The position numbers were made by a program, and so were the translations under genes. DNA of 64,000 nt from Saprospiraceae bacterium (lineage in GTDB: Bacteria; Bacteroidota; Bacteroidia; Chitinophagales; Saprospiraceae): contig JAIPBE010000001.1 in the NCBI GenBank assembly GCA_021738725.1, positions 1-64,000 on the forward strand. The letters are read 5' to 3'. Positions 1-64,000 of this stretch are shown piece by piece; position 1 is the stretch's first letter; every line of letters begins with the position of its first letter. The notes under the pieces are model-generated. The model did no database searches. It worked only from the letters and a program-made list of their open reading frames with translations, and was not told where the DNA came from.

Positions 1-164
1 GTTTATTCCGGACGCACATGTCCTGAAATCAGACTTTTTTTGCTTCTGGGACACCCAATTGGGGAATAAAAAAATTGCAAATGATTAATATTCAATTGAT
101 TATAAAATTAGCTCAAATTTTTTGCGGAAGTCAGGAAAGGTAGGCACTGAAACAACGCACAGAA
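1..164. other. AT-rich intergenic stretch, no gene seen
   Basis: No reading frame with protein-like composition was found here. Positions about 60-120 are strongly AT-rich with runs of A and T, as expected of an upstream region for a gene lying to the left of the window. No clear TAnnTTTG box could be fixed in it. Confidence 0.4.
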
Positions 165-362
165 AATGAAAAGGCCGTCAATTTGACGGCCTTTCAAGAA
201 AGGACTCTCCCACCTTGAAATCGGTTTTGGTCTACCTGAATACATTCAGGAACCGGTCTTTGGGATGACCGGCAAGAGAATCAGAAGATGTTCATAGGGA
301 TTATCGGTGCCGGGGCACCAGGACCGCTTTCCCGGGACAAGGAAGCGGCTGCTAGCTTGCAA
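165..362 (-). ncRNA. Candidate structured small RNA, family unknown
   Basis: Between a TATATTTG box (369-376, minus) and the terminator hairpin (170-194) lie about 200 bases that fold into a row of short GC-rich hairpins. In minus-strand order these are CCGCTTCC/GGAAAGCGG, GGTGC/GCACC, CCGGTC/GACCGG, CCTGAA/TTCAGG and CCTTTC/GAAAGG, followed by the terminator. The length suits 6S-type regulatory RNAs, but the long closing stem and central bubble of 6S were not found, nor an SRP tetraloop or a tmRNA tag. Short plus-strand frames also cross the region, including one of 29 codons from about 288, so a small peptide or a gene remnant is an alternative. Confidence 0.35.
168..196 (-). terminator. 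Rho-independent terminator hairpin
   Basis: The arms AAAGGCCGTCA (170-180) and TGACGGCCTTT (184-194) form a perfect 11-bp stem with a three-base loop. Read on the minus strand the stem is followed by a T-rich tract (TTTTCATTTTC), so it most likely ends transcripts coming from the right. The T-tract on the plus side is only three bases long. Confidence 0.65.
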
Positions 363-368
363 GCAATG

Positions 369-376
369 CAAATATA
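369..376 (-). promoter_or_regulatory. Bacteroidota -7 promoter box TATATTTG
   Basis: An exact TAnnTTTG match sits between the stop codon of the small membrane-protein gene and the candidate RNA, pointing into the RNA. No convincing -33 TTTG element was found. The box is the main support for an independent transcript here. Confidence 0.45.
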
Positions 377-412
377 AATAATTATCTTATAGAAAAAAGA
401 TAGTTATGAAAA

Positions 413-772
413 TTATTCTTCAGTTTGTTGGAAGGGTTCTCGGGCCGCGGCACCTGACCAGGCACCCAGACTGGCAACAAGCCCTCCGATGAAGGCAGTG
501 ACCAGAATGACCATCAGCGACGAAAGACCGTTGAACAGTGTTCCGATCTGGCTGCTGAGCAGATGGTCGTTGGCCTGATCCTGGAAGAAAGCAAGACCAC
601 CCCAAAGCAGGCCTCCAGCAATAAATCCTTCCACAATGGCATGGATAGGGCGCGCGCGCAGTAAAAAGCAGACGATCGCAGCCAGTGGGGCAATGGTCCA
701 CCACGGCAGCCAGGGCCCAGAGAGAAAGGAAAGCGCGATAATGGACAGTATGATAGCTATAGGTCGGATCAT
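413..772 (-). CDS. Small four-helix membrane protein of unknown function
   Basis: This 119-residue protein is almost entirely hydrophobic, with likely membrane segments near residues 3-20, 25-40, 46-62 and 84-105 and a short polar tail ending in two glutamates. No recognised domain or catalytic motif is visible. It begins only three bases after the stop codon of the penicillin-acylase-like gene upstream, so the two are probably one transcript and translationally coupled. That coupling suggests, without proof, a role at the membrane with the acylase. The start is the ATG at 770-772. Confidence 0.7.
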   Translation of the reverse strand: MIRPIAIILSIIALSFLSGPWLPWWTIAPLAAIVCFLLRARPIHAIVEGFIAGGLLWGGLAFFQDQANDHLLSSQIGTLFNGLSSLMVILVTAFIGGLVASLGAWSGAAAREPFQQTEE

Positions 773-775
773 GGA

Positions 776-3220
776 TTAGTTCGTTTTCAAAGTCAGAGCC
801 ATTAATGGCGTATGATTCATGACTTCCTCTCTGGTCTGGATCTGCAAGGATCGATATTCCCCCTTTTGCCAGGTGGACAGGAAGTTTCGATAATATGGAC
901 TGCCGGGATTTCCGGATTGGCCGCCGGGAAAGATCCCGAATGCCCGGATCTGTGGTCCCAATTCAACGATCATCCGCCAGGAAGGACCATTTGTGGAGGT
1001 GATGGCATTGATTGCATTCTTGTTCCCTCCGAGTTCAAGATCCATAGCAGAGAAGGCAGGGATCCTAGCCAGATGCATGATATCTGTGGATTTGTAAGCG
1101 GACCAATAGCCTTTTCCTGAAGCAGATAGATCAGTGAATTGCTGAAAAGCGTTCTTCCAGGCCAGGGTCACCACCTGTTGCCCATCTTCAACTTCTTTAG
1201 TCCCCTGGATGTCAAACCACTTCAGATCGGGCGTGATTTGTAATAATTCCAATAGCCGCCATTCATCCGGAATTTCTACAGGCATCTGTTCCCGGGCAGT
1301 ATAGAGTTCATCCCAGGTCAGACTGCCGACCTGCCGTTGCCACAGGTCAAACAGGAGGGGCATATTATTCAAGGCCTCAAAGCGTCCATCCCAGGCACGG
1401 AGGCTTTGCAATGCAATGAATTCCTGATTGGACAGGACTGTTGTGTCGACCAGTGGGAAAAATGTCTCCATTGCCTCCAGAGCAAACAGGCTGGTATTGT
1501 CGGACTGGAGTGCCATCATATCTTCGACCGTCAGTGAATCATTGCTGCGTAAGCGTTCATTGATATAGCGGCCCCGATAATTTTCGAAAATGCCATTGTA
1601 GGCATACGGATAGGAGGTACCTGTGGATTGCTGATTGGCGGAGGCGAGATATCCTTGTGCAGGATTGATGGCGATCGGATTTTCATCATCAGGGACAAAA
1701 CCGGACCAGGCGACTTCAGACAAGGAACCATCCTGTACCAGGCGTCCGTCCGTTTGATTCCGGATAGGAAGCAACCCGCTGACCCGAAGAGCGATGTCGC
1801 CCGTGGTGGTCGCGAACAATGCATTCTGCATGGGCGCATCGTAGGCATAGAGCGGCTGAAGCCACTGCGCAACGGTGTTGGCCTGATTGATCTTGGCAAA
1901 TGCCAACCCCATTTGATCGTCGATATCCAGAAGCGGGATCCAATGCATCGCCAGATCTGCTCCGGAGGTGCCTGCTATCAAATTGGGGACAGGCCCCCAG
2001 ACCGTGAAGCGCACCGTATCCAGGACGGGATCTTTCTGTCCGCGGACAACGATAGTCTCCGTGCGCAATGCCGCCATTTTTTCCTGGCCATCCAACAGGT
2101 ATTTTGTCTTAGTCTCATCTGTCCATCGAATGGCATACCAGTCCATGACATCGTGTCCCGCATTGGTGAATCCCCAGGCAGCATGTTCATTGAATCCAAT
2201 GGCGATCCCTACCAACGGCGGGAAGGCAACTCCATAGGAGGAGGCTTTGGGTGTTGATATCTGCATTTCCAGCCAGATGGAAGGCAGGGTCAAGGTCAGA
2301 TGGGGGTCGTTGCACAGGATAGACAAATGATCTCTGGTTTTGGCCTGACCGGCGACCCAGTTATTGCTGCCGATCCCGGGCACACTTTCCGGCAGCCAAT
2401 CCTGATATCCCCAGGTCCCGGAGGCGGACATTGTGGGAGCTTGGGTCAGGCTGTTATTTGTGGAGGAAAACGTCGATGAGTCTGGTATGACAGGAATATC
2501 CTTCGGGTTTCGATTGGGATAGAGGAATGGAAAGTCAGCAGGTCCTATCACCTGGTAGGCATTGCTCAGGGGAATATCATGTGCCGTTCGGGCGAGGGTC
2601 TCAGACATGGCCATGATGAATCCGGCCGATTTTGTAAAGGTCCAGGGTTCGGGTTCGTAATCCAGAAGTTTGAACTCCAGGGGCCATTCACGAGGGTTCA
2701 ATTCTTTGATCCGGGCATTGACACCATCTGTGAACGCTTGCATCAGTGGCTTGATTTCCGGATTGGCTTCCCAGGAGGCCGCGAGGCGTTCGGCTGCCTC
2801 CAGGATACCCTTTCTTCGTTGCCCCAGGTCGTAGGCCAAGGTTCGTTCGCCCATGATCTCGGACAGTTTTCCCAGAGGAGCCCTTGTGCTGAGGTCCATT
2901 TGAAAGAGGCGTAACATGGCCGAAACGTATCCCTGGGCAAAAGCAGCATCCAGGTCATTCTCCGCATAGATGTGTGGGACCATCTGGTCATCAAAAAGGA
3001 GGGTGACCTCTCCCGTCAAGCCTGCCAATTGCAGATCTCGATGAGGATACCGAATGCCCACAGGTTCCGCATTCATCCAGAAGCCATGTTGGGGGGAGAA
3101 GAATTTGCCAGGAGGAGGCAAGGTGTTCTCTCCCAACTTCACTGGATGATCGAGAACATAGATCAGTCCGATTGTCATTAGAGATGCCAGAATAAAACGA
3201 ACAAAGGCCATACTGCGCAT
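776..3220 (-). CDS. Penicillin acylase family hydrolase (Ntn hydrolase)
   Basis: This 814-residue protein belongs to the penicillin/acyl-homoserine-lactone acylase family, whose members cut amide bonds after self-cleavage of a precursor. Residues 7-24 form an N-terminal hydrophobic segment, either a signal or an anchor, placing the enzyme outside the inner membrane. The A-chain region spans about 70-240. The diagnostic Ser-Asn-Asn-Trp is at 285-288, so Ser285 is the predicted new N-terminal nucleophile of the B chain, and it follows Gly284 as the family requires. Asn-Asp-Pro-His at 304-307 is another family signature. The substrate cannot be read from sequence: penicillin-like compounds, acyl-homoserine lactones and other acyl amides are all possible. 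It is first in a two-gene unit with the small membrane protein. Confidence 0.9.
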   Translation of the reverse strand: MRSMAFVRFILASLMTIGLIYVLDHPVKLGENTLPPPGKFFSPQHGFWMNAEPVGIRYPHRDLQLAGLTGEVTLLFDDQMVPHIYAENDLDAAFAQGYVSAMLRLFQMDLSTRAPLGKLSEIMGERTLAYDLGQRRKGILEAAERLAASWEANPEIKPLMQAFTDGVNARIKELNPREWPLEFKLLDYEPEPWTFTKSAGFIMAMSETLARTAHDIPLSNAYQVIGPADFPFLYPNRNPKDIPVIPDSSTFSSTNNSLTQAPTMSASGTWGYQDWLPESVPGIGSNNWVAGQAKTRDHLSILCNDPHLTLTLPSIWLEMQISTPKASSYGVAFPPLVGIAIGFNEHAAWGFTNAGHDVMDWYAIRWTDETKTKYLLDGQEKMAALRTETIVVRGQKDPVLDTVRFTVWGPVPNLIAGTSGADLAMHWIPLLDIDDQMGLAFAKINQANTVAQWLQPLYAYDAPMQNALFATTTGDIALRVSGLLPIRNQTDGRLVQDGSLSEVAWSGFVPDDENPIAINPAQGYLASANQQSTGTSYPYAYNGIFENYRGRYINERLRSNDSLTVEDMMALQSDNTSLFALEAMETFFPLVDTTVLSNQEFIALQSLRAWDGRFEALNNMPLLFDLWQRQVGSLTWDELYTAREQMPVEIPDEWRLLELLQITPDLKWFDIQGTKEVEDGQQVVTLAWKNAFQQFTDLSASGKGYWSAYKSTDIMHLARIPAFSAMDLELGGNKNAINAITSTNGPSWRMIVELGPQIRAFGIFPGGQSGNPGSPYYRNFLSTWQKGEYRSLQIQTREEVMNHTPLMALTLKTN

Positions 3221-3259
3221 TTGTGTGCAAATTACAGGTTTGGATGACGAGGGACCAAA

Positions 3260-3303
3260 GAAAAACCCCTTGCGACGGACTTGTCCGCCGCAAGGGGTTT
3301 TTC
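3260..3303 (-). terminator. Strong hairpin terminator after the DUF1573 gene
   Basis: Arms AACCCCTTGCG and CGCAAGGGGTT form a GC-rich stem that extends inward through a second short stem with a TTG-type loop. Runs of A and T flank both sides. On the minus strand the hairpin is followed by TTTTTC, matching the end of the DUF1573 transcript and insulating the acylase gene behind it. Confidence 0.8.
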
Positions 3304-3321
3304 AAGTGGAGAAGAATCGAC

Positions 3322-3762
3322 TTATTCGCCGTCCTTCAGGATGCTTGGCTTGCTCGATGGAACAGGCGTTTCAACTTCTTTTTTCAGGATATTTCCTTTG
3401 ATGGTCAACATCCGTGTGCCAATGGTTTCGTTTGTTGTCAAGGTCACCGTTTTGGTAAATTTGCCAACGCGGTTGGTATCATACTTCACATCAATAGATG
3501 CGGTTTCGCCCGGCATTACAGGCTCTTTCGGCCATGTAGGAACCGTGCAACCACAACTTCCACGTGCATTCTTGATCACGAGAGGATCTGTTCCAGTATT
3601 GGTGAACATAAACTTCCGTACGCCATCTGCACCTTGGTCGATCGTACCATAGTCGATCTCAATGGTTTCAAATTTTGCAGAAGGACCAGAAGTTGCCTCG
3701 TCCTGTGCAAATGTAAATGTTGCCAGTCCAAGGAATAAAAACAAACTCAGTAATTTTTTCAT
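3322..3762 (-). CDS. Secreted DUF1573 protein
   Basis: The 146-residue product starts with MKKLLSLF and a typical signal peptide ending near FTFAQ, so it is exported. The rest is one DUF1573 domain, an immunoglobulin-like beta sandwich common in Bacteroidota, with the family core GSCGCTVPTWPKEP around residues 70-83 carrying two cysteines. Its biochemical role is unknown. The ATG at 3760-3762 was chosen because an upstream in-frame TTG (3795) lies inside the TATTTTTG promoter box and would bury the signal peptide. It is a paralogue of the lipoprotein gene at 57756, with which it shares nearly the same core motif. Confidence 0.85.
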   Translation of the reverse strand: MKKLLSLFLFLGLATFTFAQDEATSGPSAKFETIEIDYGTIDQGADGVRKFMFTNTGTDPLVIKNARGSCGCTVPTWPKEPVMPGETASIDVKYDTNRVGKFTKTVTLTTNETIGTRMLTIKGNILKKEVETPVPSSKPSILKDGE

Positions 3763-3792
3763 CGCCAGCATTTTTTTGGTGAATCGATATGA

Positions 3793-3800
3793 CAAAAATA
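3793..3800 (-). promoter_or_regulatory. -7 promoter box TATTTTTG
   Basis: An exact TAnnTTTG match lies 30 bases before the ATG of the secreted DUF1573 gene on the minus strand. Confidence 0.55.
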
Positions 3801-3920
3801 GGGGAATGCCCTTTTGGAGGAAAATTTATGACGGCAGATCGCTGTTAATGATGAGTTAAGAGTAGGTTACTCGCTGCATATCAAGTAGTTGTAGAAATCA
3901 AGAACGCCCCCGAGATTTCT

Positions 3921-3928
3921 TATCTTTG
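3921..3928 (+). promoter_or_regulatory. -7 promoter box TATCTTTG
   Basis: An exact TAnnTTTG match lies 18 bases before the ATG of the E1 dehydrogenase gene. Its final TTG is in frame with that gene, which can mislead start calling. Confidence 0.65.
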
Positions 3929-3946
3929 TCAGAGAATTGCCCCCCT

Positions 3947-6343
3947 ATGGAAGAACTGGTACGACAAGAACAAGCACAACAAACAAAGGGTTTTGAACAG
4001 GAGGTATTACGCGATTATTGGATCGCGGTGATCAGTCGCGAAGCGAGCATGCTGGCCAGAAAGGAAGTATTGACTGGCAAAGCAAAATTTGGTATCGTCG
4101 GAGATGGGAAGGAAGTGCCTCAGATCGCCCTGGCAAAATATTTTAGAAATGGTGACTGGCGGTCGGGCTATTACCGCGATCAAACATTGATGTTCGCGCT
4201 CGGCCTGTCAACCCTTGAAGCGTACTTCGCACAACTCTATGCGGATCCGGAGAATGATCCATTTTCGGGTGGTCGGCAAATGAACAGCCACTATGCCACA
4301 CCGCTGATCAATGAAGAAGGAGAGTGGTTGGCACACCGCGATATGAAAAATGTATCAGCGGATATCTCCAGTACAGCTGGCCAAATGGCCCGTGCTCTTG
4401 GGCTGGCACTTGCCTCTAAAAAATATCGGGAAAATCCAGAGCTGGCAGATGCGGGTTCCTTTTCGCGCCAGGGAAATGAAGTCGTCTTCTGCACCATCGG
4501 CGATGCCAGTACTTCAGAAGGTGTGTTCTGGGAGACGATGAATGCTGCTGCCGTCCAGCAAGTGCCGCTGATCGTCTCCGTATGGGATGATGGCTTTGGC
4601 ATCTCGGTCCCCATCGACTATCAGACAACGAAGAAGAGTATTTCAAAAGCGCTGAAAGGATTTCACAGTGAGATCATCGGTGAAGGGATGTTGCTGATCA
4701 CGGTGAAAGCCTGGGATTATCCCCAGTTGTGTGAGGTGTACCAGGAAGTGAGCGAACATGTCCGCAAGACCCATCAGCCCGCCCTGATCCATGTGCGGGA
4801 AGTGACCCAGCCGCAAGGGCACTCGACCTCTGGTTCGCACGAACGCTATAAGACCAAAGAGCGATTGGCCTGGGAAGAGGAATACGATTGTATCAAACGA
4901 ATGGGGGAGTGGCTCGTCGATCAGGATCTGGCTACCCATGATGAATTGGAGCAATTGCGTCAGAAAGCCAAGCTCGAGGTCAAGGAAGCCCGAGATCGAG
5001 CCTGGGCCCAATACTGTGAACCGATCAAGGCCTATCAGACACAGCTTACGGATGCCCTTACAAATGCAGCGGCATCTGGACTGCCCTTTCCCGGGTTGGC
5101 GGAAGCACAACAACAATTGGAGAGCCTCCGATCTCCTCAATACAGCGAACTGGTCAAGCTGGCCAGGCATATTCTCTTGCAATGGCACGGATTTGAACAT
5201 GTATCCATTGATGTCATCAAGGGATTGGTCCGCACTGCCTATACCCGTGCGGCGCATGCCTACCACAGTCATTTATATAGTGAAAGTGATGCATCGGCAA
5301 TGCGCGTTCCTGTAGTTCCTGCAGCCTATTCCGAGGCCAGCACGATCAAGAATGGATTTGAGATCCTGAACAACTTTTTTGATCAAGTCCTGGAAAGGGA
5401 CCCGCGCTTCTTTGCCTTTGGTGAGGATGTAGGCAAGATTGGAGACGTGAATCAGGGCTTTGCCGGATTGCAAGGCAAGTACGGTGAAGCGAAGGTCTTC
5501 GATGCAGGCATTCGGGAGTGGACCATCATGGGACAGGCCATCGGTATGGCCATGCGTGGACTGCGGCCCCTGGCTGAAATCCAGTATCTGGATTACCTGA
5601 TCTATGGTCTGGAACCACTGACGGACGATCTGGCTACCGTCCGGTATCGCAGTAATGGTATGCAGATGGCACCGGCTATTATCCGGACCCGCGGGCATCG
5701 ACTCGAGGGGATCTGGCATGCGGGTTCACCGATCGGTATGCTGGTCCATTCACTGAGGGGGATGCACGTTTGTGTACCCAGAAATATGACCCAGGCAGCA
5801 GGCATGTACAACACACTTCTGCAATCGGATGATCCGGGATTGGTCATCGAATGTCTCAATGGATATCGATTGAAAGAAACCCTTCCGGATAACCTGGGTG
5901 AATATACAGTACCCCTGGGGGTGCCTGAGGTGCTTTCAGAAGGAGAGCATCTGACCCTGGTGACCTATGGATCCTGCGTCCGGATCGCCCAGGAGGCAAT
6001 TGCTCTTCTGGACACAATGGGGATTCATGTTGAACTGATCGATGTACAAACCATGTTGCCCTTTGATCTGGAAGGTCGAATTGTCCATTCATTATCCAAG
6101 ACTAACCGGATCATCTTCCTGGATGAAGACGTTCCCGGAGGGGCGACATCCTATATGATGCAAGAGGTCCTGGAAAATCAGGGAGGCTATCAATTCCTGG
6201 ATAGTTCACCGATGACGATCACTGCTCGGGCACATCGGACTCCATATGGTTCAGATGGCGATTATTTCTCCAAGCCCAACGCAGAAGATATCTGTGAAAA
6301 AGTACTTGAAATGATGCACGAAGCATTTCCGGACAGCTTTTAA
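3947..6343 (+). CDS. Fused alpha/beta E1 subunit of a 2-oxoacid dehydrogenase complex
   Basis: The 798-residue protein joins the alpha and beta subunits of a thiamine-diphosphate E1, which decarboxylates a 2-oxoacid and passes the acyl group to the lipoyl arm of E2. The alpha half carries the thiamine-diphosphate motif GDASTSEGVFWETMNAA near residue 185. The beta half starts near residue 475 with FAFGEDVGKIGDVNQGF and continues through the transketolase pyrimidine-binding and C-terminal domains. The alpha/beta arrangement points to branched-chain 2-oxoacid (2-oxoisovalerate) or pyruvate as substrate, with branched-chain preferred on family grounds. No E2 or E3 gene is adjacent. The ATG at 3947 is chosen because the upstream in-frame TTG belongs to the promoter box. 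Confidence 0.9.
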   Translation: MEELVRQEQAQQTKGFEQEVLRDYWIAVISREASMLARKEVLTGKAKFGIVGDGKEVPQIALAKYFRNGDWRSGYYRDQTLMFALGLSTLEAYFAQLYADPENDPFSGGRQMNSHYATPLINEEGEWLAHRDMKNVSADISSTAGQMARALGLALASKKYRENPELADAGSFSRQGNEVVFCTIGDASTSEGVFWETMNAAAVQQVPLIVSVWDDGFGISVPIDYQTTKKSISKALKGFHSEIIGEGMLLITVKAWDYPQLCEVYQEVSEHVRKTHQPALIHVREVTQPQGHSTSGSHERYKTKERLAWEEEYDCIKRMGEWLVDQDLATHDELEQLRQKAKLEVKEARDRAWAQYCEPIKAYQTQLTDALTNAAASGLPFPGLAEAQQQLESLRSPQYSELVKLARHILLQWHGFEHVSIDVIKGLVRTAYTRAAHAYHSHLYSESDASAMRVPVVPAAYSEASTIKNGFEILNNFFDQVLERDPRFFAFGEDVGKIGDVNQGFAGLQGKYGEAKVFDAGIREWTIMGQAIGMAMRGLRPLAEIQYLDYLIYGLEPLTDDLATVRYRSNGMQMAPAIIRTRGHRLEGIWHAGSPIGMLVHSLRGMHVCVPRNMTQAAGMYNTLLQSDDPGLVIECLNGYRLKETLPDNLGEYTVPLGVPEVLSEGEHLTLVTYGSCVRIAQEAIALLDTMGIHVELIDVQTMLPFDLEGRIVHSLSKTNRIIFLDEDVPGGATSYMMQEVLENQGGYQFLDSSPMTITARAHRTPYGSDGDYFSKPNAEDICEKVLEMMHEAFPDSF

Positions 6344-6392
6344 TAGACACAGGCAACCTTCGGTCAACTTCACAATCAAAGCCGGAACCGAT

Positions 6393-6400
6393 TATCTTTG
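6393..6400 (+). promoter_or_regulatory. -7 promoter box TATCTTTG
   Basis: An exact TAnnTTTG match lies 24 bases before the TTG start of the glycosyltransferase gene. Confidence 0.6.
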
Positions 6401-6424
6401 GCCCTAACTTAAAATCTGTTCGAC

Positions 6425-7159
6425 TTGCGTGACGGTTTAGTCATTATTCCCACTTACAACGAACGGGAAAACATCCAAAAGATTCTGGAGGCTGTGCTGG
6501 CCCTGGGACCGGTGTTCGACGTACTGGTGGTGGATGATGGGTCGCCGGACGGTACGGCAGGAGTGGTAAAAGAGGTCATGAGCCGATTCCCCGACCGGGT
6601 GCATTTGAAAGAACGAGCCGGCAAGTCCGGGTTGGGTACCGCTTATATAGAAGGATTTCGTTGGGGGCTGGCTCGTCAGTACGACTACTTTTTTGAGATG
6701 GATGCCGATTTTTCGCATAATCCAAAAGATCTCCTCCGCCTTCGGGAACCTGTCGCCAAAGGCGAGTCGGATGTCACCGTGGGTTCACGCTATGTGAAGG
6801 GAGGAGAATTAGAAAATTGGCCTATGGATCGCATCATGCTGTCCAGAGGTGCATCATTTTATGTCCAGTTGATCACCTGGATGCCCGTACATGATCCAAC
6901 CGCTGGATTTATCTGCTACCATCGACGAGTACTGGAAACGATCGATCTGAGCAAGATCCGCTTTGTAGGATATGCGTTTCAAATCGAAATGAAATTTGCT
7001 ACCTGGACCCTGGGATTCCGCATCCAGGAGGTACCCATCTTGTTCGCCGACCGTGTCGAAGGGGTATCCAAAATGTCCAAATCGATCGTTCGAGAAGCTG
7101 TGGGCGGTGTGATCGAAATGAAATGGCGGAGCCTGTTTCAATCCTATCAGTCCCGCTGA
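6425..7159 (+). CDS. Polyprenol monophosphomannose synthase-like glycosyltransferase (GT2)
   Basis: The 244-residue protein is a DPM1-type family 2 glycosyltransferase, which moves a sugar, usually mannose, from a nucleotide donor to a polyprenyl phosphate on the cytoplasmic face of the membrane. It opens with VIIPTYNERENI, then the nucleotide-binding VVDDGSPDGT (about 35-44), the metal-binding DADFSH (about 95-100), GSRYVKGG and the acceptor-side region through residue 220. There is no C-terminal membrane domain, as in soluble DPM1 proteins. The start is TTG at 6425: an in-frame stop lies 15 bases upstream, and the family begins only a few residues before VIIPTYNE. The product could feed lipid-linked glycan or secreted-protein glycosylation, which is inference. 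Confidence 0.88.
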   Translation: MRDGLVIIPTYNERENIQKILEAVLALGPVFDVLVVDDGSPDGTAGVVKEVMSRFPDRVHLKERAGKSGLGTAYIEGFRWGLARQYDYFFEMDADFSHNPKDLLRLREPVAKGESDVTVGSRYVKGGELENWPMDRIMLSRGASFYVQLITWMPVHDPTAGFICYHRRVLETIDLSKIRFVGYAFQIEMKFATWTLGFRIQEVPILFADRVEGVSKMSKSIVREAVGGVIEMKWRSLFQSYQSR

Positions 7160-7486
7160 TCCCCGGGGGCATCATTGAACTGTGGCGACACACCTTCAAG
7201 TGAATTCCGGGCTGAAAAATCAGATGCATCAGCTGACCTTCTGCTGGAGGTAAACGTCAGGATGGAGCGATCTTCTCATCGTATAGAGGTCCTTTTCCCC
7301 CGAGGCAATATTAGGTTGAAAAAGAAATAGTTGAAACCCGGTCCGATCCGATGCTCATATTTGAGTCGGGTGGGAGAAATGTATTCTACGCCACCAGCCT
7401 GAATCGGACAGCCATTAATCTACTTATTGATATACAGGCAATTACGCATGTGTAAAAGCATTACGTTAAATTTTTTTGTGATTTGT
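7160..7486. other. Intergenic region upstream of the dcw cluster
   Basis: No supported gene was found in this stretch. It is AT-rich towards the right. A single copy of GGTGGGAGAAA near 7370 matches the first MraZ-type box at 7487 and may be an outlying site. The promoter and operator elements that follow are listed separately. Confidence 0.5.
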
Positions 7487-7512
7487 GTGGGAGAAAGTGG
7501 ACTGTAATGGGA
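7487..7512 (+). promoter_or_regulatory. Probable MraZ operator: three TGGGA-type repeats
   Basis: TGGGA (7488-7492), TGGAC (7498-7502) and TGGGA (7508-7512) recur at exactly 10-bp steps, five bases of box and five of spacer. This is the layout known for MraZ binding sites in other bacteria, where TGGGN boxes with 5-bp spacers lie before mraZ. The array ends 8 bases before the -7 box, so bound MraZ would occlude RNA polymerase. Autorepression of the dcw cluster is the expected outcome. Confidence 0.75.
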
Positions 7513-7520
7513 CAATAGGT

Positions 7521-7528
7521 TACTTTTG
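7521..7528 (+). promoter_or_regulatory. dcw promoter -7 box TACTTTTG
   Basis: An exact TAnnTTTG match lies 20 bases before the GTG start of mraZ and immediately after the MraZ-type repeats. It is the best candidate for the main promoter of the division and cell-wall cluster. Confidence 0.65.
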
Positions 7529-7548
7529 GGGTAAGAAAATGGATATCA

Positions 7549-8013
7549 GTGGCATCATTTGATCTAGTTGGAAACTATACCTGCCGTCTCGATGAAAAGG
7601 GGCGGTTGAAGTTGCCGAGCGAATTGCTCGCCCAGCTGGGAGAAGAGCATGCTACCAGGTTCGTTTTAAACAAAGGGTATGAGAAATGTCTCGTCCTCTA
7701 TCCCAAGACTGTGTGGGAGGGATTTACAGAGCAGCTGAAGGCAGTGCCGGACTTTATGGCCTCTGTTCGGGAGTTCAAGCGCGAATTCTATCGCGAATCC
7801 TACCCGTTGGCAAAGGATGGTTCCGGTCGTATTCTGTTGAGTAAGAGCCTGCTGGAATATGCGGGTGTGGATCGAGAGGTGAGCCTGATCTGTCAGGGCG
7901 ACAAGATCGAGATCTGGCGCACAGAGTCATTTGAAGAAAAGCGCATGGATCCGGCTGATTTTGCGGCGTTGGCGGAACAGTTCTTTGCCAATTTGTACAA
8001 AACTAATTCCTGA
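7549..8013 (+). CDS. mraZ: Transcriptional regulator MraZ
   Basis: MraZ is a small DNA-binding protein with two AbrB-like domains that forms ring oligomers and controls its own dcw operon. The 154-residue product begins ASFDLVGNYTCRLDEKGRLK, the classic first MraZ repeat, and the second repeat starts near YPLAKDGSGRILL (about 85-98). The start is a GTG: the nearby ATG at 7539 is out of frame and meets a stop quickly. The gene lies just downstream of a three-box operator, and rsmH follows 7 bases after its stop. Confidence 0.95.
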   Translation: MASFDLVGNYTCRLDEKGRLKLPSELLAQLGEEHATRFVLNKGYEKCLVLYPKTVWEGFTEQLKAVPDFMASVREFKREFYRESYPLAKDGSGRILLSKSLLEYAGVDREVSLICQGDKIEIWRTESFEEKRMDPADFAALAEQFFANLYKTNS

Positions 8014-8020
8014 TCGGCGC

Positions 8021-8938
8021 ATGGGAGACTATGACTACCATGAACCGGTTCTCCTGGATGAAAGCATTCAGGCGCTCCATATTTCAGAAAAGGGAATTTA
8101 CGTGGATGCGACCTTTGGCGGTGGCGGCCATGCAAGAAGGATTCTGGAGGCCTTGGGGCCGGAAGGCAGGTTGTTGGCTTTCGACCAGGATGAAGCGGCT
8201 CTGGCCAATGTTCCTGCGGATGATCGACTGACCTTCATTCCCCACAATTTTCGCCATCTCGAACGATTTACCCGTTTTTCCGGGGCGAAGGAGGTGGATG
8301 GAATTCTGGCGGATCTGGGTGTATCCTCCCATCAGTTCGATCAACCGGAGCGCGGATTTTCCTACAGATTTCCGCAGATGGATCTGGACATGCGGATGAA
8401 CACGGCATCCGGGCGAACAGCGGCGGACCTCCTCAATCAAATGGAGCCCGGTCAACTGCAAAAGATATTGGGTGAATATGGAGAGGTGCGGAATGCCCGG
8501 ACTGTGGCAGAAGCGGTCATCCGGTTTCGAAACCAGCGGCCTTTCAAGCTGGTCGGTGATCTGTTGGAGGTCCTCCAGCCATTGATCCGAGGAGAACGCC
8601 ATCGGTATCTGGCGCAGGTTTTTCAGGCATTGCGTATTGCCGTCAATGAAGAAATGGAATCCCTGGAAGAGATGCTGCAAGGTGCGTTGAAGGTGTTGAA
8701 ACCTGGAGGTCTTCTAGTGGTATTGACCTATCACTCTCTCGAAGACCGGATGGTGAAGCGGTTCATGCGCAGTGGCAATCAAAGCGGAGATCCAGAAAAA
8801 GACTTTTACGGGAATATTAAACGCCCGTTTGAGGTCCTGACAAGAAACCCGGTACAACCGGATGAAAATGAGTTAGATCGAAATACCAGGGCACACAGTG
8901 CAAAGATGCGTGTAGCCCGAAAAGTGATAGAAGCATGA
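8021..8938 (+). CDS. rsmH: 16S rRNA (cytosine1402-N4)-methyltransferase
   Basis: RsmH (MraW) uses S-adenosylmethionine to methylate N4 of C1402 in the 16S rRNA decoding centre. The 305-residue protein starts MGDYDYHEPVLLDE, followed by the SAM-binding DATFGGGGHA (about 25-34) and the family blocks DGILADLGVSSHQFD, ERGFSY and LVVLTYHSLEDR. The ATG at 8021 is chosen over longer frames because it gives the conserved N-terminus and follows the mraZ stop by 7 bases. Its last four bases overlap the start of ftsL (ATGA). Confidence 0.96.
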   Translation: MGDYDYHEPVLLDESIQALHISEKGIYVDATFGGGGHARRILEALGPEGRLLAFDQDEAALANVPADDRLTFIPHNFRHLERFTRFSGAKEVDGILADLGVSSHQFDQPERGFSYRFPQMDLDMRMNTASGRTAADLLNQMEPGQLQKILGEYGEVRNARTVAEAVIRFRNQRPFKLVGDLLEVLQPLIRGERHRYLAQVFQALRIAVNEEMESLEEMLQGALKVLKPGGLLVVLTYHSLEDRMVKRFMRSGNQSGDPEKDFYGNIKRPFEVLTRNPVQPDENELDRNTRAHSAKMRVARKVIEA

Positions 8939-9246
8939 AACATTGGAAGATCAAGGATTACCTCGTATTGCCACAGACAGGTGCGAACTATGTCTTGCGC
9001 AATCTCCATTTTTTTGGCTTCCTCGCCTCGCTGATATTGGTCTATATCTCCATTGTACACCAGGGTCAAGGGCGTGTTCGGGAATATCAGTCTCTGCAAA
9101 AGGATGTCAAAGAAATGCGTTCCAAGTATCTGAAAATGCGCTCTGAAACGATCGTGAACCATCAACAGTCTGAGATCTCACGGCAAATGGGAACCCTGGA
9201 TGGATCTATGAAAGGAAGTGTCCCCAAATTGATCGAAAAGCCTTAA
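8935..9246 (+). CDS. ftsL: FtsL-like cell division protein
   Basis: This 103-residue bitopic membrane protein has a short cytoplasmic N-terminus, one membrane span around residues 26-42 and a periplasmic heptad-rich helix around 46-80. The size, topology and position between rsmH and the septal transpeptidase gene identify it as the FtsL-type divisome component that recruits and activates FtsW/FtsI. Sequence conservation in this family is low, so the call rests mainly on context. It overlaps rsmH by four bases and ends 5 bases before ftsI. Confidence 0.82.
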   Translation: MKHWKIKDYLVLPQTGANYVLRNLHFFGFLASLILVYISIVHQGQGRVREYQSLQKDVKEMRSKYLKMRSETIVNHQQSEISRQMGTLDGSMKGSVPKLIEKP

Positions 9247-9251
9247 GAGGT

Positions 9252-11357
9252 ATGGCAGAGGCACGCAAGAACGAACTCCTGATCAAAGCTTACCTCGTCC
9301 TGGGACTGGTCATGCTGCTGGCACTGGCCATATTGGGCCGGGTCATGGTCATCCAGTGGGTGGAAGGAGATAAATGGCGGGCCCAGGCAGAGAAAAGCCA
9401 GTTGAGATATGTGCCGGTGGAAGCAGAGAAGGGCAGTATCATCACAGAGAGTGGGGCTATTCTGGCCAGCACCGTCGCGACGTATGAATTGCGGATGGAT
9501 CTCAATTCCAGCGCAATGAACGAGCATGACTTTCAACAGGAAGTCGATTCATTGGGTTGGTATATTTCTCATTTTGTTGATCGCCGATACTCTGGAAAAG
9601 AATGGGCAAAAAAATTGCGTCAAGGAAGAAAGGAAAAGGATCGTTATTACCGCATTCATCCCAAGCTGTCCGTTGAAAAAGCGGAACTGGTGAAAACCTT
9701 CCCCATGTTCCGGAAGGGACAATTCAAAGGAGGGATCATCCTGTTGGAACGGCTGGAGCGTGAGCGGCCATTTGAAGGATTGGCGAGCCGGACCGTCGGT
9801 TCTATTCGGAAGGGAGCCAAACCTGTGGGGTTGGAAGGAAGATACCAATCTGTGATCTGTGGTGAAGATGGTATGCGACTGATGCAACGGCTACCCGGCA
9901 ACATCCTGTTACCGATCAACGATCTGACAGAAATCGCTCCCAAACCGGGAAAAGATATTGTGACCACACTGGATATGGGGATGCAGGATATTGCCCATCA
10001 TGCCCTGACCAAAGCCCTATCCACCCATCAGGCAGAATCGGGAGTGGCTATAGTCATGGATGTCGAAACAGGATTTATCCGCGCGATGGTCAACCTTGAT
10101 AAGAGCGGCAACGGGTATGAGGAGCTGTACAATCATGCCATTGGTTCCGCAGTAGAACCAGGCTCTGTCTTCAAACTGGCCAGTTATATGGCCCTGCTGG
10201 AAGACGGATATGCCAAACCGGATGATCTGATCGATCTGGAAAAAGGGGAGACAAAATTCTACAATAACACCTTGAAGGATGCCCATTATCATGGCATTGA
10301 TACCACGACAGTGAGCCATGCTTTTGAGATCTCTTCGAATGTCGGTGTTGCCAAATTGATCCAACGGTATTACGGAGCCCAACCAGAGGCGTTTACGAAA
10401 CGAATCAAGTCGTTTGGAGTCGGCCAGATAACCGGTGTTGATCTGGCAGGAGAAGCACATCCTATTCTCAAGGAACCAACGAAAAAAGACAATTGGAGTG
10501 GAATTACACTTCCTTGGATGTCAATGGGTTACGAGGTCGAAATGACCCCATTGCAGATTCTGAACCTGTATGCAGCTGTGGCGAATAGCGGGAAGATGAT
10601 GAAGCCCAAGCTCGTATCGGAGATCCAACGTCAGGGCGAACCTCTCAAACAATTTCATCCGGAGGTACTGGACCGGCGGATCGCTTCGTCCAAGGTCATC
10701 CGTCAAATGCGAACCATGTTGGAAGGTGTGGTCATCCGTGGGACAGCCTCCAGAATGGCATCGCCCCTATATGCATTTGCCGGCAAAACAGGGACTGCCC
10801 AGATCGGGTATCAACACGGAAAGGAAGTTGCTTATCGCAGCTCTTTTGTCGGTTATTTCCCAGCAGATAAACCCAAGTACGCAGCGATCGTGGTCGTGAC
10901 GGATCCACACAATGGATATTATGGCAGCGAAGTGGCCCTGCCCGTTTTCAGAGAAATTGCCGATTACTGCTTCAGCTCCAGAAAAGAAATGTTCGAGCCT
11001 TTGCAGGCCGATCTGGAAAAGGATTTTCAGGCATTGAACATCCCCCAATGGGAGGTAGGCAATCGCGAAGATTTCCATCGGATCTGCATGGAGGCGGGAG
11101 TCCCCAAACAGGATAATGGCGAAGGGGAATGGGCTGTGAGCAAGATCGAAGAAGAAGATCGCTTGCACTTCCTCAATCGGATCCTACCTGAACAACAGGT
11201 CCCCAATGTCCTGGGCATGGGTTTGAGAGATGCTCTCTACCTGCTGGAGAACAGTGGATTGAAAGTGGACGTGATCGGTGTCGGAAAGGTCCGGCGACAA
11301 TCTGTCCCTGCAGGCAAACCGGCCCATGGCCAATACGTCCGCATCAACCTGGAATAA
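9252..11357 (+). CDS. ftsI: Penicillin-binding protein, septal transpeptidase FtsI (PBP3 type) with PASTA domain
   Basis: The 701-residue class B penicillin-binding protein crosslinks septal peptidoglycan in the periplasm. A membrane anchor covers about 14-34, a pedestal domain follows, and the transpeptidase domain carries Ser305 in SVFK (305-308), SSN (361-363) and KTGTAQ (512-517), so all three active-site motifs are intact. Residues about 645-701, opening VPNVLGMGLRDA, form a single C-terminal PASTA domain, a peptidoglycan-sensing module often found in Bacteroidota FtsI. It works with the FtsW polymerase encoded in the same cluster. Confidence 0.95.
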   Translation: MAEARKNELLIKAYLVLGLVMLLALAILGRVMVIQWVEGDKWRAQAEKSQLRYVPVEAEKGSIITESGAILASTVATYELRMDLNSSAMNEHDFQQEVDSLGWYISHFVDRRYSGKEWAKKLRQGRKEKDRYYRIHPKLSVEKAELVKTFPMFRKGQFKGGIILLERLERERPFEGLASRTVGSIRKGAKPVGLEGRYQSVICGEDGMRLMQRLPGNILLPINDLTEIAPKPGKDIVTTLDMGMQDIAHHALTKALSTHQAESGVAIVMDVETGFIRAMVNLDKSGNGYEELYNHAIGSAVEPGSVFKLASYMALLEDGYAKPDDLIDLEKGETKFYNNTLKDAHYHGIDTTTVSHAFEISSNVGVAKLIQRYYGAQPEAFTKRIKSFGVGQITGVDLAGEAHPILKEPTKKDNWSGITLPWMSMGYEVEMTPLQILNLYAAVANSGKMMKPKLVSEIQRQGEPLKQFHPEVLDRRIASSKVIRQMRTMLEGVVIRGTASRMASPLYAFAGKTGTAQIGYQHGKEVAYRSSFVGYFPADKPKYAAIVVVTDPHNGYYGSEVALPVFREIADYCFSSRKEMFEPLQADLEKDFQALNIPQWEVGNREDFHRICMEAGVPKQDNGEGEWAVSKIEEEDRLHFLNRILPEQQVPNVLGMGLRDALYLLENSGLKVDVIGVGKVRRQSVPAGKPAHGQYVRINLE

Positions 11358-11424
11358 TGAAATGAACATTGATTTTTTGTGATAAACACCAACCTTTTTT
11401 CTACACAAACGCACCGGTAACAAA

Positions 11425-12894
11425 TTGAAATCCCTTGAGTACATATCGAACGGTGTGAACGTTCTGCAGTTCCGGGGTGATCTGGGGCAACCAATTGCTC
11501 GGATCACCCTGGACAGCAGAAGTGTGGAGGCAGGTGACCTGTTTGTCGCTGTCAGGGGTACTGTTTCTGATGGACATCAGTACATCTCCCAGGCTATTCA
11601 AAGCGGGGCAACGATCATCGTTGCTGAAGAAAAAGCACCGGAGGATCTCGCACGGGATATCAGCTGGATGCAGGTGAGTGATTCCAGAGAGGCACTCGGT
11701 CGGATGGCCGAAAACCTGTATGACGCACCATCAAAGGAACTGCGGATAGTCGGCGTGACAGGTACCAATGGTAAAACATCTGTAGTTTATCTCCTGTATC
11801 AGCTCTTTACGGCTCTTGGCTTTCCCTGCGGGTTGATCTCTACGATCCAAATCCGGTGGCCCGGTTTCCAGGAAGACGCCCGATTGACCACTCCTGATGT
11901 GATCTCTCTTCAAAAGACATTCCGCCAAATGGTGGAATCCGGCGTGACCTATGTGTTTATGGAAGTCAGTTCACATGCCATTACGCAGGGGAGGATTGAC
12001 CGACTGACATTTGCGGGCGGTGTATTCACCAACCTCACTCATGATCACCTGGATTACCATGGCACCTTTGCTCATTATCTGGCCGCAAAAAAGACATTTT
12101 TTGATCAGCTGTCCAAAGAAGCATTTGCGCTCATCAATCTGGATGACAAGCACGGAAAGGTCATGGTCCAGAATTGCCCGGCATCGATCAAAACATATTC
12201 ACTCCGAACCATGTCGGATTTTAAGGGACGTATCCTTGAAAATCGCCTGGAGGGACTTTCCATGAAGATGAATGACAGGCAGATTGCCTGCCGTCTAGTC
12301 GGCGATTTTAACGCCTATAATCTTCTGGCAGCGTTGGGCGCCGCCTGCAGTCTCGGTATCGATGAAGAGGAGGCCTTGCAGGCATTAAGTGGTTGCGCGG
12401 GCGCAAAAGGGCGCCTGGAGATCCTGCGTCACCCTTCCGGCCGCATGGGTGTTGTAGATTTTGCACATACGCCAGATGCTCTGGAAAAGGTGATCAACAC
12501 ACTTCAAGAGCTCAAACCAAAGCAATCCCGACTGGTCTCTGTGGTCGGCTGTGGAGGTGATCGGGACAGACAAAAGCGCCCGGTCATGGGGCAGATCGCT
12601 GCAGCTGGAAGCGACCTTGCTGTTTTTACTGCAGACAACCCGCGGTCAGAAGCCATTCAGGTCATCCTGGATGAAATGGTGTCCGGTGTGGCTGCGCGGG
12701 ATGATATGAAGGTGCAGGTGATCGCAGATCGGAAGCAAGCCATTCAGATCGCCGCTCGCCTGGCCAGGGTAGGGGACGTGATCCTGGTAGCCGGGAAGGG
12801 TCATGAAACATACCAGGATATCGGAGGTGTTCGCTATCCATTTGACGATATGAAAGTGCTGAACGAAGCACTGGAGATCCCTGTGAACTCCTGA
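11425..12894 (+). CDS. murE: UDP-N-acetylmuramoyl-tripeptide synthetase MurE, meso-DAP type
   Basis: MurE adds the third stem-peptide residue to UDP-MurNAc-L-Ala-D-Glu in the cytoplasm, using ATP. The 489-residue protein has the N-terminal UDP-binding domain (about 1-100), the ATP loop GVTGTNGKTS (110-119) and the C-terminal domain containing DNPR at 404-407, the signature for meso-diaminopimelate. The start is TTG at 11425, which gives the expected N-terminus with DSRSV at 30-34; no better ATG lies upstream. It is 67 bases downstream of ftsI and 112 bases upstream of mraY, the loosest spacing in the first half of the cluster. Confidence 0.95.
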   Translation: MKSLEYISNGVNVLQFRGDLGQPIARITLDSRSVEAGDLFVAVRGTVSDGHQYISQAIQSGATIIVAEEKAPEDLARDISWMQVSDSREALGRMAENLYDAPSKELRIVGVTGTNGKTSVVYLLYQLFTALGFPCGLISTIQIRWPGFQEDARLTTPDVISLQKTFRQMVESGVTYVFMEVSSHAITQGRIDRLTFAGGVFTNLTHDHLDYHGTFAHYLAAKKTFFDQLSKEAFALINLDDKHGKVMVQNCPASIKTYSLRTMSDFKGRILENRLEGLSMKMNDRQIACRLVGDFNAYNLLAALGAACSLGIDEEEALQALSGCAGAKGRLEILRHPSGRMGVVDFAHTPDALEKVINTLQELKPKQSRLVSVVGCGGDRDRQKRPVMGQIAAAGSDLAVFTADNPRSEAIQVILDEMVSGVAARDDMKVQVIADRKQAIQIAARLARVGDVILVAGKGHETYQDIGGVRYPFDDMKVLNEALEIPVNS

Positions 12895-12925
12895 AGAGAA
12901 TACATTTCAGTTTGGTTCGGTACGG

Positions 12926-12966
12926 TGACATGGGGCGGACAAAGGTCCGCCACCGTGTCCCTTTTT
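12926..12966 (+). terminator. Terminator-like hairpin inside the dcw cluster
   Basis: GACATGGGGCGGAC and GTCCGCCACCGTGTC form a stem of about 14 pairs, including wobbles and one bulge, with a small AAAG loop. It is directly followed by CTTTTTC. The layout is that of an intrinsic terminator and it lies between murE and mraY, so it probably attenuates rather than ends the transcript. Confidence 0.6.
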
Positions 12967-13006
12967 CGATCCACTGAATCAAAGATAAATCAGACCTGCC
13001 GAAACC

Positions 13007-14263
13007 ATGTTCACGCACCTGTTCGACTACCTCGACAAATTATATGACCTGCCCGGGGCAGGCCTGTTCCGGTATATCACCTTCCGGGCTGGTGCAGCGA
13101 TCATGGTGTCATTACTCATCAGCATGGTATTCGGTGCAGGGATCATTCGGAAGTTGCAGCGCATGCAGATTGGGGAGAGTGTGCGCGAATTGGGTCTTGC
13201 CGGTCAAAAGGAGAAAGAAGGCACACCAACCATGGGGGGATTGATCATCATCATGGCAGTGCTGGTTCCCTGTCTTTTATTGGCTCGTTTGGACAATGTC
13301 TATATCCAGCTGATGTTGCTCTCCACGATCTGGATGGGTGTCATCGGATTTATCGATGACTATATCAAGGTTTTCAAAAAGAACAAGGCTGGCTTGAAAG
13401 GGATTTTCAAAGTGATCGGTCAGGTCGGATTGGGATTGATCGTTGGATTGATCATGCTGATGAACGATCAGGTGACTGTTCGTATGTCGCTGGAAGAAGC
13501 CCAGAGCAACGGATATGAAATCACCCAGTTCTTCAATTCATATGACGCCGATACGGATGAAGTAAAGGAGTATGTTCATGTCAAGACAACTTTGACAAAT
13601 GTGCCCTTCTTCAAAAGTAATCGGCTGGATTACAAGGACATATTGGGATTTCTGGGCGATAATGCTGGCACCTGGGTGTGGATCATATTCATCCCTCTGA
13701 TCATTTTGATCGTGACGGCCGTGTCCAATGCAGCCAATTTGACGGATGGACTCGATGGCTTGGCCACTGGTGTCTCTGGTATCATTGCAGCGACGTTGGG
13801 TGTGATGGCCTACGTGAGTTCAAATGCCATTTTCGCAGATTATCTGGGCATTCTCTTTCTTCCGGATTCTGCCGAGCTCGTGATCTTCGCCGCCTGCCTG
13901 GTAGGAGCATGTGTCGGCTTTCTCTGGTACAATGCCTTTCCAGCGCAAATTTTCATGGGCGATACAGGCAGCCTCACATTGGGAGGCATCATTGCGGCTT
14001 TTGCTATTGTCCTCCGAAAGGAATTATTGATTCCCATCCTCTGCGGCATCTTTTTAATGGAAAACCTGTCCGTAATGATCCAGGTAGGTTACTTCAAGTA
14101 TACCCGCAAGCGATACGGAGAAGGTCGCCGTGTCTTCCTGATGGCTCCCTTGCACCATCACTTTCAGAAAAAGGGTTTGCATGAAGCCAAGATCGTCGCT
14201 CGATTCTGGATCGTCGGGATTCTGCTAGCTGTATTTACCATCGTCACCCTGAAAATTCGTTGA
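13007..14263 (+). CDS. mraY: Phospho-N-acetylmuramoyl-pentapeptide transferase MraY
   Basis: MraY transfers phospho-MurNAc-pentapeptide from UDP to undecaprenyl phosphate, making lipid I at the inner membrane. The 418-residue protein has about ten membrane helices, the catalytic pair Asp117-Asp118 in [22 protein letters not shown] around 250 and the [11 protein letters not shown] motif around 385. It is about 60 residues longer than the Escherichia coli enzyme because of an extra hydrophilic stretch at about 155-210 between membrane helices. Its TGA stop overlaps the murD start. Confidence 0.96.
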
Positions 14264-15600
14264 TGATGGCCGGGAAACAGATTGTCATATTAGGTGGTGG
14301 TGAAAGTGGGGTAGCAGCAGCCATCCTGGCCCAGGCCAAAGGCTACGAAGTCTTTGTTTCGGACGAGGGCTCCATTGGTGCTGTATTCAAAGCAGAGCTC
14401 CTGCGAGCAGCGATCGAATTTGAAGAGGGAGGACATTTTTCACCCGTGCTTCAGGATGCGGATCTGGTCATCAAGAGCCCGGGAATTCCCGGAGAAAATG
14501 TGCTGATTCAATCCTATCGAGATCGCGATATTCAGGTCATTTCCGAGATCGAATTTGCTGCCAGATATATCTCCGGTCAGATCATAGCGATCACAGGTAC
14601 CAACGGAAAAACAACCACCACCCATCTGCTCCATCACCTCTTTCAACACGCGGGGCTTTCCGTGGGATGTGGCGGGAATATCGGTCACGCGTTTGCTCGC
14701 CTGGCTATGGATCCGCCCAAAGACTGGTATATCCTCGAATTATCCAGCTTCCAATTGGATGATATTGACCAATTCCATCCACATATTGCCTTGATCCTCA
14801 ATGTAACACCGGATCACCTGGATCGATACCAGAATAGTATGGACCTGTATGCAGGAGCCAAGCTGAACCTGTCCAGAAATCAAGGAAAAGAGGATTACCT
14901 CATTCTACAGAAGGACAATCATTATATCGATCAGGTTTTGGCGAATCGCCCGATACGGGCCACGATGATGTGGGTCGGCCAACCGGATGGAGTATCCGGA
15001 AAATGGTTGACAGTGGCCGAAGAGAAATATGATCTTACTGGCTTTGTTTTAAAAGGAGAACACAATCTGTTCAATACCACCTGTTCGATCCTGGCAGCGC
15101 GGAAAGCAGGCCTTTCCCAGCGTCAGATCCAGGAAGCACTGTCTTCCTTTTTACCTGTGTCTCATCGGATGGAACCGATCGGTGAATTGAATGGCGTACG
15201 ATATATCAACGATTCGAAGGCCACCAATGTGGATGCGGTCTGGTACGCCCTTCAGGCCATGGATCAGCCGGTCATCTGGATCGCCGGAGGAAAGGACAAG
15301 GGAAATGATTACGATGCCCTGCTGCCACTGGCTAAAGAGAAGGTAAAGGCCCTGGTTTGTCTGGGTTTGGATACGCGCAAACTGGAATCTGTTTTTGCGG
15401 GTGTAGTACCCCATATCTCGGTCTGCCGATCCATGCAGGACGCGGTCAGTGAAGCTGCTCGGTTGGCCGATGAAGGGGATTGTGTATTGCTATCTCCGGC
15501 TTGCGCAAGTTTTGATCTCTTCAAGAATTATGAGCATCGTGGGAATATGTTCCGCGAGGCATTTCATGAATTGCTAAAGGAAACACCAACATGTCATTAG
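14263..15600 (+). CDS. murD: UDP-N-acetylmuramoyl-L-alanine:D-glutamate ligase MurD
   Basis: MurD adds D-glutamate to UDP-MurNAc-L-alanine. The 445-residue protein starts with a Rossmann-like GGGESGVAAA block, then the ATP loop ITGTNGKTTTT near residue 110, the Mur central-domain motif LILNVTPDHLDRY and the C-terminal YINDSKATNVDAVWYAL. The ATG at 14263 overlaps the mraY stop as ATGA; a second ATG three bases later is equally possible. It overlaps ftsW by 10 bases. Confidence 0.95.
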   Translation: MMAGKQIVILGGGESGVAAAILAQAKGYEVFVSDEGSIGAVFKAELLRAAIEFEEGGHFSPVLQDADLVIKSPGIPGENVLIQSYRDRDIQVISEIEFAARYISGQIIAITGTNGKTTTTHLLHHLFQHAGLSVGCGGNIGHAFARLAMDPPKDWYILELSSFQLDDIDQFHPHIALILNVTPDHLDRYQNSMDLYAGAKLNLSRNQGKEDYLILQKDNHYIDQVLANRPIRATMMWVGQPDGVSGKWLTVAEEKYDLTGFVLKGEHNLFNTTCSILAARKAGLSQRQIQEALSSFLPVSHRMEPIGELNGVRYINDSKATNVDAVWYALQAMDQPVIWIAGGKDKGNDYDALLPLAKEKVKALVCLGLDTRKLESVFAGVVPHISVCRSMQDAVSEAARLADEGDCVLLSPACASFDLFKNYEHRGNMFREAFHELLKETPTCH

Positions 15601-16760
15601 GTCAGAAAGTCGTTCAGAATCTACAGGGTGACCGGGTGATCTGGACCATCGTCATTCTCTTTGCCGCACTCTCCGTGATTGCCGTGTATTCCTCCACCAA
15701 CTTACTGGCGTACAGAGAAAAGGGAGGCGATACCGAGTTCTATCTACTCAAGCACGGCTTCTTTATCGCCGGAGGGTTGTTGATCACCTATTTGTGTTAT
15801 CTGTTGCCCTATCAGGTGTTTGCCAAGATGGCCCGGATCCTGATGTTCATCACCATACCATTGCTCCTGTATACCCTGGTCTTCGGAGTCGACGTAAACA
15901 ATGCCCGTCGGTGGATCACGATCCCGATCATCAGTCTGACGTTTCAAGCATCCGATCTGGCCAAGTTGGCGTTGGTGGTCTATCTGGCGCGTGAACTGGC
16001 CAAGCGGCAGGATCATATCAAAGAATTTCAGAGTTCATTTTTACCGATTCTTGTACCTGTCGTGGTGGTGTGTATCCTCATTGCCCCGGCCAACCTGTCC
16101 ACAGCGCTCATGCTGTTTTGTACGAGTGTCCTGTTGATGATCGTAGGCCGAGTGAAGATGCAGCATATCCTGGGTCTGATCGGCATTGGCGTATTGGCTT
16201 TCGGGGTACTATTTCTGGTAGGGATGGCCTTTCCAGAGCTCACGCGTGCGGGGACATGGGTCTCTCGTGTCCAGGAATTCATGTTCGATACGGACGGTGG
16301 ATATCAGTTGCAGCAATCCAAGATCGCGATCGCCAAAGGAGGACTCTTTGGTGAAGGCCCGGGGAACAGTATTCAGCGCAACTTCCTGCCCTCGCCTTAT
16401 GCCGACTTCATCTATGCCATCATTATCGAAGAATACGGCCTCTTCGGTGGCGCATTCCTGCTAGGTTTGTATGTGATCCTGTTTGTTCGGAGTGTCCGCC
16501 TGGTCACCTTGTGTGAAGGTGCATTTGGATCCTTATTGACCATGGGTATGAGTTTGCTGATCGTTCTGCAAGCCCTGGCCAATATGGCTGTATCAGTGCA
16601 TTTGGTGCCAGTGACCGGATTGACGTTGCCCTTGATCAGTATGGGTGGTACCTCTCTGCTGTTTTTCAGTATGTCGGCCGGGATGATCCTCAGTGTCAGT
16701 CGCCAGGTAGAAAATCAACGCATCATGCCAGTTCCGGAGCCAACCCCTGCAGCCGCATGA
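15591..16760 (+). CDS. ftsW: Septal peptidoglycan polymerase FtsW (SEDS family)
   Basis: FtsW is the SEDS glycosyltransferase that polymerises lipid II at the septum together with FtsI. The 389-residue product has about ten membrane helices. Family blocks include SLTFQASDLAKLALVVYLA around 120-140, the long periplasmic loop with GGLFGEGPGNS near 245-255, DFIYAIIIEEYG and the C-terminal PVTGLTLPLISMGGTSLL. It overlaps murD by 10 bases and murG by 4, indicating tight translational coupling. Confidence 0.95.
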   Translation: MSLGQKVVQNLQGDRVIWTIVILFAALSVIAVYSSTNLLAYREKGGDTEFYLLKHGFFIAGGLLITYLCYLLPYQVFAKMARILMFITIPLLLYTLVFGVDVNNARRWITIPIISLTFQASDLAKLALVVYLARELAKRQDHIKEFQSSFLPILVPVVVVCILIAPANLSTALMLFCTSVLLMIVGRVKMQHILGLIGIGVLAFGVLFLVGMAFPELTRAGTWVSRVQEFMFDTDGGYQLQQSKIAIAKGGLFGEGPGNSIQRNFLPSPYADFIYAIIIEEYGLFGGAFLLGLYVILFVRSVRLVTLCEGAFGSLLTMGMSLLIVLQALANMAVSVHLVPVTGLTLPLISMGGTSLLFFSMSAGMILSVSRQVENQRIMPVPEPTPAAA

Positions 16761-17860
16761 AGATCCTGATCGCGGGAGGCGGAACGGGCGGGCATATTTA
16801 TCCCGCATTGGCGATCGCAGATGCGATACGGGATACCCATCCTGAGGCTGAAGTCCTTTTCATCGGGGCGCGTGGTCGTATGGAAATGGAAAAAGTACCT
16901 CTGGCGGGATATCCCATCGAAGGACTGGATATAGCCGGCATCCAGCGGCGGTTGACCTGGAAAAACCTGTTGATACCATTCAAACTGGCAAGCAGTCTGT
17001 GGAAGAGTTTTCGGATCATCATCCGGTTCAAACCGGATGTAGCCATCGGCGTAGGGGGCTATGCCAGCGGGCCTGCATTGCGGATGGCTTCCTGGTTGGG
17101 CGTACCTGTAGTTTTGCAGGAACAGAACTCTTATGCCGGGATGACCAATCGCCTGTTAGCTCAAAGTGCAGCGTTGATTTGCGTCGCCTGGCCCGGGATG
17201 GACCGGTATTTTCCAGGGGGCAATATTGTCCTCACGGGGAACCCGTTACGCGCGCAGTTTTCCCGACATGATCTCACTGCTCAGGACGCTCGTCAACAAT
17301 TGGGCATGGATCCGGATCTGCGCACCATTCTGATCATGGGTGGCAGCCTGGGCGCCCGCGCACTGAATGAAGCTGTTCAGGGCGGCGTTGCATGGTTGAA
17401 AGACCATCCAGATCATCAGCTGTTATGGCAGTGTGGGAATGATCATTTGCACGCATGCCAGGAGTCGGAAGTAGCATCGCTTCCACAGGTCCACTTACGG
17501 CCATACCTCGATCAGATGGATCTCGCCTACGCAGCAGCAGATATTATCGTGGCCCGGGCAGGGGCGCTGACCATTAGTGAACTATGCCTGGTGGGCAAGC
17601 CGGCGATTTTAGTACCATCACCGTATGTAGCGGAGGACCACCAAACAAAGAATGCACAGGCTTTGGCGCATGCTGGTGCGGCAGTTGTCATTGAGAACGA
17701 TCGGGTCGGAACAAGGCTTTTTTCCGAGATCGAACGCCTGGCCAGCGATGTGGTTCTACGCAAAAGCATGGCTTCTCACATGTCCGAACAGGCTCGCCCG
17801 GGGGCTTCGAAAGATATAGCACGACGGATTGTTCAACTGATCAAACCGAAGGAAGCATGA
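16757..17860 (+). CDS. murG: UDP-GlcNAc:lipid I N-acetylglucosaminyltransferase MurG
   Basis: MurG converts lipid I to lipid II on the cytoplasmic face of the inner membrane. The 367-residue GT-B enzyme starts with the glycine-rich GGGTGGHIYPALAIAD (about 7-22) and has GVGGYASGPALRMA, LQEQNSYAGMTNR, GGSLGARALNEAV and the donor-site AGALTISELCLVGKPAILVP. Length and motif order are normal. ATGA overlaps join it to ftsW upstream and murC downstream. Confidence 0.96.
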   Translation: MKILIAGGGTGGHIYPALAIADAIRDTHPEAEVLFIGARGRMEMEKVPLAGYPIEGLDIAGIQRRLTWKNLLIPFKLASSLWKSFRIIIRFKPDVAIGVGGYASGPALRMASWLGVPVVLQEQNSYAGMTNRLLAQSAALICVAWPGMDRYFPGGNIVLTGNPLRAQFSRHDLTAQDARQQLGMDPDLRTILIMGGSLGARALNEAVQGGVAWLKDHPDHQLLWQCGNDHLHACQESEVASLPQVHLRPYLDQMDLAYAAADIIVARAGALTISELCLVGKPAILVPSPYVAEDHQTKNAQALAHAGAAVVIENDRVGTRLFSEIERLASDVVLRKSMASHMSEQARPGASKDIARRIVQLIKPKEA

Positions 17861-19224
17861 ATATTCAGGAGGTTCAGCGAATCTATTTTATCGGAATCGG
17901 CGGCATCGGCATGAGCGCCCTGGCCCGGTATTTTCATCAACGCGGAGTCCTTGTTTCTGGATATGATAAAACGGAAACACACCTCACCCGGCAGCTGGCC
18001 GCTGAAGGTATTGATGTGACCTATTTGGCAAAGGTTGAGACCATTCCGAACGAGGTCGACCTGGCAGTTTATACACCTGCAGTGCCAGCAGATCATCCGG
18101 CTTTTGCCCATTTCCGAACCACCAGCGTTCCATTGATGAAACGGGCCGAAATATTGGGCTGGATCAGCAGGAATGCAACGTGCATCGCCGTTGCCGGTAC
18201 GCATGGTAAAACAACCACCACGACCATTATCGCCCATATGTTGCGGACTGCCGGCGTAGATTGCAGTGCATTCCTCGGAGGGATCAGCGGAAACTACGGC
18301 ACCAATTATTTACTTGGCCTGGATGACTGGATGGTGGTGGAGGCGGATGAATACGATCGTTCATTTCTGCATCTGCATCCGACCATCCTCATCGTCAATG
18401 CCCTGGATCCGGATCACCTGGATATCTATTCGGATGAGAAGGATATGTTGCAGACATATTACCAGCTCCTGAAGCAGGTGCGGCCGGAAGGTCATATCCT
18501 CTTACGGGAGGACCTGGGGATCCCCGAAGAGGTATTGGCCGAAGTCACTGCCCGCATTCACCGGTTTGGTCAGGGTGCAGTTGATTTTAAATTGGCTGAA
18601 GTCGCCCAGGTCGATGAACAGATCCGATTTGATCTGGAAACGGAGGTGGAGACCTTCCGACAAATCGCGTTTACGCTTCCCGGGATACACAATGCCTATA
18701 ATGCAGCAGCGGCATTTGCCACAGGTGTGATCATGGGGCTGGACACCCCCAGATTGTATGTGGCACTTTCCACCTTTAAAGGGGTGCATCGTCGCTTTGA
18801 CATCCATGTCGATACAGAGACAGTTGCGTATGTCGATGATTATGCCCATCATCCGGTGGAACTGGAAGGCCTGGAGCAGGCGGTCCGGTCCCGATTCCCG
18901 GGAAGGAAAGTTACCGTTGTCTTTCAGCCACACCTCTTTTCTCGTACCCGAGATTTTGCAGATGCATTTGCCAAAGCATTGGACCGCTTTGATATACCCG
19001 TCATCACCGAGATCTATCCGGCAAGAGAATTGCCGATTCCGGGAGTCAATGTAGAAATGATCCTGGATCGCATGGTTAATCCAGAGAAAAAATATATTCC
19101 CAGAGAAGCGTTACTCGCTTATTTGAATGCGCAGAAGCCGGATGTCCTGGTGACTGCCGGAGCGGGCGATATCGACCGACTGATCCCAAACATTATCGAA
19201 CTTTTAAATCCCAGTGAATCATGA
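17857..19224 (+). CDS. murC: UDP-N-acetylmuramate:L-alanine ligase MurC
   Basis: MurC attaches the first stem residue, L-alanine, to UDP-MurNAc using ATP. The 455-residue protein has FIGIGGIGMSALARYF at the N-terminus, the ATP loop GTHGKTTTT near 113-121, EADEYDRSFLHL, NALDPDHLDIY and the C-terminal VDDYAHHPVEL. All Mur ligase landmarks are present. It overlaps murG and ftsQ by four bases each. Confidence 0.96.
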   Translation: MNIQEVQRIYFIGIGGIGMSALARYFHQRGVLVSGYDKTETHLTRQLAAEGIDVTYLAKVETIPNEVDLAVYTPAVPADHPAFAHFRTTSVPLMKRAEILGWISRNATCIAVAGTHGKTTTTTIIAHMLRTAGVDCSAFLGGISGNYGTNYLLGLDDWMVVEADEYDRSFLHLHPTILIVNALDPDHLDIYSDEKDMLQTYYQLLKQVRPEGHILLREDLGIPEEVLAEVTARIHRFGQGAVDFKLAEVAQVDEQIRFDLETEVETFRQIAFTLPGIHNAYNAAAAFATGVIMGLDTPRLYVALSTFKGVHRRFDIHVDTETVAYVDDYAHHPVELEGLEQAVRSRFPGRKVTVVFQPHLFSRTRDFADAFAKALDRFDIPVITEIYPARELPIPGVNVEMILDRMVNPEKKYIPREALLAYLNAQKPDVLVTAGAGDIDRLIPNIIELLNPSES

Positions 19225-20000
19225 AAAAATCTAGGTGGAATACATTCAGACGCCGGAGTCGCCTGATTTGGCTGATTATTTTTGGTGCGATTGCAGTCAC
19301 TGTTTCGACTGCGATGTTCTCCAAGCGGGATGCTGTCGCTAAGGAGGTGATCATTGAGATCAAACCCATGAAAGATGGTGGTTCCCTTTTGACCATGGAA
19401 GAGGTCCGGACGCTGTTGGAAGCTAGATTCCCGTCCAAGGACCCGGAGCGTTTGTCCAAGATTCCCCTCCGGGTGCTTGAAGAAACGATCAATGCACATC
19501 CAATGGTGCAGCATGCAGATATCTATGTAGATGCTCGGAATCGGGTCAGAGTGCGCATCGAGCAGCCGGAACCGTTGATTCGGATCATTGATGATCGCGG
19601 GGCGAACTATTATCTGGATGCCCAGGGAATGCGGATTCCTATATCCAGGCATTTCACGCCAAGGATCATGGTGGCCACAGGAAAAATCCCCAGTTACCGG
19701 GATAGCGTGCTACAACAACCGAATCATATTCTGTCGCAGCTGGTACTTCTGGGCCAGACGGTCCAGGACGATCCATTTATGGCGGCGCTGATTGAACAAG
19801 TGGATGTGCGCAATGGCGACCTTTATCTGATCCCTAAAATGGGGAAGTTCAAAATCCTGCTGGGTGATGTGTCGGACCTGGAATCCAAGTTCAGTCGCCT
19901 TAAATCCTTCTACCGGCACATACTGCCAACTGCTGGATGGAGTAAATATGCCCTGGTAAACCTGGCCTTTAAGAACCAGATCGTCTGTAGAAAAGCCTGA
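19221..20000 (+). CDS. ftsQ: Cell division protein FtsQ/DivIB
   Basis: FtsQ is a bitopic scaffold that links FtsL and its partner to the rest of the divisome. The 259-residue protein has a basic cytoplasmic start (KKSRWNTFRRRSR), a membrane helix at about 14-32, a POTRA-like region (about 60-120, including a 'hpmVqhAdIyvD' strand) and a beta domain with YYLDAQGMRIPIS. Sequence identity in the family is low, but topology and position between murC and ftsA make the call safe. It overlaps murC by four bases. Confidence 0.9.
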   Translation: MKKSRWNTFRRRSRLIWLIIFGAIAVTVSTAMFSKRDAVAKEVIIEIKPMKDGGSLLTMEEVRTLLEARFPSKDPERLSKIPLRVLEETINAHPMVQHADIYVDARNRVRVRIEQPEPLIRIIDDRGANYYLDAQGMRIPISRHFTPRIMVATGKIPSYRDSVLQQPNHILSQLVLLGQTVQDDPFMAALIEQVDVRNGDLYLIPKMGKFKILLGDVSDLESKFSRLKSFYRHILPTAGWSKYALVNLAFKNQIVCRKA

Positions 20001-20069
20001 CAAGGGTATTTCTACACATAATGTGAATAAATCTTTCGGGATATTAAAAACACTTGTAATGTTTCCCAG

Positions 20070-20077
20070 TATCTTCG
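20070..20077 (+). promoter_or_regulatory. Possible internal promoter box TATCTTCG before ftsA
   Basis: One mismatch from TAnnTTTG, placed in the 120-base gap between ftsQ and ftsA, 43 bases before the ftsA ATG. A separate promoter for ftsA-ftsZ would fit the wider spacing here, but the match is imperfect. Confidence 0.3.
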
Positions 20078-20120
20078 CCGACACGGGAAATAACACCAAA
20101 TAAAGGTAAATCTGCGACGG

Positions 20121-21452
20121 ATGGAAGCCATGAACAAAGCAGGAGAGATAACGCCATTTACAGTTGCGTTAGATATTGGGACCACCAAAGTCTGTGTTCT
20201 GATCGGACGGAAAAATGCACATGGACAACTGGAAGTGCTTGGACACGGAAAAGTAGAGTCCAATGGCGTCCTGAGAGGTGTGGTCTCCAATATTGAAAAA
20301 ACGGTCCAGGCGATCAATGAGGCGATCCGCAAAGCGGAACGTATGGCTGGATTTTCTGTGAAACATGTGAATGTCGGCATCGCTGGACAGCATATCAAAT
20401 CGATCCAGCACAGAGGTATTCTGACCCGGGACAACAGTCAGGAGGAGATTAACGATCACGACATTGAGCGCCTGATCATGGATATGCACAAACTGCAGCT
20501 TCCTCCCGGCGAAAAGATCATCCATATCATCCCTCAGGAATACACTGTGGATAATGAACAGGGGATCATCGACCCCAGAGGAATGTCGGGTGTCCGTCTG
20601 GAAGCGAACTTCCACATTGTAACAGGGCAGGTCACCGCTATTCAAAACTTGAATCGCTGTATTGAAAAGTCAAACCTGATCGTTGACGAGATCACGCTGG
20701 AACCGATCGCCTCAGGCACATCAGTATTGAGCCAGGAGGAGAAGGACGCCGGTGTGGCTCTGGTTGATATCGGTGGAGGTACGACGGATATCACCATTTT
20801 CCACGAGGGAATCATCCGGCACACTGCCGTGATTCCATTTGGTGGCAATGTGATCACCAAGGATATCAAAGAAGGATGCAATATCATGGTGGATCGGGCC
20901 GAAAAGCTCAAGGTCCAATTTGGTTCTGCTCTTTCCAGTGAAGTCTTTGACAATCTGGTGATCTCTATCCCTGGCCTGAAAGGCCACGGGCATAAAGAGA
21001 TCTCTGAAAAGAATCTGGCTCGGATCATCCAGGCTCGAGTGGAAGAGATCATGGATTATGTGATGTGGGAGATCCAGAAGGCTGGATTCGAGCGCAAACT
21101 GGTCGGTGGTTTTGTTCTGACCGGTGGCGGATCCATGTTGCGTCATATCGCTCAGCTGACCGCTTATCACACAGGTCTGACGGCTCGTGTGGGCCAACCG
21201 AATGAACATCTCGCACACGGATACCCGGAAGAACTGGTGAGTCCGATCTATGCGACAGCTCTAGGTCTTCTTTTACGGGGTTCAGAAAAACCTTATTTCC
21301 CAGAGGAAGAAACCCGGGAAGACATTTACAACCAGGACAATGTATCGGTCCATGATCAGTCGATCACAGGAGATGAAGGCGCAGGCTGGTTCAACCGGAT
21401 GTTCGAGCGCGCCAAGGATTGGATCAAAGAAGAACAGGATTCAAACCTTTGA
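20121..21452 (+). CDS. ftsA: Cell division protein FtsA
   Basis: FtsA is the actin-like ATPase that tethers FtsZ to the membrane and recruits later division proteins. The 443-residue protein has the phosphate-1 motif ALDIGTTKVCVLIGR (about 16-30), the inserted 1C domain, phosphate-2 VALVDIGGGTTDITIF near 210-225, and GFVLTGGGSML near 330. The C-terminal GWFNRMFERAKDWIKEE is an amphipathic helix of the expected membrane-targeting type. It is followed after 37 bases by ftsZ. Confidence 0.96.
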   Translation: MEAMNKAGEITPFTVALDIGTTKVCVLIGRKNAHGQLEVLGHGKVESNGVLRGVVSNIEKTVQAINEAIRKAERMAGFSVKHVNVGIAGQHIKSIQHRGILTRDNSQEEINDHDIERLIMDMHKLQLPPGEKIIHIIPQEYTVDNEQGIIDPRGMSGVRLEANFHIVTGQVTAIQNLNRCIEKSNLIVDEITLEPIASGTSVLSQEEKDAGVALVDIGGGTTDITIFHEGIIRHTAVIPFGGNVITKDIKEGCNIMVDRAEKLKVQFGSALSSEVFDNLVISIPGLKGHGHKEISEKNLARIIQARVEEIMDYVMWEIQKAGFERKLVGGFVLTGGGSMLRHIAQLTAYHTGLTARVGQPNEHLAHGYPEELVSPIYATALGLLLRGSEKPYFPEEETREDIYNQDNVSVHDQSITGDEGAGWFNRMFERAKDWIKEEQDSNL

Positions 21453-21489
21453 ACACGACAACACCTTTTTTCAGAAATAAACACCTCCC

Positions 21490-22887
21490 ATGATGGAATT
21501 CTTAGTTAATCACGATAGCAGCCATATCATCAAAGTGATCGGTGTTGGCGGTGGTGGCAGCAATGCGGTGAACCACATGTTCGAACAGGGTATCACCGGA
21601 GTCGATTTTATTGTCTGTAATACGGACAGCCAGGCTCTTGCCTTGAGTCCGGTACCGGTGCGGATGCAACTGGGCCCCAACCTGACTGAAGGCCGCGGTG
21701 CCGGATCCATCCCGGATGTTGGGAAGGAAGCTTGTCTGGAATCTGTTGAAGATATTCAACGCCTGCTGGAGAACAATACACGGATGTTGTTTATCACCGC
21801 TGGAATGGGTGGTGGTACCGGGACTGGCGCTGCTCCGATCATTGCCAAAGTTGCTCGTGAGTTGGGTATCCTGACTGTGGGAATCGTGACGGTTCCGTTT
21901 CAGTTTGAAGGAAAACGCCGTCAGACCCAGGCGATGCATGGCCTGGATCAACTGAAGAAGAATGTGGACACGCTGATTGTTATTACCAATGAGCGACTGC
22001 GTGAAATATATGGTGACCTCGGATTGCGGGATGCTTTTTCGCATGCAGATGATATCCTGACCACGGCGGCACGGGCAATCGCGGAGATTATTACCGTTCC
22101 CGGTTATATCAACGTTGACTTTGCCGATGTCAATACCGTTATGCGGGACAGCGGAGTGGCGATCATGGGGGTCGGAATTGCCGAAGGAACCGATCGGTCT
22201 CGTGAAGCGATCGATCTGGCTTTGACATCACCTCTCCTCGAAGACAACAACATTCAGGGTGCTCAGCATATCCTGCTGAATATCTCCTCTGGAACACGAG
22301 AGGTAACCATGGATGAGATCATGATGATCACCGATTTTGTCCAGCAGGAAGCGGGTGAAGGAACAGATGTAATCTGGGGAAATTGTTTCAATGAAGCCCT
22401 GGGTGATAAACTTTCCGTTACATTGATTGCCACAGGCTTCAAGAGCCATGGCGCAAAGGATCGGATGACCGGTGACGGTCGGATTATCAAGACATTGACC
22501 GACGATCAGACCTTGCCTTACAAGGATACACGCGAATTGACCATTCAGGATATAACTGGCGAAGAGTCCTCCGAGGCTAAGCCGCTGACGACCAATTGGG
22601 AGACGCCGGTGCAACGCACCTATAGCCCCAAAAAGAGTTCGACCACAGTGACGCCGATGATTGGTCAGAAGCCACAACAAACCAGCACACCGGTGAAATT
22701 GAGCTCTCCCAAAGTGATCTCTGATCTGGAAAATGAGCCGGCCTTCGCCCGGAGAGGTGTTCGGTTGGATGAACCATCGGCCCCGTCATCCGACGAGAAC
22801 CGCAGCCGGATCGCTGTGAATGACAGCGACGAACCGGATCTGTTCAATACCCTGCCATACCTCCACGATAAGGGATCCGTAGATTAA
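21490..22887 (+). CDS. ftsZ: Cell division GTPase FtsZ
   Basis: FtsZ polymerises into the cytokinetic ring. The 465-residue protein has the GTP-binding [13 protein letters not shown] near residue 18, the tubulin signature [12 protein letters not shown] near 108-119 and [11 protein letters not shown] (T7/T8 region). Residues about 320-440 are a variable proline- and serine-rich linker. The tail contains FARRGVRL and ends [11 protein letters not shown], the Bacteroidota form of the C-terminal peptide that binds FtsA. It is the last gene of the cluster and is followed by a terminator. Confidence 0.97.
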
Positions 22888-22910
22888 TCAACTCTAGGAT
22901 CAAAGAATCA

Positions 22911-22942
22911 AGCGGCGTGCCTCAGGTGCTCCGCTTTTTTTG
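22911..22942 (+). terminator. Terminator of the dcw cluster
   Basis: AAGCGGCGTGCC and GGTGCTCCGCTT pair with wobbles and one mismatch around a TCA loop and are followed by seven T residues. It lies 24 bases after the ftsZ stop and overlaps the 3' end of the opposing propeller gene, a compact convergent arrangement. Confidence 0.8.
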
Positions 22943-25825
22943 TGTAACCTCCAGAATGGTTTCTCTTTCCAGGTCCTTGTCTTTCAGCAATATGCGGTAT
23001 TTCCCGGGCGGGAGATACAGGATCCCGTTATCGCTGTCCTTTGGTGCAGGTTCCCCATTTTTCTGGAGATGAGTGATCCATTTTTTCTTGCCTTTTTCAT
23101 TTGAAATGCTCAAATCGTAAGTCCAATTCGAGAGTCCTCTGGCGACCTCGACCTCGCCTGACGCCAGCAATATCCGGGATTCCTTCTCTGGATAAACCTC
23201 CCAGGTCATCATCCGATCTTCCTGAGAAAAGCTCCAAATGGGCACTGACGGTACATTTGCCTCCAACCACTTGCTCCAACTTTTGCCCCAGCCTTTCTGA
23301 TACCGAACAGGACTTGGTGTCAACAGGGTCAGAGCTTCATTGGTCACTTCCGACCGAAGGGATTGCACATTTTTCAGATCGGCTGTAAAGAAGGACCGGC
23401 CATGTGTGCCGAGAACGAGTGTACTGGTGGATGGATGAATGACCAGATCATGCACAGGCACGCGAGGAAGGCCCTTATCAAATGGCATCACGTGTGCTCC
23501 TCGGTCAAAACTGGCGTATACGCCGTGGTCCGTCCCAACATAGAGAAGCTCTGGATTGGCTGGATCCTCCCGGATTACATTGACGGGCTCCGAAGGGAGT
23601 TCCAGGCAGATCCGTTCCCAGGTCTTACCAAAATCTTCCGATCGATAGACGTAGGCATCAAAATGGTCCCAACGATATCCGTTGAGGGCCACATACACTC
23701 TTCCTTCTACAAACCTGGAGGCCTGTATACGGCTCACCCAAAGGTCCTCCGGCAGCCCCTCCGTGATCCTCTGCCAGGAATAGCCGCCATCACGTGTGAC
23801 ATGGATCAAGCCGTCGTCACTCCCACAATAGATCAATCCGAATTTCAGAGGCGATTCGTGGATGGAGGTCAATGTACCATAAGGGACATCACCCTTCCTG
23901 CCGCCCTTGGTCAGATCGGCACTGATCTCTTCAAAATGCCGGCCCTGGTCCATAGAGCGCAACAATTTTTGCGCGCCCATATAGAGTATATCAGGATTGT
24001 GACTGGATAGATGAATAGGGGTCTGCCAGTTCCAGCGATAGGGACGTTCTCCCAAATCCGGTTTGGGGGTGATCAGGGTTTGTTCCCCGGTTTGCGTGTC
24101 GACACGGAAATAGAAACCGAATTGATAGCCGGTGTACACCGTTCGTGCCTCCTCTCGCGGGTCGATCTGGATTTGCATTCCGTCCCCTCCCAAGAGCGTT
24201 TTATACGGGTATTGGCCGGTCATTTCCCATCGCAGTGAACCCTTATATGTGGATGGCCCCTTCCAGACACCATTGTCTTGTAAGCCGCCATAGATATGAA
24301 AGGGATCGGCATCATCCACTGCTACAGAATAAAACTGGCCGACAGGTGGACGATTGGCCCGGATCCAGCTGTTTCCAGCGTCCTGGCTGATATACACCCC
24401 GCCATCATTGCCCAGAATGATATGGTCCGGGCGATCGGGGTTGATCCAGAGGGCATGGTGATCCACATGTACATTTTCGGCATTGACCGAGGTGAAGGTG
24501 TGCCCACCGTCCGTCGAATGCAAGACGGGAACTCCCATTATATAGAGATTGTCCGGATCGTCTGCCTGCACGCGGATCTGCCCGAAATAATAGCCATAGG
24601 AATAGAAGATGTCATCCAGGAACCCATCATGTGTTTTCTTCCATGTCACTTCATTTCCATGGAGTGCATAGATCTCTGCACCCACCACAGGCGTGTCAAA
24701 AAGCAGACTGTTTGCCCCTTCTATGTAAAGGACGAGTGCTTCGGGCATTATGGAGTCCCGGGCGACCATGCGAATGACCCTATCCGCATCGTATTTGTCG
24801 GGGAATTCATTTTCCTCCAAATAGGTCTGCACCTTCTTTTTAGGGACGTTCAGGAATTCTGCCTTTGTCATGGTACGAAGTTCATCCTTGGACAACCGGC
24901 TGGTATCCGTTGATTCCTGACTGGATGATCGCCGGCTTTGATTATCGATCAAGGCATAGAGGGTGCTCTGATCTCCCTGGTATCCCATGGCCAGTCCGAT
25001 CCGACCGGCGCCTTCACCCGTGGGAAATCCTTGTTCTGACGTACTGATCAAGGTCCAGGTCATCCCACCGTCATCACTTTGATAGATGCCGCTGGACGGC
25101 CCCGATTCGGACAAATTCCAGGCTTTTCGATCCCGCTCCCAGAGGGAGGCAAAGAGGCGATCCGAGTCTTTGGGGTCCATGATCAGATCAACCGCACCAG
25201 TGCGGTCATTGACGAACAGGGTGTGCTCCCATGTCAACCCTCCATCTCTGGTGTGATAGATACCGCGTTCCGGATTGTTAGAATACAAGTGTCCCAGGAC
25301 GGCTACCCAGGCCACCATGGGATCGTCGGGGTGCAGAATGATCCGACCGATATGGTGGCTTTCTGGCAGCCCTCTATATTGCCAGGTCTTGCCTGTATCC
25401 TGGCTCATATACATGCCTACCCCGGCATAACTCGACCGGCTGGAATTGACCTCTCCTGTGCCTACCCAGATGGTTCCAGAAGCCCAGTCTGCAGCGATGG
25501 CTCCGATGGTCATCACCACTTCCTGATCAAACAGAGGGGTAAAGGAAGAGCCGTTATTTTTGGTCAGCCACAAGCCTCCGGAGGCATAAGCTACCAGAAA
25601 TTGACTGGGATCATTCGGATCGACCGCCAGATCGACCACCCGACCGGAGAAAATACTTGGGCCCACATTCTGGAAGGGAATGTGCCGGACCCAACTCCTT
25701 TCCAGGAGTGCTTGTCGTTTTTCCTCGACAGCTAATCGGTCAGTGCCGGAGGTCTGTTGGACAGTTTGGGAAGTGACATGAAGAGAAGTGAGGAAAAATA
25801 GGAAAAGGGGAAATATCCGGGCCAT
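22922..25825 (-). CDS. Exported multi-Asp-box beta-propeller protein (sortilin/BNR-like)
   Basis: The 967-residue protein starts MARIFPLFLFFLTSLHVTSQ, a clear signal peptide, so it acts outside the inner membrane. At least seven Asp-box motifs (S/T-x-D-x-G-x-T/S-W type) are spread along it, for example SQDTGKTW, TRDGGLTW, SDDGGMTW, STDGGHTF, SQDAGNSW, TRDGGYSW and SEDFGKTW. This is the pattern of two sortilin/VPS10-like propellers, often annotated in Bacteroidota as glycosyl-hydrolase-like. No sialidase catalytic arginine triad was recognised and no type IX C-terminal domain is present, so the function is unknown. The start at 25825 was chosen for the signal peptide; the frame extends to 25915 without support. 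Confidence 0.85.
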   Translation of the reverse strand: MARIFPLFLFFLTSLHVTSQTVQQTSGTDRLAVEEKRQALLERSWVRHIPFQNVGPSIFSGRVVDLAVDPNDPSQFLVAYASGGLWLTKNNGSSFTPLFDQEVVMTIGAIAADWASGTIWVGTGEVNSSRSSYAGVGMYMSQDTGKTWQYRGLPESHHIGRIILHPDDPMVAWVAVLGHLYSNNPERGIYHTRDGGLTWEHTLFVNDRTGAVDLIMDPKDSDRLFASLWERDRKAWNLSESGPSSGIYQSDDGGMTWTLISTSEQGFPTGEGAGRIGLAMGYQGDQSTLYALIDNQSRRSSSQESTDTSRLSKDELRTMTKAEFLNVPKKKVQTYLEENEFPDKYDADRVIRMVARDSIMPEALVLYIEGANSLLFDTPVVGAEIYALHGNEVTWKKTHDGFLDDIFYSYGYYFGQIRVQADDPDNLYIMGVPVLHSTDGGHTFTSVNAENVHVDHHALWINPDRPDHIILGNDGGVYISQDAGNSWIRANRPPVGQFYSVAVDDADPFHIYGGLQDNGVWKGPSTYKGSLRWEMTGQYPYKTLLGGDGMQIQIDPREEARTVYTGYQFGFYFRVDTQTGEQTLITPKPDLGERPYRWNWQTPIHLSSHNPDILYMGAQKLLRSMDQGRHFEEISADLTKGGRKGDVPYGTLTSIHESPLKFGLIYCGSDDGLIHVTRDGGYSWQRITEGLPEDLWVSRIQASRFVEGRVYVALNGYRWDHFDAYVYRSEDFGKTWERICLELPSEPVNVIREDPANPELLYVGTDHGVYASFDRGAHVMPFDKGLPRVPVHDLVIHPSTSTLVLGTHGRSFFTADLKNVQSLRSEVTNEALTLLTPSPVRYQKGWGKSWSKWLEANVPSVPIWSFSQEDRMMTWEVYPEKESRILLASGEVEVARGLSNWTYDLSISNEKGKKKWITHLQKNGEPAPKDSDNGILYLPPGKYRILLKDKDLERETILEVTQKKRST

Positions 25826-25903
25826 CTGTAGTCGTTGTATTGAATCTGTTGACAAAATAGGCGATTCCATGGATAGTGGTGCCCGTGAGCTCGGATGGCG
25901 TTC

Positions 25904-25911
25904 TATCTTTG
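25904..25911 (+). promoter_or_regulatory. -7 promoter box TATCTTTG
   Basis: An exact TAnnTTTG match lies 19 bases before the GTG start of the LptF/G-type gene. It falls inside the longest possible reading frame of that gene, which argues that the true start is downstream of the box. Confidence 0.6.
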
Positions 25912-25930
25912 CCATTCTCGATTTTATACT

Positions 25931-27469
25931 GTGAAGCGAATAGACTGGTACCTGATCCGATCCTTTATCACCCCATTCGTGGGTACCTTTTTTATTGCCC
26001 TGTTCGTTCTGATCCTGCAGGTGCTGTGGGTGTACATTGATGATATCATCGGCAAGGGCTCCAGTCTGTTATTCATTCTGGAAATGATTTTCTACCTCTC
26101 TATGTCTCTGGTCCCATTGGCATTGCCGATAGCGGTGCTGATCAGTTCGGTCATGGTGTTTGGTAATCTGGCGGAACGGTATGAACTATCCAGTATGAAA
26201 TCGGCGGGCATCTCCCTGGGCCGAGTGATGCGCCCCCTCTTTTTTCTGGTTCTCGGTGTCTCTGTTTTTTCATTTGTTTGCTCCAATTGGTTTATTCCCA
26301 TTGCCAATCTGAAGGGCAAGACCCGTTTGTACGACGTACGAAAACAGAAGCCCAGTCTGAATCTGGAGGCGGGCACATTTAACAGTGATTTTAATGAATA
26401 TGTGATCTTTGTCGGACACAAATCGGATGATGGCCTGACCATCTATGATGTAATGGTTTACCCGGAGGACAATTCCCGTCAATTCCAGGTTATCACTGCC
26501 AAAGAAGGCCGATTTTATACCTCGGATGATGGCCGTTTTTTGATTATGGAGCTGGACAACGGTCATCAATATCAGGAGACGGATCAACAACAGGGGACCG
26601 GAGGTCGGCCTTTCATTCGCACCACATTCAGCCACTGGGAAAAGAAATTTGATCTGGGCCAATTTGACCTGGATCGAACAGATGAAGAGTCGTTCAAGAC
26701 CAATGCTTCGGTCATGACCATCGCTCAGATCAATGATTCGAGAGACTCCGTGGCCCATATCCGGGCCGCTCGGAATGCGACGTTCCAAAAGCAGATCCGG
26801 CCCTATTTGCCTCGTCCAGGCGACCGTGACTCCGCCCTCATCGCCCGACAGGTACGAGCCATGCCACAGCCCGTTCCAGGAAAAGAAAAGACACAGGATA
26901 TAACGGGCACAGTGCCCGCATTTGAACCAGTAGCAGTTGATCAGATCGCGTCTATAGACAGTCTGCCTGCCGTCAGTCATTTCCTTGAAACATTTCTCCC
27001 CAGGGACAGGACTCTACTGGTCAATCGGGCGAGAACGATGGCGCGTTCTGTCCAGGGTGAAATTGCGTCTACCCAGCGTATGAATGAAGAGATATCCAAG
27101 AGCCTGGCCAAGTATGATATCGAAGTCCACTCCAAATTCAGTCTGGCAGCAATTTGTCTGATCTTTTTATTGATCGGAGGCTCCATGGGGGCTATCGTAC
27201 GAAAGGGTGGATTTGGCTATCCGATGCTGATCGCTATCGTGTTCTTCATCTTTTTCATGATCATCAGCATGCTCTTTAAGAACCTGGCAGAAAAGTTGGT
27301 GATCTCCCCATTTCTCGGGGCCTGGATGGCCTGTCTGGTTCTGTTACCAGTGGGTGTTTTTCTGACTGCCCGGGCGATGAAAGATGCCAAGATCGTGGAT
27401 GTGGATAAGGTCATACAGCCTGTACTCGGAATAATTCGACGTGTTTTCGCCAGATCAAAAAAAGTATGA
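25931..27469 (+). CDS. LptF/LptG family permease (YjgP/YjgQ)
   Basis: This 512-residue inner-membrane protein belongs to the LptF/LptG family, the membrane part of the LptB2FG transporter that extracts lipopolysaccharide and passes it to the periplasmic bridge. Three N-terminal helices lie within about 1-110, a long periplasmic beta-jellyroll and linker run to about 400, and three C-terminal helices follow (LAAICLIFLLIGGSMGAIVRKGG is the fourth-helix region). The start is GTG at 25931, giving the family-typical KRIDWYLIRSFI opening. Which of LptF or LptG it is cannot be decided. It overlaps the PAP2 gene by four bases. Confidence 0.88.
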   Translation: MKRIDWYLIRSFITPFVGTFFIALFVLILQVLWVYIDDIIGKGSSLLFILEMIFYLSMSLVPLALPIAVLISSVMVFGNLAERYELSSMKSAGISLGRVMRPLFFLVLGVSVFSFVCSNWFIPIANLKGKTRLYDVRKQKPSLNLEAGTFNSDFNEYVIFVGHKSDDGLTIYDVMVYPEDNSRQFQVITAKEGRFYTSDDGRFLIMELDNGHQYQETDQQQGTGGRPFIRTTFSHWEKKFDLGQFDLDRTDEESFKTNASVMTIAQINDSRDSVAHIRAARNATFQKQIRPYLPRPGDRDSALIARQVRAMPQPVPGKEKTQDITGTVPAFEPVAVDQIASIDSLPAVSHFLETFLPRDRTLLVNRARTMARSVQGEIASTQRMNEEISKSLAKYDIEVHSKFSLAAICLIFLLIGGSMGAIVRKGGFGYPMLIAIVFFIFFMIISMLFKNLAEKLVISPFLGAWMACLVLLPVGVFLTARAMKDAKIVDVDKVIQPVLGIIRRVFARSKKV

Positions 27470-28131
27470 TGCAGGCAGCTTTTCGTGTTGTTATCGGTGC
27501 TTTGCGCCCCTTTTTGATCGCGTGTTTGGTATTCTGGGCCGCGTGTCTGTCGATCGTACTGCTATATCCCATCGGTGTCGATCTCGTTTGTTTCAATCTA
27601 TGGAAGGGCACATCCACTGATCTGCTGTTTATCTATGGCACAAAGTGGGGAGAGGAATACGGATATATTGTCATCACCTTGATCCTGCTGGTATCGCGAT
27701 GGAAGGATGCGATCTGGATCCCACTGGTTGGATTCTTTGTTTCTCTCTTCAGCTTCCTCACGAAAATGTATTTCCGTTCGCCCAGACCGGGTCATTATGC
27801 CAATGCAGACTGGTTTCGTGATCAGATTATTCTGGTCGATGGGATCACACCCTTGTCAGGTTTTACTTCTTTCCCCTCCGGACATACCATGAGTGCTTTT
27901 GCTCTGGCCGCATTTACGATTTACCTTTATCGTTCAAAAAGATGGCTCTGGGTCATCCTTTTTGCCCTGGCTATCCTCGTGGCCGTAAGTCGGATTTACC
28001 TGGTCATGCACTTTCTCCGCGATGTCCTGTTCGGCTCCTTTCTGGGTGTGGTCCTGGCGATTATCATGGCCGTGGTCCACTTCCTTCTGACGAAGAAGCG
28101 GGATCAGTCTACTGATTCGGCCGTGATCTGA
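27466..28131 (+). CDS. PAP2 family phosphatase
   Basis: The 221-residue membrane protein has all three motifs of the PAP2 lipid phosphatases: KMYFRSPRP (motif 1), FPSGH (motif 2, whose histidine is the acid) and SRIYLVMHFLRD (motif 3, nucleophilic histidine). About six membrane helices are visible. Substrates in the family include phosphatidic acid, undecaprenyl pyrophosphate and lipid A phosphates. Coupling to an Lpt-type permease by an ATGA overlap favours an envelope-lipid role, such as lipid A dephosphorylation or undecaprenyl-pyrophosphate recycling, but this is inference. Its 3' end overlaps xseB on the other strand by 28 bases. Confidence 0.88.
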   Translation: MMQAAFRVVIGALRPFLIACLVFWAACLSIVLLYPIGVDLVCFNLWKGTSTDLLFIYGTKWGEEYGYIVITLILLVSRWKDAIWIPLVGFFVSLFSFLTKMYFRSPRPGHYANADWFRDQIILVDGITPLSGFTSFPSGHTMSAFALAAFTIYLYRSKRWLWVILFALAILVAVSRIYLVMHFLRDVLFGSFLGVVLAIIMAVVHFLLTKKRDQSTDSAVI

Positions 28132-28304
28132 TCGATCTCTTCCTTCATCGTTCGTAATTGCTGTCGGCAGGTGGTGATCAGATGCATGGCCTTGGTGACC
28201 TCCTGGCGCATATCTTCCAGCCCAATATTGCCTTCCTGTAATTTGGCCAGGATGGATTGCAGCTCCCTCAGGGAAGCATCATAGTGGATGTTCTTCTTAC
28301 TCAT
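28104..28304 (-). CDS. xseB: Exodeoxyribonuclease VII small subunit
   Basis: The 66-residue helical protein has the XseB pattern YDASLRELQSILAKLQEG near its start and a coiled second half. XseB subunits wrap around XseA to form exonuclease VII, which degrades single-stranded DNA from both ends. It overlaps xseA by 8 bases and overlaps the convergent PAP2 gene by 28 bases. Confidence 0.92.
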   Translation of the reverse strand: MSKKNIHYDASLRELQSILAKLQEGNIGLEDMRQEVTKAMHLITTCRQQLRTMKEEIDQITAESVD

Positions 28305-29535
28305 TCGTTTGGGTTATACTGGTCAGGATGCCGTGTTCCAAATAGGTGGTGATCTCCTCACCGGGAGCGATCTCCGAAGGATCACGGAGAGGTTTATTTT
28401 GATACATGGTCATACTGAATCCCCTGGACAGGATTGTGGCAGGATCCAATTGAAGAATTTGCTCTTCGTAATGCGACAAACGAAGTTGATGATCATTCAA
28501 TGTATAAGCTGCCGACTGCTGCAGATCCCTGGTCAGTTGTCGGACTTCCCATTCGCGTTGTTCGATCCATCGGGATGAAGTATGTATAAGTGCCTGTTTG
28601 ATCTGGTCCAGGTTTGCGTGGGCTTGTTGAAAAACGCTGGCAGTTTCCTGGTTGATCTGACGACCGAGTTCATATAGGAGACTGTCAAATTGGAGGTTGG
28701 TTTCCAGGATAAAAGAGGCAACTGCGGTGGGGGTCTTTAATGAGCGTGCTGCCACCAGGTCGCTGACCGTTTCATCGATCTCATGACCGATGCCTGTTAG
28801 CACAGGAATGCCCATTCTGGCAATTTTTTCGCCGATGGAGCGATTGTCAAACCAGGCCAGATCGAGCTTGCTGCCCCCTCCGCGAATGATAACGCAGACA
28901 TCGAATCCCTCCAGACGTTGCGTGATGGTATCCAGTTGGTTGAGGACATCCTGTTCCACAGATGCCCCTTGCATAGCTGCAGGAAATACCTCCAGGCGGA
29001 ACTGGAATCCATATGGATTATCCTGTAGTTGCGCTTGAAAATCCTGCCAACCAGCGGCTTGCAATGACGTGATGACTGCCACCCGTTGGATTACCTGGGG
29101 AAACAGCAGTTCCTTGTTTTTATGCAGGAGTCCCGCCGAGTCCAGTTCCTGGATGATTTGCTGGCGGCGTAGCGCCATTTTTCCCTCTGCTATGCTCAGA
29201 TCGATATCCTCGAGATTGAGCTTCAAGCCATAGATCGGGTGATAGTCGATCCGGACTAATGCCTGGATCTCGTGGCCTTCCTCCAACAGATGAGGCAATT
29301 CCTGTTTGACAGTATCCGGAAATACTCTGGAGCGACTTCCCCACAAGACCGCATCTATCTGGGCGATCCGTTCATCACTTCCTTCCGCCTTCTCCACCAA
29401 TTGGAGGTAATAGTGACCTCTGTTCAGTCTGGATTGAGCCACTTCGGCCCGGATCCAGAGCGGTTCAGAGAAATTGAGGACCAACGCCCGCTGGATCCGA
29501 TCCTGGATCTGTGATAAGCGCAAAACAGTGTACAT
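28297..29535 (-). CDS. xseA: Exodeoxyribonuclease VII large subunit
   Basis: XseA is the catalytic subunit of exonuclease VII. The 412-residue protein has an N-terminal OB fold (SEPLWIRAEVAQSRLNRGHYYLQLVE, about 20-45), the central nuclease domain with VAVITSLQAAGWQDF, VIIRGGGSKLDLAWFDN and GIGHEIDETVSDLVAARS, and a long C-terminal coiled coil to about 390. All family landmarks are present. The ATG at 29535 gives the usual N-terminus and lies only 4 bases after a TATCTTTA box, so the messenger may be leaderless. Confidence 0.95.
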   Translation of the reverse strand: MYTVLRLSQIQDRIQRALVLNFSEPLWIRAEVAQSRLNRGHYYLQLVEKAEGSDERIAQIDAVLWGSRSRVFPDTVKQELPHLLEEGHEIQALVRIDYHPIYGLKLNLEDIDLSIAEGKMALRRQQIIQELDSAGLLHKNKELLFPQVIQRVAVITSLQAAGWQDFQAQLQDNPYGFQFRLEVFPAAMQGASVEQDVLNQLDTITQRLEGFDVCVIIRGGGSKLDLAWFDNRSIGEKIARMGIPVLTGIGHEIDETVSDLVAARSLKTPTAVASFILETNLQFDSLLYELGRQINQETASVFQQAHANLDQIKQALIHTSSRWIEQREWEVRQLTRDLQQSAAYTLNDHQLRLSHYEEQILQLDPATILSRGFSMTMYQNKPLRDPSEIAPGEEITTYLEHGILTSITQTNE

Positions 29536-29539
29536 CCTG

Positions 29540-29547
29540 TAAAGATA
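29540..29547 (-). promoter_or_regulatory. Near-consensus -7 box TATCTTTA
   Basis: One mismatch from TAnnTTTG, directly before xseA on the minus strand. With only 4 bases to the ATG, transcription would begin at or very near the start codon. Confidence 0.4.
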
Positions 29548-29595
29548 GAGCGTGAAACAGGGATTCTTTTTTTAACCTTGACCTATCTTCACCCG

Positions 29596-30063
29596 ATGTT
29601 AAAGATTTCGTCCAGCCAATTTGCCATTTTCCTATGGCGATACCTGCCTGCAGCAGCCTGGATGGGTGTGCGTGTCGAGTTTCTGGATGACCAGGTCTGT
29701 ACCTCACGATTGCGCTATAGCTGGTTCAATCGCAACCCTTTTGGATCCATTTATTTTGTCGCGCAGTCTGCTGCTGCCGAAATGGCGACTGGACTTCCCG
29801 CTTATCTGATGATTCGGAAACGCAAAGCCAAAGTGGCTATGTTGGTGACGGATATGGAGATGTCCTTCCACAAACAGGCGCGAGGAACCGTTTACTTCCG
29901 TTGCGATCAACTGCCGACCATCTTCTCAGCGATCCGCAAGGCTGAGCTGACCGATGATCCGGTCAGCTGTAAATTGGAGGTACAGGGACTGGATGCAGCG
30001 ACCGGAGATCTGGTATCCACATTCACGGTGATCTGGCGATTCCGCCGTCAAAAAGGGAAATAA
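29596..30063 (+). CDS. DUF4442 hotdog-fold protein, possible thioesterase
   Basis: The 155-residue protein resembles the DUF4442 family, a hotdog-fold group related to acyl-CoA thioesterases. Typical stretches are RNPFGSIYFVAQSAAAEMATG and a central beta-rich half with MLVTDMEMSFHKQARG. The substrate is unknown. The ATG at 29596 is chosen over an upstream TTG. A weak TATCTTCA box stands just before it. It is divergent from xseA and convergent with the M43 protease gene, ending 6 bases from it. Confidence 0.75.
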   Translation: MLKISSSQFAIFLWRYLPAAAWMGVRVEFLDDQVCTSRLRYSWFNRNPFGSIYFVAQSAAAEMATGLPAYLMIRKRKAKVAMLVTDMEMSFHKQARGTVYFRCDQLPTIFSAIRKAELTDDPVSCKLEVQGLDAATGDLVSTFTVIWRFRRQKGK

Positions 30064-30069
30064 ATCTGA

Positions 30070-31647
30070 CTACTGAATAACGATCCGTTCAGTATGTACG
30101 CCTGTTTCTCCCTTCATCCGCAGCAGGTAAACTCCTGTCATAGGACTTTCATTCATCACGCGAAGCACTTGGCTTCCATCTGTGATCGACACCTGACGCT
30201 GTGTGGAGATCAGCCGGCCGGAGAGATCGTACAGTTCCAGGTCCAGTCGAAGATCACGATCGGCAATGATCTGAACATCGATCGGCTGATTTAAGGCAAC
30301 CGGATTGGGCAATACCTTTACAGCGCTGAGGCCTTCGACATCCTGCACCGCTGAAGACATGCCAGATGTGAATTTGAAGGTGGAGCTCCAATTGGCACAA
30401 GTGTTATACTCGTTGTAGGCCCACACTTGCCAGAAATAATTCTTTCCATCGGCTAAGACAAAGTCAAGAGTGACCTCCGGATCTGTGGTATAATAGTAGA
30501 CTGGCTGGAATCCAAAACTGGAAATGCGATCAATGCGGATAATGTAGGATTCGGCACCGGGGCCAGCCGCCCACTCGAGTTTGACATTGCTGATCCCGTT
30601 CGAAAAGCCATCCTGCTCCGGGAAAACCGCTGAAACTGGGCCTGGCTCGGCAAGTTCAGGAGTGCTGTTCGTGTTGATGTAACGGTTATTATTGGAAGGG
30701 AGGTTCCTTCGTACATTCATCTCGGCAATGGCCACATTCTTCTGCTGGTCAGAGAAATGGTAGTTGGTGCAGAAGGAAAAGTAGCCCATGATATTCTCTT
30801 CATCCGGGTTGAGGAGTACACCCTTGCTGTCCTTGCATCCTCCTGAGTAAGAACAAGTAGGCCATCCCAGTCCCAGGTTGTAATCGGCGGGCGTATCGGC
30901 CAGGAAGTCACCTGCATTGGAGGAATTGCTTCCATCCGCAAATTCAGAGAGTACACTGTTATTCGGTGCCTTAAGTGAATTACAAGGTGCTGTCGTGAAC
31001 GTATTCGGATTGCCGTGGATGGATGCATCCCATTCTTCACACTCCCAACCGTTGAACGGGTGAAGGAGACTGAAATAGTGACCGGCTTCATGCTCAATGG
31101 TTTCAGCATTGGACAGTACCTGATCGCGACGGATCACGATGGCATCTATACTATAATTCGGTGAATCGTTTGTATAGTATCCCAGGACATTGGCCTCTCC
31201 AGTCTGGTTGGTGAGGAAGATGTTCATATAGGCCTTGAAACGCTTGGCTGCCAATACCTGCTGACCGGCATTGCTTCGAGGGTCATCGTAAGCGACGCTG
31301 CTGTTGAAAGAATTGAGGCCCCCTTTCATGTAGAATTGGATATCCATGTCCGCGTAGAACTCGTTCAATCCACAAAGCATATCGAGCACGCGGTACACTT
31401 CTACACCTCCTGTACCGTCATTTTTGTTGACGATATGGAATTTGATAGGGACATATGTGACTGCTCCTGACCGCTGGGTGGCCGGTTGTTTTGCAAGTTC
31501 GGCCAGACGCTCTGTCAAATGATCGGTGATACCGTCCAGTGTTGCTCTGGAAGTACCGCAAAAACCGCGGGTTTCCTGGGCGCTCAATGGAGAAATGGCC
31601 AGGGCTAGGGAAGAAAGGACGAGGAGAAGAAGGATGGATTGTCTCAT
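30070..31647 (-). CDS. Secreted M43-type metalloprotease with type IX sorting domain
   Basis: The 525-residue protein starts MRQSILLLLVLSSLALA, a signal peptide. The zinc site is HEAGHYFSLLH at about 186-196, fitting the metzincin pattern of pappalysin-like (M43) proteases except that serine replaces the usual glycine. NIMGYFSFC further on is the Met-turn. A fibronectin-like region follows, and the last 80 residues (from VKVLPNPVALNQPI to ERIVIQ) form a type A C-terminal domain for export through the type IX system. It is predicted to be released at, or attached to, the cell surface and to cut proteins or peptides. The start at 31647 is chosen for the signal peptide and the promoter box 20 bases upstream. 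Confidence 0.88.
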   Translation of the reverse strand: MRQSILLLLVLSSLALAISPLSAQETRGFCGTSRATLDGITDHLTERLAELAKQPATQRSGAVTYVPIKFHIVNKNDGTGGVEVYRVLDMLCGLNEFYADMDIQFYMKGGLNSFNSSVAYDDPRSNAGQQVLAAKRFKAYMNIFLTNQTGEANVLGYYTNDSPNYSIDAIVIRRDQVLSNAETIEHEAGHYFSLLHPFNGWECEEWDASIHGNPNTFTTAPCNSLKAPNNSVLSEFADGSNSSNAGDFLADTPADYNLGLGWPTCSYSGGCKDSKGVLLNPDEENIMGYFSFCTNYHFSDQQKNVAIAEMNVRRNLPSNNNRYINTNSTPELAEPGPVSAVFPEQDGFSNGISNVKLEWAAGPGAESYIIRIDRISSFGFQPVYYYTTDPEVTLDFVLADGKNYFWQVWAYNEYNTCANWSSTFKFTSGMSSAVQDVEGLSAVKVLPNPVALNQPIDVQIIADRDLRLDLELYDLSGRLISTQRQVSITDGSQVLRVMNESPMTGVYLLRMKGETGVHTERIVIQ

Positions 31648-31667
31648 ATTGCGATTTGGATTCCTTA

Positions 31668-31675
31668 CAAAGATA
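31668..31675 (-). promoter_or_regulatory. -7 promoter box TATCTTTG
   Basis: An exact TAnnTTTG match lies 20 bases before the ATG of the secreted metalloprotease gene on the minus strand. It supports the shorter start for that gene. Confidence 0.6.
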
Positions 31676-31771
31676 ACGTCATTCAGGAATTTCGGTTCGT
31701 CAGATAGGCGACAGGATCGGACTTTGACTGAAATCATCCACCTTTTCATGTGGTTGTCGCATTGAAACAAC

Positions 31772-31779
31772 TACCTTTG
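31772..31779 (+). promoter_or_regulatory. -7 promoter box TACCTTTG
   Basis: An exact TAnnTTTG match lies 24 bases before the malate dehydrogenase ATG. A TTG at 31754 could be a -33 element but the spacing is shorter than usual. Confidence 0.6.
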
Positions 31780-31803
31780 CCGCCGGAAATAAAACCCATC
31801 TCC

Positions 31804-32739
31804 ATGAGTAAAGTCACAGTTGTAGGTGCAGGTAACGTAGGTGCTACTTGTGCCAATGTATTGGCCCATAAGGACCTCGTCAAAGAGGTTGTTTTGCTGG
31901 ATATCGCTGGTGATATGGCGAAAGGAAAAGCGTTGGATTCCTGGCAGCAGGCATCTATCGATTATTACAGCACCCGGTTGAAAGGCACGGATGATTATGC
32001 CGACACGGCCAACTCGGATATTGTCGTGATCACCGCTGGCGTGCCGCGCAAGCCGGGCATGAGCCGCGATGATCTGATCGCCACAAATGCCAAGATCGTC
32101 GTGTCCGTGACTCAGTCGATCATGAAATATTCACCCAATCCGATTATCATCGTCGTCTCCAATCCGTTGGATGTAATGACCTATGCGGCGCACAAGGCCA
32201 GTGGCCTGGGTGCCGATCGTGTGTTTGGTATGGCCGGTATCCTGGATACCGCTCGTTATCGGGCCTTTCTGGCAGAAGCGCTCGATGTGTCACCAAAAGA
32301 CATCCAGGCGATGCTGTTGGGTGGACATGGCGATACCATGGTTCCACTACCGAGATATACCACGGTCGCCGGCATTCCGGTTACCGAATTGATCAGTGAG
32401 GATAAACTCAATGCCATCATCGACCGGACCAAAGTGGGCGGTGGTGAACTGGTCAAATTGATGGGCACCTCTGCCTGGTATGCGCCAGGAGCAGCGGCTG
32501 CACAGATGGTCGAATCCATTGTGAAAGACGAGAACCGCATCTTCCCCTGTTGCGCTTGTCTCAACGGTGAGTATGGATTGAAGAACATCTATGTGGGCGT
32601 TCCAGTCAAATTGGGTAAGGGTGGCATCCAGCAAATGATCGAACTGCAGCTCAATGCAGATGAAACGAAGTTGCTCAATGAATCTGCCGCCCATGTGCGG
32701 GAGGTGATGACGGCTTTTGAAGCGATGGACCTTTCCTAG
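31804..32739 (+). CDS. mdh: Malate dehydrogenase (NAD-dependent, LDH-like)
   Basis: Malate dehydrogenase interconverts malate and oxaloacetate in the citric acid cycle. The 311-residue protein has the NAD loop VVGAGNVGATCA (about 6-17), the substrate arginines in GVPRKPGMSRDDL, the VSNPLDVMTY loop and the catalytic histidine in LGGHGDTMVPLPRY. The arginine in GVPRKPG marks malate rather than lactate specificity. The ATG at 31804 gives the standard N-terminus; the longer frame would run back through the promoter. A terminator follows. Confidence 0.96.
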   Translation: MSKVTVVGAGNVGATCANVLAHKDLVKEVVLLDIAGDMAKGKALDSWQQASIDYYSTRLKGTDDYADTANSDIVVITAGVPRKPGMSRDDLIATNAKIVVSVTQSIMKYSPNPIIIVVSNPLDVMTYAAHKASGLGADRVFGMAGILDTARYRAFLAEALDVSPKDIQAMLLGGHGDTMVPLPRYTTVAGIPVTELISEDKLNAIIDRTKVGGGELVKLMGTSAWYAPGAAAAQMVESIVKDENRIFPCCACLNGEYGLKNIYVGVPVKLGKGGIQQMIELQLNADETKLLNESAAHVREVMTAFEAMDLS

Positions 32740-32763
32740 GTCTTAGATCAATAAAGAAAGTGA

Positions 32764-32797
32764 AAAGGCCGGTGCTTCCAAGTGCCGGCCTTTTTGT
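32764..32797 (+). terminator. Terminator after mdh
   Basis: AAAAGGCCGG and CCGGCCTTTTT flank a GC-rich loop and are followed by further T residues. The hairpin starts about 25 bases after the mdh stop. Confidence 0.8.
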
Positions 32798-32816
32798 TTG
32801 TGGTTTGCCTGGCAAT

Positions 32817-33275
32817 TGTCTGAATCACGGATGCGCACGGATTACTGGATTTCACGGATGAGGAGGGGTAAAAGGTGAATGGTCAAGGGTAAACGACCAA
32901 CATATGACTGAACTCATAAAGCTAATAGCTGCTATTCCTGTCTTTCGAAATAACTCAATAACAAAATAACGCAGCAAGCCGCTTATTGTCAGAATCACGG
33001 ATGAGCTCGGATTTTAGGATTTCACGGATGAGGAGGGGTAAAAGGTGAACGGCCAACTTACCGAACACCGAACTCCGAACACCGAATACCGCCCAATGTC
33101 AGGATCAGGATTCACAGGATTTGAGGATGAACAGGATGGGGGAGGGGTAAAAGGCGAAGGGTCAAGGGCGAATGGCCAACTTACCGAACATACTTCCTCT
33201 TATCTATCGAAATATCGAAATAACTCAATAACGAAATATCGTTTCATCCCTCATCCCTGATCCCTCATCCCTTCT
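32817..33275. repeat. Mosaic intergenic repeat with two 7-bp tandem arrays
   Basis: This 580-base gene-free gap holds three related but unequal units starting near 32817, 32988 and 33098. Each opens with a GTC-GATTCACGGAT-like head, continues with GAGGGGTAAAAGG(T/C)GAA and, in two copies, GGCCAACTTACCGAACA. The first and third also end with CGAAATAACTCAATAAC(A/G)AAATA. Within the region are two perfect-period arrays: four copies of CCGAAC(A/T) (33061-33088, one variant) and four copies of T(C/G)ATCCC (33244-33271). There is no open frame and no inverted-repeat-bounded element with a transposase. A short fragment like the tail recurs near 47900. Confidence 0.75.
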
Positions 33276-33319
33276 GAACCTGTTGTCGACTCTTTTGTTA
33301 CTCTTGGGTATATTGCCCT

Positions 33320-33856
33320 ATGCAGGAACAGATCACGACAAAGCCCATCCTGGCAGATATGAGGACCAACAGAAATCGGTCTGTTGAAGAAGCCTCTCAT
33401 GCTTCGGCCATCCTTCTTGTTTTTCTGCGTCACTTCGGGTGCACTTTCTGCAGAGAAGCCCTGCAGGATCTGGCTGCTAAGAAGCCGGACTACGAAGCTG
33501 AAGGTGTCAAGATGATCTTTGTCCATATGTCGGATGCGGAAACACCTGATGAATATTTCAAGCGGTATCAGATCGACGCTCCGGAATATATTTCTGACCC
33601 TGAATGTCTGTTTTATGCACGTTTTGGCCTGGGAAAAGGAAAGTTCTCCCAGCTTTTTGGGCTACAGGTCATGATACGCGGATTTGAATCCAGTGTATTG
33701 AAAGGCAATGGCATCGGACCCTTCATCGGTGACGGGTTTCAGATGCCGGGCGTTTTCCTTGTTCAGAACGGCGTGATTCGCGAACAATTTATTCATAAAC
33801 TGGTCTCGGACAGGCCGGATTATGATCACCTGGTGTCGTGCTGCATAATCGATTAG
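33320..33856 (+). CDS. AhpC/TSA-type (PRXL2/SelL-like) redoxin
   Basis: This 178-residue thioredoxin-fold protein has the active-site CTFC in FLRHFGCTFCREAL near residues 43-50, the position of the CxxC or UxxU of SelL and PRXL2-type peroxiredoxin-like proteins. The ending DRPDYDHLVSC is also typical. No signal peptide is present, so it acts in the cytoplasm, probably in thiol-peroxide or disulfide chemistry; the physiological partner is unknown. The VWA-domain gene follows after 3 bases, implying an operon. Confidence 0.82.
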   Translation: MQEQITTKPILADMRTNRNRSVEEASHASAILLVFLRHFGCTFCREALQDLAAKKPDYEAEGVKMIFVHMSDAETPDEYFKRYQIDAPEYISDPECLFYARFGLGKGKFSQLFGLQVMIRGFESSVLKGNGIGPFIGDGFQMPGVFLVQNGVIREQFIHKLVSDRPDYDHLVSCCIID

Positions 33857-33859
33857 CCA

Positions 33860-34957
33860 ATGAATGGTTGGCGGTTCTCAAAATACATTCCAGATGGAGA
33901 TGAGGGCTCCCCGTTCCAGCGATTACTCAAGGTCCTACAGGAGATTCTGTTGCACACCGCTGGCGATGTCTCAGAAGCACTGAGCTGGTTGACGGAGCTG
34001 GACCGCCAATACGGTCTGACCACTCCGGAATATGGCATGGCCGATTTTATCCAGGAGTTGATCGACAAAGGTTACTTGAAAACCAGCGACGGATCTGGGT
34101 CGGGTATGGTGCCCAGTGCCAAAATGGAACTGGACATTCGAAAAAATGCACTGGAAGATATCTTTCAAGACTTGAAGCGGGCGAAAGCCGGCGGGCATAA
34201 TACCCGGTTTTTTGGCAAGGGCGACGAACGGTTGCCCGAGACGCGTCCTTACCAATACGGCGATGGAATGGATCAGATCGCCGCTGCAGAATCCCTGCGC
34301 AATGCACAGATCCGCTTTGGGATCGATGATTTTCGATTGACCCAGGAAGATCTGGAAGTACATGAGACCGTGTACCAGGCCCAGACCAGCACCGTCCTGA
34401 TGATTGATATCTCGCATTCCATGATCCTGTATGGAGAGGATCGGATCACGCCAGCTAAAAAAGTGGCCCTTGCCCTGGCGGAGTTGATCACCACCCGATA
34501 CCCCAAGGATACCCTGGATATTATCGTCTTTGGCAATGATGCCTGGCGTGTGGAGATCAAAGATCTGCCTTACCTGCAGGTGGGGCCGTATCATACGAAT
34601 ACGGTGGCCGGACTCGAACTGGCCATGGAGATCCTGCGTAAACGTCGGAATCCGAACAAGCAGATCTTTATGATCACGGACGGGAAACCCACCTGTATTA
34701 AAAAGGGGAAAAGCTATTACAAAAACAGCTTCGGGTTGGATCGGATGATCATCCGGCGAACCATGCACCTCGCCGCAGCCGCGAAGAAACTGAATATCCC
34801 CATCACGACGTTTATGATCGCCAGCGATCCTCTGCTGGTGCGATTCGTCGAACAATTCACTATGGCCAATGCCGGAAAAGCCTTTTATGCCGGGTTGGAC
34901 AATCTCGGGGCATTCCTCTTTCGGGATTATAAGGAGAACAAAGGGCGCCGTTCCTGA
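33860..34957 (+). CDS. VWA-domain protein, magnesium-chelatase-D/CoxE-like
   Basis: The 365-residue protein has a helical, charged N-terminal half and a C-terminal von Willebrand A domain. The metal-ion-dependent adhesion site is visible as DISHS at 183-187 and a downstream ITDGKP aspartate near 266. Its lack of a signal peptide and its charged front half resemble cytoplasmic VWA proteins that work with MoxR or chelatase-type AAA ATPases in metal insertion or complex assembly. No such ATPase is in the neighbourhood. It is cotranscribed with the redoxin gene just upstream. Confidence 0.8.
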   Translation: MNGWRFSKYIPDGDEGSPFQRLLKVLQEILLHTAGDVSEALSWLTELDRQYGLTTPEYGMADFIQELIDKGYLKTSDGSGSGMVPSAKMELDIRKNALEDIFQDLKRAKAGGHNTRFFGKGDERLPETRPYQYGDGMDQIAAAESLRNAQIRFGIDDFRLTQEDLEVHETVYQAQTSTVLMIDISHSMILYGEDRITPAKKVALALAELITTRYPKDTLDIIVFGNDAWRVEIKDLPYLQVGPYHTNTVAGLELAMEILRKRRNPNKQIFMITDGKPTCIKKGKSYYKNSFGLDRMIIRRTMHLAAAAKKLNIPITTFMIASDPLLVRFVEQFTMANAGKAFYAGLDNLGAFLFRDYKENKGRRS

Positions 34958-34993
34958 CCTTCGATCCGAACCTCCGTTTCTACGTCAGCGTTC

Positions 34994-35001
34994 TATCTTT
35001 G
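34994..35001 (+). promoter_or_regulatory. -7 promoter box TATCTTTG
   Basis: An exact TAnnTTTG match lies 34 bases before the first ATG of the lipoprotein gene. Confidence 0.6.
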
Positions 35002-35035
35002 CGCATACGCCACGACACCATTTTTCGTTGTCTCC

Positions 35036-35962
35036 ATGATGAAGTACCCCTTTCTGATGTTTGGTTTGTTGATCGGTTTGTTCGGGTCCTGTACGCGGAT
35101 TCCTGCCAGTCGATCCAAGCCCGTCGTTGAAGACCTCCGGCTGCTGGAAGACTCCCTGTCCACCGAGGCTCGCATCCTGCAGAATGGAGAGACAGCGCAA
35201 GATCGGCGGAAGGCCTCCAATCGGATCGCCAGCCTCCTGGAACGGGCACTTCGTGTGCCCGGCTCCTGGGACTACCCCTTTGACAGCCTGCCGCAGATAT
35301 CCATAGTGACACCTGAAGAAAAGACATTCCGGATCTTTTCTTGGCAGCTCTATCTCGACCCCGATCATTATCAGCATCGGGCATTCCTGCAATTGGAGAA
35401 GGCTCCGAACATTCCGGTGATGCTGCGCGACCGCTCCGATGAATTTCTCCGAGTTGAATCCACAACCGGTTCGGCCGATCAATGGTACGGCGCTGTCTAT
35501 TATAACATCCGGACCTGTACGCTGAAGCGAGAGCCCTATTGGCTGCTCTTTGGCTTTGATGGTCATGAGGCCAACAGCCAACGGAAGATCGTAGACGTCC
35601 TCCAACTGAATGACGGAGAAATACCGGTTTTTGGCGCTCCGGTTTTCCTCTATAAGGATGAGCAGGGGAGGGTCGTCAAAGAAAAGCAGCGACTCTTGGT
35701 GGAATATGCCACCGGCAGTCATGTCCGGTTGAACTATGACGAGCACTACAACATGATCCTGTACGATCATCTGATGCCCTTTGCAGATGAACGCAATGGA
35801 TTGGGACTGGTCAACATCCCAGATGGGACCTATGAAGGGTTTACCTACGATAGAGGCCTGTGGGTTCATGTGGACAAGGTCTTTCACAAGGTGATGGATG
35901 AGGCGCCGGTTGATTTTCCTGTCCTGGATTCCCGCAAGGGAAAGAACATCTTTGGCCGATGA
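35036..35962 (+). CDS. Predicted lipoprotein of unknown function
   Basis: The 308-residue protein begins with a hydrophobic signal ending in LFGSC, a lipobox with the cysteine near residue 19, so it should be lipid-anchored in the envelope. The mature part is mixed alpha/beta with many aromatic residues and patterns such as WYGAVYYNI and LLFGFDGHE; no known domain was recognised. ATG codons at 35036 and 35039 are both possible starts. It overlaps the following esterase gene by four bases, so the two are probably made together. Confidence 0.75.
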   Translation: MMKYPFLMFGLLIGLFGSCTRIPASRSKPVVEDLRLLEDSLSTEARILQNGETAQDRRKASNRIASLLERALRVPGSWDYPFDSLPQISIVTPEEKTFRIFSWQLYLDPDHYQHRAFLQLEKAPNIPVMLRDRSDEFLRVESTTGSADQWYGAVYYNIRTCTLKREPYWLLFGFDGHEANSQRKIVDVLQLNDGEIPVFGAPVFLYKDEQGRVVKEKQRLLVEYATGSHVRLNYDEHYNMILYDHLMPFADERNGLGLVNIPDGTYEGFTYDRGLWVHVDKVFHKVMDEAPVDFPVLDSRKGKNIFGR

Positions 35963-36609
35963 AGAATGGTCCTGAAGTCAGTTGTCACCATGTGACCACC
36001 CCGCGAACCGCGCGATACTATTGTGCTTTGCCCACGGACGCTCCAAAACGGATATTACTGGTCTGTCATGGCTATGCCCAGGCAGCCGCTGATTTCATAC
36101 AGGAGATCCTTCCGGCAGCGGGAACCGACCAGGTGATCGTAGCTCCTGAGGGACTCTCCCGGTTTTACCGAAAGGGATTTGAAGGAGAGGTAGTCGCCTC
36201 CTGGATGACCCGAGAGGATCGGCTGGAAGAGATCGCTGATCAACAACAATACCTGGATCAACTCGTAGCGACACTATATGGTCAGTTTGGAGTATTACCG
36301 CTGTCCGTTCTGGGTTTTTCACAAGGAGTGCCGACGGTGTGCCGATGGTTGGCCCATACACTCATTCCGATCCAACAGATGATCCTCTGGGCCGGGATGG
36401 TCCCCGAACCTGAATATATGGAGGTCCTGGGCCATAAGCTCGATGGCTATGCGGACATTGTCCTGGGGGATGAGGATCCCTTTTTCACAGAGACGAGAGA
36501 GCGCCATCTGGAAGAAGCGGTATCTCCCTGGTTTGCACAGGCACAGTGGCATCGGTTCAAAGGCGGGCATCAGATCTCTCCAGAACTATTGTCCAGGATC
36601 TGCAAGTGA
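35959..36609 (+). CDS. Phospholipase/carboxylesterase-type alpha/beta hydrolase
   Basis: The 216-residue protein has the fold and motifs of the YpfH/carboxylesterase group: LLVCHGYAQAAADF (oxyanion side), the nucleophile elbow GFSQG around residue 116, an aspartate in VLGDEDPF and the catalytic histidine in FKGGHQIS near the C-terminus. No signal sequence is seen. Substrates of the family are short acyl esters and related compounds, and the natural one is unknown. It is coupled to the lipoprotein gene by an ATGA overlap and converges with miaE, 5 bases away. Confidence 0.85.
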   Translation: MKNGPEVSCHHVTTPRTARYYCALPTDAPKRILLVCHGYAQAAADFIQEILPAAGTDQVIVAPEGLSRFYRKGFEGEVVASWMTREDRLEEIADQQQYLDQLVATLYGQFGVLPLSVLGFSQGVPTVCRWLAHTLIPIQQMILWAGMVPEPEYMEVLGHKLDGYADIVLGDEDPFFTETRERHLEEAVSPWFAQAQWHRFKGGHQISPELLSRICK

Positions 36610-36614
36610 TCGCA

Positions 36615-37217
36615 TCAGTGCATGCGATCCCCTCTCACCGGAAATCCGGCCAGCATTTCTGCTTCAAAGTCGAGGTATTCCTGCCAGCGTGACCGGACGG
36701 TCGCTGGAGCGCCATATTGGAGCGCCAGATCCAGAAATAAACGGTAATGACCGGCTTCTGCGACCATGAATTTGTGGTAGAATGCCCGCAGGTCCGGGTC
36801 CTGGAGTTCAATGGAAAGTAGCCGAAATCGTTCACAACTTCTGGCTTCGATCAGGGCACAGGTCAACAGCTTTTCAATCAATCGCTCTTCGCGTTTTCCA
36901 CCTTTGCGCTGGAAGGATAAAAGCCCGTTGACATATTCGTCCTTGCGCTGGTATCCTAGCTGGAGTCCCCGTTTTTTCAATTCCTGGAGGACCATCCGGA
37001 AATGTCCCCATTCTTCGGTAACGATGGGTGCCACCGCTTCGACCAACTCCGGATGGTCCGGATATAATTGCACCAGGGAGATACATGCGGTGGCGGCTTT
37101 CTGCTCACAGTAAGCATGATCCGTCAGGATCTCCTCCAGGCTGATACTGGCCAGATGAGTCCATCGGGGGTCTGTGGGTAGATGCAGACCCAAAACTGTC
37201 TTGCTGGTCGGTTTCAT
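36615..37217 (-). CDS. miaE: tRNA 2-methylthio-N6-isopentenyladenosine-37 hydroxylase
   Basis: MiaE is a di-iron, oxygen-dependent enzyme that hydroxylates the isopentenyl group of modified A37 in tRNA. The 200-residue helical protein has the iron-binding pairs EEWGHF (about 80) and EAGHYRLF (about 168) plus glutamates in EARSCERF, the ferritin-like pattern of the family. The ATG at 37217 is chosen because a TATCTTTG box lies 21 bases upstream and the longer frame has no conserved features. It needs MiaA and MiaB products made elsewhere. Confidence 0.9.
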   Translation of the reverse strand: MKPTSKTVLGLHLPTDPRWTHLASISLEEILTDHAYCEQKAATACISLVQLYPDHPELVEAVAPIVTEEWGHFRMVLQELKKRGLQLGYQRKDEYVNGLLSFQRKGGKREERLIEKLLTCALIEARSCERFRLLSIELQDPDLRAFYHKFMVAEAGHYRLFLDLALQYGAPATVRSRWQEYLDFEAEMLAGFPVRGDRMH

Positions 37218-37238
37218 ATTATGCTGATGGTCTGGCCG

Positions 37239-37246
37239 CAAAGATA
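37239..37246 (-). promoter_or_regulatory. -7 promoter box TATCTTTG
   Basis: An exact TAnnTTTG match lies 21 bases before the miaE ATG on the minus strand, giving a short leader. Confidence 0.6.
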
Positions 37247-37423
37247 GGGTCTGCTTCAGATGCGGGGTGGTGCGGAGATGAATAGGGGAGAATAGAATCG
37301 GGACTGAGGCAGCGTGGAAAGGCAACGGGGTCGTTCCTAAAAAGGGATGACAGATCATATAGAATATATGCGTCAATTATCCCATATTTGGGAGTAGGCA
37401 TTCAGAATGCCAAAAAGAGCAAC

Positions 37424-37972
37424 ATGGCTATTGCACCAGATTTTCATTTGACTCATCAAGGCGAGTTTGATCTGTCCCCCGCAGATGCCATATCTATATC
37501 AGATCTACTCCATGCCTCCTTTGATCAATACCCTGCCGGGAGGATCTTTTTCCCGCAGCCCCCCCATCTGCGCATCTTGTGCTGGCAGAAATCCGATCTG
37601 GTGGGACACGCCGCCGGAGTGATCCGTGAAGTTCGGGTAGGGGAACATACCATGATGGTCATGGGTGTTGCTGACCTGTGTGTAGCCGTTCCGAACCATC
37701 GACAGCATCTGGCAACAAAGATGGTGGAGCATGTATCAACCCTGGCGAAAAAGAGAGGGATCAGCCTCCTGATGGCACTATCTGGTGAAAAGGAATTTTT
37801 CAGTGATGTCGGGTTTGAGGAGATCGATCCCAAATGCACCTGGCTGGCTTATCTGGGAGGAAAAAGTCTGGGACTTTGCCGCCGCCCGCTGCATGGAGAT
37901 GTATGGGTCAAACCGTTGACGGAGCGGCCCTGGCCGGAGGGTGACCTGGACTTCCTCGGACCGATGTTTTGA
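37424..37972 (+). CDS. GNAT-fold acetyltransferase-like protein
   Basis: The 182-residue protein has the shape of a GNAT N-acyltransferase: an N-terminal strand-helix unit, VGHAAGVIREVRVG, VADLCVAVPNHRQHLATKMVEH resembling the acetyl-CoA-binding motif A, and KRGISLLMALSG with FFSDVGFEEID matching the motif B region. Acceptor and biological role are unknown. The ATG at 37424 is preferred to an upstream TTG. The upstream 200 bases hold nothing else recognisable besides the miaE promoter on the opposite strand. Confidence 0.75.
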   Translation: MAIAPDFHLTHQGEFDLSPADAISISDLLHASFDQYPAGRIFFPQPPHLRILCWQKSDLVGHAAGVIREVRVGEHTMMVMGVADLCVAVPNHRQHLATKMVEHVSTLAKKRGISLLMALSGEKEFFSDVGFEEIDPKCTWLAYLGGKSLGLCRRPLHGDVWVKPLTERPWPEGDLDFLGPMF

Positions 37973-37981
37973 CAATTTAGC

Positions 37982-37989
37982 TATCTTTG
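37982..37989 (+). promoter_or_regulatory. -7 promoter box TATCTTTG
   Basis: An exact TAnnTTTG match lies 24 bases before the ATG of the M20 dipeptidase gene and only 9 bases after the GNAT stop codon. Confidence 0.6.
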
Positions 37990-38013
37990 CGGCCTCATTA
38001 ATGAGTCCTCTGC

Positions 38014-39408
38014 ATGAAAAAAACACAAGCCTATATCCAGGAAAACAAGGATCGTTTTCTGGAAGAGCTGTTAGGGTTGCTTCGCATTCCATCCGTCAGC
38101 GCTGATCCAGCATTCAAAGCTTCTGTTGCCGAAACGGCCAAATTGGTGGCACAGCACTTGAAAAAGGCCGGTGTTCCCAAGGTGGAGGTTTGTAAAACTG
38201 CGGGGCATCCGATCGTTTACGGCGAATATATTCAGGATAAAAAATTGCTCACCGTCCTGGTCTATGGACACTATGATGTACAGCCTGCTGACCCGGTCGA
38301 ACTGTGGGATACTCCGCCTTTTGAGCCGGTGATCAAGAAGACAAAACGTCATCCTCAAGGCGCTATTTTCGCCCGGGGTGCATGTGATGATAAGGGGCAG
38401 GTCTTCATGCATATCAAAGCCTTTGAGGCCATGCGGAAGAGCAAGAATATTCCCTGTAACATCAAGTTCATGATCGAAGGGGAAGAGGAAGTGGGCTCGG
38501 TGAATCTGGAGAAGTTCTGCAAAAAGGAAAAGAAGAAACTGGCCTGTGATATGGTCCTCATATCGGATACCTCCATCCTCGACAACAAGGTACCTTCCAT
38601 TACCACCGGTTTGCGGGGCTTGACCTATCTGGAAGTGGAGGTGACTGGTCCGAATCGCGATCTGCATTCCGGGGTATATGGCGGAGCTGTGGCGAATCCC
38701 ATCAATGTATTGGCCAAAATGATCGCCGACCTGCAGAACAAACGCGGCGAGATCACCATTCCGGGGTTCTATGACGATGTAGATATCGTGAGTAAGGAAG
38801 AACGGAAGGCCATGAATCAGGCCCCGTATGATGAAAAGGCCTACATGCGCGATCTGGGTGTCAAAGCGCTCCTCGGGGAGAAAGGCTATACCACACTGGA
38901 GAGGACCAGTATCCGTCCGACACTGGATGTGAATGGTATCTGGGGCGGATATACCGGCGATGGCGCGAAAACGGTGTTGCCGTCAAAGGCCTTCGCCAAG
39001 AGCAGTATGCGTCTGGTGCCACATCAAGATCCGGTGAAGATCTTCAAGTTGTTCAAGCAACACTTTGAAGCCGTCGCACCAGCATATGTCAAGGTCAAGA
39101 TCACCCCACATCATGGGGGCGACGCGGCGGTCACACCGACTGATTCCGCCGAATACAAAGCTGCAGAATGGGCCATGACCCAAACGTTCGGAAAGGCGCC
39201 GATTCCTGTTCGCAGCGGAGGGAGCATCCCGATCGTAGCCCTTTTTGAAACGGTACTCAATGCCAAGTCGGTCCTTCTTGGGTTTGGCCTGGACAGTGAT
39301 GCTATTCATTCTCCGAATGAACATTTTGGTCTGTTCAACTTTTATAAGGGGATCGAAACCATTCCATATTTCTATCAACAATACGCCGTATTAAAACAGA
39401 AAAAATGA
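38014..39408 (+). CDS. M20 family dipeptidase
   Basis: The 464-residue metallopeptidase cuts dipeptides or short peptides in the cytoplasm. The di-zinc motifs are present: VYGHYDVQP (about 88-96), the bridging aspartate in ARGACDDKG, the general base pair EGEEEVGS near 150, and a C-terminal histidine in DAIHSPNEHF. A lid/dimerisation domain lies between about 190 and 320. Length and order match the carnosinase-like (CNDP) dipeptidases. It overlaps the FKBP gene by four bases. Confidence 0.93.
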   Translation: MKKTQAYIQENKDRFLEELLGLLRIPSVSADPAFKASVAETAKLVAQHLKKAGVPKVEVCKTAGHPIVYGEYIQDKKLLTVLVYGHYDVQPADPVELWDTPPFEPVIKKTKRHPQGAIFARGACDDKGQVFMHIKAFEAMRKSKNIPCNIKFMIEGEEEVGSVNLEKFCKKEKKKLACDMVLISDTSILDNKVPSITTGLRGLTYLEVEVTGPNRDLHSGVYGGAVANPINVLAKMIADLQNKRGEITIPGFYDDVDIVSKEERKAMNQAPYDEKAYMRDLGVKALLGEKGYTTLERTSIRPTLDVNGIWGGYTGDGAKTVLPSKAFAKSSMRLVPHQDPVKIFKLFKQHFEAVAPAYVKVKITPHHGGDAAVTPTDSAEYKAAEWAMTQTFGKAPIPVRSGGSIPIVALFETVLNAKSVLLGFGLDSDAIHSPNEHFGLFNFYKGIETIPYFYQQYAVLKQKK

Positions 39409-40079
39409 GGACATACACCATTGCCATGAAGCCTTTCATACTACTGACCGGATTCATGATTTTCAACAACCACACAACTAACGCACAGCAAATGGATTCA
39501 TTGAGTTACAGTTTAGGCATTCTTGTCGGTGACAACCTGTCCAAGCAAGGATTTGAGAAATTGGACGTAGCCTCCCTTGCGGATGGGCTGAAAGCAGCGA
39601 TCACGAAGAGCGATATGAAGCTCGATCAGGCCACTGCCAATCAGGTCGTTCAGGACTACATGCAAAAAAAGGAAGAAGCCAAATTTTCAGATGCCCTGGC
39701 TGATGCAGCTGCATTCTTCGCAGAAAATGGCAAAAAGCCAGGTGTGACCACCTTGCCAAGTGGCCTTCAATACGAAGTGATCCAATCTGGGACAGGTGCG
39801 AGCCCAGGCCTGACGGATAAGGTGACCACGCATTACCATGGTACATTGCTGGATGGCACCGTTTTCGACAGCTCTGTCGATCGGGGAGAGCCTGCCTCTT
39901 TTCCGGTTAATGGCGTGATCAAAGGCTGGACAGAAGCTCTTCAGCTGATGAAAGTCGGTGACAAGTGGCGCCTGTACGTGCCTTCTGATCTGGCCTATGG
40001 GTCAAGAGGTGCTGGAGCGAAGATCCCACCCTTCACTCCGTTGATCTTCGAAGTGGAATTGATCAGCATCGACAAGTAA
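39405..40079 (+). CDS. FKBP-type peptidyl-prolyl isomerase (Mip/FklB-like), exported
   Basis: The 224-residue protein has a signal-like hydrophobic start, an N-terminal helical dimerisation region (about 25-105) and a C-terminal FKBP domain with VTTHYHGTLLDGTVFDSS and GVIKGWTEALQLMKVGDKW. Such proteins catalyse proline isomerisation and help fold envelope proteins. The first ATG overlaps the dipeptidase stop; a second at 39426 would shorten the signal region and is also plausible. A strong terminator follows. Confidence 0.9.
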   Translation: MRTYTIAMKPFILLTGFMIFNNHTTNAQQMDSLSYSLGILVGDNLSKQGFEKLDVASLADGLKAAITKSDMKLDQATANQVVQDYMQKKEEAKFSDALADAAAFFAENGKKPGVTTLPSGLQYEVIQSGTGASPGLTDKVTTHYHGTLLDGTVFDSSVDRGEPASFPVNGVIKGWTEALQLMKVGDKWRLYVPSDLAYGSRGAGAKIPPFTPLIFEVELISIDK

Positions 40080-40100
40080 GCGTTCGAAAAGAACCATGAA

Positions 40101-40134
40101 CAGAAAAGGCCCTTGCATGCAAGGGCCTTTTCTG
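40101..40134. terminator. Perfect palindromic bidirectional terminator
   Basis: The 34 bases read CAGAAAAGGCCCTTGCATG and then the exact reverse complement, giving a perfect hairpin with A/T runs on both sides. It sits between the FKBP gene (plus) and the arginine decarboxylase gene (minus) and can end both transcripts. Confidence 0.88.
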
Positions 40135-40147
40135 TTTTAATCGTGGA

Positions 40148-41557
40148 TCACCCTCCGGGCAAATACCCCAGGATTTTCAGCATGCTTTCCGCAGTTTGCT
40201 CTTCATAGACTAGATAGTCCACGAGATTGCCCATTTCGTCCCGGTCCACAATAACATGTTTAGGAGACGGGATGAGGCAGTGTTTGATCCCCCCAAAGCC
40301 ACTGATGGAATCCTGATAGGCACCGGTGTGGAAAAAACCGATATAAAGCGGTTCTACATCTTCTGGCTCGATCCGAGGGAGGTAGACCTGGTTTTCGTGC
40401 ACTTCAGAGTTGTAATAGTCTGAGTTGTCACAACTGAGACCGCCGATATTCACACGGTGATATTCATTTTCCCATTTATTGACTGGTAAAAGGATGAATC
40501 GTTCCGAGATCCCCCAACTGTCGGGCAAGGTGTTCATGAGTGAATTGTCGATCATATACCACGTCTCCGCATCATTCTGTTTCTTTTGTGCGATGACAGA
40601 GAAGATGGTAGCGCCACTTTCGCCAACCGTGTATTTACCAAATTCTGTAAAAATATCCGGTTCCGGAATGCCGTCATCTTCGCACGCTTGCTGGATCATA
40701 CTGACGATCTCTTTGACCATGTATTTGTAGTCGTATTCAAAGCTCAGTGTGTTACGGATGGGCATCCCACCGCCAATGTTGATCGCTTTCAGGTCTGGGC
40801 AGATCTTTTTGAGTTCACTATAGAGCTTGATGGCTTTCTTCAATTCACCCCAGTAATAGATCGTATCCTTGATGCCGGTATCCACAAAGAAGTGGAGCAT
40901 CTTCAACTTCAACTTGGGATTGTTCGCGATCCGCTCCTGATAGTAGGGGATCACTTCAGTAGCCCGAAAACCTAAACGGGAGGTGTAGAACTCAAAGTTG
41001 GGCTCTTCATCTGTAGCGACACGTATCCCAAGCTTGCATTCGCCTTTGACCAGCTCTTCATAGTTGGCCAGTTCATCCGGATGATCCAGTACAGGGATGA
41101 CATTATAGAACCCGTCATTGATCAGGCTGGCGATCTTTTCTGTGTATGCTCGGGGCTTGAATCCGTTATTGATGATAATAGAATCCTTGCGCAGTTTTCC
41201 TGCGGTATGCAAGTTTCGGAGTAGGTCAATATCAAAGGAAGAAGAGGTTTCGAGATGTACATCGTGCTGCATGACCTCATCCAGGATATAGCGAAAGTGA
41301 TTGCTCTTTGTGCAGTAGCAATAATAGTACTCGCCACCATAGTTCAGGGATTTGATGGCGCGATTGAAGATGTTCTTTGCCTTTTTGATCTGGGCGCCGA
41401 TGCGGGGCAGATAGGTCAGCTTCAGGGGTGTCCCATACTTCTGGATCAGATGCATCACCGAAAAGTTATGGAAGGTCAAATACCCATTCTCAATATCAAA
41501 TCCCTCCTGCGGAAAGTCAAAGGTCTGATCGATCAGGTCGAAATACTTATTCTTCAT
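40148..41557 (-). CDS. speA: Arginine decarboxylase, alanine-racemase-fold type
   Basis: The 469-residue protein is a PLP enzyme of the fold III (ornithine/arginine/diaminopimelate decarboxylase) class. The PLP lysine is expected at Lys84 in YCYCTKSNH. INIGGGMPIRN provides the phosphate-binding glycines, and LSCDNSDYYN is the catalytic cysteine/aspartate region. It is shorter than the 630-residue enterobacterial SpeA and matches the Bacteroidota form, which makes agmatine as the first step of spermidine synthesis. Family members differ in substrate, so the arginine assignment is from family knowledge. Confidence 0.85.
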   Translation of the reverse strand: MKNKYFDLIDQTFDFPQEGFDIENGYLTFHNFSVMHLIQKYGTPLKLTYLPRIGAQIKKAKNIFNRAIKSLNYGGEYYYCYCTKSNHFRYILDEVMQHDVHLETSSSFDIDLLRNLHTAGKLRKDSIIINNGFKPRAYTEKIASLINDGFYNVIPVLDHPDELANYEELVKGECKLGIRVATDEEPNFEFYTSRLGFRATEVIPYYQERIANNPKLKLKMLHFFVDTGIKDTIYYWGELKKAIKLYSELKKICPDLKAINIGGGMPIRNTLSFEYDYKYMVKEIVSMIQQACEDDGIPEPDIFTEFGKYTVGESGATIFSVIAQKKQNDAETWYMIDNSLMNTLPDSWGISERFILLPVNKWENEYHRVNIGGLSCDNSDYYNSEVHENQVYLPRIEPEDVEPLYIGFFHTGAYQDSISGFGGIKHCLIPSPKHVIVDRDEMGNLVDYLVYEEQTAESMLKILGYLPGG

Positions 41558-41608
41558 AGGTCAGGAGCTGCGAATTGGATAAAGGTAAACCTGAAAGGCA
41601 CCGCAATA

Positions 41609-41643
41609 ATAAAAAATCCTGCCCCCTTTAGAGAGGGCAGGAC
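41609..41643 (-). terminator. Terminator after the TraR/DksA-like gene
   Basis: CCTGCCC (41618-41624) and GGGCAGG (41635-41641) form a seven-pair stem, and on the minus strand it is followed by ATTTTTTATTATT. It lies about 55 bases after the stop of the TraR/DksA-like gene. Confidence 0.7.
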
Positions 41644-41695
41644 AGAATGACTTCAAAAAGTGCCTGAAAGCAATGGAACGACAGATGTGATCTCC

Positions 41696-42160
41696 TTAAT
41701 CGTCGCCACCATCCGATTCTTTGATCGGGTTGACACCCGAGTATGCACCTTTAAATGGCTCCTGCGCCATCAATTTCTTTTCCTCCTCCTTGCCGAGCAC
41801 ACTTTTGGTAGCATGCGGGACAAGTTGCAGGCGTTCTTTGCTGATCAACTTTCCGGTAACAGAACAAATACCATAAGTCTTGATTCTGATCCGAAACAGA
41901 GCCGCTTCCAGGTTCTGGATAAAATGCTGTTGGCGGGAGATCATCCTGCTCATCATTTCAATCTCAGTGTGCAGGCTACTATCGTCAAAAAGATCACCAC
42001 TGTTCTTATTGTTGGTGTTCTCACTCATTTCAGATAATTGGCTTTGCATGAACTCCAGTTCATTGCGTGCCTTGGTCAATTTTTCATTGACGAGGAGACG
42101 AAACTCTTCCAATTCAGCATCCGAATATCGGGTAGCTTCTGGCGATGAGGTGTTTTCCAT
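41696..42160 (-). CDS. TraR/DksA-like protein with incomplete zinc finger
   Basis: The 154-residue protein has the coiled-coil hairpin (about 15-95) and globular tail typical of TraR/DksA proteins, which bind RNA polymerase through the secondary channel. The usual four-cysteine zinc finger is reduced to YGICSVTGKLISKERLQLVPHAT near 110-132, with only one of the expected cysteines. Similar Bacteroidota proteins are annotated in the family, so the zinc is probably dispensable in this branch. A role in transcription control is inferred. A 140-base leader separates the ATG from its -7 box. Confidence 0.8.
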   Translation of the reverse strand: MENTSSPEATRYSDAELEEFRLLVNEKLTKARNELEFMQSQLSEMSENTNNKNSGDLFDDSSLHTEIEMMSRMISRQQHFIQNLEAALFRIRIKTYGICSVTGKLISKERLQLVPHATKSVLGKEEEKKLMAQEPFKGAYSGVNPIKESDGGDD

Positions 42161-42309
42161 TCTATTGGATTATGTTGAATACAAAGGCAACAATGTTTTG
42201 CTGCCGAAATGCCCCAATAACGGCAAAACAAGTTGAAAAGTTTCCCAGAGTGCCTTTAAACCCACTCCAGTTCACTGTAGACCTGACGTTATGCCGTATA
42301 ATTTCGGTG

Positions 42310-42317
42310 CAAATGTA
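42310..42317 (-). promoter_or_regulatory. -7 promoter box TACATTTG
   Basis: An exact TAnnTTTG match on the minus strand, about 150 bases before the TraR/DksA-like ATG. If used, it gives an unusually long leader for this genome. Confidence 0.4.
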
Positions 42318-42408
42318 CACTCTCACTCCTGAAAACGGGAATAAATTTTCGTTTGACTTAGAAGTGCAAATAGGTGAAAATGAATGAATCTTTGCATAAA
42401 ATTTCTGC

Positions 42409-42996
42409 ATGTTTCATCCTGCATCCAGATTAAAGAACAAAAGCACACGCATAGGATTGGGCGTGTACGCGACGGCATTCATTCCCACTGGAACCATCAC
42501 CTATATCCGCGATCAGCTGGAGATCGTGATCGATGACGCTCAGTATGCTCGTTTGCCCGTGTCCTTGCAAGGGCCGGTCGAACGATACGCCTATGTGGAT
42601 GAGGCGGGTTGTCGGGTGCTGAGTTGGGATCTTGGGAAATATGTCAATCATTGTTGTTTTCCCAATACCATGACTACTGGCTTCGGCTTTGAGATCGCCA
42701 TTCAGGATATCCTGCCTGGAGAGGAGATCACTGATGAATACGGTCTGTTCAATCTGGAGTCCCCGATGTCGTTATCCTGTTCCAAGCCAGGCTGCCGCGG
42801 GGTGGTCTCGACGAGCGATCTGGACCAGTATTACCCGCAATGGGATCAGCAGGTCAAGGCTGCTTTGACCCGCTTGAAAGAGGTAGATCAACCCTTGTGG
42901 GATCTGGTGGATGCGAATCTGGAGAAGCGGATCCAGGATTTCTTCGCAGATCCTGAGCAACATTATCCATCTTTGCAACAGGTTAAACGCCGGTAA
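42409..42996 (+). CDS. SET-domain protein, putative lysine methyltransferase
   Basis: The 195-residue protein carries the core SET motifs of protein lysine methyltransferases: GLGVYATAFIPTGTI (about 16-30), KYVNHCCFPNT (about 77-87, the NHSCxPN knot) and GEEITDEYG (104-112, with the tyrosine). A CSKPGC pair around 124-129 resembles the post-SET zinc cysteines. SET proteins are a minority in bacteria; targets here are unknown, with ribosomal or translation proteins as possibilities given trmD immediately downstream. A weak AATCTTTG box (42387-42394) precedes it. Confidence 0.82.
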   Translation: MFHPASRLKNKSTRIGLGVYATAFIPTGTITYIRDQLEIVIDDAQYARLPVSLQGPVERYAYVDEAGCRVLSWDLGKYVNHCCFPNTMTTGFGFEIAIQDILPGEEITDEYGLFNLESPMSLSCSKPGCRGVVSTSDLDQYYPQWDQQVKAALTRLKEVDQPLWDLVDANLEKRIQDFFADPEQHYPSLQQVKRR

Positions 42997-43011
42997 CAGA
43001 CCGGCCTCTAC

Positions 43012-43704
43012 GTGCTGCATATTGATATTATTACCGTTGTTCCCGAATTACTGGCCAGCCCACTCAGCCATTCCATTCTGGGCCGGGCGAAGGACCGGGG
43101 ATTATTGGAAGTGGACATCGTCGACCTTCGGACCTATGGCCTGGGCAAGCATCATCAGGTCGATGACTATGCATTCGGCGGTGGTGCCGGTATGGTGATG
43201 ATGCCCGAACCGCTCATGACCTGTATCGAAGACCTCTGTTCCAGACGTACCTATGATGAGATCATTTATATGGCACCGGATGGGGAACAGCTGGATCAAC
43301 GCATGGCGAACAAATTGTCGCTGGCGGGCAATCTGATGTTGATCTGCGGCCACTACAAAGGCATCGACGAGCGCATTCGTGAACACGTGGTCACCAAAGA
43401 GATCAGCATTGGCGATTATGTGCTCAGTGGGGGCGAACTGGCCGCAGCCGTAGTCGTTGATGCCGTTGGACGTTTGTTGCCCGGCGTGCTGAATGATGAA
43501 ACATCCGCATTGTTTGACTCCTTTCAGGATGGCCTGGTGGCGCCACCGGCATATACCCGGCCGGCAGAATTTCGGGGATGGAAAGTGCCAGGTATTCTCC
43601 TGTCCGGCAACCTGGGTGCGATCGATCAATGGCGACATGATGAAGCCGTGAAAAGGACCCGTCAACGTCGTCCGAATCTTTTAGACAATGATCAGCAAGA
43701 TTAA
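43012..43704 (+). CDS. trmD: tRNA (guanine37-N1)-methyltransferase
   Basis: TrmD methylates N1 of G37 in tRNAs that read CNN-type codons, which prevents frameshifting. The 230-residue protein has the SPOUT knot with LRTYGLGKHHQVDDYAFGGG (about 39-58), VDDYAFGGGAGMVM, LICGHYKGIDERI and ISIGDYVLSGGELAA. The start is GTG at 43012, giving HIDIITVVPELL. The overlapping downstream gene begins 17 bases before its end. The usual partners rimM, rplS and rpsP are not adjacent. Confidence 0.95.
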   Translation: MLHIDIITVVPELLASPLSHSILGRAKDRGLLEVDIVDLRTYGLGKHHQVDDYAFGGGAGMVMMPEPLMTCIEDLCSRRTYDEIIYMAPDGEQLDQRMANKLSLAGNLMLICGHYKGIDERIREHVVTKEISIGDYVLSGGELAAAVVVDAVGRLLPGVLNDETSALFDSFQDGLVAPPAYTRPAEFRGWKVPGILLSGNLGAIDQWRHDEAVKRTRQRRPNLLDNDQQD

Positions 43705-44590
43705 GTTCCTTTCCACTGTTTCGGCATGCTGGCTTTTGAGCATGGTCTGCATCGCCCAAACACCCGAATGGTGGTCAGATAATGTGGGTTGGGACGGTGT
43801 GACGGCTTATCAGCATTATCTTGAATTGACGCCGACAGGTATGGGCCCGAACGCTATGCCGGTGCCCGATCTTCATCAGCAATGGGATACGTTGACGTCC
43901 TTTACGCTGTCGGGAATGTCTCATTTTCGAGAGGGAGAAATAACGTTGAATGCAGATATGGATCTCCGATGGCAGCCCAGTTCCTGGGTGCGCTTGCGGA
44001 TACACCTGGTTCCCCTGGAGTGGTATCAGACCAGCCATTCGCTCAAGACGTTACGCCGTGTACATTTTCTCTCCTATGACCAGCAATGGGCCGGAGGGGA
44101 TATTTATGTAGAATCAGCCATACGGATCCCACAGGAATGGACCCCGGGTATCAAAACAGAGTTGCGGGTCGGGGTGAAAACAGCTTCCGGGACCAATCTG
44201 GGGGCTGCGCGCTTTACAGACACACCCGGCTATTTCTTTGATCTCGATGTGGCCGGCAACCTGAAGCAATCTCCGGCCTGGGATTGGGAAGCAATGCTGG
44301 GATTTTATGCCTATCAAACCTATGAGGACGACCACCGACAAAATGACTGTGTTCTGTTTGGTGGAAGTGTGGGTTGGTCCCGCTCCAGATGGTCCATTCG
44401 AGGTGAAATGAGAGGATATTGGGGGTATTTGCAGGACAATGACCACCCGGTACTGGCCCAATTGGAAACGCGATGGGGCGAGGTGAATGGCCCCTGGCAA
44501 CTCATCGTGAAAGCGAGTACGGGCATCCTGGACTGGCCTTATACTTCCTTCCAATGTGGCGTTAGAAGGGTCTTTTTTCTAGGTAAATAA
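43688..44590 (+). CDS. Exported protein of unknown function
   Basis: The 300-residue product has a signal peptide (FLSTVSACWLLSMVCIAQ) and a mature part rich in tryptophan, tyrosine and alternating hydrophobic residues, consistent with an outer-membrane barrel or beta-rich envelope protein. No known domain was identified. Translation probably depends on trmD, with which it overlaps by 17 bases. Its 3' end overlaps the opposing UbiA-like gene by 12 bases. Confidence 0.7.
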   Translation: MISKIKFLSTVSACWLLSMVCIAQTPEWWSDNVGWDGVTAYQHYLELTPTGMGPNAMPVPDLHQQWDTLTSFTLSGMSHFREGEITLNADMDLRWQPSSWVRLRIHLVPLEWYQTSHSLKTLRRVHFLSYDQQWAGGDIYVESAIRIPQEWTPGIKTELRVGVKTASGTNLGAARFTDTPGYFFDLDVAGNLKQSPAWDWEAMLGFYAYQTYEDDHRQNDCVLFGGSVGWSRSRWSIRGEMRGYWGYLQDNDHPVLAQLETRWGEVNGPWQLIVKASTGILDWPYTSFQCGVRRVFFLGK

Positions 44591-45535
44591 AACGTTGCTG
44601 ATCCAGTAGAGCAGGAGGGTGATCAGCCAGGGGAGGTACATTACCCCATCGATGATCAAACTGAAATAATATTCCGGTTTGTCTCGATGTGTTCGGATGA
44701 GGAGGATGCCGCTGATCAGGAGGGCAACAATATTTCCGGTCAAAGCAACCCATTCGGAGGCAGCAGTGATACCAATCGTTAAGTCGATGAACAGACTTAG
44801 CGTGAGGGCCAGTAGCCCCAGGCGTAGACATGCCGGCCAACCCAGCAGAAGCGGGAGTGTCAATGTATGATGCTCTTCGTCCGACAAGAGATCGCGCAGA
44901 TCAAAGGGCAGGGTGATGGCAAAAATGAATAGCGCCCGGGATAAAAAATGCCAACCGACCCCGGGCCAGTCGGGATAGGCGCTCGATTCAGCCCAGGGCA
45001 ACAGGACCGTCGTGGTGGCCCATGTCATACTGATTAAAAAGATCTTCAGTCCGGGGATATCCCGAATGCGACGATTTTTGTTGATCGGGAGGATATAGGC
45101 AACAGATAATGCGCCTCCCAGTGCTCCGAAGATCTGGCCTGCATAGGTGAGATCCAGAAAAGCGTAGAAAGAGGCCAGTCCACCCACCAGTATCATCCAT
45201 GGCCACCAGGCTTGAAGGGAACGAACATGGGAAAGCCGTTGAGAGGAGAGCACATGGATGCCCACCCATCGATGGAGGGAATAAGCAGTAAGCGTGCCTG
45301 CAAATACAAAGATCAGTAAGGGAATCGAGGCATCGGTCTGATTGTACAGCGCAAGCGTTTGCATGCACAGTGCGGTGGCAGCCCCGGCCACCCAGACATG
45401 ACTATAGATCAACGTATGGCTCCAACGATCAAAACAGGCCGGTCTACCCGTCGATTCAGAAGTATTTGAAGTTGTGTTGGTTGGTGATCTTTTGGACACT
45501 GTAGAAGAGCAGTTGTACCAAATGAGCGATGTCAT
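44579..45535 (-). CDS. UbiA-like integral membrane protein
   Basis: The frame gives up to 318 residues with seven to nine membrane helices. FDLRDLLSDEEHH near residue 215 resembles the second aspartate-rich motif of UbiA prenyltransferases, but the first (NDxxD) is replaced by SLHRWVG, so activity is doubtful. The start is uncertain. The ATG at 45535 overlaps the M42 gene by 80 bases; a TTG at 45412 is an alternative, although the FDRWSHTLIYSHVW stretch before it looks family-like. It is not close to the true UbiA at 58414. A role in prenyl transfer is inference only. Confidence 0.65.
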   Translation of the reverse strand: MTSLIWYNCSSTVSKRSPTNTTSNTSESTGRPACFDRWSHTLIYSHVWVAGAATALCMQTLALYNQTDASIPLLIFVFAGTLTAYSLHRWVGIHVLSSQRLSHVRSLQAWWPWMILVGGLASFYAFLDLTYAGQIFGALGGALSVAYILPINKNRRIRDIPGLKIFLISMTWATTTVLLPWAESSAYPDWPGVGWHFLSRALFIFAITLPFDLRDLLSDEEHHTLTLPLLLGWPACLRLGLLALTLSLFIDLTIGITAASEWVALTGNIVALLISGILLIRTHRDKPEYYFSLIIDGVMYLPWLITLLLYWISNVLFT

Positions 45536-46535
45536 CCCGATGTGCCATTTCTACAGTCGTATGCATATAGCGCAGAGGAAGAGAGACCAAGGATGCAGGC
45601 ACGCCACCATTTGAATAGGCGAATGCGTCTGTATCTGTGCCAGTCGACCTGGATGAGGCTTCTCGTTGGAAGGGTATCTTATTTTCCTCAGCCGTTTCAA
45701 TGATGAGGTCACGAAGCGTATTGTGCACGGCCGGAGCATACGTGATGGTCGGGCCTTCGCCACACTTGATCTCCCCATTGATCGTTTTGTTGACCAATGG
45801 GGTGTAGGTATCATGTGTGACATCCGTCACGATGGCTGCATGGGGCGCAATGGTACGGGCCACCATCTCGGCACCACGGAGTCCCACTTCCTCCTGCACG
45901 GCATTCACGATATAGAGTGAATAAGGGAGTTTGATTTTTTGTTCCTTCAGAAGACGGGCAACCTGTGCTATACAGAAACCCCCAATGCGGTTGTCCAACG
46001 CACGTCCAACAATGAAGCGACCATTCAGTGTCGTCATATTATCTTCGAATGTGATGACACAACCTACGTGAATGCCTTTTTTCAGGACTTCTTCCTTGTT
46101 CTTGGCTCCAATATCCACGAAGATATTCTCCATGGAAGGCGCCAGGTTAGCATCCTTCCCTTTGCGCAAGTGGATCGCTGGCCATCCGAACACTCCTTTT
46201 ACAATGCCGTCCTTCGTGTGGATGTGAACCCGCATGGACGGCGCGATCTGGTGATCTGATCCGCCATTTCGTACGACATTGATAAATCCGTCTTCAGTAA
46301 TGTAATTGACAAACCAGGAGATCTCATCGGCATGAGCCTCGATCACGACGCGGAAGTCCTGACCCGGATTGATGATCCCGTATGCCGAACCATAATTATC
46401 CAGATGGATCTCGTCTACGTATGGTTTGAGATATTCCAACCAGATCTTTTGCCCCGAAGATTCATACCCGGTAGGTGCATGGTTGTCCAGATATTTTTGC
46501 AGAAATGCTTCGGATGATTTATTCAGAATTTTCAT
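45456..46535 (-). CDS. M42 family aminopeptidase/endoglucanase-like metallopeptidase
   Basis: The 359-residue protein belongs to the M42 (glutamyl aminopeptidase, tetrahedral peptidase) family, which trims short peptides in the cytoplasm. Metal and active-site positions are visible in VIEAHADEISW (about 70), GRALDNRIGG (about 180), VNAVQEEVGLRGAE (about 215) and the C-terminal RYMHTTVEMAHRDDI. The ATG at 46535 is preferred to a GTG 12 bases upstream. It precedes the UbiA-like gene on the same strand. Confidence 0.92.
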   Translation of the reverse strand: MKILNKSSEAFLQKYLDNHAPTGYESSGQKIWLEYLKPYVDEIHLDNYGSAYGIINPGQDFRVVIEAHADEISWFVNYITEDGFINVVRNGGSDHQIAPSMRVHIHTKDGIVKGVFGWPAIHLRKGKDANLAPSMENIFVDIGAKNKEEVLKKGIHVGCVITFEDNMTTLNGRFIVGRALDNRIGGFCIAQVARLLKEQKIKLPYSLYIVNAVQEEVGLRGAEMVARTIAPHAAIVTDVTHDTYTPLVNKTINGEIKCGEGPTITYAPAVHNTLRDLIIETAEENKIPFQREASSRSTGTDTDAFAYSNGGVPASLVSLPLRYMHTTVEMAHRDDIAHLVQLLFYSVQKITNQHNFKYF

Positions 46536-46602
46536 AGGTGGTGTCACGTTCTAGCTGATGTACGCAATAGGCGATAAAATGTTGGATGGGCTACCGGTCA
46601 TA

Positions 46603-47259
46603 CTAGACTGGCTGATGTAGGAATCGGTCGGACCATGCCCGTGGGTCCTGATACCAGGTAGACATCACATCGGCCTCAGCGGCGGTGATCTGACCAATTT
46701 CCTGGGAGACCTGAAGGACCTTCGAATAGTTGCTGATCGTCCGAAGGGGTATAGATGCCTCGGCAAATCGTTGTTCAGATTCCGGAAATCCATAGGTAAA
46801 AAGAGCTGTTACCGCCTGGATGACCAGCCCGGCTTCTTGCAGTGCCTGGGCAGCCTGGAGGGAGCTGCCTCCGGTACTGATCAGATCTTCGACGACCAAT
46901 ACATGCTGGCCGGGAGTGAACGCACCTTCGATCTGATTGCCTTTACCGTGTTCTTTTGCTTTACTACGGACGTAGATAAATGGCAGGTTCAGCCGATCGG
47001 CAAGTAGCATGCCGTGCGGGATGCCAGCCGTAGCCACTCCGGCGATCGCATCTATGGGTCCACAATCCCTGGCGATCTGCACCAGGCCATCGATGGCAAT
47101 TTGACGCAGGGCAGGATAGGAGAGGAGAAGTCGATTATCACAATAAACAGGAGACTTGAGTCCGGAGGCCCAGGTAAATGGTTTTTGCGGACTGAGGCGT
47201 ATTGCATTAATTTGCAGCAGAGCCTCTGCCAGAGATGATGCGTAGTCAGGTTCGGTCAT
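46603..47259 (-). CDS. pyrE: Orotate phosphoribosyltransferase
   Basis: PyrE joins orotate to PRPP to make orotidine monophosphate in pyrimidine synthesis. The 218-residue protein has SLAEALLQINAIRL, the KSPVYCDNR region and the PRPP loop VLVVEDLISTGGSS (about 120-133). The ATG at 47259 is chosen; the longer frame passes back into the divergent Nudix gene. Only about 20 bases separate the two divergent starts, so their promoters overlap the partner genes. Confidence 0.95.
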   Translation of the reverse strand: MTEPDYASSLAEALLQINAIRLSPQKPFTWASGLKSPVYCDNRLLLSYPALRQIAIDGLVQIARDCGPIDAIAGVATAGIPHGMLLADRLNLPFIYVRSKAKEHGKGNQIEGAFTPGQHVLVVEDLISTGGSSLQAAQALQEAGLVIQAVTALFTYGFPESEQRFAEASIPLRTISNYSKVLQVSQEIGQITAAEADVMSTWYQDPRAWSDRFLHQPV

Positions 47260-47277
47260 AGCACTAAAAAAAGCCTG

Positions 47278-47285
47278 TAAATGTA
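47278..47285 (-). promoter_or_regulatory. Near-consensus -7 box TACATTTA for pyrE
   Basis: One mismatch from TAnnTTTG, 18 bases before the pyrE ATG on the minus strand. It overlaps the first codons of the divergent Nudix gene. Confidence 0.35.
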
Positions 47286-47892
47286 TAAAATATACTGCAA
47301 CGATCACCAATTGGTGCTGGCATCACACCCTCCTGAATCTGCGGATGATTGGACTCTAGTGACCCGCTATCACGGCAAGCCCAAGTCCATGTTCCCGATT
47401 TTAGATGCTATGGAGAAGCGGTCGGGGCAAGAACAGGTGTGGCTGTACCATGAAGATATGTCTGTGTTGTGGCATGATTTCAAACACCTGTTCACATTGG
47501 TAGAAGCTGCAGGAGGGATAGTGTTGAATCCACTCGGTGAAATTTTAGTGATCTACAGGAGAGGTTATCTGGATTTACCTAAAGGGAAGTTGGAAACTGG
47601 GGAGTCTTTTCCGGAGGCGGCCGAACGTGAAGTGAAAGAAGAGACGGGGTTGAGAGATCTCAAATGCGGTGGTCCGGCAGGGGAGACCTGGCATTTATTC
47701 AAGGAAAAGAAGAGGAGGTTTTTAAAGTATACAGCCTGGTTTTGGATGGAAGCAGACCAGGCAGAACTTATACCCCAGGCGGAGGAAGGCATTGAGGATG
47801 TCCGTTGGATTCGGCCGGAAACCTATGCAAACAGCGGGAATTCTACTTTTCGCAATATCCGTGACATGATGAACGTAGCATTCGAGCTATGA
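47281..47892 (+). CDS. Nudix hydrolase
   Basis: The 203-residue protein has a complete Nudix box at 102-124 (GKLETGESFPEAA, then REVKEETGL), with the catalytic REVKEE glutamates. An N-terminal extension of about 75 residues precedes the Nudix fold. Nudix enzymes hydrolyse nucleoside diphosphates linked to other groups, and the substrate cannot be predicted. Placement back to back with pyrE suggests, weakly, a link to nucleotide metabolism. Confidence 0.9.
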   Translation: MYKIYCNDHQLVLASHPPESADDWTLVTRYHGKPKSMFPILDAMEKRSGQEQVWLYHEDMSVLWHDFKHLFTLVEAAGGIVLNPLGEILVIYRRGYLDLPKGKLETGESFPEAAEREVKEETGLRDLKCGGPAGETWHLFKEKKRRFLKYTAWFWMEADQAELIPQAEEGIEDVRWIRPETYANSGNSTFRNIRDMMNVAFEL

Positions 47893-48155
47893 ATGAAATA
47901 TCGAAATATTCATGTATTCAGTATATTATTTGGAATCATGGCTATTTTTTGCCAAAATATTGATAATAATTCTGTGAGATAAAAATTTTACCAATTTTCA
48001 ATCCAAATTCATCTCTGCTGAAGAAGCGAATATTAGAAGAAAATGAACCTTTTTGCGTCAGGGAGATGGTGTTTTGAGCAGTGACGGGCATCGTTGCCAA
48101 ACAAATGATGACATATATCGGGAAAATCGGATTTTTATTTTAAACCTAGGAGCGA
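47893..48155. other. AT-rich intergenic gap with repeat fragment
   Basis: No gene is supported. The left end carries TGAAATATCGAAATATTCA, an imperfect palindrome that shares AAATATCGAAATA with the mosaic repeat at 33.2 kb. The remainder is AT-rich leader sequence before the promoter box at 48156. Confidence 0.5.
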
Positions 48156-48163
48156 TATCTTTG
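48156..48163 (+). promoter_or_regulatory. -7 promoter box TATCTTTG
   Basis: An exact TAnnTTTG match lies 36 bases before the ATG of the small exported protein gene. Confidence 0.6.
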
Positions 48164-48199
48164 TGAATCCGAATATTTAGCTGTTTACCAAACCAAACC

Positions 48200-48592
48200 A
48201 TGAAAAAGAATCTCAAGTTTTTAATACTTATCGGGGGGCTGATTGTAGGTGGATCTCTTAGCGCACAATCCCTCTCGAATGTTCACACCATCCCATCAAT
48301 GGACAACCTCGTTTCTGCCGATGCAGAAGATGCAGGTTTCCTGGATCCTCAGGATGCGTTTTTCCTTGATCTCTCCGGTAAAGTTTGCTTTATTGACTTT
48401 GAATCACTCAAACTCAATGTAAAGTCTATTCAGTTGGTTTCGGCAAAAGGCCAGACCCTCATGAACGATCGCGTTGACCATTTGCCCGTCAACAGCATCT
48501 ATGAATTGGATCTTCGATCCTTCCCATCAGGCCGTTATCAGATCGTTCTGGAAGGCTACGTTGGTGAGATCATCAAGAGCTTTTCTTTATAG
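48200..48592 (+). CDS. Small exported protein resembling a lone sorting-type beta domain
   Basis: The 130-residue protein has a signal peptide ending near GGSLSAQ. The mature part, about 105 residues, is one beta-rich unit with SIQLVSAKGQTLMND, LDLRSFPSGRYQIVLEG and a final strand IIKSFSL, a layout much like the type A C-terminal domain of type IX secretion cargo, but without any cargo domain in front. It may be a secreted beta-sandwich in its own right. It stands alone, with its own promoter and no close gene downstream. Confidence 0.7.
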   Translation: MKKNLKFLILIGGLIVGGSLSAQSLSNVHTIPSMDNLVSADAEDAGFLDPQDAFFLDLSGKVCFIDFESLKLNVKSIQLVSAKGQTLMNDRVDHLPVNSIYELDLRSFPSGRYQIVLEGYVGEIIKSFSL

Positions 48593-48837
48593 GCATTTTC
48601 CATTCTTTCCTCCTTTTCTTGTGACCCACCACATCCCTGGTGATGGGAGTTCTTTCTTCTCCGCAGACGTTATTCGGATCTAACTGCTCGTCTGCCTCCC
48701 AAGGTTAATTCCCCGCCATACTTTCTGAGGATGTGATCAATCAGGCTCGGGCATCTGATGTTTCTTCACGCATATTGCTGTATGTCCGGATGTACGCTGT
48801 TATTCATTTGAATAATTGGCTGTTTTCAGGATGAACG
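48593..48837. other. Intergenic gap with no recognised element
   Basis: About 245 bases with no supported reading frame. Nothing beyond the weak -7 box at its right end was recognised. Confidence 0.5.
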
Positions 48838-48845
48838 TACCTTTA
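48838..48845 (+). promoter_or_regulatory. Near-consensus -7 box TACCTTTA
   Basis: One mismatch from TAnnTTTG, only 4 bases before the ATG of the McrB-like gene. If real, the transcript would be leaderless or nearly so. Confidence 0.35.
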
Positions 48846-48849
48846 GGGA

Positions 48850-50199
48850 ATGCAGGAATCCACTGACTATACCAGCCCTCCGCTGAACTACCTGATTCAC
48901 GGACATCCCGGCACAGGGAAGCGGACATATGCCTCTCAACTGGCAGTGGCATTAGCCGACCAGCTGCCCTTAGACGAAGTGCTGAACTGGCCAGCCCCGG
49001 AGCTGTACAATCGATATCAGGCGCTGGTAAATGAGGGGCAACTCTTCTTCTTGACCATGCATCCCGGCTGGACCTATGCCGACATGATCGAACGCTGTCT
49101 GTTTCAAGAAAACAATGTAATCGTACACGATGGTATTCTCAAGCAGATCGCCACAGAGGCCAGAGGAAATCTGATCGAGCATCTACTTCAGGCGGAACCG
49201 GGCATTATGCCCAGCGTCGATTTCAAGGAATTATATACTCGTTTTGTTGAGCATCTTCAGGAGAATGGGGAAATCAGCTCTGTCAAGGGCGTTCCAAACC
49301 CGTTTTTACTACACTCCATTATGAAGAATGGAGATATTCTGCTCCGTAAACCAAAGACATTTCAAGTCATCCGGATCAAGCGAAGCAAGCTCCGGCAATT
49401 ATATGTGGTGCAACAAGAGGAATCAGATCCTCAGGTTGTGTCAACCAAATGGCAGAATATACTGGAAGGAGAGAATCTACCTGCATTCGAAGCGATCTGG
49501 TCCCAGTTCAACAGTTATCAAATGGCCTATTCAGAGGCCACCCAACCGGTAGAGATACCCGGCCCTGATCCCTATCTCGATATCCAGATGGATATATTGC
49601 CCTCCGGAGTCCTCCAATCCAGTAAGAAGTATGTATTGATCCTGGAACATATTCAGATGATCGAACCGCAGGCCTTGTTCGGTGATGCCCTGCCCATCCT
49701 GGACAGCCGTCGACGGGAAGGTTGTCGATGTGCTCAGTCCGTCATCCTGCCTGGTTCAAAGACCTCATTTACCCTGCCACCCAACCTGTTCATGATCGGG
49801 ATATCACAGCAGATACCCTCATGGTCAGACGAAGTGGCTTTCTTGATGAGTAAGGTGTTCCAGTTTGTCCATCTGGATGCCAATCAGCGGCATCAGGACT
49901 GGCCAGTCATCCGCTCTGTCTCCACCTTGGATCTCTGGAATGCGATCAATGCTGTCATCACGACCCATAGGTCCCCATCCTTACAATTTCCAGGCGGGGC
50001 ATTTCAGGATTGCAGTACAGTCAAAGACCTTCAGGCACTCTTCGCCAAAAGGGTCCTGCCTTATCTCGAGTGGTTGTCCGGAAATGATGCGCAATTACAT
50101 CAGAATATCCTGCAAGACCTTCTGGGCCCGCTGGCCGTTCATCCCGAAAATATTCACCAGTGGAAACTGGCAGATTTCAAGCGAATATCCAGGCGCTGA
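48850..50199 (+). CDS. McrB-like AAA+ protein with eroded catalytic motifs
   Basis: The 449-residue protein follows the layout of McrB-type AAA+ proteins. A good Walker A is at 18-26 (GHPGTGKRT), then FFLTMHPGWTYADMIE (67-81), which parallels the McrB stretch after motor strand 2. At the Walker B position (261-270) it reads YVLILEHIQM, lacking the acidic pair, and the sensor 1 region FTLPPNLFMIGISQQ (307-321) lacks the asparagine and the McrB MNTxDxS signature. The arginine-finger segment LMSKVFQFVHL (332-342) lacks its arginines. Nucleotide binding may remain but hydrolysis is doubtful. No McrC or restriction partner is adjacent. Confidence 0.7.
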   Translation: MQESTDYTSPPLNYLIHGHPGTGKRTYASQLAVALADQLPLDEVLNWPAPELYNRYQALVNEGQLFFLTMHPGWTYADMIERCLFQENNVIVHDGILKQIATEARGNLIEHLLQAEPGIMPSVDFKELYTRFVEHLQENGEISSVKGVPNPFLLHSIMKNGDILLRKPKTFQVIRIKRSKLRQLYVVQQEESDPQVVSTKWQNILEGENLPAFEAIWSQFNSYQMAYSEATQPVEIPGPDPYLDIQMDILPSGVLQSSKKYVLILEHIQMIEPQALFGDALPILDSRRREGCRCAQSVILPGSKTSFTLPPNLFMIGISQQIPSWSDEVAFLMSKVFQFVHLDANQRHQDWPVIRSVSTLDLWNAINAVITTHRSPSLQFPGGAFQDCSTVKDLQALFAKRVLPYLEWLSGNDAQLHQNILQDLLGPLAVHPENIHQWKLADFKRISRR

Positions 50200-50232
50200 T
50201 GCATTCCTGCTTTGAGGAAAAGGACGAACATG

Positions 50233-50240
50233 TACCTTTG
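50233..50240 (+). promoter_or_regulatory. -7 promoter box TACCTTTG
   Basis: An exact TAnnTTTG match lies 22 bases before the lysC ATG. Confidence 0.6.
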
Positions 50241-50262
50241 CCCTGAATAGCAATGTGCAGTT

Positions 50263-51561
50263 ATGGCTAAAATGTTCAAGTTTGGTGGTTCCAGTCTGAA
50301 AGATGCTGCTGCCATTCGAAATGTCGCATCCATCCTTCAACGATACAAGACAGAGAATCTGGTCATTGTGGTGTCTGCTCTGGGCAAGACTACGAATGCG
50401 CTGGAAGAAGTCATCATGGCCCATGCCAAGGGAGATGGCACAGCGCAAGAACGCTTTGCCAGGATACAGGAAGTCCATTTTTCACTGGCAGCAGAATTGC
50501 TGCCGGAGGGGCATCCGGTGTTCTCGCTTTTGAATGACACATTTGTAGAGGCGCAGTGGGTGCTGGAGGAACCGCCACACCCAAACTTCGACTATATGTA
50601 TGATCAGATCATCTGTGTGGGTGAGCTGGCCTCCTCCAGGATCGTGGAAGCGTTTTTGCAGCACGTAGGACTGGAAACCGTATGGTTGGATGCCAGGGAA
50701 GTGATCATCACTGATGATATCCATCGGGAAGGTTGGGTCAATTGGGAGGAGACCGGAAAACGGATGGAAGCGAAGGTGCGGCCACTGATGAACCAACCCG
50801 GGTTTGTTCTTACCCAGGGGTTCATTGCCAGCACGTTGGACAATGCGACCACAACCTTGGGCAGGGAAGGATCGGATTATACCACAGCCATTTTCACGTT
50901 TTGCCTGAATGGCGAAAGCATGACCATCTGGAAGGATGTACCGGGAGTGTTGACCGGTGATCCCCGAATGTTTGCCAATGTGACCAAACTGGATCGATTG
51001 TCCTACCGGGAGGCGATCGAAATGACCTATTACGGCGCCAAAGTGATCCACCCGAAGACCATCAAACCGCTTCAGAACAAGTCCATCCCCCTGTATGTCA
51101 AATCATTTATCGACCCGGATGGGGATGGCACATTGATCTCATCAGATATTGAAGATCTCTATCCGCCGATCGTCACTTTGGAACAACAGCAAACCCTGCT
51201 GAGTATCTCGACCCGCGACTTTTCCTTTGTGGCGGAACATCATTTGAGTCTCTTATTCCAAAAGATCGCCGACCTGCGTCTGCAGGTAAATATCATGCAG
51301 AATTCTGCGATCAGTTTTTCTATTTGTGTCAACCATTCACCGGACAAGGTGGATGAGTTTATCGCAGGTATCGACAAAGAGTTCAAGGTCCAACGAGAGG
51401 ATGATCTTGAATTGATCACCATCCGCCATGCCCAATCTGACCTGCTGGACAATTTGCGCAAAGGCAAGATCATCTTCCTCGAAGAACATATTCGCGACAC
51501 TGTCCAGTTTGTAGTGAAGGAGGTGCCGATGATGAGTCGGAAACCGAATCCAACCAGCTAG
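50263..51561 (+). CDS. lysC: Aspartate kinase
   Basis: Aspartate kinase phosphorylates aspartate, the first step towards lysine, threonine and methionine. The 432-residue protein starts with KFGGSSLKDAAAIRN, has GREGSDYTTAIF (about 200-215), WKDVPGVLTGDPR and YYGAKVIHPKT, and ends with ACT-type regulatory sequence (about 305-430) that usually binds lysine or threonine. No fused homoserine dehydrogenase is present. It is monocistronic and converges with the threonine-catabolic kbl gene, with only 6 bases between the two stops. Confidence 0.95.
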   Translation: MAKMFKFGGSSLKDAAAIRNVASILQRYKTENLVIVVSALGKTTNALEEVIMAHAKGDGTAQERFARIQEVHFSLAAELLPEGHPVFSLLNDTFVEAQWVLEEPPHPNFDYMYDQIICVGELASSRIVEAFLQHVGLETVWLDAREVIITDDIHREGWVNWEETGKRMEAKVRPLMNQPGFVLTQGFIASTLDNATTTLGREGSDYTTAIFTFCLNGESMTIWKDVPGVLTGDPRMFANVTKLDRLSYREAIEMTYYGAKVIHPKTIKPLQNKSIPLYVKSFIDPDGDGTLISSDIEDLYPPIVTLEQQQTLLSISTRDFSFVAEHHLSLLFQKIADLRLQVNIMQNSAISFSICVNHSPDKVDEFIAGIDKEFKVQREDDLELITIRHAQSDLLDNLRKGKIIFLEEHIRDTVQFVVKEVPMMSRKPNPTS

Positions 51562-51567
51562 GTCCGC

Positions 51568-52755
51568 CTAGATGACCCCAAGCTCACGCCCGACTTTTGT
51601 AAAGGCGGCAATGGCCTGATCCAGGTGGGCTCGTTCATGTCCTGCTGAGAGCTGGACTCGAATTCGTGCCTTCCCTTTTGGTACGACGGGAAAATAGAAC
51701 CCAATGACATAGATCCCTTCTGCCAGCAGTTTCTCTGCAAATTGTTGGGACAGGACAGCGTCGTACAACATGATCGGGACGATGGGGTGGTCGCCGGGAA
51801 GAATATCAAATCCAGCCCTCGTCATGGCTTCTCTGAAATATGTAGTGTTGGCCTCCAGCTTGTCCCTCAATTCCGTACTCTGACGCAACAGGTCCAGGAC
51901 CTTGATCGAGGCTCCGGCTATGGCAGGAGCGAGGGTATTTGAAAATAGATAGGGGCGACTTCTTTGTCGGAGCAGTTCTACGATCTCCTTTTTAGCAGCT
52001 GTAAAGCCACCCGAAGCACCACCGAGAGCTTTGCCAAATGTACCGGTGACGATGTCGATCCGGTCCATACACCCTCTGTATTCATGGGTGCCACGTCCAG
52101 TTTTGCCCATAAACCCGCTCGCATGGCATTCATCGATCATGACCAATGCATCGTATCGATCGGCCAGGTCACAGATCTTGTCCAGCTGGGCAATGGTTCC
52201 GTCCATCGAAAAGACCCCGTCCGTAGCGATCAACCGACGTCGAGCGCCCTGGCAGGATTGAAGCTGAGTTTCCAGATCCGCCATATCATTATGCTTGTAC
52301 CGCAGTCGTTGGGCCTTGCACAAGCGGATCCCGTCAATGATGGAAGCATGATTCAACTCGTCCGAGATCAGGGCATCCTCCTGTTGGAGAATGGGTTCGA
52401 ACAACCCTCCATTTGCATCAAAAGCTGCGGCGTAGAGAATGGCATCTTCCATGCCGACAAATGCCGCGATATAAGCTTCCAATTGTTTGTGCAGGTCCTG
52501 TGTACCGCAGATAAAACGGACGGAGGACATTCCAAACCCGTGTGTATCCAGGGCATCTTTAGCGGCCTCGAGCACGGCTGGATGGGAGGACAAGCCCAGA
52601 TAGTTGTTGGCACAGAAGTTCAGGACTTCCTGCCCCTGGCTGGTACGGATCTTTGCCCCCTGTGGGCTGGTGATGATCCGTTCGTTCTTATACAGTCCGG
52701 CATCGCGGATCTCCTGGAGTTCGCTGGCCAGATCTTTTTGGACATTCTTGTACAT
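51568..52755 (-). CDS. kbl: 2-amino-3-ketobutyrate CoA ligase (glycine C-acetyltransferase)
   Basis: Kbl splits 2-amino-3-oxobutyrate with CoA into glycine and acetyl-CoA, the second step of threonine breakdown. The 395-residue PLP enzyme has [13 protein letters not shown] (about 50-62), [27 protein letters not shown] and the PLP lysine in [15 protein letters not shown] near residue 244. The ATG at 52755 gives the family N-terminus. It follows tdh by 11 bases, forming the classic threonine pair. Confidence 0.95.
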
Positions 52756-52766
52756 AGAGGTCTTTC

Positions 52767-53729
52767 TTAGTGGGTGGGCTGGCCAGAGTTGATCTTCGTC
52801 TCCAGGTGATCCAGCATGTCTTTTGTCATGGAGCGCAACGAATAGGCCGGGGACCATCCCCAGTCCTGGCGTGCGTCCGAATCATCAATGCGTTGCGGCC
52901 AGCTGGCCGCAATCGCCTGACGGAAGTCGGGTTTGTATTCGACACGGAAATCGGGAACGAACTCGCAGATCGCAGCCGTCAGTTCCTGTGGATCAAAATC
53001 CATTCCGGAGAGATTGTAACTCGTCCGGATACGAATATTCTCCTTGGGTGCAGCCATCAGATCCAGGGTAGCCCGGATGGCATCATCCATATAGATCATA
53101 GGAAGTCTGCTGTCTTTGGCAAGAAAGCAGGTATAAGGTTCCCGCCTGGCAGCATAGTGGAAGATATCAACTGCATAATCGGTGGTTCCACCGCCGGGAG
53201 GACTTTGATATCCGATGATCCCTGGATATCTAATGGAACGGACATCCAGACCATAGCGATGGTAATAGTAGTATCCCCAGTTTTCTCCGGCAGCTTTGGT
53301 GATGCCATAAACTGTCGCGGGGATCAGCGGTACGTTTTGTTCGGCTTGATGCAGGTCGATGCCCGCCCCGAAGACAGCTATAGAACTGGGATAGAAAACC
53401 CGATCGATCCCTCTTGTTCGCGCTGTATCCAGAATATTCAACAACCCATCCATATTTACTTGCCAGGTCATCAACGGGTCTTTTTCTCCGGAAGCTGATA
53501 AAATGGCTGCCAGGTGATAGATCTGTGTAGTTCCTTGTTCTTCAACCAGGTTCTCCAGGCCGATCCGATCCAGGACGTTCAAGGCGACAAAGCGACCGGC
53601 CCAACTGGGTACAGGTCGAATGTCGGTTGCAATAACGGCATCCTGTCCGTAACGTTTGGCTAATTCCTGCAGAAGCACCTGACCAATCTGGCCACCAGCT
53701 CCTGTGACGATAATCTTCTCTTTTTGCAT
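52767..53729 (-). CDS. tdh: L-threonine 3-dehydrogenase, short-chain (epimerase-like) type
   Basis: The enzyme oxidises threonine to 2-amino-3-oxobutyrate with NAD. The 320-residue protein is an extended short-chain dehydrogenase with [11 protein letters not shown] (9-19), the catalytic YGITK (Tyr141, Lys145) and the family PSSIAVFG, which differs from the zinc-dependent TDH of Escherichia coli. The pairing with kbl strongly supports threonine dehydrogenase over other epimerases. A TACCTTTA box lies 26 bases upstream. Confidence 0.93.
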
Positions 53730-53755
53730 GTTGGATTCCCCCTTTATCGGTCAGA

Positions 53756-53763
53756 TAAAGGTA
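53756..53763 (-). promoter_or_regulatory. Near-consensus -7 box TACCTTTA for tdh-kbl
   Basis: One mismatch from TAnnTTTG, 26 bases before the tdh ATG on the minus strand, immediately after the stop of the HsdR_N-like gene. It would drive the tdh-kbl unit separately. Confidence 0.45.
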
Positions 53764-53764
53764 C

Positions 53765-54238
53765 TCATTCGTCATTGAAATCGGGAATGGATGGTTGAAT
53801 CCTTGCCAATCCGGCAGCGCGATCCAGCTGATAGCAATATGTCTGGATACCGTTGCTGACGATCAACCAGGATACATCAATGGCCATATTGTAGCGAGTG
53901 ATCTGATCGAGTGTTTTCTGGGTCAGGGGCACATCCGGGGCCTTGACTTCGATCAGTGCCAGCGCCCCCCCCTGTTTGTCGTGGATCATCAGATCATACC
54001 GACGACGTTGGCCAAAAACCAGGATTTGTCGTTCTACAGATAGACGGGTCAATTTGGCTTTGCCTTCATTCAACAAGTACTGAATGAACAATTGCCGCAC
54101 AAGTTCTTCTGGAGTCAGCGCGATATACTGCTTGCGAACGGGGTCCCATATATTATGTTGAGAACCCTGTTCCCTGATCTTGAGGTGTTCCTTCAGAGCA
54201 AGAAGTTGGAGGGTGATTTCCGGCTGATCCGATGACAT
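53765..54238 (-). CDS. HsdR-N-like PD-(D/E)xK domain protein
   Basis: The 157-residue protein matches the stand-alone type I restriction R-subunit N-terminal-like domain common in Bacteroidota, with IWDPVRKQYIALTPEELVRQ near 30-49. The nuclease core is visible as RRRYDLMIHD followed by LIEVKAP, i.e. D(about 81)...ExK. No restriction, specificity or methylase gene is nearby, so it is probably a housekeeping nuclease-fold protein rather than a restriction enzyme. It lies 9 bases downstream of the 521-residue gene and probably shares its transcript. Confidence 0.82.
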   Translation of the reverse strand: MSSDQPEITLQLLALKEHLKIREQGSQHNIWDPVRKQYIALTPEELVRQLFIQYLLNEGKAKLTRLSVERQILVFGQRRRYDLMIHDKQGGALALIEVKAPDVPLTQKTLDQITRYNMAIDVSWLIVSNGIQTYCYQLDRAAGLARIQPSIPDFNDE

Positions 54239-54247
54239 AGCAACGCG

Positions 54248-55813
54248 TCAGTGAGCAAATTCCATCCGGGAAGAGGTCAGGTGGAATCGAACATGGTCAC
54301 TTGCCTCTGCTGTGGGTTCCCAAAACAAACCAGACAAGTGTAAGGGAGCGGGGAGGTCCATCAGCATGTCAGGGGGTAGTTGTTTCATAAGATAAATGAG
54401 ACGGGGCAGTTCGGGCCCGGTCGGAACTGCCGGCTGGTGTTTCAAATGGAGATGTTCCAGATCGGCTGGTGGAGGCACCTGCCAGTACAGATCGATCTCA
54501 TCTGACGGATCTTCCTCCAGCGAAGCAGATGCTCGGGTATGGTCTGCCAGTTGAATCCTCTCCTGCCATGATAACGCATAGAGATTGAGATCTAATAGAT
54601 CCCATCCTGCTTGTTGAAGTTCTTGATATTGAAGGTGCAGAGCCGTGCTATCCGTGAGTATGTTCCAGGCCTGATCAGGGGTGCGGAATTCGATCCATCG
54701 GCTCAGATACCAACAGGGAAAGGAGGCAATGAATGCTTTTTTCTGGTGCTCCGGTAAAACGTGTAAGACAGCCTGGATCTGGGAAGGATATTGTTGGGTG
54801 ATCTGACGCCTCCTGGAGGCCTGAATGATCTCTGTCAGATGTTCTTTCAATCGCCTCAATCGGCGGTGCATGAGCAGGATCTCCACGTCCATCTCTTCAA
54901 AAGAAATGAATTGAAATCCAGACCAGTCCCCAAACCAGTTGAAGTTTTTCAACGATGCCGAAAATGCATGCACCAATGTTTGGAGATGTGCACGTTGCGT
55001 CTGAATGGCGTCCTGCTGTGGAAGCGTCAGCAATGTAGACCTTCCGATCGTTAATTGAATAGTAGACCAGTCAGGGCCGTCCTCCTTCCGTCGGTATTCA
55101 TGCGTAAGCATCCGGCCGAGCTGATGGATGGCATCCATGATCTCAAGCAGATCATGGATCATTTGATCGATATGCATGCTACAGGTCGTTGGGTCGGTAT
55201 CCTGAAAGACCTGAGTGTTAATATGCATTTGGGCAAACGGCCATGCCAGTGGATCCGATACATCGTGATCGGGATACGCCATCAGAGTCCTTTCGAGCAT
55301 TCTGAATTCAGGTTCCGACCATTCAAATGTAGAGATGTCTATCCTCCTGAAGAATTGCAGGTTAGCCTTAGGTAGTGCCTGAAGGATGATTTGGAGTACT
55401 TCCAGGCTGTTCATAGAACCAAAAGGAATCTCCTGCAAGGTTTGGAGGGCGGATTGCCAGTGGACCATAGAGGCATCCCATTGTCTCAGGCTCTTTATCA
55501 GTTGGTTTGTGCGCAATGGGCGCTCCTTTCGCACATCTGTTTTTTTCAAAGCCAGATCTGTGGCGTTGGTTTGGACCAGGGAAGGGAGGGCATCGGATGG
55601 TGTGTGTACCCGTACGTTCAGGTTGTTCAGAACGGCATATCCCAGCAGGATGTCCAAATCTCCTGGATGGGTTGAATCGAGATACCAAACCCGATGGTGC
55701 GGATCAGGAATAGGTACAATGGAATGTATTTCTCCAAGGGGCGAATAATGGAGATTGGATATGTCCCGGGCGGTGGAACGCATGTGCGTTCGCCCCCAAA
55801 TGCGACTTAGCAT
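54248..55813 (-). CDS. Large cytoplasmic protein of unknown function, faint SF1-helicase resemblance
   Basis: I do not recognise this 521-residue protein. It is soluble, helix-rich and high in tryptophan and histidine. Two stretches recall DNA2/NAM7-type superfamily 1 helicases: GYAVLNNLNVRVHTPSDA (58-75), like the strand and motif Ia after a Walker A, and FPCWYLSRW (365-373) followed about 20 residues later by WNILTDST (383-390), like the FPCW...DEAS segment. No Walker A is present before the first (it reads LDSTHPGDLD) and no DEAS in the second, so any ATPase activity would be lost. The homology is inference. The ATG at 55813 is supported by a TATATTTG box 24 bases upstream. Confidence 0.65.
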   Translation of the reverse strand: MLSRIWGRTHMRSTARDISNLHYSPLGEIHSIVPIPDPHHRVWYLDSTHPGDLDILLGYAVLNNLNVRVHTPSDALPSLVQTNATDLALKKTDVRKERPLRTNQLIKSLRQWDASMVHWQSALQTLQEIPFGSMNSLEVLQIILQALPKANLQFFRRIDISTFEWSEPEFRMLERTLMAYPDHDVSDPLAWPFAQMHINTQVFQDTDPTTCSMHIDQMIHDLLEIMDAIHQLGRMLTHEYRRKEDGPDWSTIQLTIGRSTLLTLPQQDAIQTQRAHLQTLVHAFSASLKNFNWFGDWSGFQFISFEEMDVEILLMHRRLRRLKEHLTEIIQASRRRQITQQYPSQIQAVLHVLPEHQKKAFIASFPCWYLSRWIEFRTPDQAWNILTDSTALHLQYQELQQAGWDLLDLNLYALSWQERIQLADHTRASASLEEDPSDEIDLYWQVPPPADLEHLHLKHQPAVPTGPELPRLIYLMKQLPPDMLMDLPAPLHLSGLFWEPTAEASDHVRFHLTSSRMEFAH

Positions 55814-55837
55814 AAGAGGCTGTATTGGTGTTTGTTA

Positions 55838-55845
55838 CAAATATA
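55838..55845 (-). promoter_or_regulatory. -7 promoter box TATATTTG
   Basis: An exact TAnnTTTG match lies 24 bases before the ATG of the 521-residue protein gene on the minus strand. It supports the long start for that gene. Confidence 0.6.
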
Positions 55846-56011
55846 TCGAATCTTACAGATGTAACCGGATATTATCTGTTCAGGTTCCTTTTTCAAAGGC
55901 TTTGTTTGGCCGATGTCCAACTGATCGTTTCTCAGGACCGTAGAATGCGCCGAATTGCTTTCAAGCTGGCTTCCCTCCCTTATCTTGCCGATTCAACCAA
56001 TAGGGTAAAAG

Positions 56012-57649
56012 ATGACCAATAAGGAGATTGCCGGCTGGTTTCGCAGGTTGGCGGACATGATGGAGTTGCACGGAGAGAATCCGTTCAAGATTCGAAGTTA
56101 CCAGCAGGCATATGTCACACTGCGAAAGTGGACTGATCCCCTGTCAGATCTGACCCTGGAGGAGTTGGCGGAAATACCGGGTATCGGTAAAGCCATTTCT
56201 GAAAAGATCCGGGAATTGGCAGAGACCGGAGATCTGGCAACCTATCGAAAATATGCCAATCAAACACCAGAGGGTGTGATCGATCTGTTGGCTATTCCCG
56301 GGGTGGGACCAAAGAAGGTACGAACATTATGGAAAGATCTGGGAGTTGAATCCGTCGGAGAGCTTCTGTACGCCTGTCACGAGAATCGTCTGATTGAGCT
56401 GAATGGTTTTGGGTTGAAAAAGCAGGCTGATCTGAAGAATAAGCTGGAATTCTATATGCTGACCAAGGGCCAGCTGCGCTACCCCGAGGCGCTTCAGGTG
56501 GCCGATCGTGTCAAAGCACTCCTTCAGGTAGCAGACCCGGGATCACGCATAGAAGAAACCGGGGAATTGCGACGAAAGTGCCCGGTCATCAAGAATATTT
56601 CATTGCTGTGGTGCCCGCAGGAGAAGGCCACATTGAGTGCAGAAGAAGGATGGACCTTTGTCGAAAAAACACCAGCGCATTGGATCTGGCAGGAAGAGGA
56701 AAATCCTCTTGTGACCGTATGGATCACTACTGTGGAGGGCTGGGGACAGAGGTTGTGGGAGACGACTGGCTCCAGCGCATATGTTTCTTCCTTCCAACAA
56801 TGGACAAATCCGCTTGCACCGGAGGAAGGTACATTTATGCAATTGGCCAATCTGCCCGATCATATTCCCGAATGGCGAGAATCTGTGGATTGGGCACAAG
56901 CGGCGGCAAAAAGAGAAGGCGACCTGATTACGACCTCTGCCATTCGTGGGGTCATTCATGCGCATAGTACCTGGTCTGATGGCATTCATTCCCTGGAAGA
57001 GATGGCCTTTACTGCAAAAGAGAGTGGGTTTGCGTATCTGGTGATCACGGATCATTCTCAATCTGCCTTTTATGCCAATGGGTTGAAACCAGACCGGGTG
57101 AAGGCGCAACGTGCGGAAATTGCGACCCTCAATAGCCGACTGGCTCCATTTCGCATTTTTCACGGAATCGAATCGGATATTCTGTATACCGGGGCACTGG
57201 ACTATGATCAGGATGTTCTGGATGGGTTTGACCTCATCATCGCGTCCATTCACAGCCAACTCAAAATGGACCTGCCGAAAGCAATGGAACGTTTGCTGGC
57301 AGCTATCGAGCATCCGAATACCCGGATCTTAGGGCATCCTACAGGACGCTTGCTCTTGTCGAGGGAGGGCTATCCTGTCGATCACAAGAAGATGATCGAA
57401 GCCTGTGCCAGGCATCAAGTGGTAGTGGAACTGAATGCGAACCCGCAACGGCTGGATCTGGATTATACGTGGATCCCTTATGCGATAGATTGCGGCGTAA
57501 AGATCGCCATCAACCCGGATGCACATTCAACGGGTGGGATACGAGACATTTCATATGGTGTTCAGGTGGCCCGCAAAGCTGGATTAGGCGTAGGCAACTG
57601 CCTCAATACCATGTCTTTGAAAGAATTTGAGGACTGGCTTTTTGTTTAA
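56012..57649 (+). CDS. PolX-family protein with intact PHP domain but eroded polymerase site
   Basis: The 545-residue protein has the PolX layout: helix-hairpin-helix repeats (IPGIGKAIS at 55-63, IPGVGPKKV at 95-103), a family X polymerase core and a C-terminal PHP domain. The PHP metal ligands are present (HAHSTWSDG at 316-324, ITDHSQS at 345-351, GIESDI, GHPTGR and NPDAHS), predicting 3'-5' exonuclease or AP-endonuclease activity. The polymerase site is not: the family GSxRRG...GDxD block reads GELRRKCPVIKNISLL (184-199), and the third aspartate region reads VTVWIT (234-239). It is thus likely a repair nuclease without polymerase activity. A near-consensus box TATCTTG precedes it. Confidence 0.88.
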   Translation: MTNKEIAGWFRRLADMMELHGENPFKIRSYQQAYVTLRKWTDPLSDLTLEELAEIPGIGKAISEKIRELAETGDLATYRKYANQTPEGVIDLLAIPGVGPKKVRTLWKDLGVESVGELLYACHENRLIELNGFGLKKQADLKNKLEFYMLTKGQLRYPEALQVADRVKALLQVADPGSRIEETGELRRKCPVIKNISLLWCPQEKATLSAEEGWTFVEKTPAHWIWQEEENPLVTVWITTVEGWGQRLWETTGSSAYVSSFQQWTNPLAPEEGTFMQLANLPDHIPEWRESVDWAQAAAKREGDLITTSAIRGVIHAHSTWSDGIHSLEEMAFTAKESGFAYLVITDHSQSAFYANGLKPDRVKAQRAEIATLNSRLAPFRIFHGIESDILYTGALDYDQDVLDGFDLIIASIHSQLKMDLPKAMERLLAAIEHPNTRILGHPTGRLLLSREGYPVDHKKMIEACARHQVVVELNANPQRLDLDYTWIPYAIDCGVKIAINPDAHSTGGIRDISYGVQVARKAGLGVGNCLNTMSLKEFEDWLFV

Positions 57650-57683
57650 CAGCTCGTTAACAGGGGAGGGCGCCGAAGCCTTC

Positions 57684-57691
57684 TAATTTTG
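57684..57691 (+). promoter_or_regulatory. -7 promoter box TAATTTTG
   Basis: An exact TAnnTTTG match lies 64 bases before the ATG of the DUF1573 lipoprotein gene, a longer leader than most here. Confidence 0.45.
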
Positions 57692-57755
57692 TGACCTGTG
57701 AACAAGTTCATGGAATCTGTGTACTAGAATCTCATCAACAAAGAAAGACGATCAA

Positions 57756-58292
57756 ATGAAAAAACTGATTTTTGGATTTGCACTATCCACCGCCCTCCTT
57801 GCACTGGCTGCCTGTGGTAGCGATCAGGCTGAATCTGCTGCTGAAACCTCTCCTGAACAGATTGAAAATGGCACAGCTAATCCGGCGTCAGATGTGACTG
57901 TTTCTTCTGAGCCAGGTGCTGAAGCTGAAGTACCATCAGGACCTACAACACAAATGACCTTCACCACTATGGAATATGACTTTGGAAAAGTGAAGTCAGG
58001 CGAAACGGTGACTCATGATTATGAGTTTACAAACACGGGTAAAGAAAATTTGATCATCGCCAATGCAAAAGGCAGTTGCGGATGTACAGTTCCTCAATGG
58101 CCGAAAGAGCCAATCGCACCAGGTAAGACTGCTGTGATCAAAGTTGTCTTTGATTCGAAAGGCAAAAGTGGCCCACAAAGCAAACGTGTGACCATCACCG
58201 CAAACACCAACCCTCCACAAACTTTCCTTGAGATCAAAGGAGAAGTCACGCCACCAGCGAAAAACGAGATATCCGTCGAGCAGAAGAAGTAA
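57756..58292 (+). CDS. DUF1573 lipoprotein
   Basis: The 178-residue protein has a lipoprotein signal ending in ALAAC, with the cysteine near residue 20, then an acidic, low-complexity linker of about 45 residues and one DUF1573 domain. The domain core GSCGCTVPQWPKEP near 108-121 matches the paralogue at 3322 closely, and both contain the paired cysteines. It is expected to face the periplasm or cell surface, attached by lipid. Function is unknown. A strong terminator follows. Confidence 0.87.
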   Translation: MKKLIFGFALSTALLALAACGSDQAESAAETSPEQIENGTANPASDVTVSSEPGAEAEVPSGPTTQMTFTTMEYDFGKVKSGETVTHDYEFTNTGKENLIIANAKGSCGCTVPQWPKEPIAPGKTAVIKVVFDSKGKSGPQSKRVTITANTNPPQTFLEIKGEVTPPAKNEISVEQKK

Positions 58293-58308
58293 TCTTCTTC
58301 AGACTGAT

Positions 58309-58350
58309 GAACAGCCCGAGCATCTGAAAAGATGTTCGGGCTGTTTTGTT
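58309..58350 (+). terminator. Terminator after the DUF1573 lipoprotein gene
   Basis: CAGCCCGAGCATC and GATGTTCGGGCTG pair with one mismatch around TGAAAA and are followed by TTTTGTTTTGG. It lies about 18 bases after the stop codon. Confidence 0.82.
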
Positions 58351-58413
58351 TTGGCCCTTGACTCCACCCAATTATTTCGATCTTCACCTTCCAAACTGAA
58401 CGATCGATCATCC

Positions 58414-59286
58414 ATGCTTCGGAAGTATCTCTCGCTGGTAAAATTCAGCCATACCATATTCGCTTTGCCTTTTGCTGCCGTTGGTTTTACTCTTGGAGTC
58501 CTCCATTCGCCGCAGGCAGCCTTGGGTTGGTTAGGGTTGAAAGTTTTACTCTGTATGGTCTTTGCACGCAACACAGCGATGGCCTTCAACCGATTGGTGG
58601 ATGCAGAGATCGACAAGCTCAACCCGCGTACATCAGTACGAGAGATCCCTGCAGGTGTCCTGGAATCGGGCCAGGTCAAATGGTTTGTCCTCGTCAATGT
58701 GGTGCTTTTCATTCTCACTACATCGACGATCAACACCTTGTGTTTTGCCTTGTCGCCCGTCGCTTTGATCGTTATTATGGGATACAGCTACACCAAAAGA
58801 GTGACGCCCTTGTGCCATGTCATTCTGGGTGTCGGGCTGGCGCTGGCACCGGTTGGTGCATTTATGGCTGTCACCGGGCAGATCAATCTTCCGGTGCTCC
58901 TGTTGGGATTTTCGGTGTTGTGCTGGGTGGGCGGTTTTGATGTGATCTATGCCCTTCAAGATGAACACTTCGACAATGATCATGACTTGTATTCCTTACC
59001 CTCCTGGTTGGGCGGCTCGAAAGCACTGATGATCTCCCGTGGACTGCATATCCTTTCCTTTCTGTGTTTGGCAGGTTTTGCCTGGACGACCGATCAGATC
59101 TTTGATCCGTTGAGCTGGATGTTGTTTCTGGCCGTAGCGGGTTTTTCGGGACTTCTTGTCTTTCAGCACCGGCTGGTTAAACCCGAAGATCTCAGTAAAG
59201 TGAACATGGCTTTCTTTACTACGAACGGCATTGCCAGCCTCTCATTTGGCGCATTGACAGTACTGGCTTTAGTACTGGGGTCTTAA
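58414..59286 (+). CDS. UbiA-family prenyltransferase
   Basis: The 290-residue membrane protein has eight to nine helices and both aspartate-rich motifs of UbiA prenyltransferases: NRLVDAEIDKLNPRT (about 56-70) and DVIYALQDEHFDNDHD (about 178-193). These bind the magnesium-pyrophosphate of the prenyl donor. Bacteroidota use menaquinone, so it may act in quinone or related lipid synthesis, but the aromatic acceptor is not evident from sequence. The ATG at 58414 is chosen over a frame that runs back through the terminator and upstream gene. Confidence 0.88.
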   Translation: MLRKYLSLVKFSHTIFALPFAAVGFTLGVLHSPQAALGWLGLKVLLCMVFARNTAMAFNRLVDAEIDKLNPRTSVREIPAGVLESGQVKWFVLVNVVLFILTTSTINTLCFALSPVALIVIMGYSYTKRVTPLCHVILGVGLALAPVGAFMAVTGQINLPVLLLGFSVLCWVGGFDVIYALQDEHFDNDHDLYSLPSWLGGSKALMISRGLHILSFLCLAGFAWTTDQIFDPLSWMLFLAVAGFSGLLVFQHRLVKPEDLSKVNMAFFTTNGIASLSFGALTVLALVLGS

Positions 59287-59367
59287 CATATTATAATAAT
59301 TCATCAGATAATTGGCATGGTTTGTGGATTTGTCAAGGCAATACTTGTCTTGTGAAATCAACTACCC

Positions 59368-61620
59368 ATGCGCTCCTTTTTGCGAATTAAGGTCATATTG
59401 ATCTCTTTGCTTCTCTTCTTTTTGACCTGGTGCCAGGCTCAGAACGGCCAGATATTCACGAATGAAGAGATCATTCTGACTGCAAAAGATTGCCAGGCGA
59501 ATACCCTGGTCTGCCTGGCTGGTATTCAACCTTCCACGATTGCCACCTTCGCGTTTACCCTAGACAACAACCCTTATCCCGGACTGTTTCCATCGTGCAA
59601 AAAGGATACCTTGGGAATTTATAGCTATGAATTCCTTTTTGGCAAAGGAAATGCGGGGCCTTATCGACTGGATAGCTGGGTGGTTAATGGCCAGACATTC
59701 ACCGGCATTTTTCAAAATATTCCGGACCTGATCGATTCGATGAATACCTGGGATCCTTCCGGAAATTGGCAAAATGTGCCTACTAACTTTCAGATCCAGG
59801 GAGGCGGATCTGCCTCCACATACAGTCAGATGAAGGTCACAGTGTTGTCGATCAGCACACCCGGTGTCATTGGTTACAATGTCTCCTATACAACAATTGC
59901 CCTTGGTATACCCGTTCAGACTGGTGTTCATCAACTCGTTGCACTGGACCTAACAACTGGCGATCTTGATACGCTCATGATTATCGTAGGTTGTTCGGCC
60001 CAAAGCGAAGAACATATTCAAACCGAGATCGGGAAGACCGGCAATCAATGCCTGGACCTGTCCAGCTTGATCAGCCCAGTCACCTCTATCATCAATCAAT
60101 GTCCGGCGGTTGATTATCCGGCATCGGCAGTACAATGGGATCCGCTTACGGGCTGTTTTTCCTGGACAGGAACGGCTGTCGGAACGGATACACTCTGCCT
60201 GATGGTGTGTGATTCCTTCGGTTTCTGTAGCCGCACAACCTATTTCATTGAGGTGCTATACCCCGGAGCATTGACTGCCATTTCTTTGTCACTTTATGAA
60301 GGGGATACATTGGTGTTTTGCCCCGACCTGTCCGGGTTACCGGGTACACCTGTTACGCTGCTCAATATCTGCCCTGAAGGAAGTGGCCAACAATCCCTGG
60401 TAGCCTTGAAGCCAAATGAATTTTGTGTACCCATCATAGGGCTGATGAATGGGCTGCCTGAGTATGCTTGTTTAGTGGCTTGTGATGACCAGGGAGAGTG
60501 CGATACGATCACCGTGGAGATCAGAGTCCTTTCTCGTGATACATCCTCTCTGGAGGTGTATGCTCTTTTGAACATGGAAGAAGAATTTTGTCCAGATATC
60601 ACAGGGCTTCCGGGGACCATATTGTCCATCTCAGATCTATGCCCCGACCACGATCTGATCGATGTTGTCCTGGATCCGGTAACTATGTGTGTGCGGTTTT
60701 CGGGTACCCAACCCGGACAGGATACCATTTGTCTGCTCATCCAAGATGAGTGGGGAAATCAACAACTAACCTTGCTCCATGTCTACATTCAAACACCCAC
60801 TGCAAGTACAGATTCGATAGAGGTGATCCTTGGTCAGTCTGTCTGGTATTGCCCTGCCCTGAGTGAATTAGCCGGAGACTTAGTTTCCATGACAGATGAC
60901 TGTTCGCAGTTTTCCAATGGCACATACAGCCTGGATATTGACTTGAACCAGAATTGTATCGAGATTTCGGGATTGTTGGAAGGTGAGGGGCATGCCTGTT
61001 TGATCCTTTGTGATGACTTGCAAGTTTGTGACACCGTATTCCTAGGAATAAATGTATTGAAGGTTGTCCTCGATCCTGCACCCCAAGCTGTACATGATGC
61101 GGTGTCCACGTATAGGAATGAAGCGGTGAATATATCAGTCTTACTCAATGACTTGTGGGGCTCTTCGGGGATTGAGGTAACGCTTGTAGCCAGCTCTGGG
61201 CCCTTGATGGGCCAGGCGCTTGTCGAACCGAATGGTAGTGTGACCTATATCCCGAACCCGGATGAATGTGGTGAGGATCAATTCATGTACAGCCTGTGCA
61301 ATGCAACGGGGTGTGATACAGCTCTGGTTAGCTTGGAGATTTATTGTGCTGACAAGCCCCTCCTGGAACCGTTTACCGGCTTTTCACCCAATGGCGATGG
61401 GATCAATGAATATTTTGCAATCAAAGGCATAGAATCGTTTCCCAGAAATACATTGGAGGTCTACAATCGATGGGGGAATCGTATCTTCATTAAAACCGAT
61501 TATCAAGGCGATTGGGATGGTACATGGGGTGGACTTGTTTTACCTGATGGCACCTATTATTATATCCTCCAAACGAAAGGGTTGCCAGCTTTATCCGGAT
61601 ATGTCTATCTCCATCGGTAA
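59368..61620 (+). CDS. Type IX-secreted protein with four six-cysteine repeats and gliding-type C-terminal domain
   Basis: The 750-residue product starts with a signal peptide (LLLFFLTWCQAQ). Residues about 213-564 form four tandem repeats of 85-90 residues with recurring cysteines. Residues about 570-660 form an Ig/cadherin-like unit (APQAVHDAVSTYRNEAVNIS onward). The final 85 residues, from FTGFSPNGDGINEYF to GYVYLHR, are the gliding-motility-type (CHU_C, type B) C-terminal domain that targets proteins to type IX secretion. The protein should be surface-exposed or released. It leads a block with the PorP/SprF and PorE-like genes, a grouping common for such cargo in Bacteroidota. Confidence 0.9.
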   Translation: MRSFLRIKVILISLLLFFLTWCQAQNGQIFTNEEIILTAKDCQANTLVCLAGIQPSTIATFAFTLDNNPYPGLFPSCKKDTLGIYSYEFLFGKGNAGPYRLDSWVVNGQTFTGIFQNIPDLIDSMNTWDPSGNWQNVPTNFQIQGGGSASTYSQMKVTVLSISTPGVIGYNVSYTTIALGIPVQTGVHQLVALDLTTGDLDTLMIIVGCSAQSEEHIQTEIGKTGNQCLDLSSLISPVTSIINQCPAVDYPASAVQWDPLTGCFSWTGTAVGTDTLCLMVCDSFGFCSRTTYFIEVLYPGALTAISLSLYEGDTLVFCPDLSGLPGTPVTLLNICPEGSGQQSLVALKPNEFCVPIIGLMNGLPEYACLVACDDQGECDTITVEIRVLSRDTSSLEVYALLNMEEEFCPDITGLPGTILSISDLCPDHDLIDVVLDPVTMCVRFSGTQPGQDTICLLIQDEWGNQQLTLLHVYIQTPTASTDSIEVILGQSVWYCPALSELAGDLVSMTDDCSQFSNGTYSLDIDLNQNCIEISGLLEGEGHACLILCDDLQVCDTVFLGINVLKVVLDPAPQAVHDAVSTYRNEAVNISVLLNDLWGSSGIEVTLVASSGPLMGQALVEPNGSVTYIPNPDECGEDQFMYSLCNATGCDTALVSLEIYCADKPLLEPFTGFSPNGDGINEYFAIKGIESFPRNTLEVYNRWGNRIFIKTDYQGDWDGTWGGLVLPDGTYYYILQTKGLPALSGYVYLHR
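60004..61059 (+). repeat. Four tandem six-cysteine protein repeats (coding)
   Basis: At protein level, the repeats begin near residues 213, 302, 393 and 481. Cysteines fall at 228/245/263/277/281/287, 318/335/353/368/372/378, 408/425/441/455 (last two absent) and 495/512/530/544/548/554. Spacings are 17, about 18, 14-15, 4 and 6. Shared landmarks are CPDLSGLPG, a central cysteine pair and CLxxCDxxxxC. Confidence 0.8.
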
Positions 61621-61716
61621 TGGTATATCATTTTTAGCACAGTTTTTGTCAAATATGATAGAACAGTGTGATGTATAACTACGTGAATTTTATAATTGCT
61701 TAAATCCCAGAACATT

Positions 61717-62715
61717 ATGAGGAGGCTCGGAACTCTCATCCTTATCCTGTCCGGCTTTGTCAGCTCGGCATTCGCCCAACAGGATCCCATGTTTACAAAA
61801 TATATGTTCAATAGTCTGGTCTACAATCCTGCCTATGCAGGATCGAATGAACACATGTCTATTGGATTACTGCATCGGTCACAGTGGTGGGAGCTGGAAG
61901 GCGCCCCAACTACACAGACCTTGACCCTTCATACCCCTATGGCAAACAATCGAGTCGGGCTTGGCTTCAGTGTGCTAAATGACCGAATCGGGCCGACGAA
62001 TACCTTGTCTGCACAAGCGGCGTATGCTTATCGGATTCCGTTGGGGAAGGGCAAGTTGGCCATCGGTTTACAGGCAGGCTTGACCAACTGGCGTGCCGAT
62101 TGGACCAAGCTGTCCCTTCAAGATCCGGATCCTGCGTTTGATGAAACTCCGAACTACTGGATGCCTAACTTTGGTGCAGGCGTCTATTACTCGACAGAAC
62201 GCTTTTTTGCCGGGTTTGCATCACCGCATCTGGTGGAATATGATTTGCGCCGTCAGAATGTCACAGAGAATTATACCAACTATGCCCGTCAATACAGACA
62301 TTATTTCTTCACAGCAGGAGGAGTTATTCCTTTGAATGGCAAAGCACTAATGCTTCGTCCGATCCTGTTGGTCAAAAATGTGGGATGGTTCTCCAAACTT
62401 CGCCAGGATGAGGATCGGCAAAATATCAAGGCACCCACAGAATTTGACATTGATCTGTCTCTTTTGTTTTTCGAGCGATTTTGGATCGGTGGTGCATTCC
62501 GGTCATCCATTGAGGCTTTTGACAAGGACCGTAGCTCTTATGATTCAGCCGATATATGGGCATCCTACTTCATGACCAATGGCCTGCGAATAGGCGCTGC
62601 ATTTGATTATCCACTGACACAACTCAATACAGTTACCGCTGGTGCATTCGAAGTGATGATCGGATATGAATTCAATTATCAGACGAAAAAGATCGTGACC
62701 CCTCGCTATTTCTAA
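61717..62715 (+). CDS. PorP/SprF family type IX outer-membrane protein
   Basis: The 332-residue protein begins with a signal peptide (MRRLGTLILILSGFVSSAFA) and continues QQDPMFTKYMFNSLVYNPAYAGSN, the PorP/SprF hallmark. Alternating hydrophobic strands and the closing YEFNYQTKKIVTPRYF indicate a beta barrel. SprF-type proteins accompany CHU_C-bearing surface proteins and anchor or export them. The ATG at 61717 is chosen for the signal peptide; an upstream TTG at 61696 is less likely. It lies between its presumed cargo gene and a PorE-like gene. Confidence 0.92.
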   Translation: MRRLGTLILILSGFVSSAFAQQDPMFTKYMFNSLVYNPAYAGSNEHMSIGLLHRSQWWELEGAPTTQTLTLHTPMANNRVGLGFSVLNDRIGPTNTLSAQAAYAYRIPLGKGKLAIGLQAGLTNWRADWTKLSLQDPDPAFDETPNYWMPNFGAGVYYSTERFFAGFASPHLVEYDLRRQNVTENYTNYARQYRHYFFTAGGVIPLNGKALMLRPILLVKNVGWFSKLRQDEDRQNIKAPTEFDIDLSLLFFERFWIGGAFRSSIEAFDKDRSSYDSADIWASYFMTNGLRIGAAFDYPLTQLNTVTAGAFEVMIGYEFNYQTKKIVTPRYF

Positions 62716-62749
62716 GAAGAAAGGCGGTTCCTTTTTAAAAGACCCCACC

Positions 62750-64000
62750 ATGAACATCCTCCAAAAAACCATTTTCCTTTCTCTTGCTTTCCTGCTTTGC
62801 AGTTCTGCTCTTTTTGGCCAATCTGCCAAATTGAAACGGGCGAATAAGTATATGCAAGAGTTGAATTACTCCTCCGCAATCGAGCTGTATCAACAGATTC
62901 TGGAGGATCATGATATCTCTGAAGCCAAAATCAACCTGGCTGATTGTTATCGCCACACCGCAGATTCCGAGAATGCGGAGTACTGGTACGGTCAGGTGGT
63001 CCGACTGGCAGAGGCAGAACCTATCAACAAGCTTTATTATGCACTTGCCCTCCAGGAAAACGGCAAGGGAGATCTGGCAAAGACCTGGGTCGAAGAATAT
63101 ATTGCCGTTGTACCCGATAATGTTCGGGCACATAACCTCCTCAAAGGCCTGGATATGGCCGAAGAGCTAATGACCAAACATGCAGGTATTTATGAGGTAC
63201 GCAATCTACCGATCAATTCTGATCTGGATGATTTCAGTCCAGCCATCTATGAAGACAACGTGATCTTTGCCTCAGACCGGGATAGAGGATCTGCCATTAA
63301 ACGAGAACATACCTGGACGGGGTCTCCGTTCTTAGAGTTGTTCAAAGTGCAGATCAAGAATGAGTCAGGCCAGTTTGGCGCGGAAACCTATGGTAAACCA
63401 GAAAAGTTTTCGAAAGACCTCAACTCTAAATATCACGATGCGGCAGTTACCTTTTCGGCCGACCAGTCCGAGATCTATTTCACAAGAAACAATTACAAGG
63501 ACGGCAAAACTGGAAAAGATGACTCCGGCACAACACGGTTGAAGGTGTATTATTCCAGGAGTGTCGCTGGAAACGGCTGGGGCGAACTCGAGAGTCTGCC
63601 GTTCAATTCGGATGAATACAGTGTCGCACACCCTTGTCTGACGCCGGATGGCGAGCGACTGTTCTTTGCGTCGGATATGCCCGGTGGTTTTGGCGGAATG
63701 GACCTTTGGTACAGCGAAAAAGACAATGGACGTTGGGGCCCGCCAATAAATATGGGAAACAAGGTCAATACCGAAGGCAATGAGATATTTCCAACCTGGC
63801 AGGGCAAACATACCATGTATTTTTCCTCCAATGGATTGCCCGGTCTGGGTGGATTGGATATCTATCGCATGGATTGGGATGCAGAGAATGCCAGCTGGAG
63901 TGATCCCGAGAATATGGGTTATCCGGTTAACACAACGCATGATGATCTGGGGATCGTCCTGAATGCAGAAGGCACATTCGGTTATTTTTCATCCGACCGC
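62750..64000 (+). CDS. PorE-like periplasmic protein (TPR and PD40 propeller), truncated at the window edge
   Basis: The first 417 codons are present and the gene runs off the window. A signal peptide (LSLAFLLCSSALFGQ) is followed by tetratricopeptide-like helices (about 25-145) and PD40/WD40-like propeller repeats such as NVIFASDRDRG, EIYFTRNN, RLFFASDMPGGFGGMD and TMYFSSNGLPGLGG. This is the front part of PorE-type proteins, which usually end in CNA_B-like and OmpA domains and link the type IX machine to peptidoglycan. The OmpA part cannot be seen. It starts 34 bases after the PorP/SprF stop. Confidence 0.85.
   Translation, partial: MNILQKTIFLSLAFLLCSSALFGQSAKLKRANKYMQELNYSSAIELYQQILEDHDISEAKINLADCYRHTADSENAEYWYGQVVRLAEAEPINKLYYALALQENGKGDLAKTWVEEYIAVVPDNVRAHNLLKGLDMAEELMTKHAGIYEVRNLPINSDLDDFSPAIYEDNVIFASDRDRGSAIKREHTWTGSPFLELFKVQIKNESGQFGAETYGKPEKFSKDLNSKYHDAAVTFSADQSEIYFTRNNYKDGKTGKDDSGTTRLKVYYSRSVAGNGWGELESLPFNSDEYSVAHPCLTPDGERLFFASDMPGGFGGMDLWYSEKDNGRWGPPINMGNKVNTEGNEIFPTWQGKHTMYFSSNGLPGLGGLDIYRMDWDAENASWSDPENMGYPVNTTHDDLGIVLNAEGTFGYFSSDR

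What the first reader, a model, noticed from the sequence alone, without database searches (positions are those of the whole stretch)
48850..50199. Orphan McrB-like AAA+ protein with eroded Walker B, sensor and arginine-finger sites
The P-loop (18-26) and the McrB-like FFLTMHPGWTYADM stretch are clear. Where McrB proteins have the acidic Walker B, this protein reads LILEHIQM; the MNTxDxS signature reads ISQQIPS; and the arginine-finger helix lacks arginines. There is no McrC or nuclease next to it and it has its own weak promoter. A nucleotide-binding but non-hydrolysing AAA protein outside restriction would be unusual.
Basis: partly seen in the sequence, partly recalled or inferred. Interest (0 to 1): 0.6.

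Follow-up and report, generated by a model that had tools for sequence, protein, structure and literature searches.

The report
Disarmed McrB restriction protein, kept
In a Saprospiraceae-type bacterium, the motor subunit of an ancestral anti-phage McrBC restriction system has lost its DNA-reading domain, its nuclease partner and its catalytic residues, but natural selection still preserves it, so it has probably been re-used for another cell function, as was shown once before for the Staphylococcus cell-division protein PcdA.

Summary
The 449-aa protein has the McrB AAA+ fold (model pLDDT 83.5; Z 23 to Thermococcus McrB). Its catalytic sites are gone: Walker B Asp-Glu is Glu266-His267, NxxD is QQIP, and the arginine finger is Val. 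The gene is not decaying. Orthologs (70-80% identity) at the same locus in two other species carry the same changes under purifying selection (pN/pS about 0.23, as in intact relatives). Synteny gives the origin. Several other genera have an intact EVE-McrB at the same pyrE-NUDIX-secreted-protein site, in some with an ankyrin protein and McrC or with McrC alone. In the window's genus the EVE domain, ankyrin gene and McrC are lost. A second genus has an EVE-less, eroded homologue beside lysC, like the window; a motif-masked tree joins the two (96/95). A third genus shows a probably independent erosion. Best reading: a domesticated pseudo-GTPase, probably a scaffold or switch, outside restriction. 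PcdA of S. aureus is a known precedent for McrB co-option, so this is a new, more extreme variant of a known kind. Whether it still binds nucleotide, and what it does, is untested.

The parts
48850..50199 (+). McrB-derived pseudo-GTPase gene (449 aa, AAA+ domain only, no EVE reader domain)
   Evidence: orthologs L002 (70%) and L003+L012 (80/77%)
48901..48927 (+). P-loop, residues 18-26 GHPGTGKRT: Lys24 kept, Mg-coordinating Thr replaced by Arg25
49042..49086 (+). McrB-like LFFLTMHPGWTYADM block, residues 65-79 (canonical FVTFHQSFSYEDF)
49630..49659 (+). Eroded Walker B, residues 261-270 YVLILEHIQM (canonical YVLIIDEINR)
49798..49827 (+). Eroded NxxD / sensor-1 consensus loop, residues 317-326 GISQQIPSWS (canonical GTMNTADRS)
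49828..49860 (+). Former arginine-finger helix, residues 327-337 DEVAFLMSKVF (canonical ..ALRRRF); R425->K335, R426->V336
48816..48845 (+). Possible Bacteroidota-type promoter TTGG-N18-TACCTTTA ending 4 bases before the ATG; the box TACCTTTA/G is conserved upstream of all three orthologs (transcript may be leaderless)
   Evidence: consensus match only
47281..47892 (+). NUDIX hydrolase gene, conserved upstream neighbour (locus marker)
48200..48592 (+). Small secreted DUF3244-like gene, conserved upstream neighbour (locus marker; weak Pfam match)
50263..51561 (+). Aspartate kinase (lysC-type), downstream neighbour in the window's genus and in genus g115

Best explanation
A domesticated pseudo-GTPase. 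Shown by sequence: it descends from the McrB subunit of an EVE-McrB (ankyrin) McrC type IV restriction locus that sits at the same chromosomal site in other genera of the family; the EVE reader, the ankyrin gene and McrC are gone, the catalytic residues are replaced, and the protein is still under purifying selection at the level of active McrBs. Inferred: it no longer translocates DNA or licenses a nuclease. It works as a non-hydrolysing (or extremely slow) AAA+ scaffold or switch that assembles and binds a partner through its intact core and lid, possibly modulated by a nucleotide or other phosphate ligand held by Lys24 and Arg25 without Mg2+, in a housekeeping role outside restriction, in the manner of PcdA.
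For: Synteny: pyrE-NUDIX-secreted-EVE-McrB in G034 (with ankyrin and McrC), G076 (with McrC only), G225, G268 and others. Same three-species erosion and same locus in the genus. Purifying selection: pN/pS 0.235 in frame, 1.16 and 1.81 in the other frames; intact relatives 0.10-0.34. 449 codons align without gaps between window and L002. EVE remnant not found upstream and an in-frame stop precedes the ATG. Intact McrB fold including the C-terminal lid. 74 of 81 McrB-like ORFs from relatives have Asp-Glu at Walker B; the exceptions are the g1, g115 and g82 proteins and one ORF cut by a contig end. g1+g115 form one clade, 96/95, with motif columns removed. Both sit directly upstream of lysC. TgMcrB mutagenesis: T222A, D356A, R425A and R426A impair and E357A abolishes hydrolysis (PMC7680126). 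Precedent of co-option: PcdA (PMC10602043).
Against: No functional, expression or binding data. The gene is missing from two of five species of the genus (G003, G004), so it is not indispensable. PcdA, despite an eroded site, still hydrolyses NTP slowly, so 'non-hydrolysing' may be wrong. The model relies on an alignment made mostly of intact relatives.
Confidence: 0.62

Rival explanations
1. A decaying relic of a McrBC locus: the gene is a pseudogene on its way out, with the motifs lost by drift.
For: EVE domain, ankyrin gene, McrC and catalytic residues are all gone; the gene is absent in G003 and G004; very long branch leading to the clade (2.39 changes per column).
Against: No stops or frameshifts in the three orthologs despite synonymous saturation; pN/pS 0.23 equals that of active relatives; P-loop block 89%, residues 62-82 86% and 276-303 96% invariant among orthologs (the last with only two of three sequences over 19 residues).
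Confidence: 0.05
2. A still defensive protein: a regulatory or decoy McrB paralogue, or an eroded subunit that forms mixed rings with an intact McrB and uses its McrC in trans.
For: Descends from a restriction system; the McrB fold is intact; catalytically dead AAA+ subunits in mixed rings are known in general (own knowledge). G002 has a separate intact McrB with McrC (C177).
Against: Neither the window genome nor G001, G119 or G205 has a detectable McrC; the window genome has no second match to the protein. A stable chromosomal locus without defence neighbours.
Confidence: 0.15
3. A cell-division or cytoskeleton factor, a functional parallel of PcdA (binding FtsZ or a similar polymer).
For: PcdA is McrB-derived, lacks McrC, has eroded sites and binds FtsZ; its authors note a parallel in animal CTTNBP2 (PMC10602043).
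Against: PcdA keeps two EVE domains and lost the C-terminal bundle; this protein shows the reverse. Neighbours are metabolic, none of division. No direct evidence.
Confidence: 0.1
4. An active but unusual NTPase in which substituted residues (Arg25, Glu266, His267, Lys335) form a new catalytic site.
For: Glu266 could still bind Mg; His267 is shared by g1 and g115 (E->H); Lys335 is invariant in g1; PcdA hydrolyses ATP and GTP at about 0.9 per minute despite erosion (PMC10602043).
Against: Arg25 in place of the Mg-coordinating Thr and loss of the arginine finger and the NxxD Asn together; in TgMcrB the single substitutions T222A, D356A and R426A impair and E357A abolishes hydrolysis (PMC7680126).
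Confidence: 0.08

Closest known systems
EVE-McrB of McrBC-type (type IV) restriction loci
   Same: AAA+ domain with McrB-specific blocks; positional ortholog at the pyrE-NUDIX-secreted-protein locus in other genera
   Different: No EVE domain, no McrC, no ankyrin gene; Walker A Thr, Walker B, NxxD and arginine finger all replaced
PcdA of Staphylococcus aureus (McrB-derived cell-division protein; PMC10602043)
   Same: McrB lineage, McrC absent, Walker B Glu lost, arginine finger eroded, conserved and apparently outside restriction
   Different: PcdA keeps tandem EVE domains, the Mg-chelating Asp and a sensor Thr, and lost the C-terminal helical bundle; the window protein lost EVE and the Asp but keeps the lid. 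Different phylum; a direct sequence comparison with PcdA was not made
Thermococcus gammatolerans McrB AAA+ domain (6ut3, 6ut5)
   Same: Closest solved fold, Z 23, 297 residues aligned, 22% identity
   Different: Active GTPase with all catalytic residues and McrC
CTTNBP2/Nav2/Unc-53 (animal McrB-derived AAA+ proteins; cited in PMC10602043)
   Same: Eroded McrB-derived AAA+ re-used outside immunity
   Different: Eukaryotic; not compared here by sequence

Membership tests
McrB family (fold and descent) | AAA+ domain of the McrB type | tested here: met
   PF07728 above cut-off; TgMcrB best solved relative by profile (4e-85) and by fold (Z 23); nested in the McrB tree
McrB family (fold and descent) | MNxxDRS consensus loop conferring GTP specificity | tested here: not met
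   SQQIPSW at the aligned position; PMC7680126 states that all McrB homologs contain the consensus
Functional McrB GTPase | Walker A GxxGxGK[T/S] | tested here: not met
   GHPGTGKR: Lys kept, Thr replaced by Arg25 in all three orthologs
Functional McrB GTPase | Walker B Asp and Glu | tested here: not met
   Glu266-His267 in all three orthologs; Asp-Glu in 40 of 40 other relatives of alignment A2
Functional McrB GTPase | Trans Arg425/Arg426 | tested here: not met
   Lys335/Val336
McrBC restriction system | McrC partner (PF10117) in the operon or genome | tested here: not met
   None in G000; none in G001, G119, G205
EVE-McrB subfamily | N-terminal EVE domain | tested here: not met
   Protein starts at the AAA domain; in-frame stop before the ATG; no EVE similarity upstream
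PcdA | Tandem N-terminal EVE domains | tested here: not met
   No EVE domain
PcdA | Septal localisation and FtsZ binding | not testable with these tools
   needs experiment
PcdA | McrB-derived, McrC absent, Walker B Glu lost | tested here: met
   description from PMC10602043

The most novel reading that the evidence does not exclude
A previously undescribed domesticated pseudo-GTPase family: after loss of its nuclease and reader domain, a McrB lineage in this Bacteroidota family (at least five species in two genera, plus a probably independent erosion in a third) became a conserved, non-catalytic AAA+ protein with a Mg-free P-loop (Arg in place of the Mg-coordinating Thr) that performs a core cellular role.
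Probability: 0.4. Interest if true: 0.7.

Novelty: new variant of a known kind. Interest (0 to 1): 0.52.

Why it matters
Defence genes are usually thought of as mobile and short-lived. Here a restriction locus has a fixed chromosomal address across several genera, and one lineage has been stripped of reader, nuclease and catalysis yet kept under selection. Together with PcdA it suggests that McrB rings are repeatedly re-used for non-immune work, and the series of states in one family (full EVE-McrB-ankyrin-McrC; EVE-McrB without McrC; EVE-less pseudo-McrB) makes the order of loss directly testable.

Tried and rejected
Relic or pseudogene: rejected on pN/pS and intact frames in three species. 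My first impression that genus g10 has lost the NxxD motif was wrong: g10 keeps Asp-Glu and NxxD and has lost only R425, although no McrC was found in three g10 genomes. A first structure model on a four-sequence alignment was poor (pLDDT 52) and is not used. tblastn for an EVE remnant upstream of the gene: nothing beyond chance. Close relatives in the genome-contig collection: only the two orthologs already found. Order and phylum samples (396 and 395 genomes) gave no further close member of the eroded clade among the matches read. NCBIfam gives the window protein only an insignificant McrB match; PADLOC gives only a weak, partial mad8 match. In one search the pyrE and kbl rows compare misplaced frames (amino-acid identity 0.31-0.48 through my choice of coordinates) and must be ignored. 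No paper describing this family was found, within a library of open-licence papers only.

Full report
What is there. The ORF at 48850-50199 (+) encodes 449 residues. Pfam gives AAA_5 above its gathering score (28.8 against 22 bits), and the first solved relatives by sequence are the McrB AAA+ domains of Thermococcus gammatolerans and E. coli. A 47-sequence alignment (A2) gives an AlphaFold2 model with mean pLDDT 83.5 and pTM 0.62. The model matches TgMcrB (6ut5) best, Z 23.0 over 297 residues and spanning residues 9-448, so both the core and the C-terminal lid are present.

Which residues are gone. TgMcrB biochemistry defines K221/T222 (Walker A), D356/E357 (Walker B), N410/D413 (consensus loop) and R425/R426 (sensor II and arginine finger) (PMC7680126). 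Using the HMMER alignment and alignment A2, these correspond in the window protein to K24/R25, E266/H267, Q320/P323 and K335/V336. All 40 relatives outside genera g1, g115 and g82 in A2 keep K221, T222, D356, E357, N410 and R426. Among 81 McrB-like ORFs collected from relatives, 74 have Asp-Glu at Walker B; the others are the g1, g115 and g82 proteins and one ORF cut off by a contig end. Its account of the P-loop is too generous: the residue after Lys24 is Arg, not Thr/Ser. The residues that touch the alpha-phosphate in trans (E375, K378) are conservatively kept as Asp285 and Arg288.

It is conserved. The genus has five species in the collection. Three carry the gene: the window genome, G001 (70% identity, 449 codons aligned without gaps) and G002 (80% and 77% in two pieces split by a contig gap; 19 residues missing). 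All three share GHPGTGKRT, the ILEH Walker B and the MSK(V/A)F finger helix. Synonymous sites are saturated (pS 0.75-0.86 between the window and the others) while pN/pS is 0.13-0.24 for the window against the others and up to 0.35 for G001 against G002. For window against G001 the value is 0.235 in frame and 1.16 and 1.81 in the shifted frames; intact EVE-McrB pairs in six genera give 0.10-0.34. The protein is under ordinary purifying selection.

Where it comes from. In G034 the order is UbiA-, M42 peptidase-, pyrE-, NUDIX+, secreted DUF3244-like+, EVE-McrB (644 aa, EVE and AAA_5 by Pfam, all catalytic residues), an ankyrin protein, McrC (PF10117). G076 has the same order with McrC but no ankyrin gene, and G225, G268 and G302 share NUDIX-secreted-EVE-McrB. 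The window has UbiA-, M42-, pyrE-, NUDIX+, secreted+, the eroded McrB+, lysC+. The window protein is therefore the positional ortholog of the McrB of this restriction locus. It starts directly at the AAA domain after an in-frame stop, and no EVE similarity remains upstream. No McrC is detected anywhere in the window genome.

A second genus and a third. In genus g115 (G119, G205) an EVE-less McrB of 474-479 aa is also eroded (P-loop GS/AVGSGRN, Walker B EH or DH, no arginine finger). In G119 it is immediately followed by the start of an aspartate kinase gene; the contig end overlaps by 127 identical bases the contig that carries the rest of that gene, so the lysC adjacency is shared with the window. 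A maximum-likelihood tree with all three motif stretches removed joins g1 and g115 with support 96/95; both are on long branches, so attraction is not excluded, but the lysC adjacency, EVE loss and Glu-to-His change agree. Genus g82 (G086) has another eroded copy (IIKS, LLDNEP, LLSKF; N-terminus beyond the contig end) that groups weakly (80/36) with g10, whose EVE-McrBs keep Asp-Glu and NxxD but lack R425 and have no McrC in three genomes. So McrC loss appears to precede catalytic erosion, and erosion probably happened more than once; this order is inference.

How it probably works. Shown: descent, losses, constraint, predicted fold. Inferred: without E357, N410 and R426 equivalents it should not hydrolyse GTP at a useful rate (in TgMcrB E357A abolishes and T222A, D356A, R425A and R426A impair activity, PMC7680126); without a reader domain and McrC it cannot do McrBC restriction. 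The most conserved stretches among the three orthologs are the P-loop block, residues 62-82, 160-185 and 276-303, which fits a scaffold or switch that still needs its AAA+ core. Whether a nucleotide is bound is open: Lys24 is invariant in g1, but g115 has Arg there.

Comparison with what is known. PcdA of S. aureus is a McrB-family protein without McrC, with a degraded Walker A, no Walker B Glu and one arginine finger lost; it acts in division-plane selection, binds FtsZ and hydrolyses ATP and GTP slowly (PMC10602043). The window family is the same kind of event in another phylum but goes further in catalysis (the Mg-ligand Asp, the sensor and both arginines are changed) and differs in what was kept (lid kept, EVE lost; in PcdA the reverse). 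The large McrBC census (PMC11090510) treats NxxD and NxD variants; in the passages read I found no mention of this eroded group. I therefore file it as a new variant of a known kind: McrB-derived in fold and descent, not a functional McrB, not PcdA.

Noticed in passing
L073:7047-11370 (G034), also L074, L075, L087, L090: EVE-McrB, an ankyrin-repeat protein with a lipoprotein-like signal sequence (L073:8966-10132...LFMLGCAAS) and McrC in one operon; the ankyrin protein matches the PADLOC candidate defence family PDC-M72A (1.8e-55). A secreted or lipid-anchored partner inside a McrBC operon is odd.
   Followed up: partly
loci L073, L078, L079, L081, L082, L084, L087: A restriction locus with a fixed chromosomal address (pyrE-NUDIX-secreted protein) in several genera, unlike the usual mobility of defence genes.
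   Followed up: partly
L039, L045, L048, L049, L050 (genera g58, g101, g86): Intact EVE-McrB genes whose genomes carry McrC only on other contigs; McrB apparently uncoupled from McrC while still catalytically intact.
   Followed up: no
L144:163-1146 (G086): Third, probably independent eroded McrB (IIKS Walker B, LLDNEP sensor); the contig start carries a short inverted copy of part of the gene, likely an assembly artefact.
   Followed up: partly
window:48200-48592: Small secreted protein with a weak DUF3244 match, kept beside the McrB locus in many genera even where McrC is gone; both it and the McrB-like gene are missing from the NUDIX locus of G003 and G004.
   Followed up: partly
window:48816-48845 and window:50233-50240: TAnnTTTR boxes directly before the McrB-like gene (TACCTTTA, 4 bases from the ATG) and 30 bases before lysC (TACCTTTG), suggesting separate transcription of the two genes and a possibly leaderless McrB-like transcript.
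   Followed up: no
window:54248-55813: 521-aa ORF on the minus strand without any Pfam or NCBIfam match, only 47% identical to its counterpart in G002 although its neighbours are 72-92% identical.
   Followed up: no
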